Shown piece by piece: positions 1 through 64,000 of a stretch of 64,000 nt of DNA; the stretch's first letter is position 1; every line of letters starts with the position of its first letter. Origin of the DNA: Roseibium salinum (GTDB lineage Bacteria > Pseudomonadota > Alphaproteobacteria > Rhizobiales > Stappiaceae); contig NZ_JAPEVI010000003.1 in the NCBI RefSeq assembly GCF_026240905.1, positions 62,001-126,000 of the forward strand. Direction: 5' to 3'. Both the position numbers and the translations under genes were made by a program. Under the pieces are notes generated by a model. The model ran no database searches. It was given only the letters and a program-made list of their open reading frames with translations, and had not been told where the DNA came from.

Positions 1-552
<552 letters not shown>

Positions 553-679
553 CTATTTGCCAGATCAGATTTTCTGCATTCAGGCAAAGGCCACCTGGAT
601 GCGGAGAAGCTGACCGTTCTCAGCGTAGCGGGCATCTTGTCCGCGACCTGTCGCGGGCGGAAGATCCCGGTTCAACCGT

Positions 680-1675
680 TCAAGGCTTTCTACCTCGCTG
701 CCTGTGTGCTCTGAAATCCGTCAAAATACGTTCCGCAATGATGGGTGTGGCGTCTATCGGCTCGTAGGTAGTGGTTTTCAACGGGCCTGGGAAGGGGTGA
801 ATGACACCCAGGTGTTCCAAATTCCCCAAAAACCGGGTGATCTTGTCATGTCCGCCGCTGGGTTTGAAGACGTGCACCGGTTTCCCGGTCACCGTGGCCT
901 CACCGATCATGTTGGTCGAGTCCGCCGTTGCGACGATCGCATCGGCCTTGGCCAGGTAGAGCCCGAGCGGGTTTGGCGCTGCGCCCGTCCAGTAGAGATG
1001 ACCGCCGGCCTTGGCGAGGCTGGACAGAGAATAGGCCAGGCCCGCCGGTGTGCGCCGCGAGGCGGTGATCAGGAGCTTCGCGCCGTCCTCCCGCACCATC
1101 CGGCGCAGGCCGGCGAGAAACCGGCTCTGGTCGTCCTCGGTAAACTTGTGGTGGCGGCTGTCGCCTCCCACGAGCACCGCAACCCGGGGATGGGCCAGCC
1201 TGTCGATCTCGGGCACCTTCTCGCCTCTGAGTTCAGCAAGCCTGCTTGCGGAGAAGCGGTGCGGCGAGGTTGGCGTCACGAGCACGTTGCGGCCCCGCAA
1301 CTTGTCGTGTTCGGGCACCCAGATGAGGTCGGCCGCGTCCGGTCCCGTGCGCGGGTCCTTCAGAAAAACGGTAAAGGTGTCTCCCCCGGAGAGCCGCTTG
1401 ATCCTGCGCAGGTAGGCAGCCGCCCGGCGGCCGGAGGCGATGGCGATATCCGGATAGGGCGGGGCGATGGGGCTGCCGGGCCGCGTTTCCCATTCCCCCG
1501 GGTCGGTCGGGCCAAAGGGCAGCCACCAGGAAAAGGGCGCGCGGGGCGCGACCTGGCGGGTCTCATACGGGCAGTCCAAAGCCTGTGCGACGCCGACGCA
1601 CTGGGCAACATCACCGGCTTTGCCGTCCGTGAGAATCCAGATCGACGAGGGGAACGTCTCCAGCGGGCTATGCAT
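680..1675 (-). CDS. ELM1-like protein (mitochondrial fission ELM1 / DUF1022 family)
   Basis: A 331-residue protein of the ELM1/DUF1022 family, widespread in alphaproteobacteria and known in plants as ELM1. The bacterial biochemical role is not established; the fold is thought to resemble nucleotide-sugar glycosyltransferases. Family hallmarks visible here are the N-terminal WILTDGKAGD (residues 13-22), the central VAVLVGGDSRHHKF, and the C-terminal DSTNMIGEA and KPVHVFKPSGGHDK segments. No signal peptide or membrane helix is visible, so a cytoplasmic location is likely. It lies on the same strand as trxB with a 142-bp gap and diverges from the Lrp gene. The ATG at 1675 is the first start before the conserved N-terminus. 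Confidence 0.8.
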   Translation of the reverse strand: MHSPLETFPSSIWILTDGKAGDVAQCVGVAQALDCPYETRQVAPRAPFSWWLPFGPTDPGEWETRPGSPIAPPYPDIAIASGRRAAAYLRRIKRLSGGDTFTVFLKDPRTGPDAADLIWVPEHDKLRGRNVLVTPTSPHRFSASRLAELRGEKVPEIDRLAHPRVAVLVGGDSRHHKFTEDDQSRFLAGLRRMVREDGAKLLITASRRTPAGLAYSLSSLAKAGGHLYWTGAAPNPLGLYLAKADAIVATADSTNMIGEATVTGKPVHVFKPSGGHDKITRFLGNLEHLGVIHPFPGPLKTTTYEPIDATPIIAERILTDFRAHRQRGRKP

Positions 1676-1874
1676 TTGAGGAGAGTCCCTTGTCGCAATC
1701 TTTCGAATTAGTGCGCATTTTTGTTATAGTCTTGCACAAACGCGCAAAAAATCATAATCCGGCACCGGACAGATACGTTAGCGCGGGACTTCCCCGTCCC
1801 GCAAGACGCCATACCCCGTTCGGTGGCAATCATCCCCATCAAGAGACGGTCGGCGAAGCTCGAAGGAGACAGGT

Positions 1875-2342
1875 TTGAAAGCGCGCCTTGATGCCATTGA
1901 CTGGCAGATCCTGAAGGAATTGCAGGACGACGGCCGGATGACCAATGTTGAGCTGGCCCGCCGGGTCGGGATCTCCGCGCCCCCGTGCCTGCGCCGCGTG
2001 CGGGCACTGGAAGAAGCCGGGCTTATTCTGGGATACCGGACGCTGCTGGACGAGAAGCAGCTGGGTTATGACGTCACGGCCTTTGCCATGGTCGGCCTGC
2101 ACAGCCAGACCGAAGCGGACCTGATTGCTTTCGAAGAGACCGTTCAAAAGTGGCCGCTGGTGCGGGAGAGCTACATGCTTTCCGGCGAGGTCGACTTCCT
2201 CCTGAAATGCGTCGCTCCCGACCTGCAGACCTTCCAGAACTTCATCATCCGCGAACTTACCGCCGCGCAGAATGTCGACAGCGTGCGCACGGCGCTGACC
2301 ATCCGGCGGACGAAGGACGAGCCGGCGGTGCCGATCGCCTGA
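1875..2342 (+). CDS. Lrp/AsnC family transcriptional regulator
   Basis: A 155-residue feast/famine regulator. An N-terminal winged helix-turn-helix (residues 4-60, with LARRVGISAPPCLRRVRALEEAG) is followed by the Lrp/AsnC ligand-binding RAM domain (about 66-145). These proteins usually form octamers and respond to amino acids. The start is a TTG at 1875 with a strong AAGGAG six bases upstream; no ATG lies in a better position. The gene diverges from the ELM1-like gene and converges on greA, and a hairpin follows its stop. The target genes cannot be deduced from sequence. Confidence 0.9.
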   Translation: MKARLDAIDWQILKELQDDGRMTNVELARRVGISAPPCLRRVRALEEAGLILGYRTLLDEKQLGYDVTAFAMVGLHSQTEADLIAFEETVQKWPLVRESYMLSGEVDFLLKCVAPDLQTFQNFIIRELTAAQNVDSVRTALTIRRTKDEPAVPIA

Positions 2343-2352
2343 ACGAAATTGC

Positions 2353-2381
2353 CCTGCCTTCGTCGCGAAAACGAAGGCAGG
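2353..2381. terminator. Hairpin between convergent lrp-type gene and greA
   Basis: An 11-bp perfect stem (CCTGCCTTCGT / ACGAAGGCAGG) with a 7-base loop sits between the ends of two convergent genes. Neither side has a clear U-run, so an intrinsic terminator is possible but weak. Confidence 0.45.
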
Positions 2382-2423
2382 CGCCTCATCTGATTGAAGC
2401 TTGAAAGGATGCTCAGGCCGGAG

Positions 2424-2897
2424 TCAGTTGAACTTGACTGCCACGATCTCGTAGGAGCGGGCCCCGCCTGGTGCGGTCACTTCGACGCTGTCACCGACGG
2501 TCTTTCCGATCAGGGCGCGAGCGATTGGTGAAGAGATTGAGACCTTGTTCTGCTTCACATCGGACTCGACGTCGCCGACGATTGTGTAGTGCTTTTCTTC
2601 TTCCGTGTCCTCATCGATCAGGTGCACGGTGGCGCCGAACTTGATAATGTCGCCCGACAGTTTGGTCACGTCGATGACTTCAGCACGCGACAGCTTGTCC
2701 TCGAGTTCCGCAATACGGCCCTCGTTCAGGCTTTGGGCTTCCTTCGCGGCATGGTATTCGGCGTTTTCCGACAGATCGCCATGCGCACGTGCTTCAGCAA
2801 TGGCATCAACGATGCGCGGACGCTCAACCGTGGTACGTGTCTTCAGTTCGTCCTGAAGCATTTTGTAACCGGCGGAGGTCATCGGAACTTTTTCCAT
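2424..2897 (-). CDS. greA: Transcription elongation factor GreA
   Basis: GreA rescues backtracked RNA polymerase by stimulating transcript cleavage through the secondary channel. The 157-residue length is typical. An N-terminal coiled coil (about 10-75) carries the catalytic-tip motif DLSENAEY (residues 41-48), whose acidic residues help hold the catalytic metal. The C-terminal FKBP-like domain includes [19 protein letters not shown]. The ATG at 2897 precedes the canonical start [11 protein letters not shown]. The gene lies just downstream of carB on the same strand, separated by a strong terminator, so it probably has its own promoter in the 112-bp gap. Confidence 0.96.
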
Positions 2898-2950
2898 GGG
2901 TCTCAGACCTTCAGCTTATTGGGTCCTCCTTTTTGGGACCGCGCTTTTGC

Positions 2951-2992
2951 AAAAAACAAACCAACCGGGAAAGGACGCCCTTTCCCGGCCGG
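2951..2992 (-). terminator. Intrinsic terminator of carB
   Basis: Read on the minus strand, a GC-rich stem (arms at 2979-2992 and 2961-2974, some G-U pairs, 4-base loop) is followed by TTTG and then a run of six T. It starts 18 bases past the carB stop. Confidence 0.8.
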
Positions 2993-3009
2993 TCAGGTGT
3001 ATAATAGCC

Positions 3010-6000
3010 CTAGCCGAAGTAGGATTGTAAAGGTCTTACTTCAAGGCTCCCCGCCTTATGTGCGGCGATACCTTTTGCTGCGGCGACAGATCCTGCAAGG
3101 GTCGTGTAATACGGCACCTTGTTGAGGAGTGCTGCACGACGCATCGACCGGCTATCGGCAATGGCCTGCGCGCCTTCCGTCGTGTTGAAGACAAGCTGGA
3201 CGTCACCGTTCTTGATAGCATCGACGATATGCGGGCGCCCTTCAAGCACCTTGTTGATTTTCTCTGCCGCAATGCCGTTCTGTTTGAGGAATTCCTGCGT
3301 GCCGCCGGTGGCGATGATCTTGAAACCGGCGGCTTCCAGGTTGCGCACCGCCTCCACCACGCCGGCCTTGTCATGGTCGCGCATGGAGACGAAGACCGTC
3401 CCGTGGTCCGGGACACTGACACCGGCCCCGAGCTGCGCCTTTGCAAAGGCCTTGCCGAAGGCGGTGTCGAGGCCCATCACTTCGCCGGTGGAGCGCATTT
3501 CCGGGCCGAGGATCGTATCGACGCCGGGGAAGCGCGCGAACGGGAAGACGGCTTCCTTGACCGCGATGTGGTCCAGCTTCTTCTCCGACAGATTGAACGA
3601 AGCGAGGCTTTCCCCGGCCATGATCCGGCTCGCGATCTTGGCGACCGGCGCGCCGATGGTCTTGGCGACAAACGGCACGGTCCGGGAGGCGCGCGGGTTC
3701 ACTTCAAGGACATAGATCTCGCCGCCCTTGATGGCATACTGCACATTCATCAGACCGCCGACTTCCAGCGCCAGCGCCAGAGCCTTCGTCTGGAGCCTGA
3801 GTTCCTCGATCAGGTCTTCGGAAAGCGAAAAGGGCGGCAGGGAACAGGCGCTGTCACCGGAGTGGATGCCGGCTTCCTCGATGTGCTCCATGATGCCGCA
3901 GACAAAAACGTCCTTGCCGTCGCTGAGCGCGTCGACGTCAACCTCGATCGCGCCTTCCAGGTACCGGTCGAAGAGCAGCGGATTGGTGCCCAGGACCGTG
4001 TTGATCTGGCCGGTCTTGTCGTTCGGGTACTTGGCCCGCACTTCGCCGGGAACAAGTTCCGGCAGGGTGCCGAGCAGATAGGAGTTCAGCCCTTCTTCGT
4101 CGCGGATGATCTGCATGGCGCGGCCGCCCAGAACGTAGGACGGGCGGACAACAAGCGGCAGACCCAGCTGACCGGCGATCAGGCGGCCCTGTTCGACCGA
4201 ATAGGCAATGCCGTTTTCCGGCTGCTTCAGGCCGAGCTTGTCCAGCAGTTTCGCGAACCGGTCGCGGTCTTCGGCAAGGTCGATCATGTCCGGCGAGGTG
4301 CCGAGGATCGGGACGTTGGCCTTGACGAGGGCCTGGGCCAGCTTGAGCGGCGTCTGGCCGCCGAACTGCACGATGACGCCGTGAAGCGTGCCGTTTTCGT
4401 TTTCCTTGCGGATGATTTCCAGGACGTCTTCGGGCGTCAGCGGCTCGAAATAGAGCCGGTCGGACGTGTCGTAGTCGGTCGAAACAGTTTCCGGATTGCA
4501 GTTGACCATGATGGTCTCGAACCCGGCGTCTTCGAGGGCGAAGGCGGCATGGCAGCAGCAATAGTCGAACTCGATGCCCTGGCCGATCCGGTTGGGACCG
4601 CCGCCCAGGATGACGACCTTCTTCCTGTCGGAAGGATTGGCCTCGCAGGCGGGCTTGCCCATGAAGGGGGCTTCATAGGTGGAATACATGTAGGCGGTCG
4701 GGGAGGCGAATTCGGCGGCGCAGGTGTCGATGCGCTTGTAGACAGGATGAACATCCAGTTCCTTGCGCAGCTTGACCACATGGTTCGCATCCACGCCGGC
4801 GAGGCTTCCCAGGCGTTCGTCGGAAAAGCCCATGGCCTTCAGCTTGCGCAGGTTTACCGCATCCTGCGGCAGGCCGATCTTGCGCACCTTGGCTTCCGTG
4901 GCCACGATATCGGCGATCTGATCCAGGAACCAGGTGTTGATGCCGCTGGCCTGGTTGATTTCCTCCACGCTCATGCCAAGGCGCATGGCCTGGGCGACGT
5001 TGAGCAGACGGGTGGGCGTCGGGATGGCCACGGCGGCGCGCAACGCGTTCCTGTCGTCGCCCTGGTCGAGGCCCGGGATCTCGGTCTCGTCGAGGCCGTT
5101 GAGGCCGGTTTCCAGGCCGCGCAGCGCCTTTTGCAGGCTTTCCTTGAACGTGCGTCCGATGGCCATGACTTCGCCGACCGACTTCATGGCAGTGGTCAGC
5201 GTCGCTTCGGAGCCCGGGAATTTCTCGAAGGCAAAGCGCGGGATCTTGGTGACCACATAGTCGATGGTCGGCTCGAAGGAGGCCGGTGTGGCGCCGCCGG
5301 TAATGTCGTTTTCCAGCTCGTCCAGCGTATAGCCGACGGCAAGCTTGGCCGCGATCTTGGCGATCGGGAAGCCGGTCGCCTTGGAGGCGAGCGCCGACGA
5401 GCGCGAGACGCGCGGGTTCATTTCGATCACGACGAGGCGGCCGGTCTCCGGATTGACCGCGAACTGGACGTTCGATCCGCCGGTTTCGACGCCGATTTCG
5501 CGCAGCACCGCAATCGAGGCGTCGCGCATCATCTGGTATTCCTTGTCCGTCAGCGTCAGGGCCGGCGCGACGGTGATGGAATCGCCCGTATGGACACCCA
5601 TCGGATCGATGTTTTCGATCGAGCAGATGATGATGCAGTTGTCCGCCTTGTCGCGGACCACTTCCATCTCGTATTCCTTCCAGCCGAGCAGGCTCTCGTC
5701 GATCAGCACCTGGCCGACCGGTGAGGCGTCGATACCGGAGCGGACGATGGTTTCGTATTCTTCCCGGTTGTAGGCAACGCCGCCGCCGGTGCCGCCGAGC
5801 GTGAAGGCCGGGCGGATGATGGCCGGCAGGCCGATCTCATCGAGGGCGCGCATGGCCTCCAGGTAGCCCGCGTTCCGGTCGTAGCCGGTGATCTTGCCGT
5901 TCGCGCCGCGGATGGGTGGTGAGGCGGCGATCAAGGCGCGCGGGTTTTCCAGGCCGATCGCGTCCATGGCGGCGCGGAATTTTTCCCGGTCCTCGGCCTT

Positions 6001-6372
6001 TTCGATTGCGTCGGCCCGCGCGCCGATCATCTCGACACCGAACTCTTCCAGGACGCCCATCTCCTGCAGATCGAGCGCGCAGTTGAGCGCCGTCTGTCCG
6101 CCCATGGTCGGCAGCAGGGCGTCCGGGCGTTCCTTTTCGATGATCTTCGCCACGAGTTCGGGCGTGATCGGTTCGATGTATGTGGCGTCGGCGAGCTCCG
6201 GGTCCGTCATGATGGTTGCCGGGTTGGAGTTCACCAGGATGATGCGATAACCTTCTTCGCGCAGAGCTTTGCAGGCCTGGGTGCCGGAATAGTCGAACTC
6301 GCAGGCCTGGCCGATGACAATCGGACCGGCACCAATGATCAATATGGAAGAGATATCTGTGCGTTTTGGCAT
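3010..6372 (-). CDS. carB: Carbamoyl-phosphate synthase large subunit
   Basis: CarB makes carbamoyl phosphate from ammonia (supplied by CarA), bicarbonate and two ATP, for arginine and pyrimidine synthesis. The 1120-residue protein shows the two homologous halves expected. The first ATP-grasp unit begins at [19 protein letters not shown] (residues 8-26) and the second at [20 protein letters not shown] (about 590-610). The C-terminal allosteric MGS-like domain (about 970-1110, with [11 protein letters not shown]) binds effectors. The glycine-rich ATP loops ([18 protein letters not shown]) and [16 protein letters not shown] are intact. carA is about 1.8 kb upstream on the same strand but separated by other genes, so the two subunits are not strictly co-transcribed here. 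Confidence 0.98.
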
Positions 6373-6547
6373 CTCGGCTCGCGGCTCGCAGCGGCCAATC
6401 CGGATAAGCGGGGGCCGCTATTCGGTTTGGCTCTGGTGTTGAAGTGAATGACAGTATTGGCTGAGCGCGTCTTATAGGGAAAAGCGAAGCGCTAGGAAAC
6501 CCCGGGCGGACATCATGGCGGCGTTTTTATTGGCCGCAATGCGCAGT

Positions 6548-6826
6548 TTATTCCTTATCGGGCGATTCGAGGGCCAGCGGCATCGTGGTCTGACCGTCGA
6601 AATCGCCCACGCCCTCGGTCAGAGCATAGCAGGCCAGGCGCACGGACTTGGGTATTTCGACGGGCCGGCCGTCGCGATTGCCCTTCTCATAATACTGGAT
6701 CATGCGCTTCTTCAATCCGAGTTGTTCGGCGGCGTCCTTCTGTTTCAATCCGAGTTTCCGGCGCCAGTGGCGAAACTGCTGCGGGGTCATGGCGGACCCG
6801 GAGTTCTTTGGTTTTGATTCGGCCAT
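6548..6826 (-). CDS. Small XRE-type helix-turn-helix protein
   Basis: A 92-residue protein with a Cro/CI-type helix-turn-helix across residues 14-45 (TPQQFRHWRRKLGLKQKDAA, then QLGLKKRMIQYYEKG). The rest is a short tail, so it is little more than a DNA-binding domain. The first ATG (6826) lacks a clear ribosome site. An internal ATG at 6790 would still keep the whole HTH, so the start is uncertain. It lies upstream of carB on the same strand with a 175-bp gap. The upstream DNA contains repeated TGTGC-type words (around 6932-6957) that could be its own operator, but this is only suggestive. Confidence 0.75.
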   Translation of the reverse strand: MAESKPKNSGSAMTPQQFRHWRRKLGLKQKDAAEQLGLKKRMIQYYEKGNRDGRPVEIPKSVRLACYALTEGVGDFDGQTTMPLALESPDKE

Positions 6827-7651
6827 TTACTATTGTTCCGGAATACCTTGGTTCCCTTCAGTTCGGGTCGGGAGAGCACCCGTCGACGATCCAGACACAA
6901 ATAACCTGAATGTCCGATTGTCAATCGGGAAGTGCACAATGTGCTCTTTTTGTGCGATAGTTGCGTCGGCGGTCTTGCCCCGGTGTTCACGTCCGTGTCT
7001 GCAGGCCGGTTTCAGCCTGTGGATTTAACCAAATGCGGACTCATGGTTAGCGCAAGGCGGATACACGCAGTGCGTGTAATTCCCGGGGTGCTTTCTATCT
7101 ACTTAAATGAACATGAGAAAAGTATTTGAGGTGCTCCGTGACACCTGGGACGTATAGACCTTGCAGGCTCTGCAATAAGTTTCAGGAACTGTCGGAGGAA
7201 AAACAAGCGATATTGTCGGAATAGGAAAATCCGCTGACCGATTGCGTGTTTTTTACAAGTCTATTTGTTCGCCTTGAATTATCGATAATCAATCTTACTA
7301 GAAGAGTGTATTGTAAATGCCTTGCGAAAGTTATTTATAGTTGTGCGATCTTGCTGCTGATTCTCGAGTTTTCGGCTCATAGGACCTCAAACTTCTGCGT
7401 AATCTGGATAATAATTCCGTTTTTGGCGTAGATTTTAACTGTCAATTCGGTGTATTAGTCTAGCGCTTAGTGTCAATGTGAGTTTGGCGTTCGGGGCTTC
7501 TGCAGTCGTGAGCACTATGCTTGAAGCTACAGAGGTCGCTTTGCGGAGCTAGTGGGACCTGACGGCCTGGTAGTGGGACCAGGACGTTGGAAGCGTCGCA
7601 AGAATACACGCCAGATTTGGAGTAAATAAAGATAAGATCGGGCTTAAAAGC
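6827..7651. other. AT-rich intergenic spacer (825 bp)
   Basis: The spacer lies between the divergent XRE and MerR genes. The part from about 7030 to 7640 is clearly more AT-rich than the flanks. I see no conserved gene. A 28-codon GTG-initiated frame at 7138-7224 encodes a small CxxC-containing peptide, and a second short frame at 7107-7157 overlaps it; neither can be claimed as real. The promoters of both flanking genes must lie here. Confidence 0.6.
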
Positions 7652-8089
7652 ATGAACAATACAGCTGCCAAAATTGTCGCGGTGCCGGATATTGCCGGCC
7701 CGGGACAGAACGTTGTGCTGGATGATCGCGCTCTTGCGATTTCCGAAATGTCCGAGCGGTTCGATGTAACCCTGCGGACCTTGCGTTTCTATGAGGAGAA
7801 GGGTCTCCTCAATCCCGTGCGCAAAGGCGCTCGCCGTTTCTACGGCGCCCGGGACGTTTCGCGAATGCGCGTCATCCTGCAGGCCAAGAAGATCGGCCTG
7901 ACGCTGGCGGAGATCCGCAGGGTCATAAAACTGGTGGAAAGCAATGCAAATCGCCAGGACCAGTTCAGGGAAATCCAGGAAATCTGCAGAAGTCAGCAGG
8001 AAATCCTTGTTGAACAAAAGCAGATGCTGGACGAACAACTCGCGGAAGTGGAAAACATCCTGTCGGACTTCGATGAACTGATCGGCTGA
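7652..8089 (+). CDS. MerR family transcriptional regulator
   Basis: A 145-residue regulator. A roughly 28-residue N-terminal leader precedes the MerR winged-helix domain (about 29-95), with ISEMSERFDVTLRTLRFYEEKGLL and RRFYGARDVSRMRVILQAKKIGLTLAEIRRV. A C-terminal coiled coil (about 105-140) is the expected dimerisation helix. No cysteine cluster for metal or redox sensing is present, so the effector is unknown. The ATG at 7652 is the only good start. It is followed by a strong bidirectional terminator shared with the convergent carA. Confidence 0.88.
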   Translation: MNNTAAKIVAVPDIAGPGQNVVLDDRALAISEMSERFDVTLRTLRFYEEKGLLNPVRKGARRFYGARDVSRMRVILQAKKIGLTLAEIRRVIKLVESNANRQDQFREIQEICRSQQEILVEQKQMLDEQLAEVENILSDFDELIG

Positions 8090-8117
8090 TCAGCAGAAAA
8101 GACGGACAGCGTAAAAG

Positions 8118-8150
8118 AAACCCCGGACTGCAGGCCGCAGTCCGGGGTTT
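8118..8150. terminator. Strong bidirectional terminator between merR-type gene and carA
   Basis: A 14-bp perfect stem (AAACCCCGGACTGC paired with its complement, arms 8118-8131 and 8137-8150) with a 5-base loop. It is followed by TTTCTTTTA on the plus strand and by the equivalent T-rich tract on the minus strand, so it serves both convergent genes. Confidence 0.92.
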
Positions 8151-8171
8151 CTTTTATTGCAGCGGAACACG

Positions 8172-9353
8172 TCAGGCCGCGTCGGCAGACTCCATCATGT
8201 CGGTGAACCGCTTGAACAGGTAATGGCTATCCCGCGGCCCCGGAGAGGCTTCCGGGTGGTACTGAACGGAAAAGACCGGCTTGTCCTTCATCGCGAGGCC
8301 GCAATTGGACCCGTCGAACAGCGAGACATGGGTCTGCTGGACATTTTCCGGAAGGCTGTCGGCATCGACGGCGAAACCGTGGTTCATCGAGGTGATCTCG
8401 ACCTTGCCGGTCGTGTGGTCGAAAACCGGATGATTGGCGCCATGGTGCCCCTGGTGCATCTTGACGGTCTTGCCGCCAAGGGCCAGGGCCAGCATCTGAT
8501 GGCCGAGGCAGATGCCGAAGGTCGGCACGCCGGTCTCGACGACCTTGCGGATCGTGCCGACCGAATAGGCGCCCGTTGCGGCCGGGTCGCCCGGACCGTT
8601 GGACAGGAACACGCCGTCGGGCTTGTGCCCCAGCACTTCCTCGGCCGTGGCGGTGGCGGGAAGTACGGTAACATCGCAGCCGGCTTCCGTCAGCAGGCGC
8701 AGGATGTTGCGCTTGATGCCGTAGTCGATCGCGACGACCTTGTATTTGCCGCCCGTTTGCTCTGCGAAGCCCTGGTCCCATTTCCACGTGGTCTGCGTCC
8801 AGGGAAAGGACTGGGTGGTGGAGACCTCCCTGGCGAGGTCCATTCCCACGAGCCCGGGCCAGTTGGCGGCAGCCGTTTTGAGGCTATCCACATCAAACTT
8901 GCCGTCCGGCGCATGCGCGATCACGCCGTTGGGCACACCCTTCTCACGGATCAGGGCGGTCAGGGCGCGCGTGTCCACGCCGCTGATGCCGATCATGTTG
9001 CGGCTTTTCAGCCAGACGTCGAAATGTTTCGCGGCCCGGTAGTTGGCCGGATCGGTGATCTCTGCCGCCAGAACCACGCCGCGGATACCGCTGTCCGCAG
9101 CCATATTGACGGTTTCGATGTCCTCGTCATTGGTGCCCACATTGCCTATATGAGGAAAAGTGAACGTAATGATCTGGCCGCAATAGGACGGGTCGGTCAG
9201 GATCTCCTGATAGCCCGTCATGGCGGTGTTGAAGCAAATCTCACCAACAGCTTGACCGGTGGCGCCGAGGCCTTGCCCCTCGATAATACTGCCATCGGAG
9301 AGCACAAGCAGGGCGGTCGCCGGGGGCTGTGACCATGCGTCTGCAGTCGTCAT
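8172..9353 (-). CDS. carA: Carbamoyl-phosphate synthase small subunit
   Basis: CarA is the glutaminase subunit that feeds ammonia to CarB. The 393-residue protein has the N-terminal CPSase small-chain domain (LVLSDGSIIEGQGLG near residues 16-30; GEICFNTAMTGYQEILTDPSY). The class I amidotransferase domain has the nucleophile Cys282 in FGICLGHQML and the His/Glu pair in VQYHPEASPGP near residue 370. A longer frame upstream exists, but the ATG at 9353 (MTTADAW) puts the conserved N-terminus at the usual distance. It is divergent from yqeY. Confidence 0.97.
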   Translation of the reverse strand: MTTADAWSQPPATALLVLSDGSIIEGQGLGATGQAVGEICFNTAMTGYQEILTDPSYCGQIITFTFPHIGNVGTNDEDIETVNMAADSGIRGVVLAAEITDPANYRAAKHFDVWLKSRNMIGISGVDTRALTALIREKGVPNGVIAHAPDGKFDVDSLKTAAANWPGLVGMDLAREVSTTQSFPWTQTTWKWDQGFAEQTGGKYKVVAIDYGIKRNILRLLTEAGCDVTVLPATATAEEVLGHKPDGVFLSNGPGDPAATGAYSVGTIRKVVETGVPTFGICLGHQMLALALGGKTVKMHQGHHGANHPVFDHTTGKVEITSMNHGFAVDADSLPENVQQTHVSLFDGSNCGLAMKDKPVFSVQYHPEASPGPRDSHYLFKRFTDMMESADAA

Positions 9354-9586
9354 GTCTTGTTTCCAGAGTTTGTTGGTGACATCATGCGCTGCAGAAAGGC
9401 GCCTGGATCGGGGCGAATGAACCCGCAATTGGCCGTCTGCATCAAGCGCGGGACTCTATGGGAAGCGACTGGGATCGTCAATATTGATCCGCTTAAAAAA
9501 GCTCTTTAAAATTCAATGGCTTGGCTGAGAGATAGCTACAGGTGCCCAGTGCATCATGCCTCAGTGCGGCAGGGGGTAGTATAATC

Positions 9587-10099
9587 ATGCGCGAAGCTAT
9601 GCGCGAGAAAATCAATGCTGCCTTGAAGGCGGCGCAGGATGAAGGCGACAAGCGCCGGTGCGCGACATTGCGCCTGGTCCAGACCGCCGTGAAGGATCGT
9701 GAATCCGCTGCCAGGGAAAACGGCAAGGACGGCGTCAACGAAATCGAAGTCGTCGAAATCCTTCAGAAAATGGTTCGTCAACGGGAAAGCTCCGCCATCG
9801 AGTTCGAAAGCGGCGGCCAGCTCGACCTGGCCGAACAGGAACGTGCCGAACAGGAAATCATCCGCGAGTTCCTGCCGGCGCAGTTCAGCGAGGACGAAAC
9901 CAAGGCCATTTGCGAGGCGACGGTCAACGACATCAATGCCCGGGGCCTGCGCGATATCGGCCGGTGCATGAGTGAACTGAAGACGCGCTATCCGGGGCAA
10001 ATGGACTTTGTCCAGGCTTCCTGCTTCCTCAAGGACATGCTGCGCAGCGAAGGCGCCGGACCGTCCGCCGAGGGATCGGACGACGCGGGCAAGGGTTGA
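9587..10099 (+). CDS. GatB/YqeY domain-containing protein
   Basis: A 170-residue protein of the YqeY family, related to the tail domain of the tRNA amidotransferase subunit GatB. The function of free-standing YqeY is not settled; tRNA binding has been proposed. Hallmarks are MREKINAALKAAQDEGDKRR, LRLVQTAVKDRE, and the C-terminal helical domain around EQEIIREFLPAQFSEDE. The ATG at 9587 has AGGGGG ten bases upstream and was chosen over earlier in-frame starts. It lies directly upstream of dnaG, as in many alphaproteobacteria (yqeY-dnaG-rpoD). Confidence 0.9.
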   Translation: MREAMREKINAALKAAQDEGDKRRCATLRLVQTAVKDRESAARENGKDGVNEIEVVEILQKMVRQRESSAIEFESGGQLDLAEQERAEQEIIREFLPAQFSEDETKAICEATVNDINARGLRDIGRCMSELKTRYPGQMDFVQASCFLKDMLRSEGAGPSAEGSDDAGKG

Positions 10100-10272
10100 G
10101 CTTCGGCGCCAGCCCACCTTTCCTGACAGGTCTTGCGGCAATCGCGGTTCGCCCGGTGAGAGAGACTGGCGCCGACCGACAAGAGGCTCTATTTTGTCGG
10201 ATCTTCCTGGCGGCGGCGACGCTGCGAGGTGATCTGTCCATTCACTGAAGTATCAAGGGCCATCCGCGTTCC

Positions 10273-12204
10273 ATGCGTTTCGAACCGCGCCTTCTCGATG
10301 AAATCCGCGCCCGGCTCTCCCTGTCGGACATCGTCGGCCGACGGGTAAACTGGGACCGGCGAAAGACGCAACCGGGCAAGGGCGATTTCTGGGCCTGCTG
10401 CCCGTTTCACCAGGAAAAGAGCCCGAGTTTTCACGTCGACGACCGGCGCAACCGCTACAAGTGCTTCGGTTGCGGTGCTTCCGGCGACCATTTCACCTTT
10501 GTGTGCGAAACCGAAGGCCTGAGCTTCCCCGAAGCGGTGGAAAGGCTTGCCGAGCAGGCGGGCGTTGCGCTGCCGGCGCCGGATCCACAAGCTGCGCGGC
10601 GGGAGAAAAGGCGTGCCGGCCTCGCGGAGATCTGCGAAATGGCCGCGCGGTTCTTTCAGGCCGAATTTGCCGGGCCGCGCGGGGCGGAGGCGCGGGCCTA
10701 TGCCGCAAAGCGCGGACTTGATCCGGAAACCCTTGGCGAATTCCGCTTCGGCTTTGCGCCCGACAGCCGGGACGCCCTGAAATCCTATCTGGCCGCAAGG
10801 GATGTGACGGAAGCGGGAATGATCGAGGCAGGGCTCCTCATCAAGCCGGATGACGGCCGTCCCTCCTATGACCGGTTCCGCGGCCGGCTGATGATCCCGA
10901 TTCAAGACGACAAGGGGAGGGTGGTGGCCTTCGGCGGGCGCACGCTTCTGCCGGACGGGCAGCCGAAATACCTCAACTCCCCGGAAACGCCGCTGTTTCA
11001 CAAGGGGGCCATGGTGTTCAACGCCCACCGGGCGCGGGAGCCTGCCTTCAAGACCGGTGAGGCGGTCATCGTGGAAGGCTATCTCGATGCCATTGCCCTG
11101 TGGCAGGCGGGCATTCGCCATGTGGTCGCCTCGCTCGGCACGGCCTTTACCGAAGAGCAGGTCGTCCGGCTGTGGAAATTCGCTCCCGAACCGGTGATCT
11201 GCTTCGACGGTGACGCGGCGGGTGTTTCGGCGGCGCATCGGTCAATCGACCGGATCTTTCCGGTCCTCAAGAGCGGCTATTCCTTCCAGTTCTGTTTTTT
11301 GCCGGACGGCATGGATCCGGACGACCTCGTCAGGCAGCGCGGGCTGGAGGGGTTCCACGCCGAGGTTGGCAGGGCGCAGTCGCTGTTCGCCGTGGTGTGG
11401 GACCGGGAAATCTCCGTTTCCCGGCTCGATACGCCGGAACGCAAGGCGGCTCTTGAAAAGCGCTTTGACGATCTGATCGGCACCATCCGCGACGAACGGG
11501 TGCGCCGGCGCTATCAGCTCGACCTGCGCTTCAAGCTGTCGAACCTCTTCTTCGAGCAGGCGCGGTCTTCCAGGCGGGACGGCAGAAAGGGCTCGGAAAA
11601 CCTTTCGTTCCCCGGCACCGCCCGCGAACGGGTCGCGGCGAGCGATGATTTCGGCATGGAGCGGCTGCTGCTCGGTCTCAGCGTGCGTTATCCGCATCTG
11701 CTTGACCGGAATTTCGAACGTTTTTCCAGGCTGCCCTTTGGCAACGAACTGCATCTGCGCCTGCGCGACGTGCTGTGCCGGATCGTCGACGACCTGGAAG
11801 CGACGCCGGTCGCCGACCTGACGAGTTCCCTCGATGAGCCGCTGCGCGACATCATGCATGAGATGCTGCTGGAAACGATCGGCCTTCAGGAGCAGAAGAA
11901 AGCCGAGTTCTTTGTGCTGAACCACCGGTTTCCGCTGTTGAAGTCCAATCCGCCGGAGGATTTCGTCGAGGCGGCCTTCCTGCATTTTCTCGATCTTCTA
12001 GAATTGAACGCGCTCGAGGCCGAGCTTTCCACCGAGCTTGCCAGCGCCGATGAGCAGCTTGACGAGCATTCATGGCGGCGCATTCAGGCGCTGACGCAGG
12101 ACCTCAGCAGACGGCGCGAGGAATGCGCGCGCGACGAGGCCGAGCTTGCGGAACGGGCAAAGAAGATCAGAACGGCACCGCCTGCGGCGGCCGCGGTGCA
12201 TTGA
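10273..12204 (+). CDS. dnaG: DNA primase
   Basis: DnaG synthesises RNA primers at the replication fork and interacts with DnaB helicase. The 643-residue protein shows the CHC2 zinc finger with Cys43, His46, Cys64 and Cys67 (CCPFH and KCFGCGASGD). Next come the RNA-polymerase N-terminal core and the Toprim active site, with the catalytic glutamate in VIVEGYLDAIAL (near residue 266) and acidic FDGDAAG. A C-terminal helical DnaB-interacting region (about 450-640) completes it. The ATG at 10273 precedes MRFEPRLLDEIRARL, the normal N-terminus. It is part of the yqeY-dnaG-rpoD macromolecular-synthesis order. Confidence 0.98.
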   Translation: MRFEPRLLDEIRARLSLSDIVGRRVNWDRRKTQPGKGDFWACCPFHQEKSPSFHVDDRRNRYKCFGCGASGDHFTFVCETEGLSFPEAVERLAEQAGVALPAPDPQAARREKRRAGLAEICEMAARFFQAEFAGPRGAEARAYAAKRGLDPETLGEFRFGFAPDSRDALKSYLAARDVTEAGMIEAGLLIKPDDGRPSYDRFRGRLMIPIQDDKGRVVAFGGRTLLPDGQPKYLNSPETPLFHKGAMVFNAHRAREPAFKTGEAVIVEGYLDAIALWQAGIRHVVASLGTAFTEEQVVRLWKFAPEPVICFDGDAAGVSAAHRSIDRIFPVLKSGYSFQFCFLPDGMDPDDLVRQRGLEGFHAEVGRAQSLFAVVWDREISVSRLDTPERKAALEKRFDDLIGTIRDERVRRRYQLDLRFKLSNLFFEQARSSRRDGRKGSENLSFPGTARERVAASDDFGMERLLLGLSVRYPHLLDRNFERFSRLPFGNELHLRLRDVLCRIVDDLEATPVADLTSSLDEPLRDIMHEMLLETIGLQEQKKAEFFVLNHRFPLLKSNPPEDFVEAAFLHFLDLLELNALEAELSTELASADEQLDEHSWRRIQALTQDLSRRREECARDEAELAERAKKIRTAPPAAAAVH

Positions 12205-12733
12205 GATCGCGGGGGCTACGGGCAAAACCGGAGATCCTTTTTTCGCCAGAGGCTTAATTCTCACCGCGAACAGGCGCGCAGGATCGGCGGAAAAGCTTGA
12301 GCATCCGGATTTTTTACGATTAAACTGTGCTCAGGCTGGTAAAAAGTGCGTTTTCCAATTGACCAATCACGAATCGCTCTTGCGAATCGTGGGCGTCGAG
12401 CTAAATAGGAGGTTTGCAGCCTCGCGCGCCGTAGCCTTTAAGCCTGCTAGCGGCCAATAGTCTAAAAAGAGCTGCGAACCCGTTTGAATATCGCTTCCGT
12501 ATTCGCTTTTCGAATGGGAATGAGAATGACCGCGTGCTTCGTCGATGCTGAAAATCACGATATCGACTCGAGTACGGTTAATTGGGACTTAAGGGACACG
12601 GCTTACAAACCAATCGCAAGTTGATTCTTTCGGACGCCGCCGCGAAAGCGATGCCGGGGCGCCGGGATCGAATTGGATTGAAGCTAAATCAGGGGCGCTG
12701 CGCGGCCGCACGGGCCGCGAACTGGAGCACGAA
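12205..12733. other. dnaG-rpoD intergenic region (529 bp)
   Basis: No coding potential is visible. An imperfect palindrome lies at 12368-12391 (10-base arms around TCTT, one mismatch). The rpoD promoter(s) must lie here, but I could not single out a convincing -35/-10 pair. Confidence 0.5.
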
Positions 12734-14719
12734 ATGGTAGCCAAAGCGACACAAGCAGACGACACTCAGGAGCAGAGCGCGGACGGTCCGGATGGTCCGC
12801 TGCTGGACCTGTCGGATGCCGCTGTCAAGAAGATGATCAAGGTCGCCAAGAAGCGCGGCTATGTCACCTATGACGAGTTGAACGAAGTTCTGCCCTCCGA
12901 ACAGGTGTCCTCCGAGAAGATCGAGGACACCATGTCGATGCTCTCCGACATGGGCATCAACGTGATCGATTCCGAAGACGCCGATGAGGTTCCGGACGAG
13001 GTCGACGGCGGCGAGCTGGTCGCGGCAAGCCCCAGCGCGGTGGCCAAGACCACGACCACCAAGGAGCCGGCGGACCGGACCGATGATCCGGTGCGCATGT
13101 ATCTGCGCGAGATGGGCTCCGTCGAGCTGCTCTCCCGCGAGGGCGAGATCGCGATCGCCAAGCGGATCGAAGCCGGCCGCGAAGCGATGATCGCGGGTCT
13201 CTGCGAAAGCCCGCTGACCTTCCAGGCAATCATCATCTGGCGCGACGAGCTGAATGACGGACAGGTGCTGCTGCGCGACATTATCGACCTTGAGGCGACC
13301 TATGCCGGTCCCGATGCCAAGGCAGGCCCGGCCGTTGCCAATGACGACGTGGCGCCGGGCACCCGCGCCGAGCCTGCGGCAAGCGACATGCCGGATGAAA
13401 GCGAGAGCTCCGAGGACGGGGACGATGAGGATGACGACGAGTTCGAATCCAACGTTTCGCTGTCTGCCATGGAAGCCGAGCTGAAGCCGGGCGTTCTGCT
13501 GACCTTCGACAATATCGCCGACAACTACAAGAAGCTGCGCCGCCTGCAGGACCAGCTGGTGGAGAACAAGCTGGCGAACAAGACGCTGTCGCCCAGCCAG
13601 GAGCGCCGCTACAAGAAGCTGAAGGAAGACATCATCGTCGATGTGAAGAGCCTGTCGCTCAACCAGAATCGTATCGACGCTCTGGTGGCCCAGCTCTATG
13701 ACATCAACAAGCGGCTGATGGGCTATGAGGGCCGTCTCCTGCGTCTTGCCGACAGTTACAATGTCGACCGTACCGACTTCCTGAAGCAGTATCAGGGGGC
13801 CGAACTCGACCCGAACTGGCTGCGCAAGGTGGCGAACCTGTCCACCCGCGGGTGGAAGAACTTCATTGCCAAGGAAAAGGAAACCGTCCGCGAGCTGCGT
13901 CAGGACATCCAGACGCTGGCGACCGAGACGGGCCTTGAAATCACCGAGTTCCGCCGCATCGTCGCGATGGTGCAGAAGGGCGAGCGCGAAGCGCGCATCG
14001 CCAAGAAGGAAATGGTCGAGGCGAACCTGCGTCTCGTGATCTCCATTGCCAAGAAATACACCAACCGCGGCCTGCAGTTCCTGGATCTCATCCAGGAAGG
14101 CAATATCGGCCTGATGAAGGCGGTGGACAAGTTCGAGTACCGGCGCGGCTATAAGTTCTCCACCTATGCGACGTGGTGGATCCGGCAGGCGATCACCCGT
14201 TCGATCGCCGACCAGGCCCGCACGATCCGCATTCCGGTGCACATGATAGAGACGATCAACAAGATCGTGCGTACCTCGCGCCAGATGCTGCACGAGATCG
14301 GCCGCGAGCCGACCCCGGAAGAGCTGGCCGAAAAGCTGCAGATGCCGCTGGAAAAGGTCCGCAAGGTCCTGAAGATCGCCAAGGAGCCGATCTCCCTGGA
14401 AACGCCGATCGGCGACGAGGAGGATTCGCACCTGGGCGACTTCATCGAGGACAAGAACGCTGTCCTGCCGATCGATGCGGCCATCCAGTCGAACCTGCGC
14501 GAGACGACGACGCGCGTGCTTGCATCGCTGACCCCGCGCGAGGAACGTGTCCTCAGAATGCGGTTCGGCATCGGCATGAACACCGACCACACGCTGGAGG
14601 AAGTCGGCCAGCAGTTCTCGGTCACGCGCGAACGTATCCGCCAGATCGAGGCCAAGGCGCTCAGGAAGCTGAAGCACCCGAGCCGGTCGCGCAAACTGCG
14701 CTCCTTCTTGGACAGCTAA
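12734..14719 (+). CDS. rpoD: RNA polymerase primary sigma factor (sigma-70)
   Basis: The housekeeping sigma factor directs RNA polymerase to most promoters. The 661-residue protein has the N-terminal region 1.1, an acidic variable insert (about 200-245), and region 1.2-2.4 with [19 protein letters not shown] and [20 protein letters not shown]. Region 3 is followed by the region 4.2 helix-turn-helix ([28 protein letters not shown]), ending in [10 protein letters not shown]. The GC-rich codon usage matches its neighbours. The start is an ATG at 12734. It is followed by two tandem hairpin terminators. Confidence 0.98.
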
Positions 14720-14753
14720 GCCGCTGACCGGACGCCAAGACAGAAACAGAATG

Positions 14754-14775
14754 AACCCGGCTCCAGTGCCGGGTT
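14754..14775 (+). terminator. First hairpin after rpoD
   Basis: AACCCGGC / GCCGGGTT stem with a 6-base loop, 34 bases after the rpoD stop. It is not followed by a T-run, so on its own it is a weak intrinsic terminator. Confidence 0.5.
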
Positions 14776-14794
14776 CAGGCTACTTAGAAACCTT

Positions 14795-14915
14795 CAGGTC
14801 GTCATTCCGGACGGGAGATCCGGGACCGGTGAGCTGAGGTCTGTCAGATGGAAGAGGAAGACTTCCTGGCTCTCCGATCCCGGCTCGCGCTGCGCTTGGC
14901 CGGGATGAAGAGGGA
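14795..14915. repeat. Extragenic palindromic-type repeat between two terminators
   Basis: This GC-rich, non-coding block has the look of the dispersed intergenic palindromes of rhizobia. A CATTCCGGACGGGA-type arm near 14802 is followed by a self-complementary ATCCCGGC (14877-14884) / GCCGGGAT (14899-14906) hairpin with a GCGC-rich loop. Whether it is dispersed in this genome cannot be seen from one window. Confidence 0.45.
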
Positions 14916-14940
14916 GAGGAAGTCCTTCGTCAGCAAGTTA

Positions 14941-14966
14941 AACCCGGCGCCTCTGCCGGGTTTTTT
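14941..14966 (+). terminator. Second hairpin terminator after rpoD
   Basis: It has the same AACCCGGC / GCCGGGTT stem as the hairpin at 14754, here followed by six T residues. This is a classical intrinsic terminator about 220 bases after the rpoD stop. Confidence 0.8.
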
Positions 14967-15020
14967 ATTGGGGCCTGTTGTTCTAGAACGGCAGGCGTTT
15001 TCAGATTCAAGGCCTCCATT

Positions 15021-16160
15021 TTGGCACTAATCGCAGCTAAGCAAGAGCCGATGGAAGAGGCGCGTTATTCCGAACGGCGGTTTCTGGCAGCGGGTCTCGC
15101 CGTCTCGCTGTTGCTCCACGTCCTCGTCGCCGTGGTGCTGGTGACCAATTTCCAGCTCTCGGTGCCCGAGCCGCCGGTCGACCCGATCGAAGTGGAACTG
15201 GTGCCCGACACGGAACCGCGGACCGAGGAGACCGAAATCCCGGAGCCGGAAGAAGTTCAGCCCGAAGAGGCCGAACCGGAGGCACCCGTGCCGGCGCCCC
15301 CGCCGGCCGAGCAAGCCGAAGCTCAGGAGCCGCCGGCCCCAAGCGAGGCACCGGTGATGCAGCCGGTGGAAGAGTTCGGCGAAGAGGACACCGGACCGCA
15401 GGCCCCCGAAGAAGAGACGGTCGAAGAAGAGACGGCGGAGGAAGTGCCGGCCGCCGAAGAAGAGGTGATCGCGGAGGCTGTGCCCGATACTTCCGATGAA
15501 CCGGCCCCGCAAGAACCTGACCCGGCACGGCCGGACGGGCAGGACGTCGCCGTTGCCGACGAAGTGTCTGAACCCGAGGAAAACCCTGAGCTTCAATCCG
15601 GCGCGGAGACGGAAGCAGAGGCGGACACTGCCGACGAGCAGGTGGAGGAGGGGCCCGTGGATGGGGAGGCGCCGGCACAGGATTTCGGCACCGTCGGTCC
15701 GATCGTGACGGCGGTCCGGCCTGCTCCGAAACCCGCCCGGCCGTCAGCGCCTCCGGCCACTGAAGAAGCGGCAAGCCCGGGTGGCGGCGGAGCGGCGGCA
15801 GGCATGCTCTCGGCGCGCGAACTCTTTTCCGAGAACATTCTGAGTGACCCACGGGCGCAAACCGCCATGAGGGGAATGCCGCCCGGCGAGAGGCTGAACC
15901 TGTTGTGCATGACGGAACTGCGCGCGCAGCTGACGGTGACCAGTCCGCAACCGCCCGAACTCCTGCCGACCTTCCGCCCGAGAAACGGCAATGTGCTGGA
16001 ACCGGCCAGGGCCGCGTTCCGCTCCGGCGGCAGATGGTACGATGTCGCCTTCCGCTGCGAGACGGACAGAGATGTGACCAGGGTTCAGAAGTTCGATTTC
16101 AGGATCGGACAGCCGATCCCGCCCGGCGAATGGGCGGAGCGGGGTCTGTCGGGGTTCTGA
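15021..16160 (+). CDS. DUF930 domain protein with TonB-like N-terminus
   Basis: A protein of up to 379 residues. A single N-terminal membrane helix (about 22-44, RRFLAAGLAVSLLLHVLVAVVLV) is followed by a long Pro/Glu/Ala-rich linker (about 50-260). This resembles TonB architecture and suggests a periplasm-spanning anchor. The C-terminal 110 residues form a DUF930 domain with conserved cysteines (LLCMTEL, FRCETD). Function is unknown. The frame opens with TTG at 15021; an ATG at 15051 (MEEARYSERR) is an equally plausible start, and neither has a strong ribosome site. It stands alone between the rpoD terminator and a convergent gene. Confidence 0.8.
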   Translation: MALIAAKQEPMEEARYSERRFLAAGLAVSLLLHVLVAVVLVTNFQLSVPEPPVDPIEVELVPDTEPRTEETEIPEPEEVQPEEAEPEAPVPAPPPAEQAEAQEPPAPSEAPVMQPVEEFGEEDTGPQAPEEETVEEETAEEVPAAEEEVIAEAVPDTSDEPAPQEPDPARPDGQDVAVADEVSEPEENPELQSGAETEAEADTADEQVEEGPVDGEAPAQDFGTVGPIVTAVRPAPKPARPSAPPATEEAASPGGGGAAAGMLSARELFSENILSDPRAQTAMRGMPPGERLNLLCMTELRAQLTVTSPQPPELLPTFRPRNGNVLEPARAAFRSGGRWYDVAFRCETDRDVTRVQKFDFRIGQPIPPGEWAERGLSGF

Positions 16161-16211
16161 CCGGACGTCTGAGGTGTCCGGCTCACCTGGAAGGAGAAAC
16201 CGAACCCTTGT

Positions 16212-16778
16212 TCACGGCATATCATAGATGTCAAGCGTCCCGAGGGGGCCGGTAATCAGGGTTTTCTGGGATTCGAAGGGGAAGGAATCGAACGAGGCAA
16301 GGGTTCCCTGGTCCGTGGGGACCGGTTTTGCCAGTGCGCTTGTGCCGTCCGCTCCGACGAAATAGCCGATCCGGAAATACGCGTTCATGGGTTGCGTGCC
16401 CCGGGCCGGCGGGATGTTGTCAGTGTCGGTGTAGGGCGTCCAGGGAAAAACCGGCTGCACTTGCCTGACGGTCTTGTCGACGGAATGGCCCGGCTTGATG
16501 GCGGTTACGAAGGGAATATTGACCGTCTCGACCCGCATGCCGTCGGGCACGGGAATGACTTGACGGCTGAGAACCAGCTGACCGCCTTCGATCGTGGCAT
16601 AGCACGGATCGACCAGCGGATAAACCGATCCGTCATAGTCCGCGTGCACCATGTCGAAGAGGTAGACCGTCCCGCCGGTATCGTTCGTTACCCGATAGGA
16701 GAGCAGGAGCGAATGGCCTTCCCCGGTGAACCGTGCCGTAAGTGTGATGTCATTGTTCTGACTGGTGACCGATGACAT
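16212..16778 (-). CDS. Hypothetical protein next to PAAR gene
   Basis: A 188-residue protein I do not recognise. It has no signal peptide or membrane helix. The sequence is rich in short beta-type segments (SLLLSYRVTND, VYLFDMV) with a polar N-terminus (MSSVTSQNNDITLTARF), compatible with a single beta-sandwich domain. It lies 153 bp downstream of the PAAR gene on the same strand, so the two may be one transcription unit. By association it could be a cargo or adaptor of the PAAR protein. That is inference only. Confidence 0.6.
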   Translation of the reverse strand: MSSVTSQNNDITLTARFTGEGHSLLLSYRVTNDTGGTVYLFDMVHADYDGSVYPLVDPCYATIEGGQLVLSRQVIPVPDGMRVETVNIPFVTAIKPGHSVDKTVRQVQPVFPWTPYTDTDNIPPARGTQPMNAYFRIGYFVGADGTSALAKPVPTDQGTLASFDSFPFESQKTLITGPLGTLDIYDMP

Positions 16779-16931
16779 TGCAGCTGCCTCTTCTTAAGCG
16801 CGCTTGTGAGGTCGATACATGGCAGGCCGGACCGGACCCGGCGCCGATCCATAGTAGGGCCCCAGGTTTTGCGCGAATGAGTTGCTGGCCCGCCTCCGGC
16901 AGCCGGGCCGCCCACCGGCACCTGCGCCACC

Positions 16932-17234
16932 TCAGCCGGATGTTCCGATCAGCACTGTCGGAAATCCACTAACGATTGCCCCGCCCTTCAGTGTCAGGTC
17001 AGTCATGCGGGCCGCCGGCAGCTTTTCGACCAGCACGGTCCAGGCTCCTGTAACGATCGGGTCGCCGCCGACCGGCGGCGGGGGGCCGAGACAAACGCAC
17101 AAGTCGGTGACGCGGGCTTGAGGCATCTTGCCCGTCAGCACGGAATAGGCACATTTGTAAGCAATCGGCGCAGGCACACCCGCACAGCTTGGGCAGGTAT
17201 GCATATCGGTCAGTCGGGCGGCAGGGAACTTCAT
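16932..17234 (-). CDS. PAAR domain protein (orphan spike-tip type)
   Basis: A 100-residue protein consisting of one PAAR domain. PAAR proteins form the sharp zinc-binding tip on the VgrG spike of type VI secretion or related contractile systems. Three repeats are visible: PAARLTDMHTCPSC at the N-terminus, PQARVTDLCVC in the middle and PAARMTDLTLKGG near residue 75. Pro-Val-Gly-Gly-type turns and an FPTVLIG ending are typical. No VgrG, Hcp or sheath gene is present in this window. The 153 bp after the stop code for Gly/Ala/Pro-rich peptide in two frames, so a longer ancestral C-terminus is possible. Confidence 0.82.
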   Translation of the reverse strand: MKFPAARLTDMHTCPSCAGVPAPIAYKCAYSVLTGKMPQARVTDLCVCLGPPPPVGGDPIVTGAWTVLVEKLPAARMTDLTLKGGAIVSGFPTVLIGTSG

Positions 17235-17492
17235 GGAAAGACCAACTCCTGTGAAACACTGGGCAAAATCTTCACGGGTGGGGCAATTTTAGTCAATGCT
17301 GTTACGTCACACTTTTCGCGTTTCCCGATAGGAGCGAGCGACCGTTCCAGGCTGGCTCGGCCCTCAGGAAGCGTGTCTCGGGGAAGGTATATGGTCTTGT
17401 CAGCAATGACGATTTGTATAGTGTGGGCGAACTTCTTCAATCTGAAGTGGTGATCCGAAGCGGCTTGTCCATAAGTTTGATCGAGGAAAAGA

Positions 17493-17909
17493 ATGAGCTT
17501 TTACAACAAGGTGGCACCTTACCTTCAAAGCCTTTTGCGCATTGTGAGCGGTCTTCTGTTTCTCGAACACGGGACGGCCAAGTATCTGGGTTTTCCGCCC
17601 AGCGACTTTGCCGGGACTTCCGTGATGAGCATGGGTGGTGTTGCCGGGCTGGTCGAACTGGTCGCCGGAGCCCTGATCGCGGTCGGCCTGTTGACGCGGC
17701 CCGCGGCGTTCCTGGCATCCGGAACCATGGCTGCCGCCTATTTCCTCGCCCACGCACCGCAAGGCTTCCATCCGCTGCTCAATGGCGGTGCGGAAGCCAT
17801 TCTCTATTGCTTCATCTTTCTCTTCCTGGCCGCGGCCGGCCCCGGTCCGCTGAGCCTGGAGCGGCTGCTCTTCGGCAAGGAAAAAACGGCGGGCCGGTCC
17901 TGGGGCTGA
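17493..17909 (+). CDS. DoxX family membrane protein
   Basis: A 138-residue integral membrane protein with four predicted helices (about 10-30, 45-68, 72-90, 100-122). It has the DoxX signature LLRIVSGLLFLEHGTAKYLGFP near residues 15-36 and a GLLTRPAAFLASG motif. DoxX relatives have been linked to quinone or thiol redox processes, but no substrate is known for this subgroup. The ATG at 17493 follows a GAGGAAAAG-type ribosome site. It converges on the kptA gene. Confidence 0.87.
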   Translation: MSFYNKVAPYLQSLLRIVSGLLFLEHGTAKYLGFPPSDFAGTSVMSMGGVAGLVELVAGALIAVGLLTRPAAFLASGTMAAAYFLAHAPQGFHPLLNGGAEAILYCFIFLFLAAAGPGPLSLERLLFGKEKTAGRSWG

Positions 17910-17952
17910 TCCGCCCGGCGGACTGCTGGCTCCGGTCGCGCCCCAAATGCCG

Positions 17953-18492
17953 TCATTCCGGCGCGGGAGTGAGATACTTTGCCGGCACGGCATCCGTCAG
18001 CCAGACGCCGTTCTCCGTTCGGTAGAAGACATGGCCGGCGAGCCCCATGGGGCACGTCGCGATTTGCAGAACGACGGGTTTTCCGTGCCGGGCTCCTACC
18101 TTGACTGCGGTTTCGAAATCGGACGACAGATGCACATGGTGCCGGTTCATGGGTTTGAGACCCTCCTTCAGGATGAGCGGTAGAGCCCGGTGAGCCGTTC
18201 CATGGAACAGGCGGGCGGGGGGCTCGGAAGGCTCCAACCCGAGGTCGATCCGGACGGAATGTCCCTGCCGCGCGCGGATCATCGTGCCGTCCTTTGAAAA
18301 TTCGAATCTCTGCTTGTCGTTGGTCTCGACCACCCGCTCAAGGTGTTCGCGGCGGCAGGCAAGACCCGTCTCCCTGAAAGCGCGCAATAGCTCGCCAACG
18401 TCGGCCCAGCCGTCTTTCGTGAGTTCAATCCCGGCGTCCTCCGGCCGGTGGCGGAGCCAGAAAGACATGCGTTTGGAAATGTCTGTTTTCAT
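17953..18492 (-). CDS. kptA: RNA 2'-phosphotransferase (KptA/Tpt1 family)
   Basis: Tpt1/KptA enzymes transfer an internal RNA 2'-phosphate to NAD+, giving ADP-ribose 1'',2''-cyclic phosphate. In eukaryotes this finishes tRNA splicing; in bacteria the RNA target is unclear. The 179-residue protein has the conserved SKRMSFWLRHRPEDAGI (residues 5-21, the Arg-His pair), RARQGHSVRIDL, LFHGTA and HHVHLSSD motifs, which carry the catalytic Arg/His residues. I chose the ATG at 18492 because it gives the normal KptA N-terminus; an upstream 32-residue extension has no family counterpart. It lies 175 bp downstream of the slipin gene and tRNA-like RNAs on the same strand, which suggests a shared RNA-repair role. 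Confidence 0.92.
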   Translation of the reverse strand: MKTDISKRMSFWLRHRPEDAGIELTKDGWADVGELLRAFRETGLACRREHLERVVETNDKQRFEFSKDGTMIRARQGHSVRIDLGLEPSEPPARLFHGTAHRALPLILKEGLKPMNRHHVHLSSDFETAVKVGARHGKPVVLQIATCPMGLAGHVFYRTENGVWLTDAVPAKYLTPAPE

Positions 18493-18667
18493 AAGGTCAT
18501 CAGTTCTTAAAAAATACTTCGGACAGGCGCTCAAGCGATGAGCTGGGCAGTCGGGCACCCAGCAAGGGCGCGCTCCTGACAAGACCATTCGTCAAAGCTC
18601 CCGTGGCGGATGTTGCCGCCCAGAAAGGTGAACGGCGCGGAGGGTGTCCGCGCCGTCCGGTTCTTGT

Positions 18668-19822
18668 TCAGGCCGCGCTTTCGTCCCGCAGCCTGACGAG
18701 GTCGTTCATCAGGCCGCCGGTTCCGTTGTGGATCGTCAGGCGATCCACCTTTGCGGCGATGGATTCAAGCGCTTCCAGTTCCTTCAGCCGGAGCATGACC
18801 GGGTTTTCGGCCATGACCTTTGCCGTGTTCAGAAGCGAACGGGTTGCGTTCGTTTCTTCCCGGCGCCGGATCACGTTGGCTTCGGCTTCCTTTTCCGCCG
18901 TGACCACCTTGTTGAGGATTTCCCGCATTTCGCCCGGCAGGATGACATCCTTCAGGACGATGTCGGACACCTCGACACCGATCATGGCCATGTCGGCCCT
19001 GATCTTGTCGGCGGCTTCGGCGTTGACCTCGCCCTTGCGTTCAAGGATCTGGTCGAGCTTCAGCGCGCCAAGGTGCTGCCGGAACACCAGCTGCAGCGCC
19101 CGGTACAGCGTGTCGGCGAAGTCCTTGACCTCGGTTGCGGCCTTCACCGGATCAGCCACGCGGTACTCCGCGGACAGGTTGATCCGGATCGTGACACGGT
19201 CGAGGGTCAGCACTTCCTGACCGGTGACGTCCAGGCTCTGCCGCTTCAGGTCGATGATCCGCTGCGTCACGGTCCGGCCCGCCTTCCAGTAGGCGTGGAG
19301 GCCGGCCTCCAGCACCTTGGTCAGCACGCCGTCCATGTGAAGGAGCGCCACGCTGCCCTCGGTAACCGGAACGATCACGAACTGCTGCGTCTGCCGGGCA
19401 TCGCCCAGCCGGCGCATCAGCTTCGGCGACAGCTCCGGGTCCGCCTCCGTGTCGAACAGCTCCCAGGTCCACGGGCCGGCTTCACGCCACAGGACAAGCC
19501 GCTCATCCGGCCCAAGGACCGTGTGAACGCGGTTGTCCCGTTCCAGCACGGCGACTTCGCCCGGCTTCGTCCGCACGACCGTCAGGTGCCTTTCCGCAAC
19601 TTCGGGCAGCTTGTCGAAAAGAGCCTTCTCGTAATCGGACCGGAACTGCGGCTGTGCCAGGTTGTGACGCTCGATCACCAGTGTGCCGCGCATGGTCGCG
19701 AGGCTGTGTTCACCTGGTCCGAGGATACCCTGGAGTTCACCCTTGGCCAGGTGAACCGCCCGTTCGTTTTCAGAAATCAGCACGCGGGTGCGCCCGCGGA
19801 TCTTGTCGAGAAAAGTCTTCAT
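18668..19822 (-). CDS. Slipin family protein (SPFH/band 7)
   Basis: A 384-residue SPFH/stomatin-type protein. The N-terminal part (about 1-165) is longer than in ordinary stomatins and has two related beta-rich segments (VLISENERAVHLAKGELQGILGPGEHSL; PGEVAVLERDNRVHTVLGPDERLVLW). The SPFH core (about 150-300) contains LTLDRVTIRINLSAEYRV and VSDIVLKDVILPGEM. A charged helical C-terminus (about 300-384) follows. No strong membrane helix is visible. As I recall, slipins with this layout recur in bacterial RNA-repair operons beside RtcB/RtcA or pseudo-tRNA genes. Here it sits between two tRNA-like RNAs and kptA. The ATG at 19822 has a GGAAC ribosome site. Confidence 0.88.
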   Translation of the reverse strand: MKTFLDKIRGRTRVLISENERAVHLAKGELQGILGPGEHSLATMRGTLVIERHNLAQPQFRSDYEKALFDKLPEVAERHLTVVRTKPGEVAVLERDNRVHTVLGPDERLVLWREAGPWTWELFDTEADPELSPKLMRRLGDARQTQQFVIVPVTEGSVALLHMDGVLTKVLEAGLHAYWKAGRTVTQRIIDLKRQSLDVTGQEVLTLDRVTIRINLSAEYRVADPVKAATEVKDFADTLYRALQLVFRQHLGALKLDQILERKGEVNAEAADKIRADMAMIGVEVSDIVLKDVILPGEMREILNKVVTAEKEAEANVIRRREETNATRSLLNTAKVMAENPVMLRLKELEALESIAAKVDRLTIHNGTGGLMNDLVRLRDESAA

Positions 19823-20209
19823 TTCGATGTTCCTTCCATTGCGCTAATGCACTTGGATTTTCCTTTCGTGGTTGATGTCGGTTGGGGGTCGGAGAAATCC
19901 GCTCACTTGCGGAGCGAGCGGGGCGAAAACAGTGAGACCTGAAGAGAGCACAAGTGCTCAGGCCGGGTCCTGAACCAGAGGGCGTTACGGCGGACAGGCA
20001 GGTTGCGCCCGTTCGAAAACCGGCGGCTCCGGCAGGTCAGCGGTGCGGCCTTGGCATAAGACCGGGCAAGAGCGCCCGACGTCGGCAGGACGAGCGCATG
20101 GCAAACGCCTTGCAGCTCAACCGGCTTCCGCAAGCCTCTTCAGATCCCCAATTGAAACAGCTCCCAAAGCTGGCGGCTTTACAGGCCTTACCGGCGTTTG
20201 ACGGCCGGC
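19823..20209 (-). other. Non-coding stretch between tRNA-like RNAs and slipin
   Basis: 387 bp with no credible gene. It contains small hairpins, among them GAGCAC-AA-GTGCTC at 19947-19960 and a CGCTC/GAGCG hairpin near 19900-19920. If transcription runs from the tRNA-like RNAs into the slipin gene, this would be a long leader. No terminator with a T-run is visible on the minus strand. Confidence 0.5.
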
Positions 20210-20283
20210 ACGATGGAGCGGGGATCGAACCCGCGACCCTCGGATTAAATGTCCGATGCTCTACCCAATTGAGCTATCCAATG
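20210..20283 (-). ncRNA. tRNA-like RNA B (Lys-TTT-like, defective)
   Basis: Read on the minus strand it folds as a tRNA. The D-arm is GCTC-AATTGGGTA-GAGC, the anticodon stem TCGGA/TCCGA, the variable loop GGGTC, and the T-arm GCGGG-TTCGATC-CCCGC. The elbow signals (D-loop GG, T-loop TTC) are intact. The anticodon loop is CATTTAA, giving TTT in the Lys position but A instead of the near-universal U33. The acceptor stem CATTGGA/TCCATCG has two mismatches, and no CCA follows. Its first two bases overlap the CCA of the upstream tRNA-like RNA. It is unlikely to serve in translation. Confidence 0.7.
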
Positions 20284-20356
20284 GTGCACATGACAGGACT
20301 CGAACCTGTTGCCTCCGGGCAATATATCCGGCGTTCAACCTTTGAACTTCATGCGC
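20282..20356 (-). ncRNA. tRNA-like RNA A with encoded CCA
   Basis: A 75-base tRNA fold on the minus strand. The acceptor GCGCATG/CATGTGC pairs fully (G3-U70 wobble) and is followed by A73 and an encoded CCA. The D-arm is GTTC-AAAGGTT-GAAC. The T-arm is perfect, ACAGG-TTCGAGT-CCTGT. The anticodon arm is abnormal: CCGGA/CCCGG has an A-C mismatch at its top, and the loop TATATTG has A at position 33. U8 is also replaced by A. The combination of a preserved elbow and acceptor with a broken anticodon loop suggests a structural tRNA mimic rather than a decoding tRNA. Confidence 0.72.
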
Positions 20357-20723
20357 TGGCATCCGATCTTGCCGTGCAGCATCCGTACATGAAGTCGGCA
20401 GGGCCGGATCATGTGGGCGGCAGAAAACAGCCGAGCCGTTGATGTCTGCGCCGGTATAGCGATCGGTGGCGGAGCTAATACGTCAAGCCGTGCGGTCGTG
20501 GCAACCGGAAATTCCCGTTCCGTGCCGATTTGTTGTTTTTGGGTTACAGTTCGTTGCGTTTCTGCAACAGTTCGGGCTGCAGTATACAGGTCTTGTTGAG
20601 AGAGCGGTTACTGCCCGCGTTCCGGTGACGTTCCCAAAACCAGTTCAGGCATGGCCCTTGCGTCGCACACAACGTGAAGGCAAACTCGGGCGTGAAAAAC
20701 GTGTCCCGTACCAGCGAGTTACC
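20357..20723. other. Intergenic region upstream of tRNA-like RNAs and SnoaL gene
   Basis: 367 bp between divergent units. It contains a TTGC-GTTTCT-GCAA hairpin at 20553-20566. On the minus strand a GG (20384-20383) and GC (20372-20371) pair has sigma-54 spacing just upstream of tRNA-like A, but the flanking bases do not match the consensus. No gene is visible. Confidence 0.45.
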
Positions 20724-21161
20724 ATGCCCGGCAAACAGTCACGCTTCCTGATCGATACTTATCTTGCGGCCTTCAATGCAGGCGACACCAAGAAGATGGA
20801 AAGCCTGGTGGCCGAGGACCTCGTCCACGATGTCAATCAGGGCAGGCGCCGGGTCGGCAAGGACAAGTTCTGGTCCTTCAACGTGCACATGTCGCGCTGC
20901 TACAAGGAGCGGCTGTCCGACATCGTGCTGTTCGTCAATGAAGACGGCACGCGCGCCGCGGCGGAATACGTGGTTCACGGCACCTATCTGACCACGGACG
21001 AGGGCCTGCCGCCCGCAAACGGCCAGACCTACAAGGTTCCCGCCGGGAGTTTCTTCGAAATCCGCGACGGAAAGATCGCCCGCATCACCACCTACTACAA
21101 CCTGCAGGACTGGATTGATCAGGTGAACGGTGGCGCCCAGGCCGTTTCCGAGAGCGGCTGA
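20724..21161 (+). CDS. SnoaL-like / ketosteroid isomerase-related protein
   Basis: A 145-residue cytoplasmic protein of the NTF2-like superfamily. The N-terminal helix has YLAAFNAGDTKKMESLVAEDLVHDVNQG (residues 12-39), followed by the curved sheet with AAEYVVHGTYLTTDEGLPPANGQTYKVPAGSFFEIRDGKIARITTYYN. This matches the ketosteroid-isomerase-related family; the substrate is unknown. A longer open frame exists upstream, but its peptide is not family-like, so the ATG at 20724 is preferred despite a weak ribosome site. A bidirectional terminator separates it from the convergent metK. Confidence 0.82.
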   Translation: MPGKQSRFLIDTYLAAFNAGDTKKMESLVAEDLVHDVNQGRRRVGKDKFWSFNVHMSRCYKERLSDIVLFVNEDGTRAAAEYVVHGTYLTTDEGLPPANGQTYKVPAGSFFEIRDGKIARITTYYNLQDWIDQVNGGAQAVSESG

Positions 21162-21243
21162 GTTCGGCGCCGTCTCCAAGATTTTCGCCGCGCAATAACG
21201 ACCGGTATCGGCGGGGTGTGCGGGCACCTAGCACAAGACAAAA

Positions 21244-21271
21244 AAAGCGGCCTGCAGATACAGGCCGCTTT
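21244..21271. terminator. Bidirectional terminator between SnoaL gene and metK
   Basis: An 11-bp perfect stem (AAAGCGGCCTG and complement, 6-base loop) is flanked by TTTGTTATTTTT on the plus side and six or more T on the minus side. Confidence 0.92.
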
Positions 21272-21293
21272 GTTATTTTTCACGGACAGGCGC

Positions 21294-22481
<1,188 letters not shown>

Positions 22482-22508
22482 TGCACGTTCCTTGTTGGTG
22501 GAAATTGT

Positions 22509-22553
22509 ACGTCCGGACACGGCGGCCGGTGGCCGCCGCGCTCTGTCGGACGT
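22509..22553 (-). promoter_or_regulatory. Large hairpin in the metK leader
   Basis: In the 90-bp gap between the methyltransferase stop and metK there is a nested structure. The outer arms are ACGTCCG (22509-22515) and CGGACGT (22547-22553), and the inner arms are GGCGGCC (22521-22527) and GGCCGCC (22531-22537). No T-run follows, so it is not an ordinary terminator. It could be an mRNA processing or stabilising element, or a regulatory RNA. I do not recognise a known SAM riboswitch core in it. Confidence 0.4.
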
Positions 22554-22571
22554 GAGGTGAATGAAGGTGGA

Positions 22572-24263
22572 TCAGTCCGGCTTCTTGAACATCTGGATTC
22601 CCCAGGAGAGCTGGCCGGCATCGGCCGCTTCGACCCAGTTCAGAAGGCCCTGGGACATCTTGTCGAGATACTCCGCCGAAGCGCCTTCGCTGCGCAGCTT
22701 GTCGTATTGGGCAAGAAGGCCCTCACGCACCCGGAAATAGTGCGTGCGCAGCTGATGGGTCATTTCCCGCTGCTCGACAACTTCAAAGCCAAGCGTCTGC
22801 GCGGCTTCCCGGTAGAAGCGCATGGAGCCGAGGCTGTTGAGCTGCAGGCGGTCGTACACCGGCTTGAGGGCAGCCGGATCCGCATCGTCGGCCTGCATCG
22901 GGTCGGTGAAGATGAAGTACCCACCCGGTTTCAGCACGCGGTACACCTCTTCCAGCACCTTCTGGCGCTGGTCGGAGTGCAGGATCGCGTCCTGGCTCCA
23001 GACGACCTCGAATTTCGCCGCCTCTTCCGGAACATCCTCAAAGGCGCCATGCACGACGCGGATCTTGTCCGCAAAGCCCTGCTGAATGTTCCGGTGCCGG
23101 TTGGTGTCGTTCTGAACGTCGGAAATGTTCAGGCAGACGGCCGAGCAGCCGGTTTCACGCACGACCTTGCGCATGGCCCCGCCATAGCCCGAGCCGATGT
23201 CCAGCACGGTGGCGTTTTGGTTGAGGTTGGGAAGCATCTTCACCATTTCGTCGATCGTGAGATCGGACGCGGTGCGGATGTCGGTAGAGTCGTCATAGAG
23301 ACCGATATGCAGGTCCTGTCCGCCCCACACGTGGCTGTAGAACGTGTCCGCATCATCGCTGTCATAATAGGTTTCTGCGACTTCCCGGATGTCCTGCTTG
23401 CCGTCTTCCGTCGTCGCACCACCCCAGCGCACAAGGTGCAGGCTGGATTTTTCCGCGATGTGGATGAAGAAATCCGGCTCGCTTTCGGCGTAGCTCTCCT
23501 GGAAGTCACCATAGGTGCGCACCCGCTCGAAACCGGCCTCCGACAGAAGCCGGCGCATGTAGTTCTTGCGGATCGGGCACATGTTGAGAGTGTATTCGGA
23601 GCCGTCCGGAAAGCTGTAATTGAACCGGGCGAGACCTTCGTCGATATAGGTCGGCTCGGCTTTCACCTTTTCGCCGGCATAATAATACTTGTGCTTGTTC
23701 GAATAGCCATGATCCAACATGGAATCGTAGTTGCGCTGATCGAGGATCAGGATGCCGTCATGCTTCAGGGCGGCGTAGAATTCGGCAAGTGCCCGGCGAC
23801 GGTCCTTTTCGTCATGCAGGTGCGTGAAGGAGTTGCCGAGGCAGATAATGGCGTCGTATTTGCCCTGAATGTCCCGGTTGAGCCAGCGCCAGTCGGCCTG
23901 AACGGTCTTCAGGATCATGCTGCGCTTCTGGCCGTTTTCAAAAGCCTTGGCGAGCATTGCCGCCGAACCGTCCGCGGAGGTGACGTTGAAGCCGGCGCGG
24001 GTGAGGCGCACGGAGTGGAAGCCGGTGCCTGTGGCAACGTCGAGAACGGTCTCCTTGCCGCGGGCGCGCAGGATATCAATGAAAAACTGGCCCTCGCTGT
24101 CGGCACGCGCGTCCCAGTCGATCAGTTCATCCCACTTCTCGACGAAGGACATGATGTACTCACCGCGATAAAGGTCCGTTTCACGGTTCGCGATCGGGTC
24201 CTGACCATAGGCCTGCTCGTCCAACTGCAACTCGGCGTTAACAGACGCGTGCTTTGCCTGCAT
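22572..24263 (-). CDS. Bifunctional glycine/sarcosine and dimethylglycine N-methyltransferase
   Basis: The 563-residue protein fuses two SAM-dependent methyltransferases. The N-terminal half (about 30-275) resembles glycine sarcosine N-methyltransferase, with the SAM motif VLDVATGTGFHSVRL near residue 73 and CLGNSFTHLHDE. The C-terminal half (about 285-563) resembles (sarcosine) dimethylglycine methyltransferase, with VLDIGSGYGGAMRK near 347 and WSQDAILHSDQR. Together they turn glycine into glycine betaine in three methylations, a compatible solute. Halophile enzymes of this kind are often two proteins; the fused form is also known. metK follows on the same strand. The ATG at 24263 has AAAGGAG upstream. 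A long AT-rich upstream region could carry osmotic control. Confidence 0.93.
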   Translation of the reverse strand: MQAKHASVNAELQLDEQAYGQDPIANRETDLYRGEYIMSFVEKWDELIDWDARADSEGQFFIDILRARGKETVLDVATGTGFHSVRLTRAGFNVTSADGSAAMLAKAFENGQKRSMILKTVQADWRWLNRDIQGKYDAIICLGNSFTHLHDEKDRRRALAEFYAALKHDGILILDQRNYDSMLDHGYSNKHKYYYAGEKVKAEPTYIDEGLARFNYSFPDGSEYTLNMCPIRKNYMRRLLSEAGFERVRTYGDFQESYAESEPDFFIHIAEKSSLHLVRWGGATTEDGKQDIREVAETYYDSDDADTFYSHVWGGQDLHIGLYDDSTDIRTASDLTIDEMVKMLPNLNQNATVLDIGSGYGGAMRKVVRETGCSAVCLNISDVQNDTNRHRNIQQGFADKIRVVHGAFEDVPEEAAKFEVVWSQDAILHSDQRQKVLEEVYRVLKPGGYFIFTDPMQADDADPAALKPVYDRLQLNSLGSMRFYREAAQTLGFEVVEQREMTHQLRTHYFRVREGLLAQYDKLRSEGASAEYLDKMSQGLLNWVEAADAGQLSWGIQMFKKPD

Positions 24264-25047
24264 GGCATGCTTCTCCTTTAGTTGTTCGGCGCAGCGTCAA
24301 CCGGATTTCAAAGGGCCCCTTGGGTAGCCCCAACCGAACGCGCACGCTCTCACACCGCCCGGTGGGGGCGGCGAAAAACTGATCTTGTCTCGTTTTGAGT
24401 CCGGCGATCGTGCGAGGTGCACGGGGGTGGAAACTACGGCGCCCAATGAACGGGGCCGGGTGCCGGACCAGGCAGCAGATGTGCAAGCGATAGCCGATGG
24501 CTATCAAAGGGGCCGGTAAATCGATTTTAAAGCCTCACCGGACCGCCGTGATCGGCGCACACCCTCATGCCTGAAAGTGGCGCAACCTTAACAAAAGGCA
24601 GGTTCATTTCAACAGCTGCCGCGGGAAAGACGGTGCTTTGCGCGCAGGATATGCCGTAAGCAATTGTAAGAACATGGAAAATTTTTTTGCAAAATTTTTC
24701 TGACAACGCGAATGCCGCGGCAATCTTCAGTGCGCTGCAGTGCGGGAAGCGTTTGTAAGCGCAATGAAAATTATATCCAGTTTATTCTTAAAATTGAAGT
24801 TTTTCTCCGGATTTTCTTACTGGTAGTGATGCAGATATTTGTGATTCTTGTGGTTGTTCGTTTTGTGGCGTGGGCGTGAGGCGAATTAGTCTGTGTTTTA
24901 CCCAGAAGCTTCAGTTTAGGACATACCAACTATCGGCTTCCGTGCGACCTCTTCCCGGGCAGGTTCTGCCCGGCTTCCGGCGCCTTCGCGCCTTGAATAC
25001 AGTCGGCTCCAGAGCCGCGAGTGCATCCGATTTTATGAGCCCGTAAC
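24264..25047. other. Intergenic region upstream of betaine operon (784 bp)
   Basis: No gene is recognised. It contains a perfect GATAGCC/GGCTATC hairpin at 24489-24505, a CCGCCC/GGGCGG hairpin near 24355-24371, and an AT-rich stretch from about 24660 to 24880. The betaine-operon promoter is expected here. I looked for a glycine or SAM riboswitch core and did not find one. Confidence 0.5.
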
Positions 25048-25374
25048 TTAACATCCCGAGCCTGACAGGCAGCACGAGCGGACGATCTCGTTGTTGTTGC
25101 AGCAGTCCTGCATGAGGTAGCGGACAAGGGTGCCGATGGCAGTAAAATCCACGCGGTAACTGATCTGGCGCGACTGCCGGCTGGCAATGACCAGGCCGGC
25201 CTCGGCCATGTTGGACAGGTGGAACGAGGTGCGCGAGGGCGTTGCCCCCACGGCCTCGGCGATTTCCCCGGCAGGCAGACCCTCCGGTCCGGCCGCCACA
25301 AGGCGCTTGAGGATTCGCAATCGCGTTGCGCTGGAGAGAGACGAAAAGGCCGCCAGGGCTTCTGCTTCGTTCAT
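25048..25374 (-). CDS. ArsR-family regulator with cysteine-rich tail
   Basis: A 108-residue ArsR/SmtB winged-helix repressor. The core is ALAAFSSLSSATRLRILKRLV then AGEIAEAVGATPSRTSFHLSNMAEAGLV (residues 7-65). The C-terminus holds two Cys pairs and a lone Cys (DCCNN, SCCLSGSGC; residues 91-108), a likely metal(loid)-thiol sensing site. A palindrome sits against its ATG (25372-25374), and a second identical palindrome is before the divergent gene, so it most likely represses both. The ATG at 25374 gives the normal short N-terminus. Confidence 0.9.
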   Translation of the reverse strand: MNEAEALAAFSSLSSATRLRILKRLVAAGPEGLPAGEIAEAVGATPSRTSFHLSNMAEAGLVIASRQSRQISYRVDFTAIGTLVRYLMQDCCNNNEIVRSCCLSGSGC

Positions 25375-25394
25375 ATTTCAAACTTTCTTGAAAT
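25375..25394. promoter_or_regulatory. ArsR operator, copy 1
   Basis: Perfect inverted repeat ATTTCAA-N6-TTGAAAT immediately upstream of the arsR-type start codon at 25374. It is identical in arms and spacing to the copy at 25421. Confidence 0.8.
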
Positions 25395-25420
25395 GTCTTG
25401 CGTTCTGTGTCATCTCGTAT

Positions 25421-25440
25421 ATTTCAAGAATCATTGAAAT
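25421..25440. promoter_or_regulatory. ArsR operator, copy 2
   Basis: A second ATTTCAA-N6-TTGAAAT palindrome, 46 bp centre-to-centre from the first and 14 bp before the ATG of the DUF6428 gene. The pair brackets the divergent promoter region. Confidence 0.8.
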
Positions 25441-25454
25441 GAAAGGAGAGGGTC

Positions 25455-25928
25455 ATGACCCCGAATCAGCTTCTTGAATCCCTGAATGCGCTCCCTGCGG
25501 ACGCCCCGCTGGTTTTTCACACCGAGGCAGGGCCTATCGGTGACGGCTACCACGTAACGGAGCTCAAGCACGCCCGGATCACCAGCATCGACTGCGGCGC
25601 GCGTGTTGCCCAGTGGGACGAGGCTTCGCTTCAGCTGCTGGACGGCCAGGGCGAGGAGCACATGGCCGTCGGCAAGTTTTCCGCGATCGTCCGGCAAAGC
25701 ATCCGCCGGGTAAAGGCTCTGGCCGAGTGCCCGATGCATGTCGAATTCGCCCATGGCAACAGCGGGTTGCGCATATACCAGTTGTCCGGACCGCGGCTGG
25801 AAGAAGGTGTCGTCGCCGTTCATCTCGCTGAAGGGCGTGCCCGTTGCAAACCGGCCCTGGAACAGGCTGCGGCGGGGAGCGAAGGCGGGTGTTGCGGAGC
25901 CGGTGCGCGAACTCAATGCTGTCGCTGA
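25455..25928 (+). CDS. DUF6428 family protein
   Basis: A 157-residue cytoplasmic protein of a family found beside arsR genes (DUF6428, from memory). The fold core is LVFHTEAGPIGDGYHVTELKH (residues 19-39), then SIDCGARVAQWDEASLQLLDG. The last 20 residues are Gly/Cys-rich (GGCCGAG, TQCCR), suggesting thiol ligands for a metal(loid). It is divergent from the upstream arsR gene behind a shared double operator. The ATG at 25455 follows AAAGGAGAG. The precise function is unknown. Confidence 0.75.
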   Translation: MTPNQLLESLNALPADAPLVFHTEAGPIGDGYHVTELKHARITSIDCGARVAQWDEASLQLLDGQGEEHMAVGKFSAIVRQSIRRVKALAECPMHVEFAHGNSGLRIYQLSGPRLEEGVVAVHLAEGRARCKPALEQAAAGSEGGCCGAGARTQCCR

Positions 25929-26064
25929 CTTGATCGCCTCAGATCCGGTTTGCCAAAGCCGGTAGCCGCAACAGCGCGGACTTCCTGACCGCGTTTCCAA
26001 CCACATTCATCCGACGTGTCGGTGCCTTTTTCCGCTCTCCCGAAAAGCGCGGCCGGTTGCGGCA

Positions 26065-26107
26065 TTGACACGTCACTAAATAACTATATAACCAGAAATA
26101 TAGTTAT
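26065..26107 (+). promoter_or_regulatory. Promoter and overlapping operator of second arsR operon
   Basis: TTGACA (26065-26070) and TATAAC (26087-26092) are separated by 16 bp. A perfect 10-bp inverted repeat, ATAACTATAT (26080-26089) and ATATAGTTAT (26098-26107) with an 8-bp spacer, covers the -10. This is a classical repressor layout. The operator differs from the ATTTCAA type used 650 bp upstream. Confidence 0.82.
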
Positions 26108-26125
26108 ATTATACTCGAGGCGACA

Positions 26126-26470
26126 ATGGATCTGGAAGAAGCCGCACAAGGGTTCGCCGCGCTGGGCTCGGAGGCCCGCCTGCAAGTGGTGCTGACGCTG
26201 GTGAAGGCGGGGCAGAAGGGGCTGACGGTCGGAGACATCCAGTCGCGCACCGGCATGGCCGCCTCGACGCTCGCGCATCACCTGAGGTTCCTGTCGTCCG
26301 CGGGGCTGGTGAGCCAGGAAAAGGACGGGCGGACGGTGATCAACCGGGCCGCCTTCGATCACCTGGAAAGCCTTGCCGGCTACATCCTGAAGGAATGCTG
26401 TGCCGAGGAGAAGACCTGCACGGATACCAGTGGTGCGGCCGGCGTGGAAAGGGAGATTGCAAATGACTGA
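26126..26470 (+). CDS. ArsR-family regulator (second, operon-leading)
   Basis: A 114-residue ArsR/SmtB repressor. The winged helix spans about residues 5-85, with ALGSEARLQVVLTLVKAG and TGMAASTLAHHLRFLSSAGLV. A C-terminal CC (ECCAEEKTC) could be the inducer-binding thiol site. It begins 18 bp after a palindromic operator and overlaps the permease start by 8 bases, so the operon is autoregulated and translationally coupled. It is a clearly different subtype from the ArsR at 25048. Confidence 0.92.
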   Translation: MDLEEAAQGFAALGSEARLQVVLTLVKAGQKGLTVGDIQSRTGMAASTLAHHLRFLSSAGLVSQEKDGRTVINRAAFDHLESLAGYILKECCAEEKTCTDTSGAAGVEREIAND

Positions 26471-27581
26471 TGCACTGGAAACGCTCAGCCCGTCGGGTGG
26501 AGCCGGTGAGGCGAGTTGCTGCGCGCCCAAGTCCGCCTGCTGCGCGGCGCCCGCGTCCGGACCGTCGTGGTGGAAGACGATCCCGGGACGCAAGTATCTG
26601 TTCTCGACTTGGGCGACCGTGCTTGGTGGACCGCTGCTGGTGTTGATCTTCGACCGGCCGGAAGCGCTGAATTTCGTCACCTTCGCCGTCAAGGCCTTTG
26701 CCGGTACGCTTCCCTATATCGCCTTCGCGGTTGCCCTGATCGCCTGGCTGAAGGCCGCCGGGGCGGAAGCCTATGTCGGCAGGGCGTTCGCGGGGCGGGA
26801 GAGGCAGGCGATCGTCCTTGCGGCTCTCTTCGGCGGGCTCGCGCCGTTCTGCTCCTGCGAGGTCATCCCCTTCATTGCGGGATTGCTTGCAGTCGGCGCG
26901 CCGCTTTCCGCCATCATGGCTTTCTGGCTGTCCTCGCCGCTGATCGATCCGCCGACGCTTTTGATTACCGCGGGGGCTCTGGGCTGGTCCTTCGCGATCG
27001 GCAAGGCGGCCTTCGCCGTCACGCTGGGGCTCCTGGGCGGCACCGCGGTTGCCCTGGCCATGCGGGCAGGTGCCTTTGCCAATCCGGTCAAGGTACCGTC
27101 CTCTGCCGGCGGCAGCGGCTGCGGGGCGTCACCGCAGACCGGGCGTCCGGTCTGGCAGTTCTGGCACGAGGGGACACGCCGGGAGAAGTTCGTTGCCGAA
27201 CTGAGGGCCAATGCCGGCTTTCTCGTCAAGTGGCTGGCGCTCGCTTACGTCCTGGAGGCGGCCCTGGTCACCTATGTGCCGGCGGACATGATCGCAAGTG
27301 CCGTCGGGGGCGACGGGATTGGCGCCATCGTCATTTCCGCTCTGGTCGGCATGCCGGCCTATCTCAACAGCTATGTAGCACCGCCGCTGCTTGCCGGTCT
27401 CATGGACCAGGGCATGAGCGCAGGTGCCGCCATGGCCTTCATGATTGCCGGCGCCGTCAGTTCCATTCCGGCAATGGCGGCGGTCTGGTCGCTTGTCAGG
27501 CCGCAGGTCTTTGCCGTCTATCTCGGGCTGGGCTTTTTCGGCGCCGTGCTTTCCGGCCTTCTGTTCCAACTCGTCATCTAG
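26463..27581 (+). CDS. DUF318-type permease (putative metal(loid)/organoarsenical exporter)
   Basis: A 372-residue integral membrane protein of the permease/DUF318 (ArsP-like) superfamily. Two repeats of about four helices are visible. The first includes GGLAPFCSCEVIPFIAGLL with the hallmark Cys-Ser-Cys, and the second GMPAYLNSYVAPPLLAGLMDQGMS. The N-terminus is Cys-rich (SCCAPKSACCAAP, residues 18-30), and a GSGCGASP linker lies mid-protein. ArsP-type members export trivalent organoarsenicals, but this substrate is unproven. The ATG at 26463 is inside the end of arsR. It is followed after 13 bp by a transglutaminase. Confidence 0.82.
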   Translation: MTDALETLSPSGGAGEASCCAPKSACCAAPASGPSWWKTIPGRKYLFSTWATVLGGPLLVLIFDRPEALNFVTFAVKAFAGTLPYIAFAVALIAWLKAAGAEAYVGRAFAGRERQAIVLAALFGGLAPFCSCEVIPFIAGLLAVGAPLSAIMAFWLSSPLIDPPTLLITAGALGWSFAIGKAAFAVTLGLLGGTAVALAMRAGAFANPVKVPSSAGGSGCGASPQTGRPVWQFWHEGTRREKFVAELRANAGFLVKWLALAYVLEAALVTYVPADMIASAVGGDGIGAIVISALVGMPAYLNSYVAPPLLAGLMDQGMSAGAAMAFMIAGAVSSIPAMAAVWSLVRPQVFAVYLGLGFFGAVLSGLLFQLVI

Positions 27582-27594
27582 GCAGGTTCCCTCA

Positions 27595-28440
27595 ATGCAG
27601 ACCCAGGTCACGGTAACGGTTGCGCCGCATCCGGATGCTTGCCGGAAGCTGCTGGTCCCGACCGGCATCCCGACCCCGCACCAGATGCCGGTACGGTTCG
27701 AGATTTCCGGCGGGGCGTTCTGCCTCACCGGGGAATGCGCCACGGGGCAGATGCCGGCCCTTGTGACGCCGGAGCGCGGGCAGCCGATCACGGTCCGCTA
27801 CAGATACCGGGACGGCGGACCGGGTTATCCCGATGCCGCCTTCACCCCGCGCCTCAACCGTTTCACCCGGGCCGCCCATGCGCTTGCGGAAGATGCAATC
27901 CGAATTTCCGGGGACTCGCCCGACGGGCATGCCGCCATCCAGGCCCTCGTCAACGCGGCGGCGGAGAAATTCCGCTACGCCCATCCGGACGCGCGGTTCA
28001 CCGACGGCTGCGAGGAGATCCCTCACCTTTCCTGCGGTCTCACGGAAGGTTCCTGTGTCGACATCAACACCTATCTGATCGCCTCTCTGAGAGCCGCCGG
28101 TTTCGAGGCGGGCTACATCACCGGGTATTTCTTTCCGGAAGAAAAGAACGGCGGCTGCGACGACATGCATTGCTGGGTGGTGACCCGCCATGACGGCGTG
28201 GTGCTGGAATGGGACATTGCCCATCACCTGAAGATGGGCACCCGCACGATCCGTTGCGGATTGAACCCGAAGCCGGGTGACCGGGTGGCCGTCGCGCATT
28301 CCATGGGGCTCGCGTTTCCCGAACTCGGCCTGTCCGGCGAAAAGCTGATGGCCGAACCGCTGTGGGTTTCGGAGAACGGGCTGGATAAGGCGGCGATCAC
28401 CATCCGGCGTGAAATCAGTCAGGAGGCGGCGGCAGCGTAA
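27595..28440 (+). CDS. Transglutaminase-like cysteine protease family protein
   Basis: A 281-residue protein with the transglutaminase core. The nucleophile Cys is in GSCVDINTYLIASLRAAGF (near residue 158), His in DDMHCWVV (near 195) and Asp in EWDIAHH (near 208), so the catalytic triad is complete. The N-terminal 90 residues are beta-rich and contain two Cys (FCLTGEC). No signal peptide is visible. Its position as the third gene of an ArsR-controlled operon is unusual; it may process or protect a protein under metal stress. That link is inference. Confidence 0.82.
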   Translation: MQTQVTVTVAPHPDACRKLLVPTGIPTPHQMPVRFEISGGAFCLTGECATGQMPALVTPERGQPITVRYRYRDGGPGYPDAAFTPRLNRFTRAAHALAEDAIRISGDSPDGHAAIQALVNAAAEKFRYAHPDARFTDGCEEIPHLSCGLTEGSCVDINTYLIASLRAAGFEAGYITGYFFPEEKNGGCDDMHCWVVTRHDGVVLEWDIAHHLKMGTRTIRCGLNPKPGDRVAVAHSMGLAFPELGLSGEKLMAEPLWVSENGLDKAAITIRREISQEAAAA

Positions 28441-28651
28441 AGCCGCGCAACTGAGTTGTCACAGTCGCAGCCTTCCCTCCTGCGCAGGTGCGGATTTCGC
28501 AAGGTCGGAACTCAAGCCTAATTTTTAGCACCTGCTCACAAACCAGCCCGGCTGGAAACACATATCCGGCATGTACGCTTTGCGGCAGATCGTCCCTTGC
28601 GCCCGGCAATGGCGACGTTAATCTGGCGCTCCACACCGCAGGATAATTCTC

Positions 28652-29749
28652 ATGACGATACTCATTGCCGGGGCCGGCATTTCCGGTCTTTCAACCGCCT
28701 GGGCGCTGACGAAACGCGGCATTCCGGTCACGCTTCTGGAACAGGGGCCGATTCCCAATCCCCTGTCGGCCTCCGGCGATCAGCACCGCATTATCCGCCG
28801 CGCCTATGGCGGGCAGGGCGGATATCAGCGCCGCATCGGCGATGCCTATGCCGCCTGGGACGAAATGTGGGACGACATTGGCCGAAAGCACCTGGTCGAG
28901 ACGGGATTCATGCTGCTGTCCCAGCAGCCGGGCGACGGCGGCGAGGTCTATCGGGACGGCCTTGCGGTGGGCGGTTATCCCTTCGAGGAGCTTTCTCCGG
29001 CCGAAACGGCGCAGCGCTATCCGTTCATCGATCCGGCGACCATCCGCTATGGCGCGGTCAGCCAGGAGGGCGGCGTGCTTCTCTGCCAGAAAATCGCCGC
29101 CGATCTGCGCGACTGGCTGATCGCCAATGGCGCGAACGTACGGGAAAACGCAGAGGTTACGTCCGTCGATGCCGCGGCCGGGGCCGTCACGCTGGCGGAC
29201 GGCAGCACGCTGACCGGCGATCATGTGGTGGTGACGGCGGGTGCCTGGACGCTGGGGCTCTTTCCCGGGCTCGCGCAGAGCCTAACCACCTATCGCACGG
29301 CCGTCGTCTATCTTACCCCGCCGGAAGACCTGCGCGAAGCGTGGGAGCGCTGTCCCGCCATTCTGGATCCGGGCGGTCCGATCGACGGCTATGTCCTTCC
29401 TCCCGTCGCGGGAACGGGCCTGAAGTTCGGCGCCGGCATTCACAAATACAAGGCGCCGCCGAACCGCGACAGGACGCCTGCACCGGGCGAAGGGGAAACG
29501 CTCCGCAACCACTTCTCGCCGCCCTTCGCGCGGATCGAAGAATACCGCGTCGACGATGTGGTCACTTGCGCCTACACCTTCACATCCGACGAGCATTTCT
29601 TTGCGACCACGCAAGACAAGGCCACCATCGTCTCCGCCTGCTCCGGCCATGGCTACAAGTTCGGCGCGGTGGTCGGGCAGAAGCTGGCCGAGGGCGTCGT
29701 CTCAAAGGATTTCGAGCGCGCGCGCATATGGCTGGAAGCGAGGGATTGA
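28652..29749 (+). CDS. FAD-dependent oxidoreductase, monomeric sarcosine oxidase type
   Basis: A 365-residue DAO-family flavoenzyme. The dinucleotide motif GAGISGLSTAWAL (residues 7-19) is N-terminal. Cys306 in TCAYTFTSDEHFF matches the covalent-FAD cysteine of monomeric sarcosine oxidase and N-methyltryptophan oxidase. A closing SGHGYKFGAVVGQKLAE also fits the family. It probably oxidises a secondary amine with O2, giving H2O2. The substrate is not certain; sarcosine would fit the nearby betaine theme, but the genes are 4 kb apart and not linked. The ATG at 28652 is well placed. The gene is alone on its strand. Confidence 0.85.
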   Translation: MTILIAGAGISGLSTAWALTKRGIPVTLLEQGPIPNPLSASGDQHRIIRRAYGGQGGYQRRIGDAYAAWDEMWDDIGRKHLVETGFMLLSQQPGDGGEVYRDGLAVGGYPFEELSPAETAQRYPFIDPATIRYGAVSQEGGVLLCQKIAADLRDWLIANGANVRENAEVTSVDAAAGAVTLADGSTLTGDHVVVTAGAWTLGLFPGLAQSLTTYRTAVVYLTPPEDLREAWERCPAILDPGGPIDGYVLPPVAGTGLKFGAGIHKYKAPPNRDRTPAPGEGETLRNHFSPPFARIEEYRVDDVVTCAYTFTSDEHFFATTQDKATIVSACSGHGYKFGAVVGQKLAEGVVSKDFERARIWLEARD

Positions 29750-29824
29750 ACCGGGACCGTCACAAGTTGAGGAAGCGAACGGCGGTTCGTCGTCCGCAGT
29801 TCTCCTTCTGCCACCTGCCCGTCA

Positions 29825-30322
29825 TCAACGGGCCGAGAACATTCTCATGAGACCACCGTCCCTCAGTGCAATCTGGTGGTAGAGGGCGCCAAGGACGTGC
29901 AGGGCTGTCAGGATGATGAACAAGGGCTTGGCAAGCTCGTGGATTTCCCCGGCAGTGTGAACTCCGCCGTACCAGGCCACCAGGCCAGTGATCGGTACCA
30001 ATACCATGGCGATGTAAAGCAGGCCGTGAACAGCCCGGGCGGCAAGCTCCTGCGGCCTTGACGAGGGCAGCGGCGCAGGGACGCCGTATCTGGCGCGCAC
30101 GAGCAGGCGGACGATCGTGAGCGCGAGAACCGCGATGCCCACCCAGATATGCGCGTTGCCCATGAAAACGGTAATCGCATCCGGCGTGCCGCCGTCTTTC
30201 AGGGCTCGTCCGAGATCCTTGATGCGCTCGCCGAAGATGAGCTGAAACAGGATCGCGGCTGCGATAAGCCAGTGAAGAGCGATATGAAGGGGGCTGTAGG
30301 AAGCTGGATTTGTCCTGGACAT
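29825..30322 (-). CDS. Cytochrome b561 family protein
   Basis: A 165-residue integral membrane di-heme cytochrome. Four helices are visible (about 15-32, 50-70, 85-110, 130-150), with candidate heme His residues in HIALHWLIAAAI, NAHIWVGIAVLAL, AVHGLLYIAMVL and LHVLGALYHQIALRDG. The family moves electrons between quinol and periplasmic or oxygen acceptors. The ATG at 30322 (MSRTNPASYSPLHIALHW) is preferred over an upstream GTG that would add six residues. It is a single gene with no operon partner. Confidence 0.88.
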   Translation of the reverse strand: MSRTNPASYSPLHIALHWLIAAAILFQLIFGERIKDLGRALKDGGTPDAITVFMGNAHIWVGIAVLALTIVRLLVRARYGVPAPLPSSRPQELAARAVHGLLYIAMVLVPITGLVAWYGGVHTAGEIHELAKPLFIILTALHVLGALYHQIALRDGGLMRMFSAR

Positions 30323-30489
30323 GGCTGGTCTGGTCTCCACAAGTGACGGAAAACGCAGGATTAATCTGCCATATTCACAGATTCGAAACTAGCTGATTAA
30401 TGTAATGATTTGTAACCACGGGTATCAGCCGGTAAGGCCGGGGTTGGGGGCGGTCCGTGCCAGCCACTCTCGACAGGGAGTAGGAAAGG

Positions 30490-31362
30490 TCAGGCTTTCG
30501 CCCGGCCTTCCTCGACCGCATCCAGAATGAAGCGCGGCAGCGCAAAGGCGGCCGCGTGAACGTCCGGCGTGTAATATTGCGTCGTGAAATCGGCTGCCCT
30601 GAAGCGTTCCTCCAGAACCGAAACGACCTGCCGGCGCAGGTCCGGATTGTCGCTCGCCCAGCCCAGCGCCATGTGGCCGCCGAAATAGGTCGGGATCGCG
30701 GCGACATAGGCAGCGGCATCCTTGAAGATCCGCGAGAAGCGCTCGATGCTGGTGACGAGTTCCTGCTTTTGCAGGAACGGCACGCCGTTCTGCGTCACCA
30801 GAACGCCGCCCGGTGTCAGCAGGCGGTGGATGTTGCGATAGAACGCTTCTGAGAACAGCACGGCGCCCGGCCCGTGCGGGTCGGTGCTGTCGACGATCAC
30901 GACGTCGAAGCGGCGCTCCGTTTCAGCGGAGAACTTTATGCCGTCGGCAATCACCAGCTCGAAGCGCGGATCATCCAGGACGCCCTGGTTGAAGTCGCCG
31001 AAATGCTCCCTGGAGAAATCGACGACCGAGCCGTCGATTTCCACCTGCACCAGCTTGTCGACGGATGCATGCTTCAGCACCTCTTCGGCAAGGCCGCAGT
31101 CGCCGCCGCCGACGATCAGCACGTCCCGGGCCGCGCCATGGGCGAGGATCGGCACATGGGACATCATCTCGTGATAGATGAATTCGTCCGCGGTCGTGAC
31201 CTGGGTGACGCCGTCCAGCATCAGCACCTTTCCGAAGACCGGATTGGAAAAGAGCACCAGATCCTGGTGCTCCGTTTTTTCCTGATAAAGGATCTCGTCG
31301 CAGGTGTAGCTGACCTGCACCCCCGGATAGAGGGTTTCGTTGAAGTGCAGGCCGTCGCTCAT
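30490..31362 (-). CDS. speE: Spermidine synthase (polyamine aminopropyltransferase)
   Basis: SpeE transfers the aminopropyl group of decarboxylated SAM to putrescine. The 290-residue protein has the N-terminal beta-strand domain (DEILYQEKTEHQDLVLFSNPVFG) and TADEFIYHEMMSHVP. The dcSAM site is VLIVGGGDCGLAEEVLKH, and the catalytic region DVVIVDSTDPHGPG is intact. A longer frame runs upstream, but it overlaps speD coding. The ATG at 31362 overlaps the speD stop as ATGA, so the two genes are translationally coupled. Confidence 0.96.
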   Translation of the reverse strand: MSDGLHFNETLYPGVQVSYTCDEILYQEKTEHQDLVLFSNPVFGKVLMLDGVTQVTTADEFIYHEMMSHVPILAHGAARDVLIVGGGDCGLAEEVLKHASVDKLVQVEIDGSVVDFSREHFGDFNQGVLDDPRFELVIADGIKFSAETERRFDVVIVDSTDPHGPGAVLFSEAFYRNIHRLLTPGGVLVTQNGVPFLQKQELVTSIERFSRIFKDAAAYVAAIPTYFGGHMALGWASDNPDLRRQVVSVLEERFRAADFTTQYYTPDVHAAAFALPRFILDAVEEGRAKA

Positions 31363-31913
31363 TCCGCTGCTTCCATCGCATGCGGTTTGGACAGCTGAGA
31401 GGCGACTTCCCGGCCTCGCAGCAGTTCGGAAACCGCCGTCTTGCCCGGGTTGAACGCCTTGCGCAGAACGTCCACGCATTTCTCGGGCCGCGCGTCGCCG
31501 CACATGAACACGTCGAAGGCCGCATAGCCGGCTTCCGGCCAGGTGTGGACGGAAATGTGGCTCTCCGCCAGCACGGCCACGCCCGACACGCCTTTCGGTT
31601 CGAACGGGTGAAGGTGAATATGCAGCAGCGTTGCCCCGGCTTCCTCGACGCATGTGCGCAATGTCTGTTCGACATAGGGCAGATCGTCGAGCCGCTCGGC
31701 GTCGTAAAGATCAATGATCAGATGCGCACCAGCGCAGTGGATCCCTTCCTTCTGGATGAAGTGATCCAGGCGGTCGTCTGCAAAAACAGATGCAGCGGCC
31801 GAATTGTTTTCTTCCTTCTGGGTGGTGCTTCTTGGCTCGGCAACGCAACCTGCGCCTTCTGCTACACGAGCCTCCAAGTCCATCCCCAGTTCGAAGAGGG
31901 CGTTGGCTTTCAT
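31359..31913 (-). CDS. speD: S-adenosylmethionine decarboxylase proenzyme
   Basis: SpeD decarboxylates SAM to give the aminopropyl donor used by SpeE. The pyruvoyl cofactor is made by self-cleavage before Ser118 in AESHISVHTWPE (residues 116-127), which is intact. The catalytic core begins at HCAGAHLIIDLY (about residue 59). The first 55 or so residues, rich in Glu/Thr/Ser, have no counterpart in the usual 120-130-residue bacterial class. I chose the ATG at 31913, which has GGGAGA four bases upstream. The total length of 184 residues is unusual for the family. Confidence 0.93.
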   Translation of the reverse strand: MKANALFELGMDLEARVAEGAGCVAEPRSTTQKEENNSAAASVFADDRLDHFIQKEGIHCAGAHLIIDLYDAERLDDLPYVEQTLRTCVEEAGATLLHIHLHPFEPKGVSGVAVLAESHISVHTWPEAGYAAFDVFMCGDARPEKCVDVLRKAFNPGKTAVSELLRGREVASQLSKPHAMEAAE

Positions 31914-32097
31914 ATCGCTCTCCCAAACCAGCAGATGTACCCGGTGATTTTCCGGAGCGCCCTCCATACAGAAATTGCTTTTTGATCTCAATGGGTAACT
32001 TCACGAATTTTTTCTGGCAATATCGCCCCCATGCCTACCGCACCGGAGACTGCTGTGCCTTGAAAGCAAATCATTCCGCCAAAAGAGGGGGTTAGCG

Positions 32098-32685
32098 ATG
32101 GCCGTCGAAATCAGGACCTTGACGGGAGAGGAGCTCAAAACGGCGCTGGCCGATCTCGCTCATCTGAGGATATCGGTCTTCCGGGACTGGCCCTATCTTT
32201 ACGACGGCTCTGCCGACTACGAGGCGAAGTATCTTCAGCGCTACGCGCAGAGCGACGGCGCTGTGATCGTCGGCGCCTATGACGGGGGAAAGCTTGTCGG
32301 CGCCGCCACCGGCGAACCGCTCCGCAAGGAACTGGAAGCCTTCCGCGCCCCGTTCGAAGCGCGCGGGTTTTCCTGCGGCGATATCTTTTACATGGCGGAA
32401 TCGGTTCTCGACCCGGCCTGGCGCGGGCAGGGCATCGGCCACCGCTTCTTTGACGCGCGCGAGGCCCATGCAAGACAGCTCGGCTTCGGCAAGGCCGCCT
32501 TTTGCGCGGTCGTCAGGCCGGACGACCACCCGCTCAGGCCACAGAGCTACCGGCCGCTCGACACGTTCTGGCGCAAGCGCGGCTACGAGAAACTCGACGG
32601 GCTGATCGTGCGGTTTCCCTGGAAGGATGTCGGGGATACGCGGGAAACCGAAAAGCCGATGCAGGTCTGGTTCCGGTCTCTTTGA
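32098..32685 (+). CDS. GNAT family N-acetyltransferase
   Basis: A 195-residue acetyltransferase. The GNAT acetyl-CoA loop is WRGQGIGHRFFDAREAHARQLGF (near residues 120-142), and an N-terminal helix LRISVFRDWPYLYDG is shared with a GNAT subgroup. The C-terminal YRPLDTFWRKRGYEKLDGLIVRFPWKDVGD is typical of that subgroup. The substrate is unknown. It diverges from speD, and the ATG at 32098 follows an AGGGGG ribosome site. Confidence 0.85.
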   Translation: MAVEIRTLTGEELKTALADLAHLRISVFRDWPYLYDGSADYEAKYLQRYAQSDGAVIVGAYDGGKLVGAATGEPLRKELEAFRAPFEARGFSCGDIFYMAESVLDPAWRGQGIGHRFFDAREAHARQLGFGKAAFCAVVRPDDHPLRPQSYRPLDTFWRKRGYEKLDGLIVRFPWKDVGDTRETEKPMQVWFRSL

Positions 32686-32737
32686 GAGGCCCGCCCCGGC
32701 TGGTCGGCCGGGGCGCCCGGAAAGCGGGGCAGGGGCG

Positions 32738-33496
32738 TTACTTCAACGTCCAGCGGATCGTGACGGTGGCGCTGATGGACTGTTCGCCGGCCTCGATCGG
32801 GACCGCGTCGGCCCTGGCCATCATCATGCCTTCGGCGCGCATGCCCAGCGGCCGCGGCATCCGGATGCCGGTCTCAATGATGGAGTCGATATTGCCGAGG
32901 TCCACACCGGCGGCCGCGGCGAAAACCTCCGCCTTGTGGCGGGCGGCCTCGACGGCTTTCGTGCGCGCTTCATCCAGCTTTTCTTCCGGATCGCTGACTT
33001 CGAACCGGATGCCGTCGACGGAATTCGCGCCGCTTTCGACCACCAGGGTCAGCAGGTCTCCGAGCCTGGCAAGATCGCGGACATTGACTTCCACGCCGTT
33101 GCGCACCTCGTAGCCGATAATGTTCGGCTGGCGATCGCCGCCGTTGTCGTTGCGCTCGTAACGCGGAGAAATGTTGAAGCCGCGTGTCTGAATGTCCTTT
33201 GGCTCGATGCCATGGCTCTTGATCGCCTCGATGGCCTTTGCAATGGCCGCCGAGTTGTCGGCCAGGGCGCCGGACGCCGTCTTGGCGGTCGTGACCACGC
33301 TGGCGGTGATCACGGCCATGTCCGGGGCAACGGCAACCGTTCCCTCACCTTCCATGGTGATCGTGCCGGCCGGGGCGGCCTCCTGGGCCACGGCCGGTAC
33401 CGTGATTGCGAGCGCCGCGGTGAGGCCGGCGGCAAGCGCGGCGTTGCGGACAATCGTCAGGCCGCGCCGGGGCAGGAGGTCGGGCAAAGTTTTCAT
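32738..33496 (-). CDS. SIMPL domain-containing periplasmic protein (DUF541)
   Basis: A 252-residue exported protein. An Arg-rich signal peptide is followed by an Ala-rich hydrophobic core (about residues 1-37, cleavage near VAQEA). The SIMPL/DUF541 domain covers the rest, with ITMEGEGTVAVAPDMAVITASVVT and GYEVRNGVEVNVRDLARLGDLL. Family members are periplasmic or outer-membrane-associated and have been linked to stress tolerance; mechanism is unknown. It lies downstream of the AI-2E transporter on the opposite side of a 120-bp gap, same strand. Confidence 0.88.
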   Translation of the reverse strand: MKTLPDLLPRRGLTIVRNAALAAGLTAALAITVPAVAQEAAPAGTITMEGEGTVAVAPDMAVITASVVTTAKTASGALADNSAAIAKAIEAIKSHGIEPKDIQTRGFNISPRYERNDNGGDRQPNIIGYEVRNGVEVNVRDLARLGDLLTLVVESGANSVDGIRFEVSDPEEKLDEARTKAVEAARHKAEVFAAAAGVDLGNIDSIIETGIRMPRPLGMRAEGMMMARADAVPIEAGEQSISATVTIRWTLK

Positions 33497-33617
33497 GAGA
33501 CAGTTCCTTTTTTGAAATCAGCTTTTCCGGCGCAACATCATCTGCCATTGCGGCAGCGTTAAGGCTTTCCGGTTCAGCTTCCGTTCATTTTTCAAGGGCT
33601 TGCAGGAGATACGCGGG

Positions 33618-34709
33618 TCACTTCAGCTCCGCCTGGAGCCCCGTCCGCGGCAACCCGACCTCGCCGGTTTGCGACAGCAGCACCGCGATCGGCCGGGAGC
33701 TTTCGAACCGGGCGCAGACGAGGACGATCATCACCGTCAGCGGCACGCACAGAACCGCGCCGACAACGCCCCATATGGCTCCCCAGAAGGCCAGCGACAG
33801 CATGATCACCAGGCCCGACAGGTTGAGATTGGAGCCCATCAGTCGCGGCTCGATGAAATTTCCGATCGTGAACTGGATGGCGCCGAGACCGCTGGCAATG
33901 GCGAGGAAAGGCCCCAGGGTGTCGTAATAGACGGCGGCGAGAACGCTTGGAAAGACGACGCTGATCATCGAGCCGATAGTGGGAATGTAATTCAGCAGAA
34001 AGGCGATGAAGCCGAAGAGCGCCGCATAGGGCAGGCCGATGGCGATCAGCACCAGGCTGGTCAGCACGCCGGTGACAACCGAGACGGCGGTCTTGATCGA
34101 GAAATAATGCATGATCGAGCGGTTGATCTCCTCTCGAATCGCAAAGGCCGCCTCCGCCTGCGCCGGGCTGGCGAACAGGCGCTCGAACTTGCGGTCGAAG
34201 GTGGATTGTTCCAGAATCAGGAACAGCACATAGATGAAGACCAGGCTCGCCGAGCCCGCGATCGTGGTGACCAGGCTGGCACCGGCGGTCACCATGCGCG
34301 GCACGATCGAGTCCGGCAGAAGGTCCCGCAGTTCGATCGGATCGTTCAGGTGCAGAAGGGTGGATATCTGGGCGAACAGCTCTTCGAGGCGGCGCTGGTA
34401 CGTCGGGGCGTCCTGGGCAAGTTGCGTGAGATTGGCCATGACGATGTCCAGAACGACTGTGCTCACCACGAAAATCGTCAGGAGCGCCAGCGAAAAGCTG
34501 ACAAAACCCGGCAGTCGCCAGCGGCCGATCGGGATCCGCGCGAAGAGATGCGACAGCGCGTTGATCATGTACCAGACGATGAGCGCTATGACGAAGGGCA
34601 GCAGCAGCGAGCGGCCGACGACCAGCAGCCAGCCGATCAGGCAAACGAGCAGAACGCTCAGCGTGACGGATAGAAGCGGTGATCGCATGGAGGCTCCGGC
34701 AGATGACAT
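33618..34709 (-). CDS. AI-2E family transporter
   Basis: A 363-residue membrane protein of the AI-2E/PerM family. About eight helices are expected. The N-terminal pair is at about 12-60, a periplasmic helical segment spans about 85-150, and the C-terminal bundle contains LPYAALFGFIAFLLNYIPTIGSMISVVFP, the most conserved family motif. Members export small molecules or, in some cases, sodium ions; the substrate here is unknown. Translation may start at 34709 or at the ATG at 34688 (MRSPLLSVTLSV). Confidence 0.9.
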   Translation of the reverse strand: MSSAGASMRSPLLSVTLSVLLVCLIGWLLVVGRSLLLPFVIALIVWYMINALSHLFARIPIGRWRLPGFVSFSLALLTIFVVSTVVLDIVMANLTQLAQDAPTYQRRLEELFAQISTLLHLNDPIELRDLLPDSIVPRMVTAGASLVTTIAGSASLVFIYVLFLILEQSTFDRKFERLFASPAQAEAAFAIREEINRSIMHYFSIKTAVSVVTGVLTSLVLIAIGLPYAALFGFIAFLLNYIPTIGSMISVVFPSVLAAVYYDTLGPFLAIASGLGAIQFTIGNFIEPRLMGSNLNLSGLVIMLSLAFWGAIWGVVGAVLCVPLTVMIVLVCARFESSRPIAVLLSQTGEVGLPRTGLQAELK

Positions 34710-34981
34710 ATGCAGAATTCACGTCGCCCGGAGCTTATACCAATGCTCGACGATTGCGACCCGCCTGATCGGCCAAGCCGGCCTGCCGGACGCCGCAGGC
34801 GGGTGAAACCGGCGGGCGCGAACGACTGCCTTTGCCGGTTCGCCGACGTGCCGCCGCCGGCCGGCCACCCGCTTTTCCATACGATTTTGAGCCTGAATCT
34901 GCAAAGCACTTGCTCCGGGAAGCCGCTATGGTATAGGGAGACCTGCAGCAACGGCGGTCTCATCCGACGGTCGCCGTTCGT

Positions 34982-35058
34982 GGGCCTGTAGCTCAACTGG
35001 TTAGAGCCGTCCGCTCATAACGGATTGGTTGGGGGTTCGAGTCCCTCCAGGCCCACCA
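34982..35058 (+). tRNA. tRNA with CAT anticodon (Ile2 or Met)
   Basis: A complete 77-base cloverleaf. The acceptor GGGCCTG/CAGGCCC is perfect, with an encoded CCA at 35056-35058. The D-arm is GCTC-AACTGGTTA-GAGC, the anticodon arm GTCCG-CTCATAA-CGGAT (anticodon CAT) and the T-arm GGGGG-TTCGAGT-CCCTC. The GGGCCTGTAGCTCA start is closer to alphaproteobacterial tRNA-Ile2 (whose C34 is changed to lysidine by TilS) than to elongator Met. It is not an initiator, because the acceptor ends pair at position 1-72. Confidence 0.95.
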
Positions 35059-35275
35059 CTCCACTTTCGGGGTGTTGATTTTCCTGCATTTTTTCCTATT
35101 TTTGTCTCGCTTGGTTTGCCGTCGGGAGAGTTGTAGCTGCAGCGCAGGTTCTATTGACTAATCGGCAGGATGACCTTTAGGCATTTGTTTCGTTTTGACC
35201 GGTACTGTGAGCTCAACCCGAGGGCGTGATCGCCTTAGCTGAGGGTTGTTGGAGATTTCTCGACCGCGAGATGCA

Positions 35276-37951
35276 ATGCCGAAGTCATTCTTTTCCCGAT
35301 TTGGCGCCAGCCATATCCTGACGCGGCCGAGTTTGGTCAGCGTTGCCGCCGTCGGTATCGCGTTCGCGGTAACCGTCGTTGCGGGGGTATTTGCGGAAGT
35401 GCAGAACCGGTCGGTTCATCTGCAACGCGCGCGCACGAATGTCGGCGAACAACTGGGCATGGTCCGGGCCCGGCTCGAGGGCAACGTCAACAGCAATCTG
35501 CAATTGGTGCGCGGCCTGGTGGCGCTGATCGCCACGCAGCCGGACATCGACCAGGACCAGTTCGGCCGCATTTCCAGCAGTCTCATCGGCAACCACTCGC
35601 AACTGCGCAATGTTGCCGGGGCTCCGGATCTCGTCGTCAGCCTGATGTATCCCATGGCGGGCAACGAAAAGGCCATCGGGCTCGATTACCGCAAGAACGA
35701 ACAGCAACGCGATGCGGCCCTGCGGGCGGTCAGATCCGGGCAGATGGTGCTGGCCGGGCCGGTCAATCTGCTGCAGGGCGGCACGGGCTTCGTTGGACGG
35801 TTTCCCGTCTTCACGGAAAATGCCGATGGCACCAGGGGCCTGTGGGGCCTCGTTGCGGCGGTGGTCGATGCCGAGCGCCTTTATGCCGACAGCGGCCTTC
35901 TCGATCCGGATCTTCCGATCGAAATCGCACTCTCCGGCCGCGATGCGACGATGAAGGACAAGACCCTCTTCTTCGGCGAGGATAGAATCCTTTCCAAAAA
36001 CCCGGTCCTGTCGGAAGTCGTTCTGCCGACCGGGCGCTGGCAGATCGCTGCCATCCCGCGCGGCGGCTGGTCGGCCATGCCCGGCAACACCTGGCAGGTC
36101 AGGCTGCTGTTTCTGGCCGGCGGGCTGCTCGTCCTGCTGCCGATATTCATTGCCGGTCAGCTTTACGATCAACGCCGGGAGCATATTCGCGAACTGAAGC
36201 GGCGCCAGCTCCAGATGGAAAGCCTGTCGCAGCGCCTGAAGCTGGCACTGGACACGTCGAAGATCGGTATCTGGGAACTCAATCTCGGTACCGGGGAATT
36301 GACCTGGGACGAGCGCATGTGCGAGCTGTACGACATCCCGGCGGGGCGCGATACATCGCAATACGATGTATGGGCCGAATCCCTGCATCCGGAAGACCTG
36401 AAGCGTGCCGAGAAGGAATACTGGGACGCCATTAACACCGGCGGCACGTATCATTCCGACTTCCGGGTGATCCTGCAGGACGGCACGACGCGATGGATCA
36501 GGGCCATTGGCGCCGTGCACACCAATCTCCGCGGCCAGCGCTACATTCTCGGCGTCAACTGGGACGTATCGACGGATATCCGGCTGAAAACCCGGCTGCT
36601 GAACGCCAAGCAGAACGCCGAGGAAAGGAACCGCGAGCTGGAAGACGCGCGTGCGCTGATGGAACACCATTCGCTTCACGACAGTCTCACCGGCCTGCCG
36701 AACCGGCGCTTCCTTGACCGGCAGCTTCTGGAAGAGCAGTCCCCCCAAAAACCGACGGCCCTCTTGCATATCGACCTCGACCGTTTCAAGCACATCAACG
36801 ATACGCTCGGCCATGCCGCGGGCGACAGCATGCTCACGCACGCGGCCTCGGTGTTGCAGGAAAATGCCGGTCCCGACGACTTCGTCGCGCGCATCGGCGG
36901 CGATGAATTCGTCATTGCCGTCACGGAGCCGACGGACGAGACGAAGCTTGCCGGACTGGCCGGCCGGATCATCGAGCAGATGCGCCAGCCGGTTCCCTTC
37001 GAGAGCCACCAGTGCCGGATCGGCGTCAGCATCGGCATTGCCATGGCCGACACCACCTTGAGTGATTACGGCCGGCATCTCCTCGTCGATGCCGACATTG
37101 CGCTCTACCGCGCCAAAAGCAATGGCCGCAATCGCTTCGAGTTCTTTTCCGACACGCTCAAATCCGAGATCATCCGCAACAAGCGTGTCGCGGACGACAT
37201 CCTGAGCGGACTGGAGCGGCAGGAATTCCTGCCCTTCTTCCAGCCCCAGTTCGACGCCAGGACCCTGGAGATCACTGGCGTCGAAGCCTTGGCGCGTTGG
37301 AACCATCCCGACGAGGGTATCCTGACGCCGGATATCTTCCTCAGGACAGCCGATGAACTCAACGTTGTTCCGCTGATCGACCGCATCATCCTGGAACAGA
37401 CGCTTTGGCAGTTCACGCGCTGGAAGGCAGCGGGAATCGCGATTCCCAAAGTGTCGGTCAACGTGTCGGCGGGCCGGCTGAACGACGCCGACCTGATACA
37501 GAGCCTCGACGGCCTTTCCTTCGAGCCGGGCTCTCTGTCGTTCGAACTGCTGGAGTCGATCTTCCTTGACGACCAGAACCAAGTCATCGCTGCCAATTTC
37601 GAGCGCCTGAGGGAGCTGGGGATCGACATCGAGATCGACGATTTCGGAACCGGTTACGCGTCCATCGTCAGCCTCATCCATCTTCGTCCGGCACGCTTGA
37701 AGATCGATCGCCAGCTTGTCATTCCGATCACCCATTCCGAAAGCCAGCGCCGCCTGGTTGCCTCTATCATCGAGATCGGTCAGTCGCTCGGCATCAAGGT
37801 TCTCGCCGAAGGCGTGGAAACGATGGAGCACGCGGCGATCCTGCGCGACCTCGGCTGCGACGCGCTGCAGGGATATGCCTTTGCGGCTCCGATGCCGTCC
37901 GCCAAATTGATCGAGTTCGTGCGCGGGGAGCTCTGGCGCAAGGCGTCATGA
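35276..37951 (+). CDS. Membrane-bound CHASE-PAS-GGDEF-EAL protein
   Basis: An 891-residue c-di-GMP enzyme. A membrane helix (about 18-40), a periplasmic CHASE-type sensor region (about 45-270) and a second helix (about 275-300) precede a PAS domain (about 320-445). The GGDEF site RIGGDEFVIA is intact (near residue 540). The EAL domain has GVEALARW (near 668), EIDDFGTGYAS and VLAEGVETMEH, so cyclase and phosphodiesterase activity are both possible. The upstream inhibitory RxxD site is absent (GPDDFV instead). I chose the ATG at 35276; an upstream TTG at 35246 would add ten residues. Confidence 0.92.
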   Translation: MPKSFFSRFGASHILTRPSLVSVAAVGIAFAVTVVAGVFAEVQNRSVHLQRARTNVGEQLGMVRARLEGNVNSNLQLVRGLVALIATQPDIDQDQFGRISSSLIGNHSQLRNVAGAPDLVVSLMYPMAGNEKAIGLDYRKNEQQRDAALRAVRSGQMVLAGPVNLLQGGTGFVGRFPVFTENADGTRGLWGLVAAVVDAERLYADSGLLDPDLPIEIALSGRDATMKDKTLFFGEDRILSKNPVLSEVVLPTGRWQIAAIPRGGWSAMPGNTWQVRLLFLAGGLLVLLPIFIAGQLYDQRREHIRELKRRQLQMESLSQRLKLALDTSKIGIWELNLGTGELTWDERMCELYDIPAGRDTSQYDVWAESLHPEDLKRAEKEYWDAINTGGTYHSDFRVILQDGTTRWIRAIGAVHTNLRGQRYILGVNWDVSTDIRLKTRLLNAKQNAEERNRELEDARALMEHHSLHDSLTGLPNRRFLDRQLLEEQSPQKPTALLHIDLDRFKHINDTLGHAAGDSMLTHAASVLQENAGPDDFVARIGGDEFVIAVTEPTDETKLAGLAGRIIEQMRQPVPFESHQCRIGVSIGIAMADTTLSDYGRHLLVDADIALYRAKSNGRNRFEFFSDTLKSEIIRNKRVADDILSGLERQEFLPFFQPQFDARTLEITGVEALARWNHPDEGILTPDIFLRTADELNVVPLIDRIILEQTLWQFTRWKAAGIAIPKVSVNVSAGRLNDADLIQSLDGLSFEPGSLSFELLESIFLDDQNQVIAANFERLRELGIDIEIDDFGTGYASIVSLIHLRPARLKIDRQLVIPITHSESQRRLVASIIEIGQSLGIKVLAEGVETMEHAAILRDLGCDALQGYAFAAPMPSAKLIEFVRGELWRKAS

Positions 37952-38166
37952 CATCCCTGGGTACATTGCAGTGCGTGCGGAAGGGGTTTGAGACCAGCCG
38001 GCCGAACCCGACCGGTTGCGGGGGCGTCAGTCCGGCCAAGGCTCTTGTTTGCGTTCGTCGAAGCCGGGCACGCGGCCGGCTTCGGTTCCCCGCACGACCT
38101 CACCCACCAATCCATCCGCATCCATGAAGCTCGCCTTGAAGCTGCCAACAACCGCCGCCTATCGCG

Positions 38167-39144
38167 TCAAAAAGCCGTCATGCGCTCAATGAACCAGAAC
38201 GCCGAAAGCGACCCGATGAAATAGGCGGCAGGCACCTGTGGCCGAGTGGACCATGCCAGCGGCTTGAGGGCCAAGACACTCAAAAGCACGAGCGCTATGA
38301 AGATCAATTGCCCTGCTTCAACGCCGAGATTGAAGGTGAGCAGCGCCAGCGGCACGTCCTTCTGCGGCAGGCCGATATCCCGCAGCGCTCCGCCGAAGCC
38401 GAACCCGTGCAGAAGACCGAAAAGAAAGGCGATGATCCACGGATAGCGGCTGGAGAGGTCACTGCGACCCTGCTGCTTGCGGACAACCTCGGCCGCGACG
38501 AACACGATACTGAGCGCAATCAGCGCTTCTATGGGCGGTTGCGGGATGGAGATGAGGCCGAGCGTTGCAAAGGCCAAGGTTATGGAGTGTGCGAGCGTGA
38601 AGGCCGTTATCGTGGCGATCAGCATGCGCCAGTTGCCGATGAGAAGAAGCAGCGCCAACACGAACAGGAGGTGATCGATCCCGAGCAGGATATGCTCGAC
38701 GCCCAGGCCCAAATAGGTCGAGGCGGTCTCCAATGTCGTCGGCGACGCCGTCACCTGAAACGCCGGAGCGTCCGGGGTCAGCAGGCTCGTCTGTACTGTA
38801 CCGTCCTGGCGTTCGACGCGCACCAGGACGTCGGTATAGGTACTCACGAGGCCGTCGACCGAAATCGTCCCACCGGCAAGCCCTCCCGGACACTGAACCT
38901 GCCAGTGGCGCAGGAGCGAGTCATCCTGTGGCAGGGAAACCGGCTCGGACACGTTCCTGCAGTTGCCGGGCAGCCGCACATGGAGAGAGAGGTTGAACTC
39001 GCCCCGCGCCGGCACCTTCCACAGGACCTTGAACGTCTCGCCGGGCCCCTCCGTCATTTCGAGATAGGCCGGTCGCAATTCGTGGGCGGTGGCGCCCGTG
39101 AGACACCAGAACAGCAGGACAATTGCAAGAGCCGAGCGCTTCAT
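38167..39144 (-). CDS. HupE/UreJ family membrane protein
   Basis: A 325-residue protein with a signal peptide (about 1-20, ending ATAHELRP). An extracytoplasmic domain of about 125 residues includes two Cys (PGNCRN, QVQCPGG). A HupE/UreJ-type six-helix domain follows (GLGVEHILLGIDHLLFVLALLLLIG; LFGLLHGFGFGGALRDIGLP; FNLGVEAGQLIFIALV) with conserved His residues. UreJ/HupE relatives are thought to move nickel, but this large N-terminal domain variant is common in marine bacteria without a urease or hydrogenase. Its ATG overlaps the PPIase stop (ATGA), so the two are coupled. Confidence 0.87.
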   Translation of the reverse strand: MKRSALAIVLLFWCLTGATAHELRPAYLEMTEGPGETFKVLWKVPARGEFNLSLHVRLPGNCRNVSEPVSLPQDDSLLRHWQVQCPGGLAGGTISVDGLVSTYTDVLVRVERQDGTVQTSLLTPDAPAFQVTASPTTLETASTYLGLGVEHILLGIDHLLFVLALLLLIGNWRMLIATITAFTLAHSITLAFATLGLISIPQPPIEALIALSIVFVAAEVVRKQQGRSDLSSRYPWIIAFLFGLLHGFGFGGALRDIGLPQKDVPLALLTFNLGVEAGQLIFIALVLLSVLALKPLAWSTRPQVPAAYFIGSLSAFWFIERMTAF

Positions 39145-40031
39145 TTTGCCAGCGCTTCGCCCGCAGGCTTCGAAAGCTCGGGCGCAGGCTCGGGCATGAG
39201 AACCGATATCTCGTAAAGATCGCGCAATGCGCGGTACCGTTCTTCGATGAGGTTCCGCCGCTTTGCCGACAGCCAGTGCTCGAAGACGGTGTCGCGCACG
39301 TCCGTCAGCTTCGGATCATGGGTCTCCTGCCGCTCTTCGATCAGCACCAGATGCGAGCCGAAAGCCGATGGAATCGGGCCGATCCAACGTCCAGTCTCCG
39401 CATCCGCGAGCGCTTCGGCAAACTCGGGGCCGAAATGACGCGCGATCCGGTCGACGGAAGTCATCGGCAGGCCGGGAGGAAGCAAGGTCGGGTCGCCGGC
39501 TTCCTCCGGGCTTGTTCCTTCTTCAAGGCGCGCGAGCAGTTCGGCGGCATCCTTTTGGAAGTCCGCGCCGTGTTTCGCGGGGTCGAGAAAAACCTGGCGA
39601 AAGGCGATTGCTGCCGGAACGCGGAAGTCCGCGGCGTTCTGCTGCAAATGGGCCTCAAGTTCCGCGTCCGAGGGGCTGAGTTCTGCAGCGCTCGGCTCAA
39701 TCAGGAACTCCATCTTCTGCTGCATGCGGCGGCGAAGAAGGGTATCGTCATGATCAAGGCCGATCTTTCGGCCTTCGCGATAATAAACCTCCTCACGGAC
39801 GAAGGCCTCGATCAGGCCGTTCAATTCCTCGCGCGTCGGCGGCCTCTGGCGCGTTCGTTCGAACGTATCGTGCAATTGCGAGACCCGGCCGGGACCGACT
39901 TCGATCGTGCGTTCGTCCGGATCCGACGATTGCGGCCAGCCGGCAGCAAAACCATAGACTCCGAAAACGGCAAGACCGATCAGCAGGAACTGGACCAGCG
40001 GCTCGCCGAGGATACGGCGCATGACATTCAT
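39141..40031 (-). CDS. Parvulin-type peptidyl-prolyl isomerase, membrane-anchored
   Basis: A 296-residue periplasmic protein with an uncleaved N-terminal anchor (about 10-28, PLVQFLLIGLAVFGVYGFAAG). A SurA/PrsA-like helical region follows (ELNGLIEAFVREEVYYREGRKIG). The parvulin region is about 150-250, with VDRIARHFGPEFAEAL, IGPIPSAFGSHLVLIEERQE. It probably helps fold exported partners. The gene lies between the DUF3604 gene upstream (107-bp gap) and the HupE/UreJ gene that overlaps its stop. Confidence 0.85.
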   Translation of the reverse strand: MNVMRRILGEPLVQFLLIGLAVFGVYGFAAGWPQSSDPDERTIEVGPGRVSQLHDTFERTRQRPPTREELNGLIEAFVREEVYYREGRKIGLDHDDTLLRRRMQQKMEFLIEPSAAELSPSDAELEAHLQQNAADFRVPAAIAFRQVFLDPAKHGADFQKDAAELLARLEEGTSPEEAGDPTLLPPGLPMTSVDRIARHFGPEFAEALADAETGRWIGPIPSAFGSHLVLIEERQETHDPKLTDVRDTVFEHWLSAKRRNLIEERYRALRDLYEISVLMPEPAPELSKPAGEALAK

Positions 40032-40138
40032 GCCGAACCTTTTGCAGTTACAGATGTGAAATCAACGTCGGGAGCGGCCAGTGCAATCATCCCCGGCCGG
40101 CGCACGACCACCCATTCGACCTTGTTTCGCGGGCCGTC

Positions 40139-42073
40139 CTATTTCGCCGGATTGTACCAGATGGGCGACGTATAGGCGCGTTCCTGCACCGTCATCCTCG
40201 TGTCCGGCTCAGGCTTTGTGCCGTAGAACCTGGCATCATAGGCCGTCCAGCGCGGTGTCGGAATTTCGATCACGCGGCCATAGTAGAAGGCCGGCTGCGC
40301 GGGGTCGAATTCGGGATCGCTCCAGACCGCAATCAGTTCCGGAGCGCCGATGGTATTGGTCCAGTTCGCGTTTTCGATGTCCACCGTATTGCCGACCGCC
40401 GGAACCTTGCCGTTTGCGTCCGGCGTGCGTTCGCCCGACCATGCAACGTCGTAGACCTGCTCGTGCAACGCGCCGCTTGCGTCCAGCCAGCCCTTGACGA
40501 TCTGATAGCGGTCCAGGTTGGCGCCGATGGGATCTTTCAGGGCCGCCACCAGGAAGGTCGGTGCCTTGCCCTCCGGCGGCGCATTCAGGTCACCGCCCAT
40601 CGGCACGCCCTTTGTGTAGCCGATATGGGCGGGCAACCGATCCTCGGCATCGGCCTTCTGGAAATCCCAGCCACCAAAGAAGCGGACCATCATCCGCGGG
40701 CCGGTGGTCGCGTAGGTCTCCTTGCGCTGCATGGCGTCCCAGAGCGCATGACGGGAGTTGTCCGTTGCCCATACGGCGGCATAGCCGGATGCGCCGACTT
40801 CCCAGTCCATGACCGTGACGCCGGTTTCCTTGTTGTCGATAAAGGCTGCCGACAAGCGCTCCGCGCTCGGTTCCTGCGGCGCGGTCTTGCCGAAGAAATT
40901 GTCTTCCTCCATCGCAGCCAGGGCCGTATGCGCGTCACTGCTTCCGACGAGGCCGAACTTGTAAGGGTTGGTGCCGAGCTCCTGTTCCAGCTTCAGGCCG
41001 TTCTTGTGGGCGGCACGGGAATATTCGAATTCGAGCATCTCGTTTTTCTTGGCCACGCTGCCGTCGAGATTGCCTTTGTCCCAGAGTTCGAAATCCGCGA
41101 ACTCGTCGTTCGGCGACAGGTAGGGGTGCGCCTCGCCGGTTCCCTTCGTCTGGGACACCTCGTAGAGCCGTTCCCACTTCGCGCGTGTCTCGACGTAGTC
41201 GCTGTCGAGCTTCTTGCCGAAGGATTCGACGACCGGGAACATCAGACCGTTGCTGAGATTGCCGTTGTGAGCGATGGCCAGCACATTGCCGCCGGTCTTC
41301 TGCTCATAAGATTCCATCCATTTCCACAGGTCGGCGGGATTGTCGCTGCCGTACGGCGGGTAAACGGTAAACGGCTCGACCTGGCTGGCCTTGTCGCCAT
41401 TGTCCCGGAAAATCACGTTCCGGTGCAGGTTGTTGCCTCCGGTGTTCGACGTCCATTCATAGCCGATGAATGCCGTGAACCGTCCCGGATCGTTGAATTC
41501 CTCTGCAGCCGCAATCGTTTCCTGCCAGGCACCCTTGTAGGGACGCGACCCCGGGAAATACATGAGATCCTTCGGAAATGTATTGTGCGAAAAGGCAACA
41601 ATGATCTCCATAGCGGCATTCGCGCCCTTTCCCGACTGGATCTCATCGTACCATTTCTTGCCGGTAGGATCGGCAAGCAGATTTGGCTTGCCGGCCAGCA
41701 GATCGGGAAAGAAACCCATGTTGTCCGAATGGTCGGCAACCACCAGGAAATCGAGCGGGCGGGAGAGTTTTACCGGTTGACCGGTGTTCGAAATCACCTG
41801 CTCGCCACGCGCGAACCGGTAGGCGTCGCGCGGTCCGAGCCGCGTTCCGAAAGCACCGGCATCCATCGAAAACGATGTATGAAGATGCGTGTCGCCGAAA
41901 TACGGCTGTGTCGGGAAGTTGCGCCCGGCATAACGCGAGTAGATCGGCTTGTCCGGATACAGCTTTGCAGCCTCCTCGGCGCTGGGGCTCCCTGTATCCT
42001 GCGCCACCGCCGGCAACCCCAGGCCAAGCGCCAGACCCGACACCATCGTCAGTTTCAAAAACGTCCTGAACAT
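40139..42073 (-). CDS. DUF3604 exported protein (PHP-like putative hydrolase)
   Basis: A 644-residue protein with a signal peptide (about 1-25, AVAQDTG cleavage region). It belongs to DUF3604, a large family with PHP-like metal-dependent hydrolase features. Conserved metal-ligand-like motifs are visible: FGDTHLHTSFSMDA (His pair near residues 62-64), LVVADHSDNMGF (near 110), AIAHNGNLSNG and GLVGSSDAHTA. No substrate has been assigned. I chose the ATG at 42073 with GGGGAG upstream; the longer frame is upstream leader. It is the first gene of a three-gene operon with the PPIase and HupE/UreJ genes. Confidence 0.87.
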   Translation of the reverse strand: MFRTFLKLTMVSGLALGLGLPAVAQDTGSPSAEEAAKLYPDKPIYSRYAGRNFPTQPYFGDTHLHTSFSMDAGAFGTRLGPRDAYRFARGEQVISNTGQPVKLSRPLDFLVVADHSDNMGFFPDLLAGKPNLLADPTGKKWYDEIQSGKGANAAMEIIVAFSHNTFPKDLMYFPGSRPYKGAWQETIAAAEEFNDPGRFTAFIGYEWTSNTGGNNLHRNVIFRDNGDKASQVEPFTVYPPYGSDNPADLWKWMESYEQKTGGNVLAIAHNGNLSNGLMFPVVESFGKKLDSDYVETRAKWERLYEVSQTKGTGEAHPYLSPNDEFADFELWDKGNLDGSVAKKNEMLEFEYSRAAHKNGLKLEQELGTNPYKFGLVGSSDAHTALAAMEEDNFFGKTAPQEPSAERLSAAFIDNKETGVTVMDWEVGASGYAAVWATDNSRHALWDAMQRKETYATTGPRMMVRFFGGWDFQKADAEDRLPAHIGYTKGVPMGGDLNAPPEGKAPTFLVAALKDPIGANLDRYQIVKGWLDASGALHEQVYDVAWSGERTPDANGKVPAVGNTVDIENANWTNTIGAPELIAVWSDPEFDPAQPAFYYGRVIEIPTPRWTAYDARFYGTKPEPDTRMTVQERAYTSPIWYNPAK

Positions 42074-42324
42074 AAGTATCTCCCCAAAATGATCTTGCCT
42101 GTAATTCGCCGATCTGGTCTGCTGTTGAGACAAGCTGTTACCGCCTGTGACGGTTTGCGCTCGGAGCTCTGATCGGTATCGAATTTGCAGGTGGTTGGTA
42201 CGAAGGCGCAAAAATTCCTCTACGGCGGCTACAGGTGCCTCCGAAAAAATTGTTTATTGATGTCTTTCTCAAAAGGTTTGGATACTATGAACCAAACATG
42301 TCATTCCGTACAGCGGAGAATTCG

Positions 42325-43116
42325 ATGAAACTGAAACCCTTTTCCGGCCTCGTTCTTGCGGGAAGTCTTGCGATTGCAGGTGGCGCGGAGGCGGCTGACA
42401 TCTATTCGCCGATCACGCCCATTGTTGAGCAGGTCGAGACGGCGAGCGGCTGGACATTTGCCGTTGCCCCGTATTTCTGGGGCGCCGGACTGTCTGGCGA
42501 CGTCGCATCATTCGGATTGCCGGCTGCGGAAATTGACGCCGATTTCGGCGATATCCTCAACAATCTCGATTTTGCCGCCATGGCGATGGGGGAGGCGCGC
42601 TACGACCGCTTCAGCGTCTTCGGCGATCTCATGTATACGAAGATCTCGGTCGGGTCCGCGACACCCAGGGGCATTCTTGCAACCGGTGTCGACGTGACGA
42701 CGCAAACATTCGCGGGCCTGGCCGGCGCAGGCTATGCGATCATAAACACGCCTTCCGGGCGCCTCGACCTCAGCGGCGGCGTCAGGGTGTGGTCGGTCGA
42801 CACCGACCTGTCCTTCAGCGGGGGCGCGCTGGACGGCGTGTCACGCAGCGACGGCGCGACATGGGCCGACGCGTTGATCGGCCTGCGCGGCGAGTACATG
42901 ATCACACCCCGGATTTTTCTCACCGGCTGGGGCTTCGTCGGCGCGGGCGGGGCCGATCTGGACTGGGATGTCGCGGGCGCGGTCGGATACGCGTTCAACG
43001 ACACGTTTTCCGCGGTTGCCGGATACCGGGCCCTGGGTGTCGATTACAGCAATGACGGGTTCGAGTTCGATGTGGTCCAGCAGGGACCGATGCTCGGGCT
43101 GAAATTGCAGTTCTGA
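42325..43116 (+). CDS. Outer-membrane beta-barrel protein
   Basis: A 263-residue exported protein with a signal peptide (about 1-23, GGAEAADIY). The remainder alternates aromatic and glycine residues, typical of outer-membrane beta-strands (WTFAVAPYFWGAGLSG; LRGEYMITPRIFLTGWGFVG; VAGYRALGVDYSNDGFEFD), and ends in QGPMLGLKLQF with the C-terminal Phe required for barrel insertion. The specific function is unknown. The ATG at 42325 has GGAGA upstream; an upstream start in a long frame is unlikely. It diverges from the DUF3604 operon. Confidence 0.85.
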   Translation: MKLKPFSGLVLAGSLAIAGGAEAADIYSPITPIVEQVETASGWTFAVAPYFWGAGLSGDVASFGLPAAEIDADFGDILNNLDFAAMAMGEARYDRFSVFGDLMYTKISVGSATPRGILATGVDVTTQTFAGLAGAGYAIINTPSGRLDLSGGVRVWSVDTDLSFSGGALDGVSRSDGATWADALIGLRGEYMITPRIFLTGWGFVGAGGADLDWDVAGAVGYAFNDTFSAVAGYRALGVDYSNDGFEFDVVQQGPMLGLKLQF

Positions 43117-43150
43117 GACAGGATCAAGGCGCGTTCATGCGCCAGGAATG

Positions 43151-43178
43151 CCGTTCCCGGCAAGCGCGCCGGGAACGG
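43151..43178 (+). terminator. Terminator after outer-membrane protein gene
   Basis: An 11-bp perfect stem CCGTTCCCGGC / GCCGGGAACGG with a 6-base loop, followed by AATTGTTTAG, 34 bases after the stop. Confidence 0.7.
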
Positions 43179-43203
43179 AATTGTTTAGGGCTGACCTCAC
43201 TGA

Positions 43204-43785
43204 TCACTTGTATCCGAGATTGATCAACTGAACGCGGCGGTTGACGGCGGCATCCGGACTTGCCGGATCGCGGAGCTGTTCTTCGCCGAGCCCGACCGAG
43301 GCCAAGGTCTCGCCCGGCACGCGGAAGGTGGTGGCGAGCGCCTCGCGAACGGCCTGTGCCCGCTTGATGGAGAGTTCCAGATTGTAGTCGCGGGCACCTT
43401 TGGCATCGGTGTGACCGACGATGACGAAGGTCTGTCCCTGCAGGTAGGGCGTGTGAAGCGCATCCGCGATCAGGCCGACGGCTTCATAGGATTCGGGAGC
43501 GATCGTGGCGGAGTCGAAATGGAATGTGATTTCGATGTTGAACTGCCGCAGGGAGGCAAGCTTGTCCGCCAGCGGCAGGCTTTGCGGCGAATTTGCTCCC
43601 GGATATTTCTCGATATTCTCGATCGCGGCCTTCTGGATCTGGTCGGCATTGATGTCGACCTCCTGCTGGGCGCCCTGAAGCGAATTGATGATCTCGTTGC
43701 GGCTCAGTTTTGTCTGGGCCTGGCTGCCGGCGGCAGCACTCATCACGAGCGCGGCCGAAACACCGGCCAGAATGAACTTGTTCAT
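43204..43785 (-). CDS. OmpA-family envelope protein
   Basis: A 193-residue exported protein with a signal peptide (about 1-22, AAAGSQAQTK). The C-terminal OmpA-type peptidoglycan-binding domain (about 75-190) contains ITFHFDSATIAPESYEAV, VGHTDAKGARDYNLELSIKRA and NRRVQLINLGYK. It has no N-terminal barrel, so it is a periplasmic peptidoglycan-linked protein. It is first in a cluster of four small exported proteins on the minus strand, listed from the downstream end. Confidence 0.9.
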   Translation of the reverse strand: MNKFILAGVSAALVMSAAAGSQAQTKLSRNEIINSLQGAQQEVDINADQIQKAAIENIEKYPGANSPQSLPLADKLASLRQFNIEITFHFDSATIAPESYEAVGLIADALHTPYLQGQTFVIVGHTDAKGARDYNLELSIKRAQAVREALATTFRVPGETLASVGLGEEQLRDPASPDAAVNRRVQLINLGYK

Positions 43786-43806
43786 TGAAAATCTCCCAAA
43801 CCGGAA

Positions 43807-44232
43807 TTAGCGGTAGCCAGCCAGATCGATGGCCGTGTTGCATTTCTTGCTGACCGAAGGCTCCGCCTTGAGCAGGCAGCGCAGAATGTGCCCGGCACCG
43901 GGTTTGACGCCCTTGCAGTATTGGGCGGCATCGCGCTGACAGACCTTCGGCGCCTCCGCCTGGGCGGCAAGGCGTGCCTGGATCAGCCCGGCGACCACAG
44001 CCCGGTCGGCATTGCATTGCTGGGAGACCTTCGCCTGGTTCTGGTCCAGGCATTGCATGATGCCGTTATTCGCCAGAGAAGCAGATTCGCAATGGGCGGT
44101 GATGTCCTTGCCGCAGCTCGCGGCCAGGATCTTGATAGCGTCGGCAAAACCGACGGTTTGTGCGGACGCGACCTGGGGTAATCCGGCGACGATAACAATG
44201 GCGAACAGCGTTCGCAGACCGGCAAATCTCAT
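43807..44232 (-). CDS. Cysteine-rich exported protein, GLG1-like repeats (copy 1)
   Basis: A 141-residue protein with a signal peptide (about 1-25, ASAQTVG). It has two repeat units, each with Cys-x(8)-Cys spacing typical of Golgi GLG1-type Cys-rich repeats (SCGKDITAHCESA, MQCLDQNQAKVSQQCNAD; VCQRDAAQYCKGVKPGAGHILRCLL). Eight cysteines are present and could form intramolecular disulfides in the periplasm. Bacterial function is unknown. It lies 21 bp upstream of the OmpA-family gene and is paralogous to the gene at 44355. Confidence 0.82.
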   Translation of the reverse strand: MRFAGLRTLFAIVIVAGLPQVASAQTVGFADAIKILAASCGKDITAHCESASLANNGIMQCLDQNQAKVSQQCNADRAVVAGLIQARLAAQAEAPKVCQRDAAQYCKGVKPGAGHILRCLLKAEPSVSKKCNTAIDLAGYR

Positions 44233-44354
44233 ACAACTTCTCCTTTGGCTTTAAGTACTCTTGTTCCTTGAGCGGGCTGGTAATGAAGAGAAAAACAGTG
44301 CTCTTTTCTGCGGCACTTTTGAAACTGTCTTGGGGTTTTGCTTTGGGAAGGCAT

Positions 44355-44783
44355 TCATTCGGAAGCAGCAAGCCCCTGCTCAAATCCGTTGACGACCTGC
44401 TTGCATGCGGGTGCTATTTCGGCCTTGGTTTCCGAAAGGCATGTCAGTATGCGGCCGTGCCCGAATTCGGTTCCGGAGCAGTGCTTGTCGATGTCCCCCG
44501 CACAGGATGCCAGCGCGTCGCGAACCGAGGCAAACATGAAATCCATGACGTCGTGAAAGTCGATTGTTGCCGCGTAACAGGCCTCGGAAATCTTGTCCTC
44601 GTAGGCGTAGAGGCAGGAGAGCACGCGCCCGTGGCCCGGTTCGACTTCGGCGCAATAGGTGGTGATGTCAGAGGCGCAGTCCTCCAGCACACCCTGAGCC
44701 TGCGGTGACGCGGAGCCGAGAACCGACAGCAGGAAGCCGGTGATTGCAATTGCGGTCAGTTTCGCAAATCTATGAGAGAACAT
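44355..44783 (-). CDS. Cysteine-rich exported protein, GLG1-like repeats (copy 2)
   Basis: A 142-residue relative of the 43807 gene. The signal peptide is about 1-30. The repeats are DCASDITTYCAEVEPGHGRVLSCLY and SCAGDIDKHCSGTEFGHGRILTCLS. The ATG at 44783 (MFSHRFAKLTAIAITGF) was chosen because it gives a proper signal peptide; the open frame extends upstream without family features. The regular Cys pattern and high-GC composition match copy 1. Confidence 0.82.
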   Translation of the reverse strand: MFSHRFAKLTAIAITGFLLSVLGSASPQAQGVLEDCASDITTYCAEVEPGHGRVLSCLYAYEDKISEACYAATIDFHDVMDFMFASVRDALASCAGDIDKHCSGTEFGHGRILTCLSETKAEIAPACKQVVNGFEQGLAASE

Positions 44784-44803
44784 GGCAGCCGTCCTTCCAG
44801 GGT

Positions 44804-45109
44804 CTAAGGGTTGACAACGACATAGACTGTCGTGCCGTTTTGAACGACAGGCTGGTAGTAGACGCCGCCGCAATTGTAATAGGCCCGGTAAGCGTTGCAG
44901 CCCGCGACGGATGTGCGGTTCACGACGCGCCGTGTGGTTCTGCGGCTCGTTCGCCGCGCAACATTCCGTGGAGCGGCATAGGCCTGGCCGGTGGTCAGAA
45001 CCAGGGCGAGCTGGCTTGCCGCCGGCGTCGGCTCCACCGATACCTCGGCAACCAGCCCGAGCGACAGCACTGCAAATGCAGCCGTCCATTTTCCAATTGA
45101 TTTCCGCAC
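44804..45109 (-). CDS. Small exported protein, unknown function
   Basis: A 101-residue protein with a signal peptide (about 1-46, LTTGQAYAAPR). An Arg/Thr-rich segment (NVARRTSRRTTRRVVNRTS) precedes a short Tyr/Cys core (GCNAYRAYYNCGGVYYQPVVQNGTTVYVVVNP) with one Cys pair. I do not recognise a specific function, but its position just upstream of the Cys-rich gene suggests one envelope cassette. Confidence 0.6.
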   Translation of the reverse strand: MRKSIGKWTAAFAVLSLGLVAEVSVEPTPAASQLALVLTTGQAYAAPRNVARRTSRRTTRRVVNRTSVAGCNAYRAYYNCGGVYYQPVVQNGTTVYVVVNP

Positions 45110-45520
45110 TGCATAGTCCTCCCGAAATGTTCAGCTCCTGCTGAACAGGGTCACTTCCAAAACGCCGCGCGAGCCGCGGTTTGCAATCTGTCTTGATCTG
45201 CCGTCCAGCGGCTTCGCAATGCAGACTGTGCCGCCACAGACTGTTCGACGTGGTTTCAAGGTTCAAGGAAACCCTGCGTCAGTTCACTTGCAATCAGCGT
45301 AATAATTTCAAAGCACACCTGGACGGTACTCCCCGGCATCGTCAACTACAAGTTATCAATGCTATGGAATTATGACAAAGGGCACCGCACCAGCGTCCGG
45401 CCGCAGTTACCATCGCTGCCACCAGCGAAAACGAGGAGCGAGGTTTTATTCCGGTTGGTTCCTATTGATCAATCTGGACATGAGAGGCACCGGCGTTGAG
45501 CCGGTGCTTCCCGGGCAATC
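45110..45520. other. Intergenic region (411 bp)
   Basis: No gene is recognised between the small exported protein and the DUF1254 pseudogene. It must hold the promoter of the exported-protein cluster. I see no convincing hairpin or repeat. Confidence 0.5.
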
Positions 45521-47133
45521 CTATTTCGCCAGTTCGATCTCGCTCGGCTGCCAGGATTTGTCGAAGAAGGACGGCAGCGGGCTGTAGAGGCGCAGGATGG
45601 TAAACCAGCCCTTTTCCGGGTCGGTCTGGATCCAGTTGCCCCGATCGACACCATTGGGCTGCTCGGGGCTGAACCAGACCGTTGTGGAGCCGTCCTCGGC
45701 GACCGTCGCTGCCGGCGAGGGATAGCTCTGGGATCCGGCGCGCGGATATTTCTGCGGCGTCTGCAACATCGAGCGGGTCTGGTTGTCGTAGAGGGTGAAG
45801 GACCAGAAGGCCTTCGCCGGAATGTCCTTGGGCAGCGTCACCTTGTAGGTCTTCGCGCCATCATACGGGTCCCCCTTGAGTCCAGGAAGCCCATCAGGTA
45901 CTGCGATCCGACACCGGGGATGTTCATGATCATGCCGGGGCTGTCGAGCGTGTAGCCGTAGTAGAAGGCCGTGCGCGAATCCAGCGTGCGGGCGCCGGTC
46001 GCCGGCAGCGGCTTGAACATGCCGTCCTTGAAGGCAGGCGGCGGGGTCTCGAAGAAGGCGCCGCCTTCCCAGAGCATGCTGCCCCACATGGAATCCGGGT
46101 AGTAGGCCCAGTCCGGATGCACGCTGTAGGGGCGCCAGTTCAGCACTCGGCCTGCTGCCTGCCCGACCGCGGCCGCATCGGTAAGGATCTTCTTCATCCG
46201 ATCGTCCGGGGCGAACTCCTTGCCCTTGACAATGCCGATCGCGGCAAGCTGTCCGGCAAGTTCCACGTCATAGCTGGTCGCGGGTTCGGCCTGGACGTTC
46301 TCGTTGATCCATTCGTAGAAACCGAAATCACTTGGCGGGATGGTGTTGAACGACAGGTCGCTTGCTTCGACGAAGGTTGTTTCGGATATCTTGGCATTCG
46401 CCCCGAGGCGGACCGCACCAGTCAGCGCCTGGGCAATGCTGGTCCCGTAGCCACCCTCCGCGTAGGGATAGATCTTGAGGTTTGTCTTGATGTTCTCGAC
46501 AGCAGGCTTGGGATCGTTGTCGACCAGGTAGGCGCGCGAGGCATAGAGAATGCGGTTCGTCTTGGAGTGGGCGACGAAGTAACCGCCTTCAGGCAGCGGG
46601 CCGTCGTAGCCGGGGCCGACGATCAGGTAACTGCCGCCCATGCCGCGATCCGGTCCCGGACCGCCGACGTCGATGATCCACGAGAACCACATGTCGTTGA
46701 TGGTGCCCACGCCGTCGGAAGGCTGCTCGATTACCATTGGCCCCTTGGAAAGGTCGACCACGGACAGGTAATAGACCGTGTCGGCATTGCCGGTGAGGAA
46801 CAGCGACTTGGAGTCCAGAAGCTTGGAGGTGATGATCACGTCGTTGTAGTCGGCGCCGATGCTCTGGAAACCCTTGTGGAAGCCGAGCGCCGAGGCGCCG
46901 CGAAAACTGTTGTTGTAGACATTCAGCGCGCGGGTGAAGTCCAGCGCATCGAAGACCTTCTGCGCGGTCTCGGCGCTCGGTGCACCATCCTGGAAGTCCA
47001 GCGTTCCGATGCTCGTTTCGATGCGGTCGGGCGCGCCGAGCGACTGGACGACCTCCTTGGCGACCTCGGCATGTGAGGTGCCAGACAGCGACAGGGCCAG
47101 AACCAATCCCCAACTCGTTGAAAGCCGATGCAT
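45521..47133 (-). pseudogene. DUF1254 domain protein, single frameshift (copy 1)
   Basis: A DUF1254/DUF1214-type exported protein, about 535 residues if restored. The signal peptide is about 1-22. The DUF1254 part runs from FDALDFTRALNVYNNSF through GGSYLIVGPGYDG. At 45871-45875 a C-run (G-run on the coding strand) is one base short. Adding one G restores LDSRGDPYDGAKTY and joins the frame to the DUF1214 part (AFWSFTLYDNQTRSMLQT), ending SWQPSEIELAK. The DUF1214 part is otherwise intact, which fits either a recent mutation or a homopolymer sequencing error. The ATG at 47133 has AGGAAA upstream. Function is unknown. Confidence 0.85.
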
Positions 47134-47196
47134 GATATATTTCCTTTTTCCTGCAATAACTAGCTACGCGGTCGTGCTGCGACCTCTCCCAAAACC

Positions 47197-48697
47197 CTAT
47201 TTCACCAGCTCGATTTCGCCCGGCCGCCAGGTTTTGTTGATCCATGGCTCCAGCGGGCCGTACATGCGCAGGATGGTAAACCAGCTCTTGTCCGGAACGG
47301 TCTGCAGCCAGTTGCCTTCCTTGCCTGCGGGCGCTTCGGGCGCAAAGTAAACGTCATAGGAGCCGTCGGCGTTTTGGGTCATGCCTTTGCTCTGGCTACC
47401 GACGGTCGGGAAGTTCTGCCCGGTCTGAAGCTGAGACCGGGTCTGAGTGTCGTAGAGCGTGAGCGCCCAGAAATCGTTCACCGGAACATCCTTGGGCAGG
47501 TGCAGCCTGTAGGTATTCGAGCCATCGAAGGGTTGCTGGTTGGCATCGAGAACCGCCAGCCCGTAATCCGATCCCTGGCCCGGATGTGTGGCGGCCATGG
47601 CCGGAGTGACCCCACCCGCGTTGAAGTAATAGAGGACCCGTGCGTCGAGGCCCATCGTGCCGTCTGCCTCAAAACTGGTGTTCTTGTTGGCAAAGGCCGT
47701 GGACCAGACGCTTTGGGGATCGTCCGGGTAAATCCTCACGCCATCGATACGTGGTTGGTAAGTGATGACCCTGGACGTCGCGTTTCCAAGCGTTGCCGCC
47801 TCGGTGAGCAGCTTCTTCATGCGCTCGTCCGGTGCGAAAGGCTTGCCCTTGACGATGCCGATGGCGGCAATCTCACCGCGTACTTCGGGGCTAATGGCGT
47901 CGAGCGGCTCTTCCTGAATGACCTCGTCGAGGTTCTCGAAATAGCTGAAATCGCTTGGGAAGACGGTGTTGAAGGCCTTGTTCGACACGTTGACGAATTC
48001 GGTTATTGCGGGATTGGCTGCGTCTTTCAGCGGGTAGACCCTCAGCTTCGACGTGATGTTTTCTACAGCGGGCTTCAGCCCCTTCTTGATGGAGCCACGC
48101 AGGAACATGAAGTTCCTGTTCGTGGACGGCTTGAGCAGAAAATATCCATCGGGGACATCTCCCGTGTAGCCAGGCGGCACCACCAGATATTTCCCGCCCT
48201 TGCCCTTGTCGGGTCCGGTGACCCCCATATTGCCGGCAAAGCGCTGCCAGGCGTCGTTGAGAAAGCCGAGCATGCCGGGCGGCACTTCGATTACCGTCGG
48301 ACCGTCCTTGGCGAGATCCGTGTAGGTATAGGCGTAAAGCGTGGAGGTGTTGGCCGTAACTACCAGCGTCTGCGAGATCCATCAACTGTTCGAAGAGGGC
48401 GATCTTGTTGGCCCCCTTGGCTCCGGCATTGGCCAGACCCAAGCGCACGCTGTACATCGACACGGCGCCAATATTGTCGAGAAACACCTCCATACCGCGC
48501 ATGCGGTCGAGATTGTCGTAGACCTTGGAAATTGTCGCGTCCCTGGGGACGCCATCGAAGAACTCGAGCGTGCCGATTGATGTTTCGACCTTGTCGGGTA
48601 TGGATATCGCACCAAGTTCAGCAGGCGTGACCTGCCCCGTCGCTGGCGTTATGGCGACGGCGAGTGCGAAAGCGCTCATGGCGGTCAGGCGTATCAT
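47197..48697 (-). pseudogene. DUF1254 domain protein, single frameshift (copy 2)
   Basis: A paralogue of the gene at 45521, about 498 residues if restored, with a signal peptide (about 1-21). The frame breaks near 48377-48380. After LFEQLMD, removing one base restores SQTLVVTANTSTLYAYTYTDLAKDG, which aligns with LDSKSLFLTGNADTVYYLSVVDLSKG in copy 1. The rest is intact to WRPGEIELVK. The two copies lie head-to-tail 63 bp apart, so they are a tandem duplication in one unit. Both being frameshifted, once each, is notable. Confidence 0.85.
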
Positions 48698-48725
48698 CCG
48701 TTGTTTCCTTTTGGGCAGGTCCCGT

Positions 48726-49142
48726 TCAGCGTCGAAGGTTACGCTCAGTCACGTGTCGCTGCTGCCCATTTCGCGCCATTGTTCCGCTCCGGAGAGCCCC
48801 GTCCGTGTGAGCTTTCCTGTAGGCATTTGGCGAACGGCCCGCCCACTTGGTGAAAGCTCGGCCGAAGGTGCTCGGCGTGCCGTAGCCCAGGCTGGCGGCA
48901 ATTTCCCGGACCTGCAGGTCCGTTTCGCGCAGCAATGCACCGGCAATCCGGAAACGGCTTTGTTCGACGAGTGCCCAGAAGTTGATGCCAAACCTGTTCA
49001 ATCTGCGCTGAAGCGTTCGCGGGCTCACTTCGAGATGATTTGCCGCCGACTTGAGTGATATCGTGCCCGTCAGAGCAAGCCCGGCGATCACCGAGCTGAT
49101 CCTGGCAAGCTCCTGTTCGGAATCCTTCGTTCGGCGGGGCAT
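48726..49142 (-). CDS. Short AraC-type regulator (HTH domain only)
   Basis: A 138-residue protein with just the two AraC-type helix-turn-helix motifs: SLKSAANHLEVSPRTLQRRLNRFGINF and VREIAASLGYGTPSTFGRAFTKWAGRSPNAYRK. The usual ligand-binding N-terminal domain (about 200 residues) is missing. The ATG at 49142 follows a weak ribosome site; the open frame continues upstream but with non-family peptide. It may be a remnant of a duplicated AraC regulator or an active HTH-only protein. It faces the full-length AraC gene at 49158 and lies directly upstream of DUF1254 copy 2 on the same strand. Confidence 0.72.
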   Translation of the reverse strand: MPRRTKDSEQELARISSVIAGLALTGTISLKSAANHLEVSPRTLQRRLNRFGINFWALVEQSRFRIAGALLRETDLQVREIAASLGYGTPSTFGRAFTKWAGRSPNAYRKAHTDGALRSGTMARNGQQRHVTERNLRR

Positions 49143-49157
49143 CCGTGTTACCCTGAG

Positions 49158-50267
49158 TTGAAGGTTGTCGCATTGACCACTTTGACCTATTCGGAATATG
49201 AATTCAGACCATTGCGCGCCAAATTTCAGGCGGGCGAGCCGAGAGGATTGCGTTTGGAAAGCAGGCTTGCGCTCGTCCGGGCGACTCACCTGATCAACTA
49301 CATATCGGCACTGCGCACCGTGGGCGCTCCAGTCGACCGTGACCTTGCGCACTCGAAACTGCCGAGACATGTTGAAGAGACGCCGGACCTATATGTCAGT
49401 GTCCGCGTCGCCATGGAGTGGGTCGCGCGCACCGGTCACGACCTTCACCCCATGGAACTGGGGTTGCTCGGCGCACGTAATGCCTCTCTGTCGTCTTTGC
49501 GTCCCGTCCAGCAGGCCGTCATCATGACGGCGCAAACCGGCCTGAGGCGTCTGGAGGCGCTGGTCGCCTTGTCGCGCTCCGAGGACAGTGTCCTTGAAAT
49601 GAGCGTCCGGCAGGAGGCGGAAGATGTTCGCGTTATCTGCGACATGGCGGGATTTGCAGGCCATCCTCATCTGTGTTTTGCAGAATGGCTGAACCTGCAG
49701 GCCGTCATTTCGGTGGTGCGCAGTGTCGCGGGGCCGTTGTGGTGCCCAAGCGAGTTGTGCTTCGTATCTTCCCATCGTCTGCCCGAGGCCGTCCACAAGG
49801 CGTTTCCAAATACGCGCATACTGGTGGGCCGACCGCATACATCTGTTGTCGTCGAGCGTGCATATCTCGCACGGTCGACGAACGCGTCGGTGGCTTCGGG
49901 AGATCAGCAAAAGGGCCGAGCGGACGAGTGGCAGTTTGTCGGGTTGCTGCGAAAGATGGTTCAGCCCTATCTGAACGACGGTCGCATCGATGTCGCCTTT
50001 GCCGCCGAGATGGCCGGGATCAGCACGCGCACACTGCAGCGACGGCTCAAGCTGTGCGGAAGTTCCTATTCGCAGATCCTTCAGGAGGCCCGCTTCGAGC
50101 TTGCCTGCACGAGCCTCGACGATCCTACGCTAAAGGTCATAGATGTCGCGATGATGGCGGGCTACGAGAGCCCGCAACACTTCACGCGCGCCTTTCGCCG
50201 GTTCACCGGCGTCACGCCGACGGACTATCGCGGCCAGAGCTTCCAAGCGCTCTCCGAGACCGAGTGA
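49158..50267 (+). CDS. AraC family transcriptional regulator (OruR/ArgR-like)
   Basis: A protein of up to 369 residues. It has an N-terminal arabinose-binding-like domain (AraC N-term, about 40-225) and a C-terminal double HTH: AEMAGISTRTLQRRLKLCGSSYSQILQEARFEL and IDVAMMAGYESPQHFTRAFRRFTGVTPTDYR. The frame starts with TTG at 49158. Internal TTGs near 49251-49257 with GAGAGGA upstream are an alternative and sit just before the family-conserved region, so the start is uncertain. It is divergent from the short AraC gene; both share one 15-bp gap. Confidence 0.85.
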   Translation: MKVVALTTLTYSEYEFRPLRAKFQAGEPRGLRLESRLALVRATHLINYISALRTVGAPVDRDLAHSKLPRHVEETPDLYVSVRVAMEWVARTGHDLHPMELGLLGARNASLSSLRPVQQAVIMTAQTGLRRLEALVALSRSEDSVLEMSVRQEAEDVRVICDMAGFAGHPHLCFAEWLNLQAVISVVRSVAGPLWCPSELCFVSSHRLPEAVHKAFPNTRILVGRPHTSVVVERAYLARSTNASVASGDQQKGRADEWQFVGLLRKMVQPYLNDGRIDVAFAAEMAGISTRTLQRRLKLCGSSYSQILQEARFELACTSLDDPTLKVIDVAMMAGYESPQHFTRAFRRFTGVTPTDYRGQSFQALSETE

Positions 50268-50286
50268 CACTCAGCGCCGGTCATCG

Positions 50287-50934
50287 TCAGGACCGGGGAG
50301 GCGTCCCGGGACGGCGGACGACTCTCACGGTTCCGCTGTTTCCGCCGCCGCAGAAAAAGCGGCCGCGGCCGTCGGACTCAAGGCCCGAGACTCCCGTTCC
50401 CGGCGGCATGTCCAGAATTGCCAGAACCTCTCCGGTCTGGGGATCGATACGCCGGAGGTCACTTTGGTCGTCCTGCCAGGTGCCGTGCCAGAATTCACCC
50501 TCGATCCAGGTGACACCGGTGACGAACCGTTCGGATTGAAGGGTGCGGAGAACCTCGCCCGTCTCGGGATCGACCTGATGGATCTTGCGGTCGCGGTGCT
50601 GGCCGACCCAGAGCGATCCTTCCGCCCAGGCAAGTCCTGAATCCCCGCCATTGCCGGGCGCCGGGATCGAGCCGATCACGTCGCCCGTTTCGCGATCGAT
50701 CTTGCGGATGACGGTTTCCGCGATCTGGTAGAGATAGGTCCCGTCGAACGCCGTGCCCGCGTCCGCGGTGACGTCGAGCAATCTCATGGTCTCCCCGGTC
50801 TCGGGATCGAGCGCGTTCAGCCGTTCGCCGGTTGCGAACCAGACCAGGTTTCCGTCGAAGCTGACCCCGTGGACGCCATCTACTCCGGGAAAGGGGCCAT
50901 ATTCACGGAGGATTTCGGCGGGTGCGTGTTTCAT
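50287..50934 (-). CDS. Beta-propeller repeat protein (NHL/PQQ-like)
   Basis: A 215-residue protein made of about five repeats of roughly 40 residues with the pattern DPETGE or RETGD (LNALDPETGETMRLLDV; RKIDRETGDVIGSIPA; IHQVDPETGEVLRTLQ; LRRIDPQTGEVLAILD), typical of cytosolic beta-propellers such as glutamine-cyclotransferase-like or NHL proteins. No signal peptide is visible. The function cannot be assigned. It lies 9 bp after the HTH regulator on the same strand, so the pair is an operon. Confidence 0.75.
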   Translation of the reverse strand: MKHAPAEILREYGPFPGVDGVHGVSFDGNLVWFATGERLNALDPETGETMRLLDVTADAGTAFDGTYLYQIAETVIRKIDRETGDVIGSIPAPGNGGDSGLAWAEGSLWVGQHRDRKIHQVDPETGEVLRTLQSERFVTGVTWIEGEFWHGTWQDDQSDLRRIDPQTGEVLAILDMPPGTGVSGLESDGRGRFFCGGGNSGTVRVVRRPGTPPRS

Positions 50935-50943
50935 GGTTTGAAT

Positions 50944-52164
50944 CTAACCCGTAATCGTCGGCGCGGGGAGTAACAAACTTGTCGGGAATCCCGGCTCCTT
51001 GCGCGCGATCCAGCGGCAAGCCCTGCCGCGGCCGAAGGACTCGACCTTGCCGCCTTCCGCAAGCGCGTCAAGCGCCCTTTGCACCGTTCGCGAACTGACG
51101 CCGAGGGCCAGTGCTAATGCGGAACTTGACCAGGCCTCGCCATCGGCCAAGAGGGCAAGTACCTCGGCATGATCATCCTCTTCGGGGGGAAGGAGGATGG
51201 CAACCGAGCCTGCGTCTCGAGGCTCCAGGGCGAAGCCCCGTTTCGTCGCCGTCAAACCGGCCAGGGGCCTGATCGCCACGCGGAGCCGGCCGATCTCGAC
51301 GCGCAAGCGCGCGCGGTGCGACTCGTCGGCGTGCCTTGCGCCGAAGGCCCGGATGAGAAGCGTTTCTCGCGCCGCATCCCCGGGCCATGCCTCGGCGAGT
51401 ACACGGGCGAGCGCGAACAGCACCGGTCGGCTGACGAGCGGAATGACGGTTGGACCGGCTCGTACGGCATTGCGGCAGGCATCGACGATCAGGGCATCCG
51501 AGGCCAGCACCGCCTCGACCTCGGCGAGTGGCAGGAGTTGTTCGCCGTTTCGCCCGGTGAGACGCGCGGCGGGGGCGGCCAGTGCCTGCGATGCGCGATC
51601 GACTTCGACCGCCAGTGAAGGGATTCCTGTTTCGCGTGCCGCGCGCGCTGCCTGGTCAATCGCTGCCTTGGCCGGTTGCGTCCGGATGCGCCGCATCGCG
51701 ATCCCTGCCGCCACCAGCCAGTATCCGGCTCTGGACGTCGGTGGCAACGCGTCGGTATCGAGACCGTCGAGCATCCGTTCGGCCTGGTCGAGCCGGCCGA
51801 TGAGGAGAAGCCGCCGGGCATCGAGATAGCCCGCATGGGCCGCGTTCGTCCGGTCGCCGTGCGCTTCAAGCATTGTCCGCGCGGTATCGAGCATCTGCAT
51901 GGGCCGGCCGAGATCGCGCAATACGAGCGCGATCTCCGCTTCAGCGACCTGGCAGCGCGCCCGGGCCACAGGTTCCTTCGGACCGAATGCCCGCGTTGCG
52001 GCCCGCAGCAGTTCCCTGGCGCGCGCCAGGTCGCCAAGCTGCGCCATCGCAAGGCCGCGCAGCGCCAGGGCCGGGGCGTCGTCGCGCAACGCCACCCGTT
52101 TCAACGCGGCAAGCGGTTCGCCCGCCGCAAGGGCGCGCGCGGCCGCCGTGATCAGCGAGTCCAT
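50944..52164 (-). CDS. TPR-rich HTH regulator
   Basis: A 406-residue cytoplasmic protein. An Ala/Leu-rich helical part (about 1-330) has TPR-like pairs (LRGLAMAQLGDLARARELLRAA; AGYLDARRLLLIGRLDQAERMLD). The C-terminal winged HTH has SSSALALALGVSSRTVQRALDALAEGGKVESFGRGRACRWI (about 345-390). It is probably a repressor or activator of the divergent DUF899 pair and its own operon, but I can only infer the target. The ATG at 52164 gives a short normal N-terminus. Confidence 0.78.
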   Translation of the reverse strand: MDSLITAAARALAAGEPLAALKRVALRDDAPALALRGLAMAQLGDLARARELLRAATRAFGPKEPVARARCQVAEAEIALVLRDLGRPMQMLDTARTMLEAHGDRTNAAHAGYLDARRLLLIGRLDQAERMLDGLDTDALPPTSRAGYWLVAAGIAMRRIRTQPAKAAIDQAARAARETGIPSLAVEVDRASQALAAPAARLTGRNGEQLLPLAEVEAVLASDALIVDACRNAVRAGPTVIPLVSRPVLFALARVLAEAWPGDAARETLLIRAFGARHADESHRARLRVEIGRLRVAIRPLAGLTATKRGFALEPRDAGSVAILLPPEEDDHAEVLALLADGEAWSSSALALALGVSSRTVQRALDALAEGGKVESFGRGRACRWIARKEPGFPTSLLLPAPTITG

Positions 52165-52270
52165 TCAAATCCCGTCACGTTTGTAACTCACGCTTCTTTT
52201 TTCCTCGCCTTACATCTTGGTTCGGTTCTGCAGCGACCGGAAGCGGTCAACAACGAACGGATAGCCGAAA

Positions 52271-52582
52271 ATGACCATGTCATTCAAAACCGGAAAATGG
52301 AATGGGCGGGCCCGGCAGTCGCCGGGAGCGGCCGGCTGGCTGGGTCTTGCGGCCTCTCCGACATTCGCGCTGATGGCGTGGATGTCCTGGAACGATGCTT
52401 CGCAACTCCACATCTGCTCTCCGGCTTCGGACATCCTGCCGATTGACGGCATGACCTGGATGTACCTGCTGATGAGCCTTTTCCATGCCACACCCTGGCT
52501 GAAGCTCGCTTTCGCTCATCCGCGGCAGTTCAAATACCCCACAACCCAAACCGAACCCCAAACTCAAGGAGACCAACCATGA
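52271..52582 (+). CDS. Small membrane protein upstream of DUF899
   Basis: A 103-residue protein with two hydrophobic segments (about 18-40, AAGWLGLAASPTFALMAWMSW; about 60-80, MTWMYLLMSLFHATPWLKLAF) and basic ends. I do not recognise it beyond a general membrane-protein shape. The stop overlaps the DUF899 start as ATGA, so the two are translationally coupled. It diverges from the HTH regulator. Confidence 0.6.
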   Translation: MTMSFKTGKWNGRARQSPGAAGWLGLAASPTFALMAWMSWNDASQLHICSPASDILPIDGMTWMYLLMSLFHATPWLKLAFAHPRQFKYPTTQTEPQTQGDQP

Positions 52583-53274
52583 CACACTCCGTCGTATCCC
52601 GCGAAGAATGGCTTGCCGCCCGCAAGGCGCTTCTTGCCAGAGAGCTTTCCCTCACTCACGAGCTCGATGCGCTTCGCGCCGAGCGCCGGCAGTTGCCCTG
52701 GGTCAGGATCGAGAAGGACTATGTCTTCGAAGGTCCTGAGGGGAAATGTTCGCTGGGCGACCTGTTCGGCGACCGCAGCCAGCTTGCCATCTATCATTTC
52801 ATGCTGGCACCGGGCTCGGACCATGTCTGCCCTGGCTGCTCGTTCATCGCCGACAATATCGACGCGGCGCGGCAGCATTTCGAGCATGCGGATCTCGCCT
52901 TCGCGGCGGTCTCGCGCGCGCCGGTTGAGCGGATCGAGGACGTGAAGAAGCGGATGGGCTGGACGTTTCCCTGGGTTTCCTCCGGCGATAGCGACTTCAA
53001 CTACGATTTCGGCGTGTCGTTCACGCCGGAAGACCGCGCCGCCGGCCGGGCAACCTACAACTACGGCAAGACCGTGATCGAGAAAGCCGCTGACATGTTC
53101 GGCACCAGCATTTTTGCAAAGGACGGGGAGGGCAATATATTCCACACCTACTCGACCTACCACCGCGGCAATGAACTGCTGATGGGGGCATTCAACTGGC
53201 TCGACCTCACGCCCAAGGGCCGCAACGAGACCGGCGGCACCATGAACTGGGTCCGGCTGCACGACGAATACTGA
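52579..53274 (+). CDS. DUF899 thioredoxin-like protein
   Basis: A 231-residue protein of the DUF899/AhpC-TSA-like family. An N-terminal helical arm (about 5-35) precedes a thioredoxin-fold core with LAIYHFMLAPGSDHVCPGCSFIADNID (CPGC near residue 90). The C-terminal part is YSTYHRGNELLMGAFNWLDLTPKGRNE. The single CPGC pair could be redox-active, but the substrate is unknown. The ATG at 52579 overlaps the membrane-protein stop. A terminator follows at 53287. Confidence 0.87.
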   Translation: MTHSVVSREEWLAARKALLARELSLTHELDALRAERRQLPWVRIEKDYVFEGPEGKCSLGDLFGDRSQLAIYHFMLAPGSDHVCPGCSFIADNIDAARQHFEHADLAFAAVSRAPVERIEDVKKRMGWTFPWVSSGDSDFNYDFGVSFTPEDRAAGRATYNYGKTVIEKAADMFGTSIFAKDGEGNIFHTYSTYHRGNELLMGAFNWLDLTPKGRNETGGTMNWVRLHDEY

Positions 53275-53286
53275 ACCGGAAGACAG

Positions 53287-53319
53287 CCACCTGGTGACAA
53301 TCCAGGTGGTTGTGTTTTC
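53287..53319 (+). terminator. Terminator after DUF899 gene
   Basis: Stem CCACCTGG / CCAGGTGG (53287-53294 and 53302-53309) with a 7-base loop, followed by TTGTGTTTTCG, 13 bases after the stop. Confidence 0.82.
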
Positions 53320-53438
53320 GCGCCCGATCCTGAAACCCGCTGACCTGGTTCATCGCAACCGGGCCGCGGGCGCAATCCTGTGTATGGGCAGCGTCAGGGG
53401 GCGCCGCTTGCGAGCCCGCGTCCGAGGGCCCGGCAACC

Positions 53439-54445
53439 TCAGCCCACGCTCCGCCTGGTGCTCTCACGCGCAATGACTTCGAAGCCGAGGTCGATCACCG
53501 GCCGGTCCGGTTCGCTCCCCGCCAGGGCATCCAGCATCATCTGCATGGACTGGCGGCCCATCTCCAGGCGATAGGTCCTGACGCTGGTGATCGAGGGGCT
53601 GGCGGCGGCCATCATTTCAAGATCATTGAAGCCGCAGATGCCGATGTCCTGCGGGATGTTCAGTCCGCGCCGCCGGCATTCGAACATGGCGCCCAGCGCC
53701 AGGTCGTCGTTGTTGCACAGGATGGAATCCGTGTCCGGGGCCCTGGACAGGAGATCGGCCAGCAGTTCGCAGCCGAGCGTGACCGTGGAAGGCCGGGGGT
53801 GGTGACGATGCGGGCGGGATCGAGAACGCCGGCCTGCCGGGCGGCGTCGCGAAAGCCCTGCAGGCGGCGCTGGCTGCGCGGGTCGAGCCGGGCGGCGATA
53901 TAGCCCGGCCTGCGATAGCCGGCTTCCAGCAGGTGGCGTGTGGCCGCCCCGGAAGCGTCGGAATGGGAAAAGCCGATCATCAGGTCGTAGGGGGAGGGGC
54001 CGCATTCCATGATCTGCACGATCCGGCAATCGGCGGCCGTCAGGAGCGCTGCCGTTGTCTCCGACTGGTCCAGGCCGGAGACGATCAATCCGGCCGGCTT
54101 CTGGCTCAGGAACGTGCGCACCAGCCGCTCTTCCTCCAGCGGCGAATAGCGGGAATTGCCGAGCTGGATCTGCCATTTCAGCCCTTCCGAGCGCTCGTAG
54201 ATGCCGCGCATGACGTCGGAAAAAACGTTGTTGGTCACGGACGGGACGATGACGCCGATGACGTTGGTCTTGCCCGCCGCCAGGGCGCTTGCCGCCGGGT
54301 CGGGCACATAGCCGAGCCTGTCGACCACCTCCCGGATCTTGTCGAGGGTTTTGGCGGACACCTTGTCAGGATTTCGCAACGCCCTAGAAACGGTCATAGC
54401 GCTAACACCCGCAATGCGGGCCACATCGGAAAGTGTTGGTCGCAA
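53439..54445 (-). pseudogene. LacI-family regulator, single frameshift (GntR-like)
   Basis: A LacI/GalR regulator of about 335 residues once restored. The HTH is at residues 4-24 (LSDVARIAGVSAMTVSRALRN), followed by the hinge and the periplasmic-binding-like domain. Near 53795-53799 a G-run (C-run in coding sense) is one base short. Adding one C links VTT-P to RPSTVTLGCELLADLLSRAPDTDSILCNNDDLALGAM, and the frame then continues to the end, VIDLGFEVIARESTRRSVG. The start is TTG at 54445; an ATG just upstream is followed by an in-frame stop. It diverges from the gntK-type kinase gene, which it probably controls. Confidence 0.85.
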
Positions 54446-54515
54446 ATTATAAAGCCATTACAGGTAGTTGCTCCGGATTTGGTGGTTTCGGAGATCATAA
54501 CCCAGAAAAATCGGG

Positions 54516-54543
54516 TTGACAAATGTTAGCGCTACCATATTGA
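54516..54543 (+). promoter_or_regulatory. Promoter with LacI-type operator for gntK/TRAP operon
   Basis: TTGACA (54516-54521) and TATTGA (54538-54543) are separated by 16 bp. The near-palindrome ATGTTAGC-GCTACCAT (54523-54538, one mismatch) fills the space between them, matching the AGCGCT-centred operators of LacI-family gluconate regulators. Confidence 0.72.
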
Positions 54544-54576
54544 ATGCAGCCAATCGGAGACGCGTTGAGGACGGAC

Positions 54577-55149
54577 ATGGGACCGCGAAAGGCAGAGATC
54601 GGTGCAGGCACGGCCATCGTCGTCATGGGTGTGTGCGGCGTCGGCAAAACTCTGCTCGCCGGACAACTATCGGACGCACTCGGAACCGGCATGGTTGAGG
54701 CCGATGATTTCCACAGCGAGGAAAACAGGCGCAAGATGGCGGCCGGAATAGCGCTCAGCGAAGACGACAGGCGGCCGTGGCTGGATGCGGTTGCCGCCGC
54801 GGCCGAGCGGCAAGTGGCGCAAACCGGTGGCGCCGTCGTCGCCTGTTCGGCCCTGCGCCGGGACTATCGCGACCGGCTTCGCGCCGGGCTCAGGTCCTGC
54901 GTCTTCATTCACCTGGCCGGACCGAAATACCTGATCGAGCAACGCCTGGCCAACCGGCAGGATCACTTCGTCGGCAAGGCCTTGCTCGAAAGCCAGCTGA
55001 AAACCCTTGAGCCACTCGAGAAGGGGGAGGCCGGCTTCACGCTCGATATCTCATTGCCTGTCGGCGTGCTTGTTCAAAAGGCAATGGATCAATTGCGGCA
55101 GTATCAACTGGCCGCGGAAGACGCCGTCACCGTCACGGACGGCGAATAA
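54577..55149 (+). CDS. gntK: Gluconokinase
   Basis: A 190-residue P-loop sugar kinase that phosphorylates gluconate to 6-phosphogluconate. The Walker A is GVCGVGKT (near residue 18). Family motifs EADDFHSEENRRKMAAGIALSEDDRRPWLDAV and VACSALRRDYRDRLRAG are intact, with HLAGPKYLIEQRLANRQDHFVGKALLESQLKTLE near the end. I chose the ATG at 54577 with GAGGAC upstream; an ATG at 54544 overlaps the promoter. Together with the TRAP transporter and the LacI regulator it suggests a gluconate or related sugar-acid uptake locus. Confidence 0.93.
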   Translation: MGPRKAEIGAGTAIVVMGVCGVGKTLLAGQLSDALGTGMVEADDFHSEENRRKMAAGIALSEDDRRPWLDAVAAAAERQVAQTGGAVVACSALRRDYRDRLRAGLRSCVFIHLAGPKYLIEQRLANRQDHFVGKALLESQLKTLEPLEKGEAGFTLDISLPVGVLVQKAMDQLRQYQLAAEDAVTVTDGE

Positions 55150-55169
55150 CACCTTGATGGGAGGACACC

Positions 55170-56193
55170 ATGCTGAAAACTCTTACCAGAACCGCCCTGG
55201 CGGCCGTCGCAGTCGGCGGCCTGATGGCCTCTGCGGCCGCACAGGAATTTTCGTTCCGCTTTCAATCGTCTGATCCGTCCGGCAACCCGAATTTCGAGTT
55301 GCAGCAGGGCTGGGCCGAAAGTGTGAAGGAAAAGACCGACGGGCGTGTCGAGATCAACCTGTTGCCGGTCGAGATCCATCGTGGCCCATAACGAAACCCA
55401 GGACGCGATTGCCGGCGGCATCCTCGACGGCCACATCACCGATACATCCTATTTCGCGGGCAAGGACCCGGCCTTCGGCCTGATCGCGAACCCGGTCGGT
55501 GCCTGGTCGTCGCCGGATGAAATGTTCGACTTCATGGCAGATGGCGGCGGCAAGGAACTCATGAACGAGCTTCTGGAGCCGTATGGACTGCACTTCATCG
55601 GCGCGACCACGCCGGGCCTGGAAGCCTTCGTCTCCAAGGTCGAGCTAAAGGGCGTCGACGACCTGAACGGGCTGAAGCTGCGGGCGCCGGAAGGTCTTGT
55701 CCAGCAGGTCTTTGCCGCGGCGGGCGCCGCGCCGGTCAATCTCCCCGGCTCGGAAGTCTTCACCGGGCTCGACAAGGGCGTGATCGATGCGGCGGACTAC
55801 TCCGTCTTCTCGACCAACCATGCCCAGGGCCTGCACGACGTTGCGCCGTACCCGGTCTATCCTGGCTTCCACTCCATGCCGCTCGTCGAAATTTCGATGA
55901 ACAAGGACAAGTGGGAAAGCCTGCCGCCGGAACTGCAGACCGTCCTTGAAGAAAGCGTTGCCGAGTTCTCCCGCAGCCAGGTGGAAGCTCTCGCCGAGAA
56001 CGACCTGAAGGCGGTGGAAGAAGCCAAGGCCGGCGGCAAGATCACCGTGATCGACTGGCCGGCGGAAGAGCGCGCCAAGTTCAGAACCATCGCCATGGGT
56101 GAATGGGAAAAGGTGGCCGAGCGGTCCGAAAACGCCCAGCGCGTCTACGACGTCCTGACATCCTACCTTAAGGAACAGGGGCTTGTGCAGTAA
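55170..56193 (+). pseudogene. TRAP transporter substrate-binding protein, single frameshift
   Basis: A DctP-type binding protein, about 340 residues if restored. The signal peptide is about 1-24. The first frame runs to INLLPVEIHRGP; removing one base near 55371-55377 joins LLPV to SIVAHNETQDAIAGGILDGHITDTSYFAGKDPAFGL and then the whole remaining protein to LTSYLKEQGLVQ. Deleting one or another A gives either VES or the family-typical VGS. The start ATG is at 55170. It is followed by a terminator-like hairpin before dctQ, the usual way of keeping the binding protein in excess. Confidence 0.87.
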
Positions 56194-56225
56194 CCTGGCC
56201 AGCCAGAAACGAACCGATAAAGGAA

Positions 56226-56250
56226 ACGGGCGCGTCAGCGCCCGTTTTTT
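56226..56250 (+). terminator. Intra-operon terminator after TRAP binding protein
   Basis: Stem ACGGGCGC / GCGCCCGT (56226-56233 and 56238-56245) with a 4-base loop, followed by a run of T to 56250. It probably attenuates transcription into the permease genes. Confidence 0.82.
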
Positions 56251-56265
56251 AAGAAGGGAGGACGC

Positions 56266-56817
56266 ATGCCGGACCTGAAAGAAACCGCCCCGGTGGAAGA
56301 GACCCCGGGAGCCATCCCGCAAGCAGGCCTGCTCGGCCGGTGGATCGACCGTACCGGACTGGTATTTGCTGCCGGCATCGTCGTGTCGATGCTGGTTCTG
56401 CTCAACGAGGTGCTGCTTCGCTACATCTTCAATGCGCCGACGATCTGGGCGCACGAAACCACCATTTTCCTGTGCGGCATCGCCTTCATCTATGGCGGCC
56501 TTTATTGCGCCGCCCGTGACCGGCATATCCGCGTCGTGCTCATCTATGACGCCTTGCCGCGCTCCGTAAGGCGCGCCTTCGACATCGTCATCTCGATCAT
56601 CTGTGCCCTGTCCAGCGCCATTTTCGCCTGGGCCGCCTGGCTGATGGTCGAGCGCGCCGCTTTCCGCCCGGACGGCAGCTTCCGGCTGGAACGCTCGGGC
56701 AGCGCCTGGGACCCGGTTTTCCCGGGCCTCGTCAAGGTGTTCCTTCTTTGTGTGCTGGCCGTGATGGCCGTCCAGTTCCTGATACTGGCCTACAATTATG
56801 CCCGGGGGCGCAAGTGA
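56266..56817 (+). CDS. TRAP transporter small permease (DctQ type)
   Basis: A 183-residue membrane protein with four helices (about 35-55, 65-85, 105-130, 155-175). It has the DctQ motif NEVLLRYIFNAPTIWAHETTIFL and basic loop YCAARDRHIRVVLIYDALPRSVRRAF. The small permease partners the large permease in sodium-driven uptake. The start is the ATG at 56266 with a GGGAGGA site. Its stop overlaps the GTG start of the large permease. Confidence 0.9.
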   Translation: MPDLKETAPVEETPGAIPQAGLLGRWIDRTGLVFAAGIVVSMLVLLNEVLLRYIFNAPTIWAHETTIFLCGIAFIYGGLYCAARDRHIRVVLIYDALPRSVRRAFDIVISIICALSSAIFAWAAWLMVERAAFRPDGSFRLERSGSAWDPVFPGLVKVFLLCVLAVMAVQFLILAYNYARGRK

Positions 56818-58133
56818 CTGAGTTTTTCGGATCTTTTCAGGCGCTCGGCATCGAGAGCGGCACTCTGCTCATGTTCGTCATGCTGCTCGGCCTTCTGGTC
56901 ACCGGCATTCCGCTCGCCTTCGTCACGCTGCTGGTTGCGCTGATCTTCGCCCTGGGCTGGTTCGGCCCCATGGTCGTGCCGCTGATCACCAGCCGCGTCT
57001 ATTCCTTCGTCTCCTCCTTCGTCTTCGTCTCCGTTCCGATGTTCGTGCTGATGGCCGCCATCCTGGACCGGTCGGGAATTGCGCGGGACCTGTTCGACGC
57101 CATGCGCCTGCTCGGCGGCCGGCTGCGCGGCGGGGTTGCCATTCAGACGATCGCCGTCGCGGTCATTCTGGCGGCCATGAGCGGCATCATCGGCGGGGAG
57201 GTGGTTCTGCTCGGCCTGGTCGCCCTGCCGCAGATGCTGCGGCTCGGTTACGACAAGCATCTTGCGATCGGCGTCGTGTGTGCCGGCGGCGCGCTGGGCA
57301 CCATGGTGCCGCCGTCGATCGTGCTGATCATCTACGGCCTGACGGCGAATGTCTCGGTGGGCGACCTGTTCACGGCGGCTTTCCTGCCGGGCCTGATGCT
57401 GGCCGGCTTCTACGTGGCCTATGTCCTTATCCGCGCCCATCTCAATCCGGCCCTGGCGCCGGTGCCCGAGGAGGACGATGTTCCCACCGCGGAAAAGGTC
57501 AGGCTGCTGAAGGGGCTGATCCTGCCGCTTATGGTCGTGGCGGGCGTGCTCGGCTCGATCTATGGAGGCATCGCCAGCGTGACGGAGGCCTCGGCGGTCG
57601 GCGTTGCCGGTGTGCTTCTTTCCACGATCGTGCGGCGCGAGTTCACGCTCGGCCTTCTGAAGGGGGCGGCCCTGCAGACCCTGCAGACCGTCGGCATGAT
57701 CGTGTGGATCGGCATCGGTGCCAGCGCCCTGGTCGGCGTCTTCAACCTGATGGGCGGCATCGACTTCGTCTCGGAACTCATTTCCGGCATCTCGGAAAAC
57801 CCGACCATCATCCTCTTGTTCATGATGCTGATCCTGTTCGTGCTCGGCATGTTCCTCGACTGGGTCGGGATCGCCCTCCTGACCATGCCGATCTTCGTGC
57901 CGATCATCAAAACCCTCGGCTACGATCCGGTCTGGTTCGGCGTCCTGTTCTGCATGAACATGCAGGTGTCGTTCCTGTCGCCGCCCTTCGGGCCTGCCGC
58001 ATTCTACCTGAAGAGCGTGGCGCCTCCGGGCATCTCCCTTGCGACGATCTTCCGCTCGCTGCTGCCGTTCATCGCCATGCAGATCCTCGCGGTGATCATC
58101 CTGATCGCATTCCCGGGGATCACTGGGAGGTAG
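56814..58133 (+). CDS. TRAP transporter large permease (DctM type)
   Basis: A 439-residue membrane protein with about 12 hydrophobic segments. Typical motifs are VFVSVPMFVLMAAILDRSGIARDLFDAM, GGALGTMVPPSIVLIIYG and CMNMQVSFLSPPFGPAAFYLKSVAPPGIS. I chose the GTG at 56814 because it overlaps the dctQ stop and gives the normal N-terminus MTEFFGSFQAL; the longer open frame upstream lies within dctQ. It belongs to the gntK-TRAP operon. A large palindrome follows the stop. Confidence 0.92.
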   Translation: MTEFFGSFQALGIESGTLLMFVMLLGLLVTGIPLAFVTLLVALIFALGWFGPMVVPLITSRVYSFVSSFVFVSVPMFVLMAAILDRSGIARDLFDAMRLLGGRLRGGVAIQTIAVAVILAAMSGIIGGEVVLLGLVALPQMLRLGYDKHLAIGVVCAGGALGTMVPPSIVLIIYGLTANVSVGDLFTAAFLPGLMLAGFYVAYVLIRAHLNPALAPVPEEDDVPTAEKVRLLKGLILPLMVVAGVLGSIYGGIASVTEASAVGVAGVLLSTIVRREFTLGLLKGAALQTLQTVGMIVWIGIGASALVGVFNLMGGIDFVSELISGISENPTIILLFMMLILFVLGMFLDWVGIALLTMPIFVPIIKTLGYDPVWFGVLFCMNMQVSFLSPPFGPAAFYLKSVAPPGISLATIFRSLLPFIAMQILAVIILIAFPGITGR

Positions 58134-58138
58134 GAATA

Positions 58139-58174
58139 CCGAGTACCGCACCCCGATGCGGGTGCGGTACTCGG
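58139..58174. terminator. Palindrome between convergent TRAP and M20 genes
   Basis: A 14-bp perfect stem CCGAGTACCGCACC / GGTGCGGTACTCGG (58139-58152 and 58161-58174) with an 8-base loop. There is no T-run, but the position between convergent stops suggests a bidirectional terminator. Confidence 0.55.
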
Positions 58175-58193
58175 CAACGACCCTTAATCGCGG

Positions 58194-59444
58194 TCAGCCC
58201 GTTGCTCCCGACAGCTCGATCATCGCCTGAAGCATCAGGTTGGCGCCCTTTTCGATGTCGGACCAGTCGCTGTGCTCTTGCGGCGCATGGCTGATGCCGC
58301 CGCGGCTCGGGACGAAGATCAGGGCGGACGGGCAGAAGGCCTGCATGGTCTGGGCGTCGTGTCCGGCGCCCGAGGGCATGCGCCTGGCGGGAAGGCCGTG
58401 CTGCCCGGCGAGGTTTTCCAGAAGGTCGGCAAGTCCGCTGTCGAGCAGGACGGGAGACAGCCAGCTGCGTTCGGTGACGGCGGTTTCGAGGTCGTTTCTG
58501 CCCGCGGCGGCTTGTGCGTTCTTCAGGAACGCTTCGCGCAGCGTGCGCATCACCTCTTCCGAAGTGTCCCGGATGATCACGGAGAAATTGGCGCCGCCGG
58601 GGATGGTGTGCGGATGGTTGGGCGTCAGGGTGACGTGCCCGATTGTGATCCGGCTCTGGTCGGTGCCGTGGGCGCCGATGAGATCCGGGATCGTCGCGGC
58701 CAGGTCCGCCAGGCCGGCAAAGGCGTCCGCCCGCAGGTTCATCGGTGTCGTGCCGGAATGGTTCGCCGTGCCGGTAAAGTCCAGTTCCAGATAACAGACC
58801 CCGGACACCCGGTCGGCGATACCGATCGGGATCTGCTCGGCTTCGAGCACCGGCCCCTGTTCGATATGCAGTTCCAGGAAGGCGGCGATCGAGCCTGCCG
58901 CGCGCGAGGCGTCCAGAATGCCGGTGGGATTGAGCCCGTGAGAGCGCATGGCCTGTGTCAGGAGCACGCCTTCGGCATCGGTTGCCTGTGCGATCCAGTC
59001 CGCCGTCACGGCGCCGGTGATCGCCTGCGAGCCCAGCATCCCGCCGAAGCGGCCTTCTTCTTCCGAGGTCGCCGCGACTTCGATGGCTTTTTGGGGGGTG
59101 AGGCCGGCGTCCTTCATCGCCCGGACACATTCCAGGGCCACGCAAGTGCCGAGCGATCCGTCAAAGGCCCCGCCATTGACGACCGTGTCCAGGTGAGAGC
59201 CGGCCATGATGCACGGGCCCTCCCTCGGCCCGAAGCGGCCGAAGATGTTGAGGGCGCCGTCGTTCCAGACGGACAGCCCGTCGTCCAGCATCTGGGCGGC
59301 GAACCAGGCCCTGCAGTCCAGGTCCTCCCGTGAGAAGCCCGGCCGGTTGTAACCGCCCGTCTCCGGATTGAAGCCGAAGCGGTTGACCCCTTCCAGGAGC
59401 GTTTTCAGGCGCTCCGGATTGATGCTGGCAGCAGGCTGCGGCAT
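58194..59444 (-). CDS. M20-family Zn-dependent hydrolase (carbamoylase/hydantoinase type)
   Basis: A 416-residue metallopeptidase-like amidohydrolase. Metal-binding motifs are GSHLDTVVNGGAFDGSLG (His/Asp, near residues 82-99), ATSEEEGRFGGMLGS (Glu, near 128) and LHIEQGPVLE (near 192). A lid domain (TANHSGTTPMNLRADAFAGLA) lies at about 215-330. The family includes N-carbamoyl-L-amino acid hydrolases and allantoate amidohydrolases; the exact substrate is not clear. It diverges from the ABC transporter operon, which may supply its substrate. Confidence 0.88.
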   Translation of the reverse strand: MPQPAASINPERLKTLLEGVNRFGFNPETGGYNRPGFSREDLDCRAWFAAQMLDDGLSVWNDGALNIFGRFGPREGPCIMAGSHLDTVVNGGAFDGSLGTCVALECVRAMKDAGLTPQKAIEVAATSEEEGRFGGMLGSQAITGAVTADWIAQATDAEGVLLTQAMRSHGLNPTGILDASRAAGSIAAFLELHIEQGPVLEAEQIPIGIADRVSGVCYLELDFTGTANHSGTTPMNLRADAFAGLADLAATIPDLIGAHGTDQSRITIGHVTLTPNHPHTIPGGANFSVIIRDTSEEVMRTLREAFLKNAQAAAGRNDLETAVTERSWLSPVLLDSGLADLLENLAGQHGLPARRMPSGAGHDAQTMQAFCPSALIFVPSRGGISHAPQEHSDWSDIEKGANLMLQAMIELSGATG

Positions 59445-59590
59445 CTGAATTTCTCCCTGAATATCAGTACGTAAGCGTGTGTCCGCCTCCGGGATTGCAA
59501 CCCGCAGGCGAAAATAAATATGAAATAATTGTTGATGGATTGCAATTAATCATGATTAATTGTTTTCAGAATACAACGAGGGGAATGGTC

Positions 59591-61147
59591 ATGAAAAAAT
59601 TCCTAGCCGCGGCATTTGCCTCGGCCTTTTTGACGTTTGCACCGCAGGCGCAGGCGCAAACGCCACCCAATGTGCTGGTCGTCGGCCAGATCGCGGAGCC
59701 GAAATCGCTCGATCCGCATGCCGTCACGGCGGTCAACGACTTCCGTATCCTGATGAACGTCTATGACGGGCTGGTTCGCTACAAGGACGGCACGCTGGAA
59801 GTCGAGCCGGGTCTGGCGGAAAGCTGGACGATCTCCGAAGACGGCAAGACCTATACGTTCAAGCTACGCGAGGGCGTCACATTCCATGACGGCTCGCCGT
59901 TCAACGCGGAGGCGGTGAAGTTCAATTTCGACCGCATGCTGAACGAGGAGCACCCCTATCACGACACCGGTCCGTTCCCGCTGTCCTTCTTCTTTTCCAC
60001 CGTTGACAACGTGATCGCGGAAGACGAGACGACCGTCACGTTCGAACTGAGCGCGCCCTATGCGCCGTTCCTGTCCAACCTTGCTTATCCGACCGGCCTG
60101 ATCGTTTCGCCGGAAGCGGTGACGCAGCACGGCAAGGATTTCGGCCGCCAGCCTTCGGGCACCGGTGCCTACAAGTTCGCGGAATGGGAAGCCAATGCCA
60201 AGGTCGTCGTGACCCGAAACGAGGATTACTGGGACGGCGCACCGGCACTGGAAGCGGTTGTCTTCCGTCCGATCACCGACGGCAACACGCGTATCGCCGA
60301 AATGCTTGCCGGCGGGCTGGACGTGATGGTCGAGGTGCCGCCCGACAGCCTGCAGCAGTTCACGGGCGACGATTTCAAGGTTCTGGAACAGGCCGGGCCC
60401 CACGTCTGGTTCCTGATCCTGAACGCGAAGGAAGCGCCGTTCGACAACAAGGCCGCCCGTCAGGCCGCCAACTACGCCATCGACAAGAAGGCGCTGGTTG
60501 AGAACATCCTGCAAGGCACGGCGGAAGTCGCCGCAGGCCCCACGCCGCCGGCCTTTGCCTGGGCTCACAACGAGGGCCTGGAGCCTTATCCCCATGATCC
60601 GGAAAAGGCCAAGGAGCTGTTGAAGGAAGCCGGCTACGACGGTGAAGAGCTCACCTTCTATGTGACCGAAGGCGGTTCGGGCATGCTCGATCCCGTGGCC
60701 ATGGGCACCGCCATTCAGGCGGACCTTCAGGAAGTCGGCATGAACGTCAAGATCGAGACCTACGAGTGGAACACTTTCCTCGGCAAGGTGAACCCGGGCC
60801 TGGAAGGCAAGGCGGACATGGCGGAAATGGCCTGGATGACCAACGATCCGGACACGCTGCCGTTCCTGACCCTGCGCACGGACGCCATGCCGGACAAGGG
60901 TGGCTTCAATTCCGGCTACTATTCCAACCCCAAGGTGGATGAGCTGCTGGAAAAGGCCCGTGAGGCGACCGACCAGGGCGAACGCGCCGAGCTCTACAAG
61001 GAGATGCAGGAAATCGTCCACGAGGACGCGCCCTGGGTCTTCGTCGCCAACTGGAAGCAGAATGCCGTCACCAAGGCATCGGTGGAAGGCTTCAAGCTGC
61101 AGCCGTCCTTCTTCCTGATGCTTCAGAACGTCAAGAAGCCCCAGTAA
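59591..61147 (+). CDS. Peptide/nickel-type ABC transporter substrate-binding protein
   Basis: A 518-residue periplasmic SBP of family 5 (DppA/OppA/NikA type). The signal peptide is about 1-22 (AQAQTPP). Motifs are EPKSLDPHAVTAVND, LAESWTISEDGKTYTFKLREGVTFHDGSPF and the lobe-closing RIAEMLAGGLDVM. I chose the ATG at 59591 with GAGGGG seven bases upstream, preferring it over an ATG six bases earlier. It is the first gene of the ABC operon and is followed by a terminator and an extragenic repeat before the permease, an arrangement that keeps the SBP abundant. Confidence 0.94.
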   Translation: MKKFLAAAFASAFLTFAPQAQAQTPPNVLVVGQIAEPKSLDPHAVTAVNDFRILMNVYDGLVRYKDGTLEVEPGLAESWTISEDGKTYTFKLREGVTFHDGSPFNAEAVKFNFDRMLNEEHPYHDTGPFPLSFFFSTVDNVIAEDETTVTFELSAPYAPFLSNLAYPTGLIVSPEAVTQHGKDFGRQPSGTGAYKFAEWEANAKVVVTRNEDYWDGAPALEAVVFRPITDGNTRIAEMLAGGLDVMVEVPPDSLQQFTGDDFKVLEQAGPHVWFLILNAKEAPFDNKAARQAANYAIDKKALVENILQGTAEVAAGPTPPAFAWAHNEGLEPYPHDPEKAKELLKEAGYDGEELTFYVTEGGSGMLDPVAMGTAIQADLQEVGMNVKIETYEWNTFLGKVNPGLEGKADMAEMAWMTNDPDTLPFLTLRTDAMPDKGGFNSGYYSNPKVDELLEKAREATDQGERAELYKEMQEIVHEDAPWVFVANWKQNAVTKASVEGFKLQPSFFLMLQNVKKPQ

Positions 61148-61159
61148 CAAAAGACACCG

Positions 61160-61197
61160 CCCCGGCGGGCCGTCCGGCCTGCCGGGGTTTTCGTTTC
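61160..61197 (+). terminator. Terminator after substrate-binding protein
   Basis: Stem CCCCGGC (61160-61166) / GCCGGGG (61181-61187) around a GC-rich loop that can itself pair, followed by TTTTCGTTTC. Confidence 0.75.
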
Positions 61198-61314
61198 TGG
61201 CCCGGGTGCGGGTTTGGAGACAACTGTCCGTTCGGACCGGATGAAAGGCCTTGGAGGCGTACCGCGTCAGTCTGCTCTGGGGACGGCTCAGATGAGCAGG
61301 CTTGCTGCAACGGC

Positions 61315-61424
61315 GACCTCATCCCGAGGAAGCGCGAAGCGCTGCCTCGAAGGATGTGCCGGTTGCTCGGAACGTGCCGCCCATCCTTCGAGACGCGAGC
61401 AAGCTCGCTCCTCAGGATGAGGTC
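61315..61424. repeat. Large extragenic palindromic repeat
   Basis: Two imperfect 42-43-base arms face each other across a 25-base centre. The left arm begins GACCTCATCCCGAGG and ends CCTCGAAGGATG; the right arm begins CATCCTTCGAGACGCG and ends CTCAGGATGAGGTC. The sequence style (GAAGGATG, GCGAGC, CTCAGGATGAGG) matches dispersed intergenic palindromes I recall from many Hyphomicrobiales genomes. It lies in the 355-bp gap between binding protein and permease. Confidence 0.7.
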
Positions 61425-61502
61425 GTGGAGGGAAGCAAGGTCAGGCAACCCCGCCTGACCGCCAGCTGATCCAGGCGCTGCGTATGAAGGAGGGAGAGAA
61501 CA

Positions 61503-62447
61503 ATGGCCGCCTATATCGCCAAGCGTCTGCTGGCCGCCATCCCGGTCCTGTTCGGACTGACGATCATCGTCTTCCTGATCATGGCCATGATCCCGGGCGA
61601 TCCGGCAACGGCCATCCTCGGCTCCTACGCCACACCGGAAAATGTTGAACGCCTCAACAAGCAGCTGGGTCTCGACAAGACCCTGGTCGAGCAATATTTC
61701 ATCTGGATCGGAAACCTGCTCCAGGGCGATCTCGGCCGGTCCTATACGCTCAACCGGCCGGTGCTCGACGAGGTGCTGGAGCGCTTTTCCGCAACGCTCA
61801 TTCTGGCCGGCACCTCTCTCGTTCTGTGCTCCATCTTCGGCCTGCTTGCCGGGATCGTGTCCGCCGTGCGCCAGTATGGCTGGGCGGACAAGGTCATCAC
61901 GCTGCTGGTCCTGATCGGCATTTCCACCCCGTCCTTCTGGCTCGGGCTGCTGCTGATCCTGGTCTTTGCGGTCAACCTGCGCCTGTTCCCGGCCTCGGGC
62001 ATGTACGCGATCTATGGCGGCGGCGACCTGATGGATCTGATCCATCACCTGACGCTGCCGGCGCTGACGCTGTCGGTGGTCGCGACCGGGGTGATCGCCC
62101 GGCTGACGCGCACCGCGATGCTGGAAGTGCTGCGTCAGGACTATATCCGCACCGCGCGGGCCAAGGGGGTTTCCGAGCGCAAGGTGATCTACAAGCACGC
62201 CTTCAAATCCGCGCTGGTCAGCGTCGTTCCGGTGATCGGCATTCAGGCGGGGTTCGTCATCGGCGGCGCGGTCTATATCGAGACCGTCTTCCAGTGGCCC
62301 GGTATCGGCACCATGCTGGTCACGGCGATTTCCACCCGCGATCTTCTCCTGGTGCAGGGCGGGGTGCTGGTGGTGGCCGCCGCCTATGTGCTGTTCAATC
62401 TGTTTGCCGATGTGATGCAGACGCTTCTTGACCCGAGGTTGCGCTGA
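61503..62447 (+). CDS. ABC transporter permease (DppB type)
   Basis: A 314-residue inner-membrane permease with six helices. The DppB N-terminus MAAYIAKRLLAAIPVLFGLTIIVFL is followed by the EAA motif RTARAKGVSERKVIYKHAFKSALVSVV (near residue 215) that contacts the ATPase. The ATG at 61503 has a GGAGGGAGAGAA-type site. Its stop overlaps the next gene's ATG by one base (TGATG). Confidence 0.94.
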   Translation: MAAYIAKRLLAAIPVLFGLTIIVFLIMAMIPGDPATAILGSYATPENVERLNKQLGLDKTLVEQYFIWIGNLLQGDLGRSYTLNRPVLDEVLERFSATLILAGTSLVLCSIFGLLAGIVSAVRQYGWADKVITLLVLIGISTPSFWLGLLLILVFAVNLRLFPASGMYAIYGGGDLMDLIHHLTLPALTLSVVATGVIARLTRTAMLEVLRQDYIRTARAKGVSERKVIYKHAFKSALVSVVPVIGIQAGFVIGGAVYIETVFQWPGIGTMLVTAISTRDLLLVQGGVLVVAAAYVLFNLFADVMQTLLDPRLR

Positions 62448-64000
62448 TGGCGGAGACGACACTCAACGCACCGGCCAAGCCGAAGCAGAAATCCGCACGG
62501 CCGGGCACCATGGCCCTGCTCCTCAACAACTCGCTGGCGACGGGCGGTCTGGTCGTTCTTGCCGCCATATGCCTGATTGCGCTTGCGGCTCCGATCCTGC
62601 CGCTTGCCAACCCGGATGTCACCGCACCCGCCGACCGGCTGATGCCGGCTCTCAGCGAAGGTCATCTTCTGGGCACCGATCATCTCGGCCGGGATCTGCT
62701 GTCCCGTTTGATCTGGGGAACCCGTGTCTCCCTGGCGGTCGGACTTTCGGCGACCGCGATTGCCGCGTTTTTCGGGTCGCTGCTCGGGCTGGTTGCCGGA
62801 TATGCCGGCGGGCGGGTCGATACGTTGATCATGCGCGGCATCGATATGGTAATGGCCTTTCCCTATATCCTGCTGGCGCTGGCTATCGTGGCCGTGCTCG
62901 GGCCGGGGCTGCTGAACGCGCTTTACGCCATCGCCCTGGTGAACATCCCGTTCTTTGCACGCAACATTCGCGGCATCACGCTGGGCCTGTCGCGCCGGGA
63001 ATTCGTGGATGCGGCCCGGCTGTCCGGCAAGACGCCGGTGCAGATTCTCTTCATCGAGGTCCTGCCTAACGTTCTGCCCGTCATCGTGATTACCATGTCG
63101 ACCACCGTCGGCTGGATGATCCTGGAAACGGCAGGCCTGTCCTTCCTCGGGCTCGGCGCACAGCCGCCGCAGGCGGACCTCGGGTCCATGCTCGGAGAGG
63201 GGCGCAAGATCCTGTTCACCGCGCCGCATGTTTCCATCATTCCGGGCCTGATGATCTTCGTCCTGGTGATGAGCATCAATCTCTTCGGCGACGGCGTCCG
63301 CGACGTTCTCGACCCGCGCCTGCGCGCCGGTTCGCTGACGCGTCCCGTCGCCCGCACCGCAGTGGAGCGCGATCCGGCCGACATTCCGCCGCCTTCCGAG
63401 GACGACGGCGTGCTGGATGTCCGGGACATGCGCACCGAGTTCCGGATCGGCGGAGCGGTCTACAAGGCCGTCGGCGGCGTCGATCTCAATCTCGCGGAGG
63501 GCGAGTGCCTCGGCATTGTCGGCGAATCCGGGTCGGGCAAATCCGTCACCGCCATGTCGATCATGGGACTGGTGCCGACGCCGCCGGGCCGGATCGCCGG
63601 GGGCGCCGCCTATCTGGAAGGCGAGGATCTCTTTGCCGCCAGCGACCGGCGGATCCGCGACCTGCGCGGCGGGGTCGTCGCCTATGTGTTCCAGGACCCC
63701 TTGTCGACGCTGCATCCCCTGTTCACGGTCGGGTACCAGTTGAAGGAGGCCATCAGCACCCACCAGCCGCTTTCCTCGGCCCAGGTTCGCGAAAGGGCGA
63801 TCGAACTCCTGTCGCTGGTGCGCATACCCAATCCGAGGGAAAGACTGTCGGCCTATCCGCACGAGCTTTCCGGGGGCATGCGCCAGCGGGTCTGCATCGC
63901 CATGGCGCTGGCCAATGACGCCAAGGTGCTGATTGCCGACGAGCCGACGACCGCGCTGGATGTCACCGTGCAGTCGCAGATCCTGACGCTGATGAACGGC
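62447..64000 (+). CDS. Fused ABC permease-ATPase (DppC-DppD type), cut by window edge
   Basis: The frame is open for 518 codons from the ATG at 62447 to the window end. Residues 1-290 form a DppC-type permease ([21 protein letters not shown]-like [24 protein letters not shown]; ends [13 protein letters not shown]). A roughly 30-residue linker (about 290-325) leads in frame to an ABC ATPase. Walker A is GESGSGKS (near 360), the signature LSGGMRQR (near 477) and Walker [13 protein letters not shown] (near 495). The two parts are usually separate genes, so this is a real fusion. It is translationally coupled to the DppB-type gene. Confidence 0.9.

Follow-up and report, generated by a model that had tools for sequence, protein, structure and literature searches.

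A slipin locus in Roseibium with two tRNA mimics, further structured RNA and KptA: a possible ligase-free member of a bacterial RNA-repair family

In Roseibium salinum, a slipin gene is preceded by a long, folded and apparently undescribed composite RNA and followed by the gene for KptA, an RNA 2'-phosphotransferase. We consider the chances about even that this locus belongs, as a member lacking the ligase, to an RNA-repair family centred on the slipin, in which the slipin binds the tRNA-mimic RNA and an enzyme heals RNA ends. The slipin looks like a scaffold for tRNA-mimic RNAs and exchangeable RNA-repair enzymes, because its neighbour varies (RtcB, RlaP or KptA) and because the genome lacks RtcB, RtcA and Ro60. 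Since a tRNA-mimic, slipin and rtcAB cluster from Pelobacter was published in 2012 (PMC3543383), the locus counts as a variant and not as the first case; what is new is a ligase-free, RNA-rich relative of that cluster. Within the window, by which we mean the whole stretch of 64,000 nucleotides that was analyzed, the features are as follows.

17953..18492, minus strand: KptA/Tpt1 RNA 2'-phosphotransferase (family profile and catalytic tetrad)
18668..19822, minus strand: slipin/Band_7 protein with three N-terminal beta repeats, an SPFH/Band_7 domain and a long helix
19930..20149, minus strand: RNA domain B, situated between the slipin and tRNA-like 2 and closed by a long helix (covariance model)
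20210..20283, minus strand: tRNA-like 2 (Rfam tRNA, 51.4 bits; called tRNA-Lys UUU by ARAGORN)
20285..20356, minus strand: tRNA-like 1 (Rfam tRNA, 49.1 bits; no ARAGORN call)
20360..20470, minus strand: RNA domain A, a structured leader that immediately precedes tRNA-like 1 (covariance model)
20553..20568, no strand assigned: palindrome GTTGC-N6-GCAAC, a candidate operator

The order of transcription, tRNA-like 1, tRNA-like 2, slipin and KptA, had been proposed in a sequence-only reading of this DNA and was confirmed by Rfam and ARAGORN together with profile matches. The synteny by which that reading could be judged is likewise present, and the order is not fortuitous: it is kept in 14/14 relatives of the genus that have KptA over the family cut-off, with both tRNA-likes called by Rfam in 13 and the second one called by ARAGORN in the other (L034). 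Among 80 related loci kept out of 87 found, tRNA-like RNAs lie upstream of the slipin in 79, the contig of the 80th starting too late to judge, and the same order of parts recurs in distant genera. The absence of RtcB, RtcA and Ro60, earlier stated for the window, extends to the whole genome in profile searches. There was no match to RtcB (PF01139; the control matches 9 of 14 known genomes), to RtcA (PF01137; 5 of 14) or to Ro60/TROVE (1 of 14, Deinobacterium chartae). PADLOC matched neither the slipin nor KptA, and comparison of the slipin with phage records gave no match at E 1e-10.

Neither tRNA-like combines the 7-nt loop with U33 and the full acceptor stem by which functional tRNAs were recognized. 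The first has a full acceptor stem with an encoded CCA and an anticodon loop, UAUAUUG, that lacks U33; the second has a shortened acceptor stem (UGGA/UCCA, with 5 of 7 acceptor positions paired), a CCA that adjoins the T stem and the loop CAUUUAA, again without U33. A canonical anticodon loop is absent from tRNA-like 1 in all 59 resolved Roseibium and Mesorhizobium copies, while UCC directly follows the T stem of tRNA-like 2 in 57 of 59, the acceptor stem usually being truncated. Loss of U33 is not general, since tRNA-like 2 keeps it in a canonical 7-nt loop in most Mesorhizobium-type copies (31/39, and 8/20 in Roseibium). The underlying parser presumes a 5-bp anticodon stem, and where it gives 5-nt loops, in 11 Mesorhizobium copies, a 4-bp stem with a 7-nt loop is an alternative reading, under which a few of these copies would have U33. 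It is also blunt: L042/L149 and six Mesorhizobium-type loci have a tRNA-like 1 that it missed, and its alphaproteobacterial matches less than 290 nt from the slipin, inside domain B, were removed before copies were tallied. In rtc-linked loci of other classes, the strict parser (16 or more) found a tRNA-like upstream of the slipin in 13 of 14 and Rfam found one in the fourteenth at 29.9 bits; just 6 of 15 rtc-linked copies have the buried UCC.

The two mimics are flanked by domains A (about 110 nt) and B (about 220 nt), which, like the palindrome, had escaped the sequence-only reading. Covariance models built from Mesorhizobium only find both domains in other genera, including the window (A at 30.1 bits, E 1.5e-4; B at 32.3 bits with filters off), and out-of-sample covariation gave two-sided changes in 28/33 base pairs of A and 53/65 of B. 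At gathering and relaxed thresholds, Rfam returned just tRNA, YrlA (31.4 and 32.4 bits, under its gathering score of 69) and weaker unrelated rows, so that A and B were assigned to no family. Domain B had no match in rtc-linked loci in a search with model R1, which at default filters also missed the window, L030, L035 and the slipin loci L116, L120, L125/L188 and L187, and matched L028 in part only. A stricter whole-genome pass of R1 matched 3 of 80 genomes, which belong to a single genus and carry the slipin; absence in this pass proves little, because it missed Roseibium genomes that were positive in the locus search. Mesorhizobium sequences also gave antisense matches in a further search; the alignment concerned, A6, was left unused. 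Upstream of the RNA, the palindrome is a possible operator: with at most one mismatch it occurs in 18/20 Roseibium loci (0.28 expected) and 40/56 Mesorhizobium-type loci (1.14 expected), and in 0/14 rtc-linked loci. Only its position is informative, since its genome-wide count (9 sites) is hardly above that of the reversed control (7).

As for mechanism, where we infer either a decoy or guide ribonucleoprotein or a cis-acting leader, the locus would be expressed as one transcript comprising the structured RNA (domain A, two mimics, domain B) and the slipin, to which most Roseibium with the slipin would add KptA. Like other SPFH proteins, the slipin could form a soluble ring or cage, and it could bind the tRNA-mimic RNA. 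The mimics, unusable as ordinary tRNAs, might capture nucleases that cleave tRNA or factors binding to damaged tRNA, or might compete for them, and the partner enzyme would heal RNA ends. The genome encodes a 2H phosphoesterase at another site, and such an enzyme could open 2',3'-cyclic phosphates to 2'-phosphates that KptA would then remove. Counting against this explanation are the U33 present in many copies of tRNA-like 2, the absence of KptA from most loci, the rarity of the buried UCC among rtc-linked copies and the lack of a domain B match in rtc-linked loci.

Alternatively, the entire RNA could act in cis, as the leader of the slipin mRNA; its mimics would be sensors acted on by tRNA-processing or tRNA-cleaving enzymes, whose cleavage or binding would switch expression of the slipin (and KptA). 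This fits the arrangement as well, because every aligned locus has domain A, the two tRNA-likes and domain B in one contiguous block that shares the strand of the slipin and lies directly upstream of it; the final stretch ahead of the slipin start codon is conserved too. However, the RNA is bigger and better conserved than most known leaders. Moreover, tRNA-likes also lie upstream of the slipin in rtc loci controlled by RtcR, where, according to the sections consulted of PMC7790460, transcription already senses damaged RNA. We regard a leader as possible but on the unlikely side.

The slipin itself is apparently soluble, as judged from its sequence: no convincing membrane segment was detected, and none of 39 slipin sequences has a hydrophobic N-terminal segment, the peak 19-residue hydrophobicity mean (1.83) falling within a predicted beta region. 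An initial model of poor quality (pLDDT 48.5), built on 15 close sequences, was superseded by one from 39 diverse sequences, whose predicted fold is that of ring- and cage-forming SPFH proteins. We consider improbable a further possibility, a small vault-like ribonucleoprotein of bacteria: the slipin, with beta repeats ahead of its SPFH domain, might build a soluble cage on the dedicated composite RNA of domain A, mimic 1, mimic 2 and domain B. The mimics would bait tRNA-targeting nucleases or their products, RtcB, RlaP and KptA would be exchangeable end-healing enzymes that dock on it, and domains A and B would form the particle's RNA core in alphaproteobacteria. In a fold comparison the model aligned at full length to some vault chains, with large rmsd, Z below that of stomatin and residues outside 137-368 barely tested. 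Vault chains gave no sequence match to the slipin at E up to 10, and the families listed for the 39 members, with E up to 1, include none of the vault.

KptA is predicted to be catalytically equipped, with an intact Arg-His-Arg-Arg tetrad (R14, H15, R62 and R117), the tetrad of KptA/Tpt1 given in the excerpted PMC6333775; the longer open reading frame, to 18588, is probably over-extended because the alignment with relatives begins at the ATG at 18492. According to the same excerpts, what bacterial KptA acts on in nature is not settled. A minimal repair island centered on KptA, which would act on both tRNA-likes with the slipin as an accessory, draws on the adjacency of KptA and slipin in 15/15 genus genomes with KptA over the cut-off. 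Of the 21 family slipins, 15 have KptA as a neighbor, and within the genus so do 15 of the 20 genomes that carry a slipin, but there is no KptA match near the slipin in 6/21 family and 71/80 wider-set loci, where the tRNA-likes remain; the nine wider-set loci with KptA are all Roseibium-type, and four family genomes have KptA and no slipin. This distribution argues against the KptA-centered account as a general case, and we find it quite improbable. The core of the locus is RNA plus slipin, with KptA outside it.

What the sequence-only reading said of the set as a whole thus survives in part. Genus synteny, the missing ligase, the KptA tetrad and the link of slipins and tRNA-likes to RtcB loci (RtcB lies within 4 kb of the slipin in 14/14 sampled genomes of other classes) speak for it, whereas KptA as a core part does not stand, nor does the label "minimal", given about 330 nt of additional conserved structured RNA. 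Although most SPFH proteins associate with membranes and integration at tRNA genes is common, an ordinary membrane-microdomain slipin beside functionally unlinked tRNA pseudogenes left behind by an integrating element is extremely unlikely: the order shared by distant genera and the compensatory RNA changes argue strongly against it, as do the slipin's lack of a hydrophobic N-terminal segment and the recurrence of RNA-repair genes as neighbors.

Several known systems resemble the locus. The accessible parts of the Pelobacter carbinolicus account (PMC3543383) describe a cluster of rtcR, Pcar_R0061 (a mutant tRNA), a stomatin-like gene, rtcA and rtcB, which shares with the window a tRNA mimic upstream of a stomatin-like gene. 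That mimic has a changed anticodon, a lost U33, a CCA buried at the T stem and pairing kept by reciprocal changes; the buried CCA and the loss of U33 are both present in tRNA-like 2 of the window. Unlike Pelobacter, the genome studied here has no RtcA, RtcB or Ro60, and the locus has two tandem mimics and KptA as the partner, and domains A and B go unmentioned in those parts of the account. The Salmonella rsr-yrlBA-rtcBA RNA-repair operon, in the available text of PMC7790460, includes an RNA with a tRNA-like domain that its authors suggest as a possible competitive inhibitor of an anticodon nuclease; here, there is no Ro60 and a slipin takes the place of Rsr. By description, the SPFH protein PaFlo8, encoded in the Pseudomonas aeruginosa rtc locus (RtcA, RtcB and RtcR), is a further SPFH protein in an RNA-repair locus, although the portion of that account at hand (PMC13086221) mentions no tRNA-like RNA. 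Rtc-linked slipins are 31-40% identical to that of the window over nearly their full length.

The neighbor of the slipin is thus exchanged among RtcB, RlaP, KptA or none of these, the three enzymes each being described as an RNA-repair enzyme in the literature excerpts consulted. SPFH proteins occur in bacterial RNA-repair loci, and the present locus could help to show what a slipin does there. It brings together a conserved RNA amenable to in-vitro synthesis, a slipin that is apparently soluble and a single repair enzyme; because these occur without RtcB and RtcA, the RNA target of the slipin and the substrate healed by KptA become directly testable. It also contributes two structured RNA domains that could be assigned to no Rfam family. 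A familiar host for comparison is provided by E. coli, where, as in Citrobacter, a slipin of the same subfamily (35-36% identity) is followed by RlaP as the next gene where the window has KptA, with RtcR divergent in Citrobacter. ARAGORN found no tRNA at these slipin-RlaP pairs, and a T-arm-like stretch is all that inspection by eye reveals. The slipin-RlaP form is covered to at least 80% by 1617 of 5426 complete E. coli genomes.

All four elements of the sequence-only reading (two tandem tRNA-like RNAs, the slipin gene of the SPFH/Band_7 family and kptA, which encodes a Tpt1 RNA 2'-phosphotransferase) were confirmed in the window, and a palindrome and two structured RNA domains were added to the set.

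Elements of the minus-strand series in the window, 5'-most first
20553-20568, minus, palindrome of 16 bp, 5'-most element (added)
20360-20470, minus, RNA domain A (added)
20285-20356, minus, tRNA-like 1 (confirmed)
20210-20283, minus, tRNA-like 2 (confirmed)
19930-20149, minus, RNA domain B (added)
18668-19822, minus, slipin gene (confirmed)
17953-18492, minus, kptA, 3'-most element (confirmed)

The window's genome measures 5.78 Mb, and a scan of genome contigs with the slipin alignment placed Roseibium, Labrenzia and Stappia as its nearest named relatives. Among 87 family genomes, slipin occurs in 21 and KptA above the family cut-off in 19; the two occur together in 15, adjacent each time. 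Within the genus (45 genomes) slipin is present in 20 and KptA in 15, all 15 KptA genomes also bearing slipin, although these are raw counts that include shared ancestry. The slipin-less KptA genomes (G010, G011, G017 and G022) all lie outside the genus. In the six family genomes with slipin and no KptA (G001, G031, G032, G044, G069 and G071), a cloverleaf parser still found tRNA-like RNAs upstream of slipin in every case. The KptA copy of G017 (locus L021) is frame-broken and that of G034 (L020) is only a fragment, signs of loss in the family.

Outside the family, the slipin profile scan of genome contigs found 87 relatives, of which 80 loci were retained, chiefly from Mesorhizobium and also from Rhizobium, Filomicrobium, Ruegeria and others. 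ARAGORN placed a tRNA-like RNA 5' of slipin in 77 loci; the parser recovered two that it missed (L044 and L118), and at L101 just 352 nt of sequence precede slipin. A tRNA-like RNA thus accompanies slipin in 79/80 loci, whereas kptA, counted in the sequence-only reading as part of the island, has a match in only 9/80, and the genes 3' of slipin vary from genus to genus in the representatives examined. What stays constant is the RNA together with slipin. The parser scored at least 17 in 12/14 rtc-linked loci (slipin loci of other classes with the RNA ligase RtcB nearby) and 4/4 distant alphaproteobacterial loci; L185 scored 16, and L170 scored 0 yet has an Rfam match at 29.9 bits. No shuffle reached that threshold (0/360), and 7/371 genomic control pieces did: four ordinary tRNA genes, two of slipin's own tRNA-likes in overlapping pieces and one background match (L181).

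The tRNA-like RNAs depart from ordinary tRNAs in different ways. With a 5-bp anticodon stem assumed, a canonical loop (7 nt, U33 present) is found in tRNA-like 1 in 0/41 distinct Mesorhizobium-type copies (6 nt in 30, 5 nt in 11, the latter also readable as a 4-bp stem with a 7-nt loop, in which case a few would have U33), 0/18 Roseibium copies, 2/10 other and 2/4 distant alphaproteobacterial copies, and 1/10 rtc-linked copies. Its acceptor stem is mostly full, and CCA follows it in 38/41 Mesorhizobium-type and 13/18 Roseibium copies, tRNA-like 2 starting at or inside this CCA. In tRNA-like 2, UCC stands immediately 3' of the T stem in 38/39 Mesorhizobium-type, 19/20 Roseibium, 10/14 other alphaproteobacterial, 3/4 distant alphaproteobacterial and 6/15 rtc-linked copies. 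This is the same feature as the buried CCA of the Pelobacter mutant tRNA, which also carries U33 changed to A (PMC3543383). A canonical loop is retained in 31/39 Mesorhizobium-type and 8/20 Roseibium copies of tRNA-like 2, which counts against a simple mimic story. Across 35 unique Mesorhizobium-type copies its stems are invariant or nearly so, and the entropy is 1.71 bits at position 34, 1.47 at 35 and 0.84 at 36, with ten anticodon triplets, including one from a misparsed copy; variation is also seen at one position of the T loop (1.49) and at position 32 (1.00). Triplets differ widely even among close relatives while stems stay constant. Such variation fits diversifying decoys, or a mere lack of loop constraint. 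In L026, L030 and L034, a third T-arm-like hairpin, CGGGTTCGACTCCCGG, directly follows tRNA-like 2 and is perhaps the remainder of a further tRNA-like unit. A YrlA (Y RNA-like) model spans the tandem pair end to end (window 20210-20356; L066:5505-5604) at 31-32 bits against a gathering score of 69; a permuted tRNA-like domain is a possible reading of any tRNA tandem.

A covariance model of domain B, R1, was trained on 40 of 54 Mesorhizobium-type sequences and nothing else. Searched in 55 sources outside the training group, it matched 23 loci (E ≤ 9e-4) in the interval from tRNA-like 2 to slipin. No match was obtained in the window, L030, L035, L116, L120, L187 and L188, the match in L028 was partial, and none in the 14 rtc-linked and four distant alphaproteobacterial loci was significant. 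Once the filters were switched off, the window scored 32.3 bits at the expected place. In the 23 out-of-sample sequences, chosen because R1 matched them, the Mesorhizobium structure was paired in 89.0% of 1448 cells, against 66.7% for shuffles and 35.8-46.1% for slid controls, with two-sided changes at 53/65 pairs and 97.5% pairing in the 14-bp closing helix. The domain A model, R2, built likewise from 39 sequences, matched the window and 12/14 Roseibium loci at E ≤ 0.002 (L024 at 0.008, L027 without a match), further alphaproteobacteria and a single rtc-linked locus, L174; 24 out-of-sample sequences were paired in 89.5% of 780 cells, with two-sided changes at 28/33 pairs. Alignments of both domains were fitted to the structure, which biases them in its favour; slid and shuffled controls serve to guard against this. 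Only tRNA reached an Rfam gathering score in the loci searched. A whole-genome R1 pass over 80 of 98 genomes under stricter filters, which missed the Roseibium copies, matched only beside slipin, in 3/3 slipin-bearing Mesorhizobium-group genomes and 0/4 slipin-less relatives.

This slipin was found in 23/398 sampled genomes of the phylum and 5/289 of the class. RtcB was sought in 47 slipin genomes. It lies within 4 kb of slipin on the same strand in 14/14 genomes of other classes, directly downstream (<1 kb) in 12, upstream in G461 and on either side in G480. It stands beside slipin in 0/33 genomes of the window's own class; RtcB-family genes occur elsewhere in 19 of these, and the RtcB search of the window's genome, which the sequence-only reading had proposed, found none. 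L180 runs rtcR, then three tRNA-likes, slipin, rtcB and rtcA (the cyclase gene), and the upstream gene is the regulator RtcR in five of six rtc-linked loci tested (L170, L179, L180, L182 and L185), the sixth, L169, having an aldo/keto reductase. In E. coli and Citrobacter records (L206:5992-7916, L207:3915-7868), RlaP (PF10127) comes next after slipin; in Citrobacter, RtcR is divergent. Of 5426 complete E. coli genomes, 1617 cover 80% or more of the E. coli stretch. By eye, a sigma-54-promoter-like TGGCACG-N4-TCGCA and a T-arm-like hairpin lie upstream of slipin-RlaP. According to published work, KptA removes 2'-phosphates and RlaP restores nucleotides ahead of ligation (PMC9503650, PMC7824862). 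Across these loci, then, the repair enzyme beside slipin varies (RtcB, RlaP, KptA) and slipin itself persists.

The palindrome, counted as GTTGC-N6-GCAAC with at most one mismatch upstream of the RNA, is present in 18/20 Roseibium (expected 0.28), 40/56 Mesorhizobium-type (1.14) and 9/14 other alphaproteobacterial loci (0.32), exact in 11, 6 and 4 respectively, usually 640-825 nt 5' of slipin, and in 0/14 rtc-linked loci. RtcR control seems to have been swapped for a different regulator in the alphaproteobacterial version.

Judged from sequence, the most economical account would be an assembly of slipin and RNA that belongs to the RNA-repair family, in which the tRNA mimics may serve as bait, guide or competitor and around which end-healing enzymes could be exchanged; the alphaproteobacterial branch lacks the ligase link and carries extra RNA domains. 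Confidence in this account is slightly lowered because the buried CCA is found in only 6/15 rtc-linked copies and because further loop positions of tRNA-like 2 vary. The main rival is that the RNA upstream of slipin is a cis-acting leader. Known relatives in print are the Pelobacter mutant tRNA cluster (PMC3543383) and the PaFlo8 SPFH gene (PMC13086221), and a slipin gene and rtcB are listed among the genes raised in an Anabaena trcR mutant (PMC10272220). Among the matches listed, from a search with the subscription literature mostly outside it, the ligase-free form and domains A and B had no description. A 2016 survey of RNA-repair systems may mention slipins.

Two neighbouring genes were also observed. 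A small PAAR-motif protein (PF05488), of the type found at contractile secretion system tips, is encoded at 16932-17234 on the minus strand of the window. Upstream in the Mesorhizobium locus L061 (1514-4525), and in the same orientation, is a gene for a caspase-domain (PF00656) protein of about 1004 aa that weakly resembles TPR sequences; many other Mesorhizobium loci have ORFs of similar length in its place.
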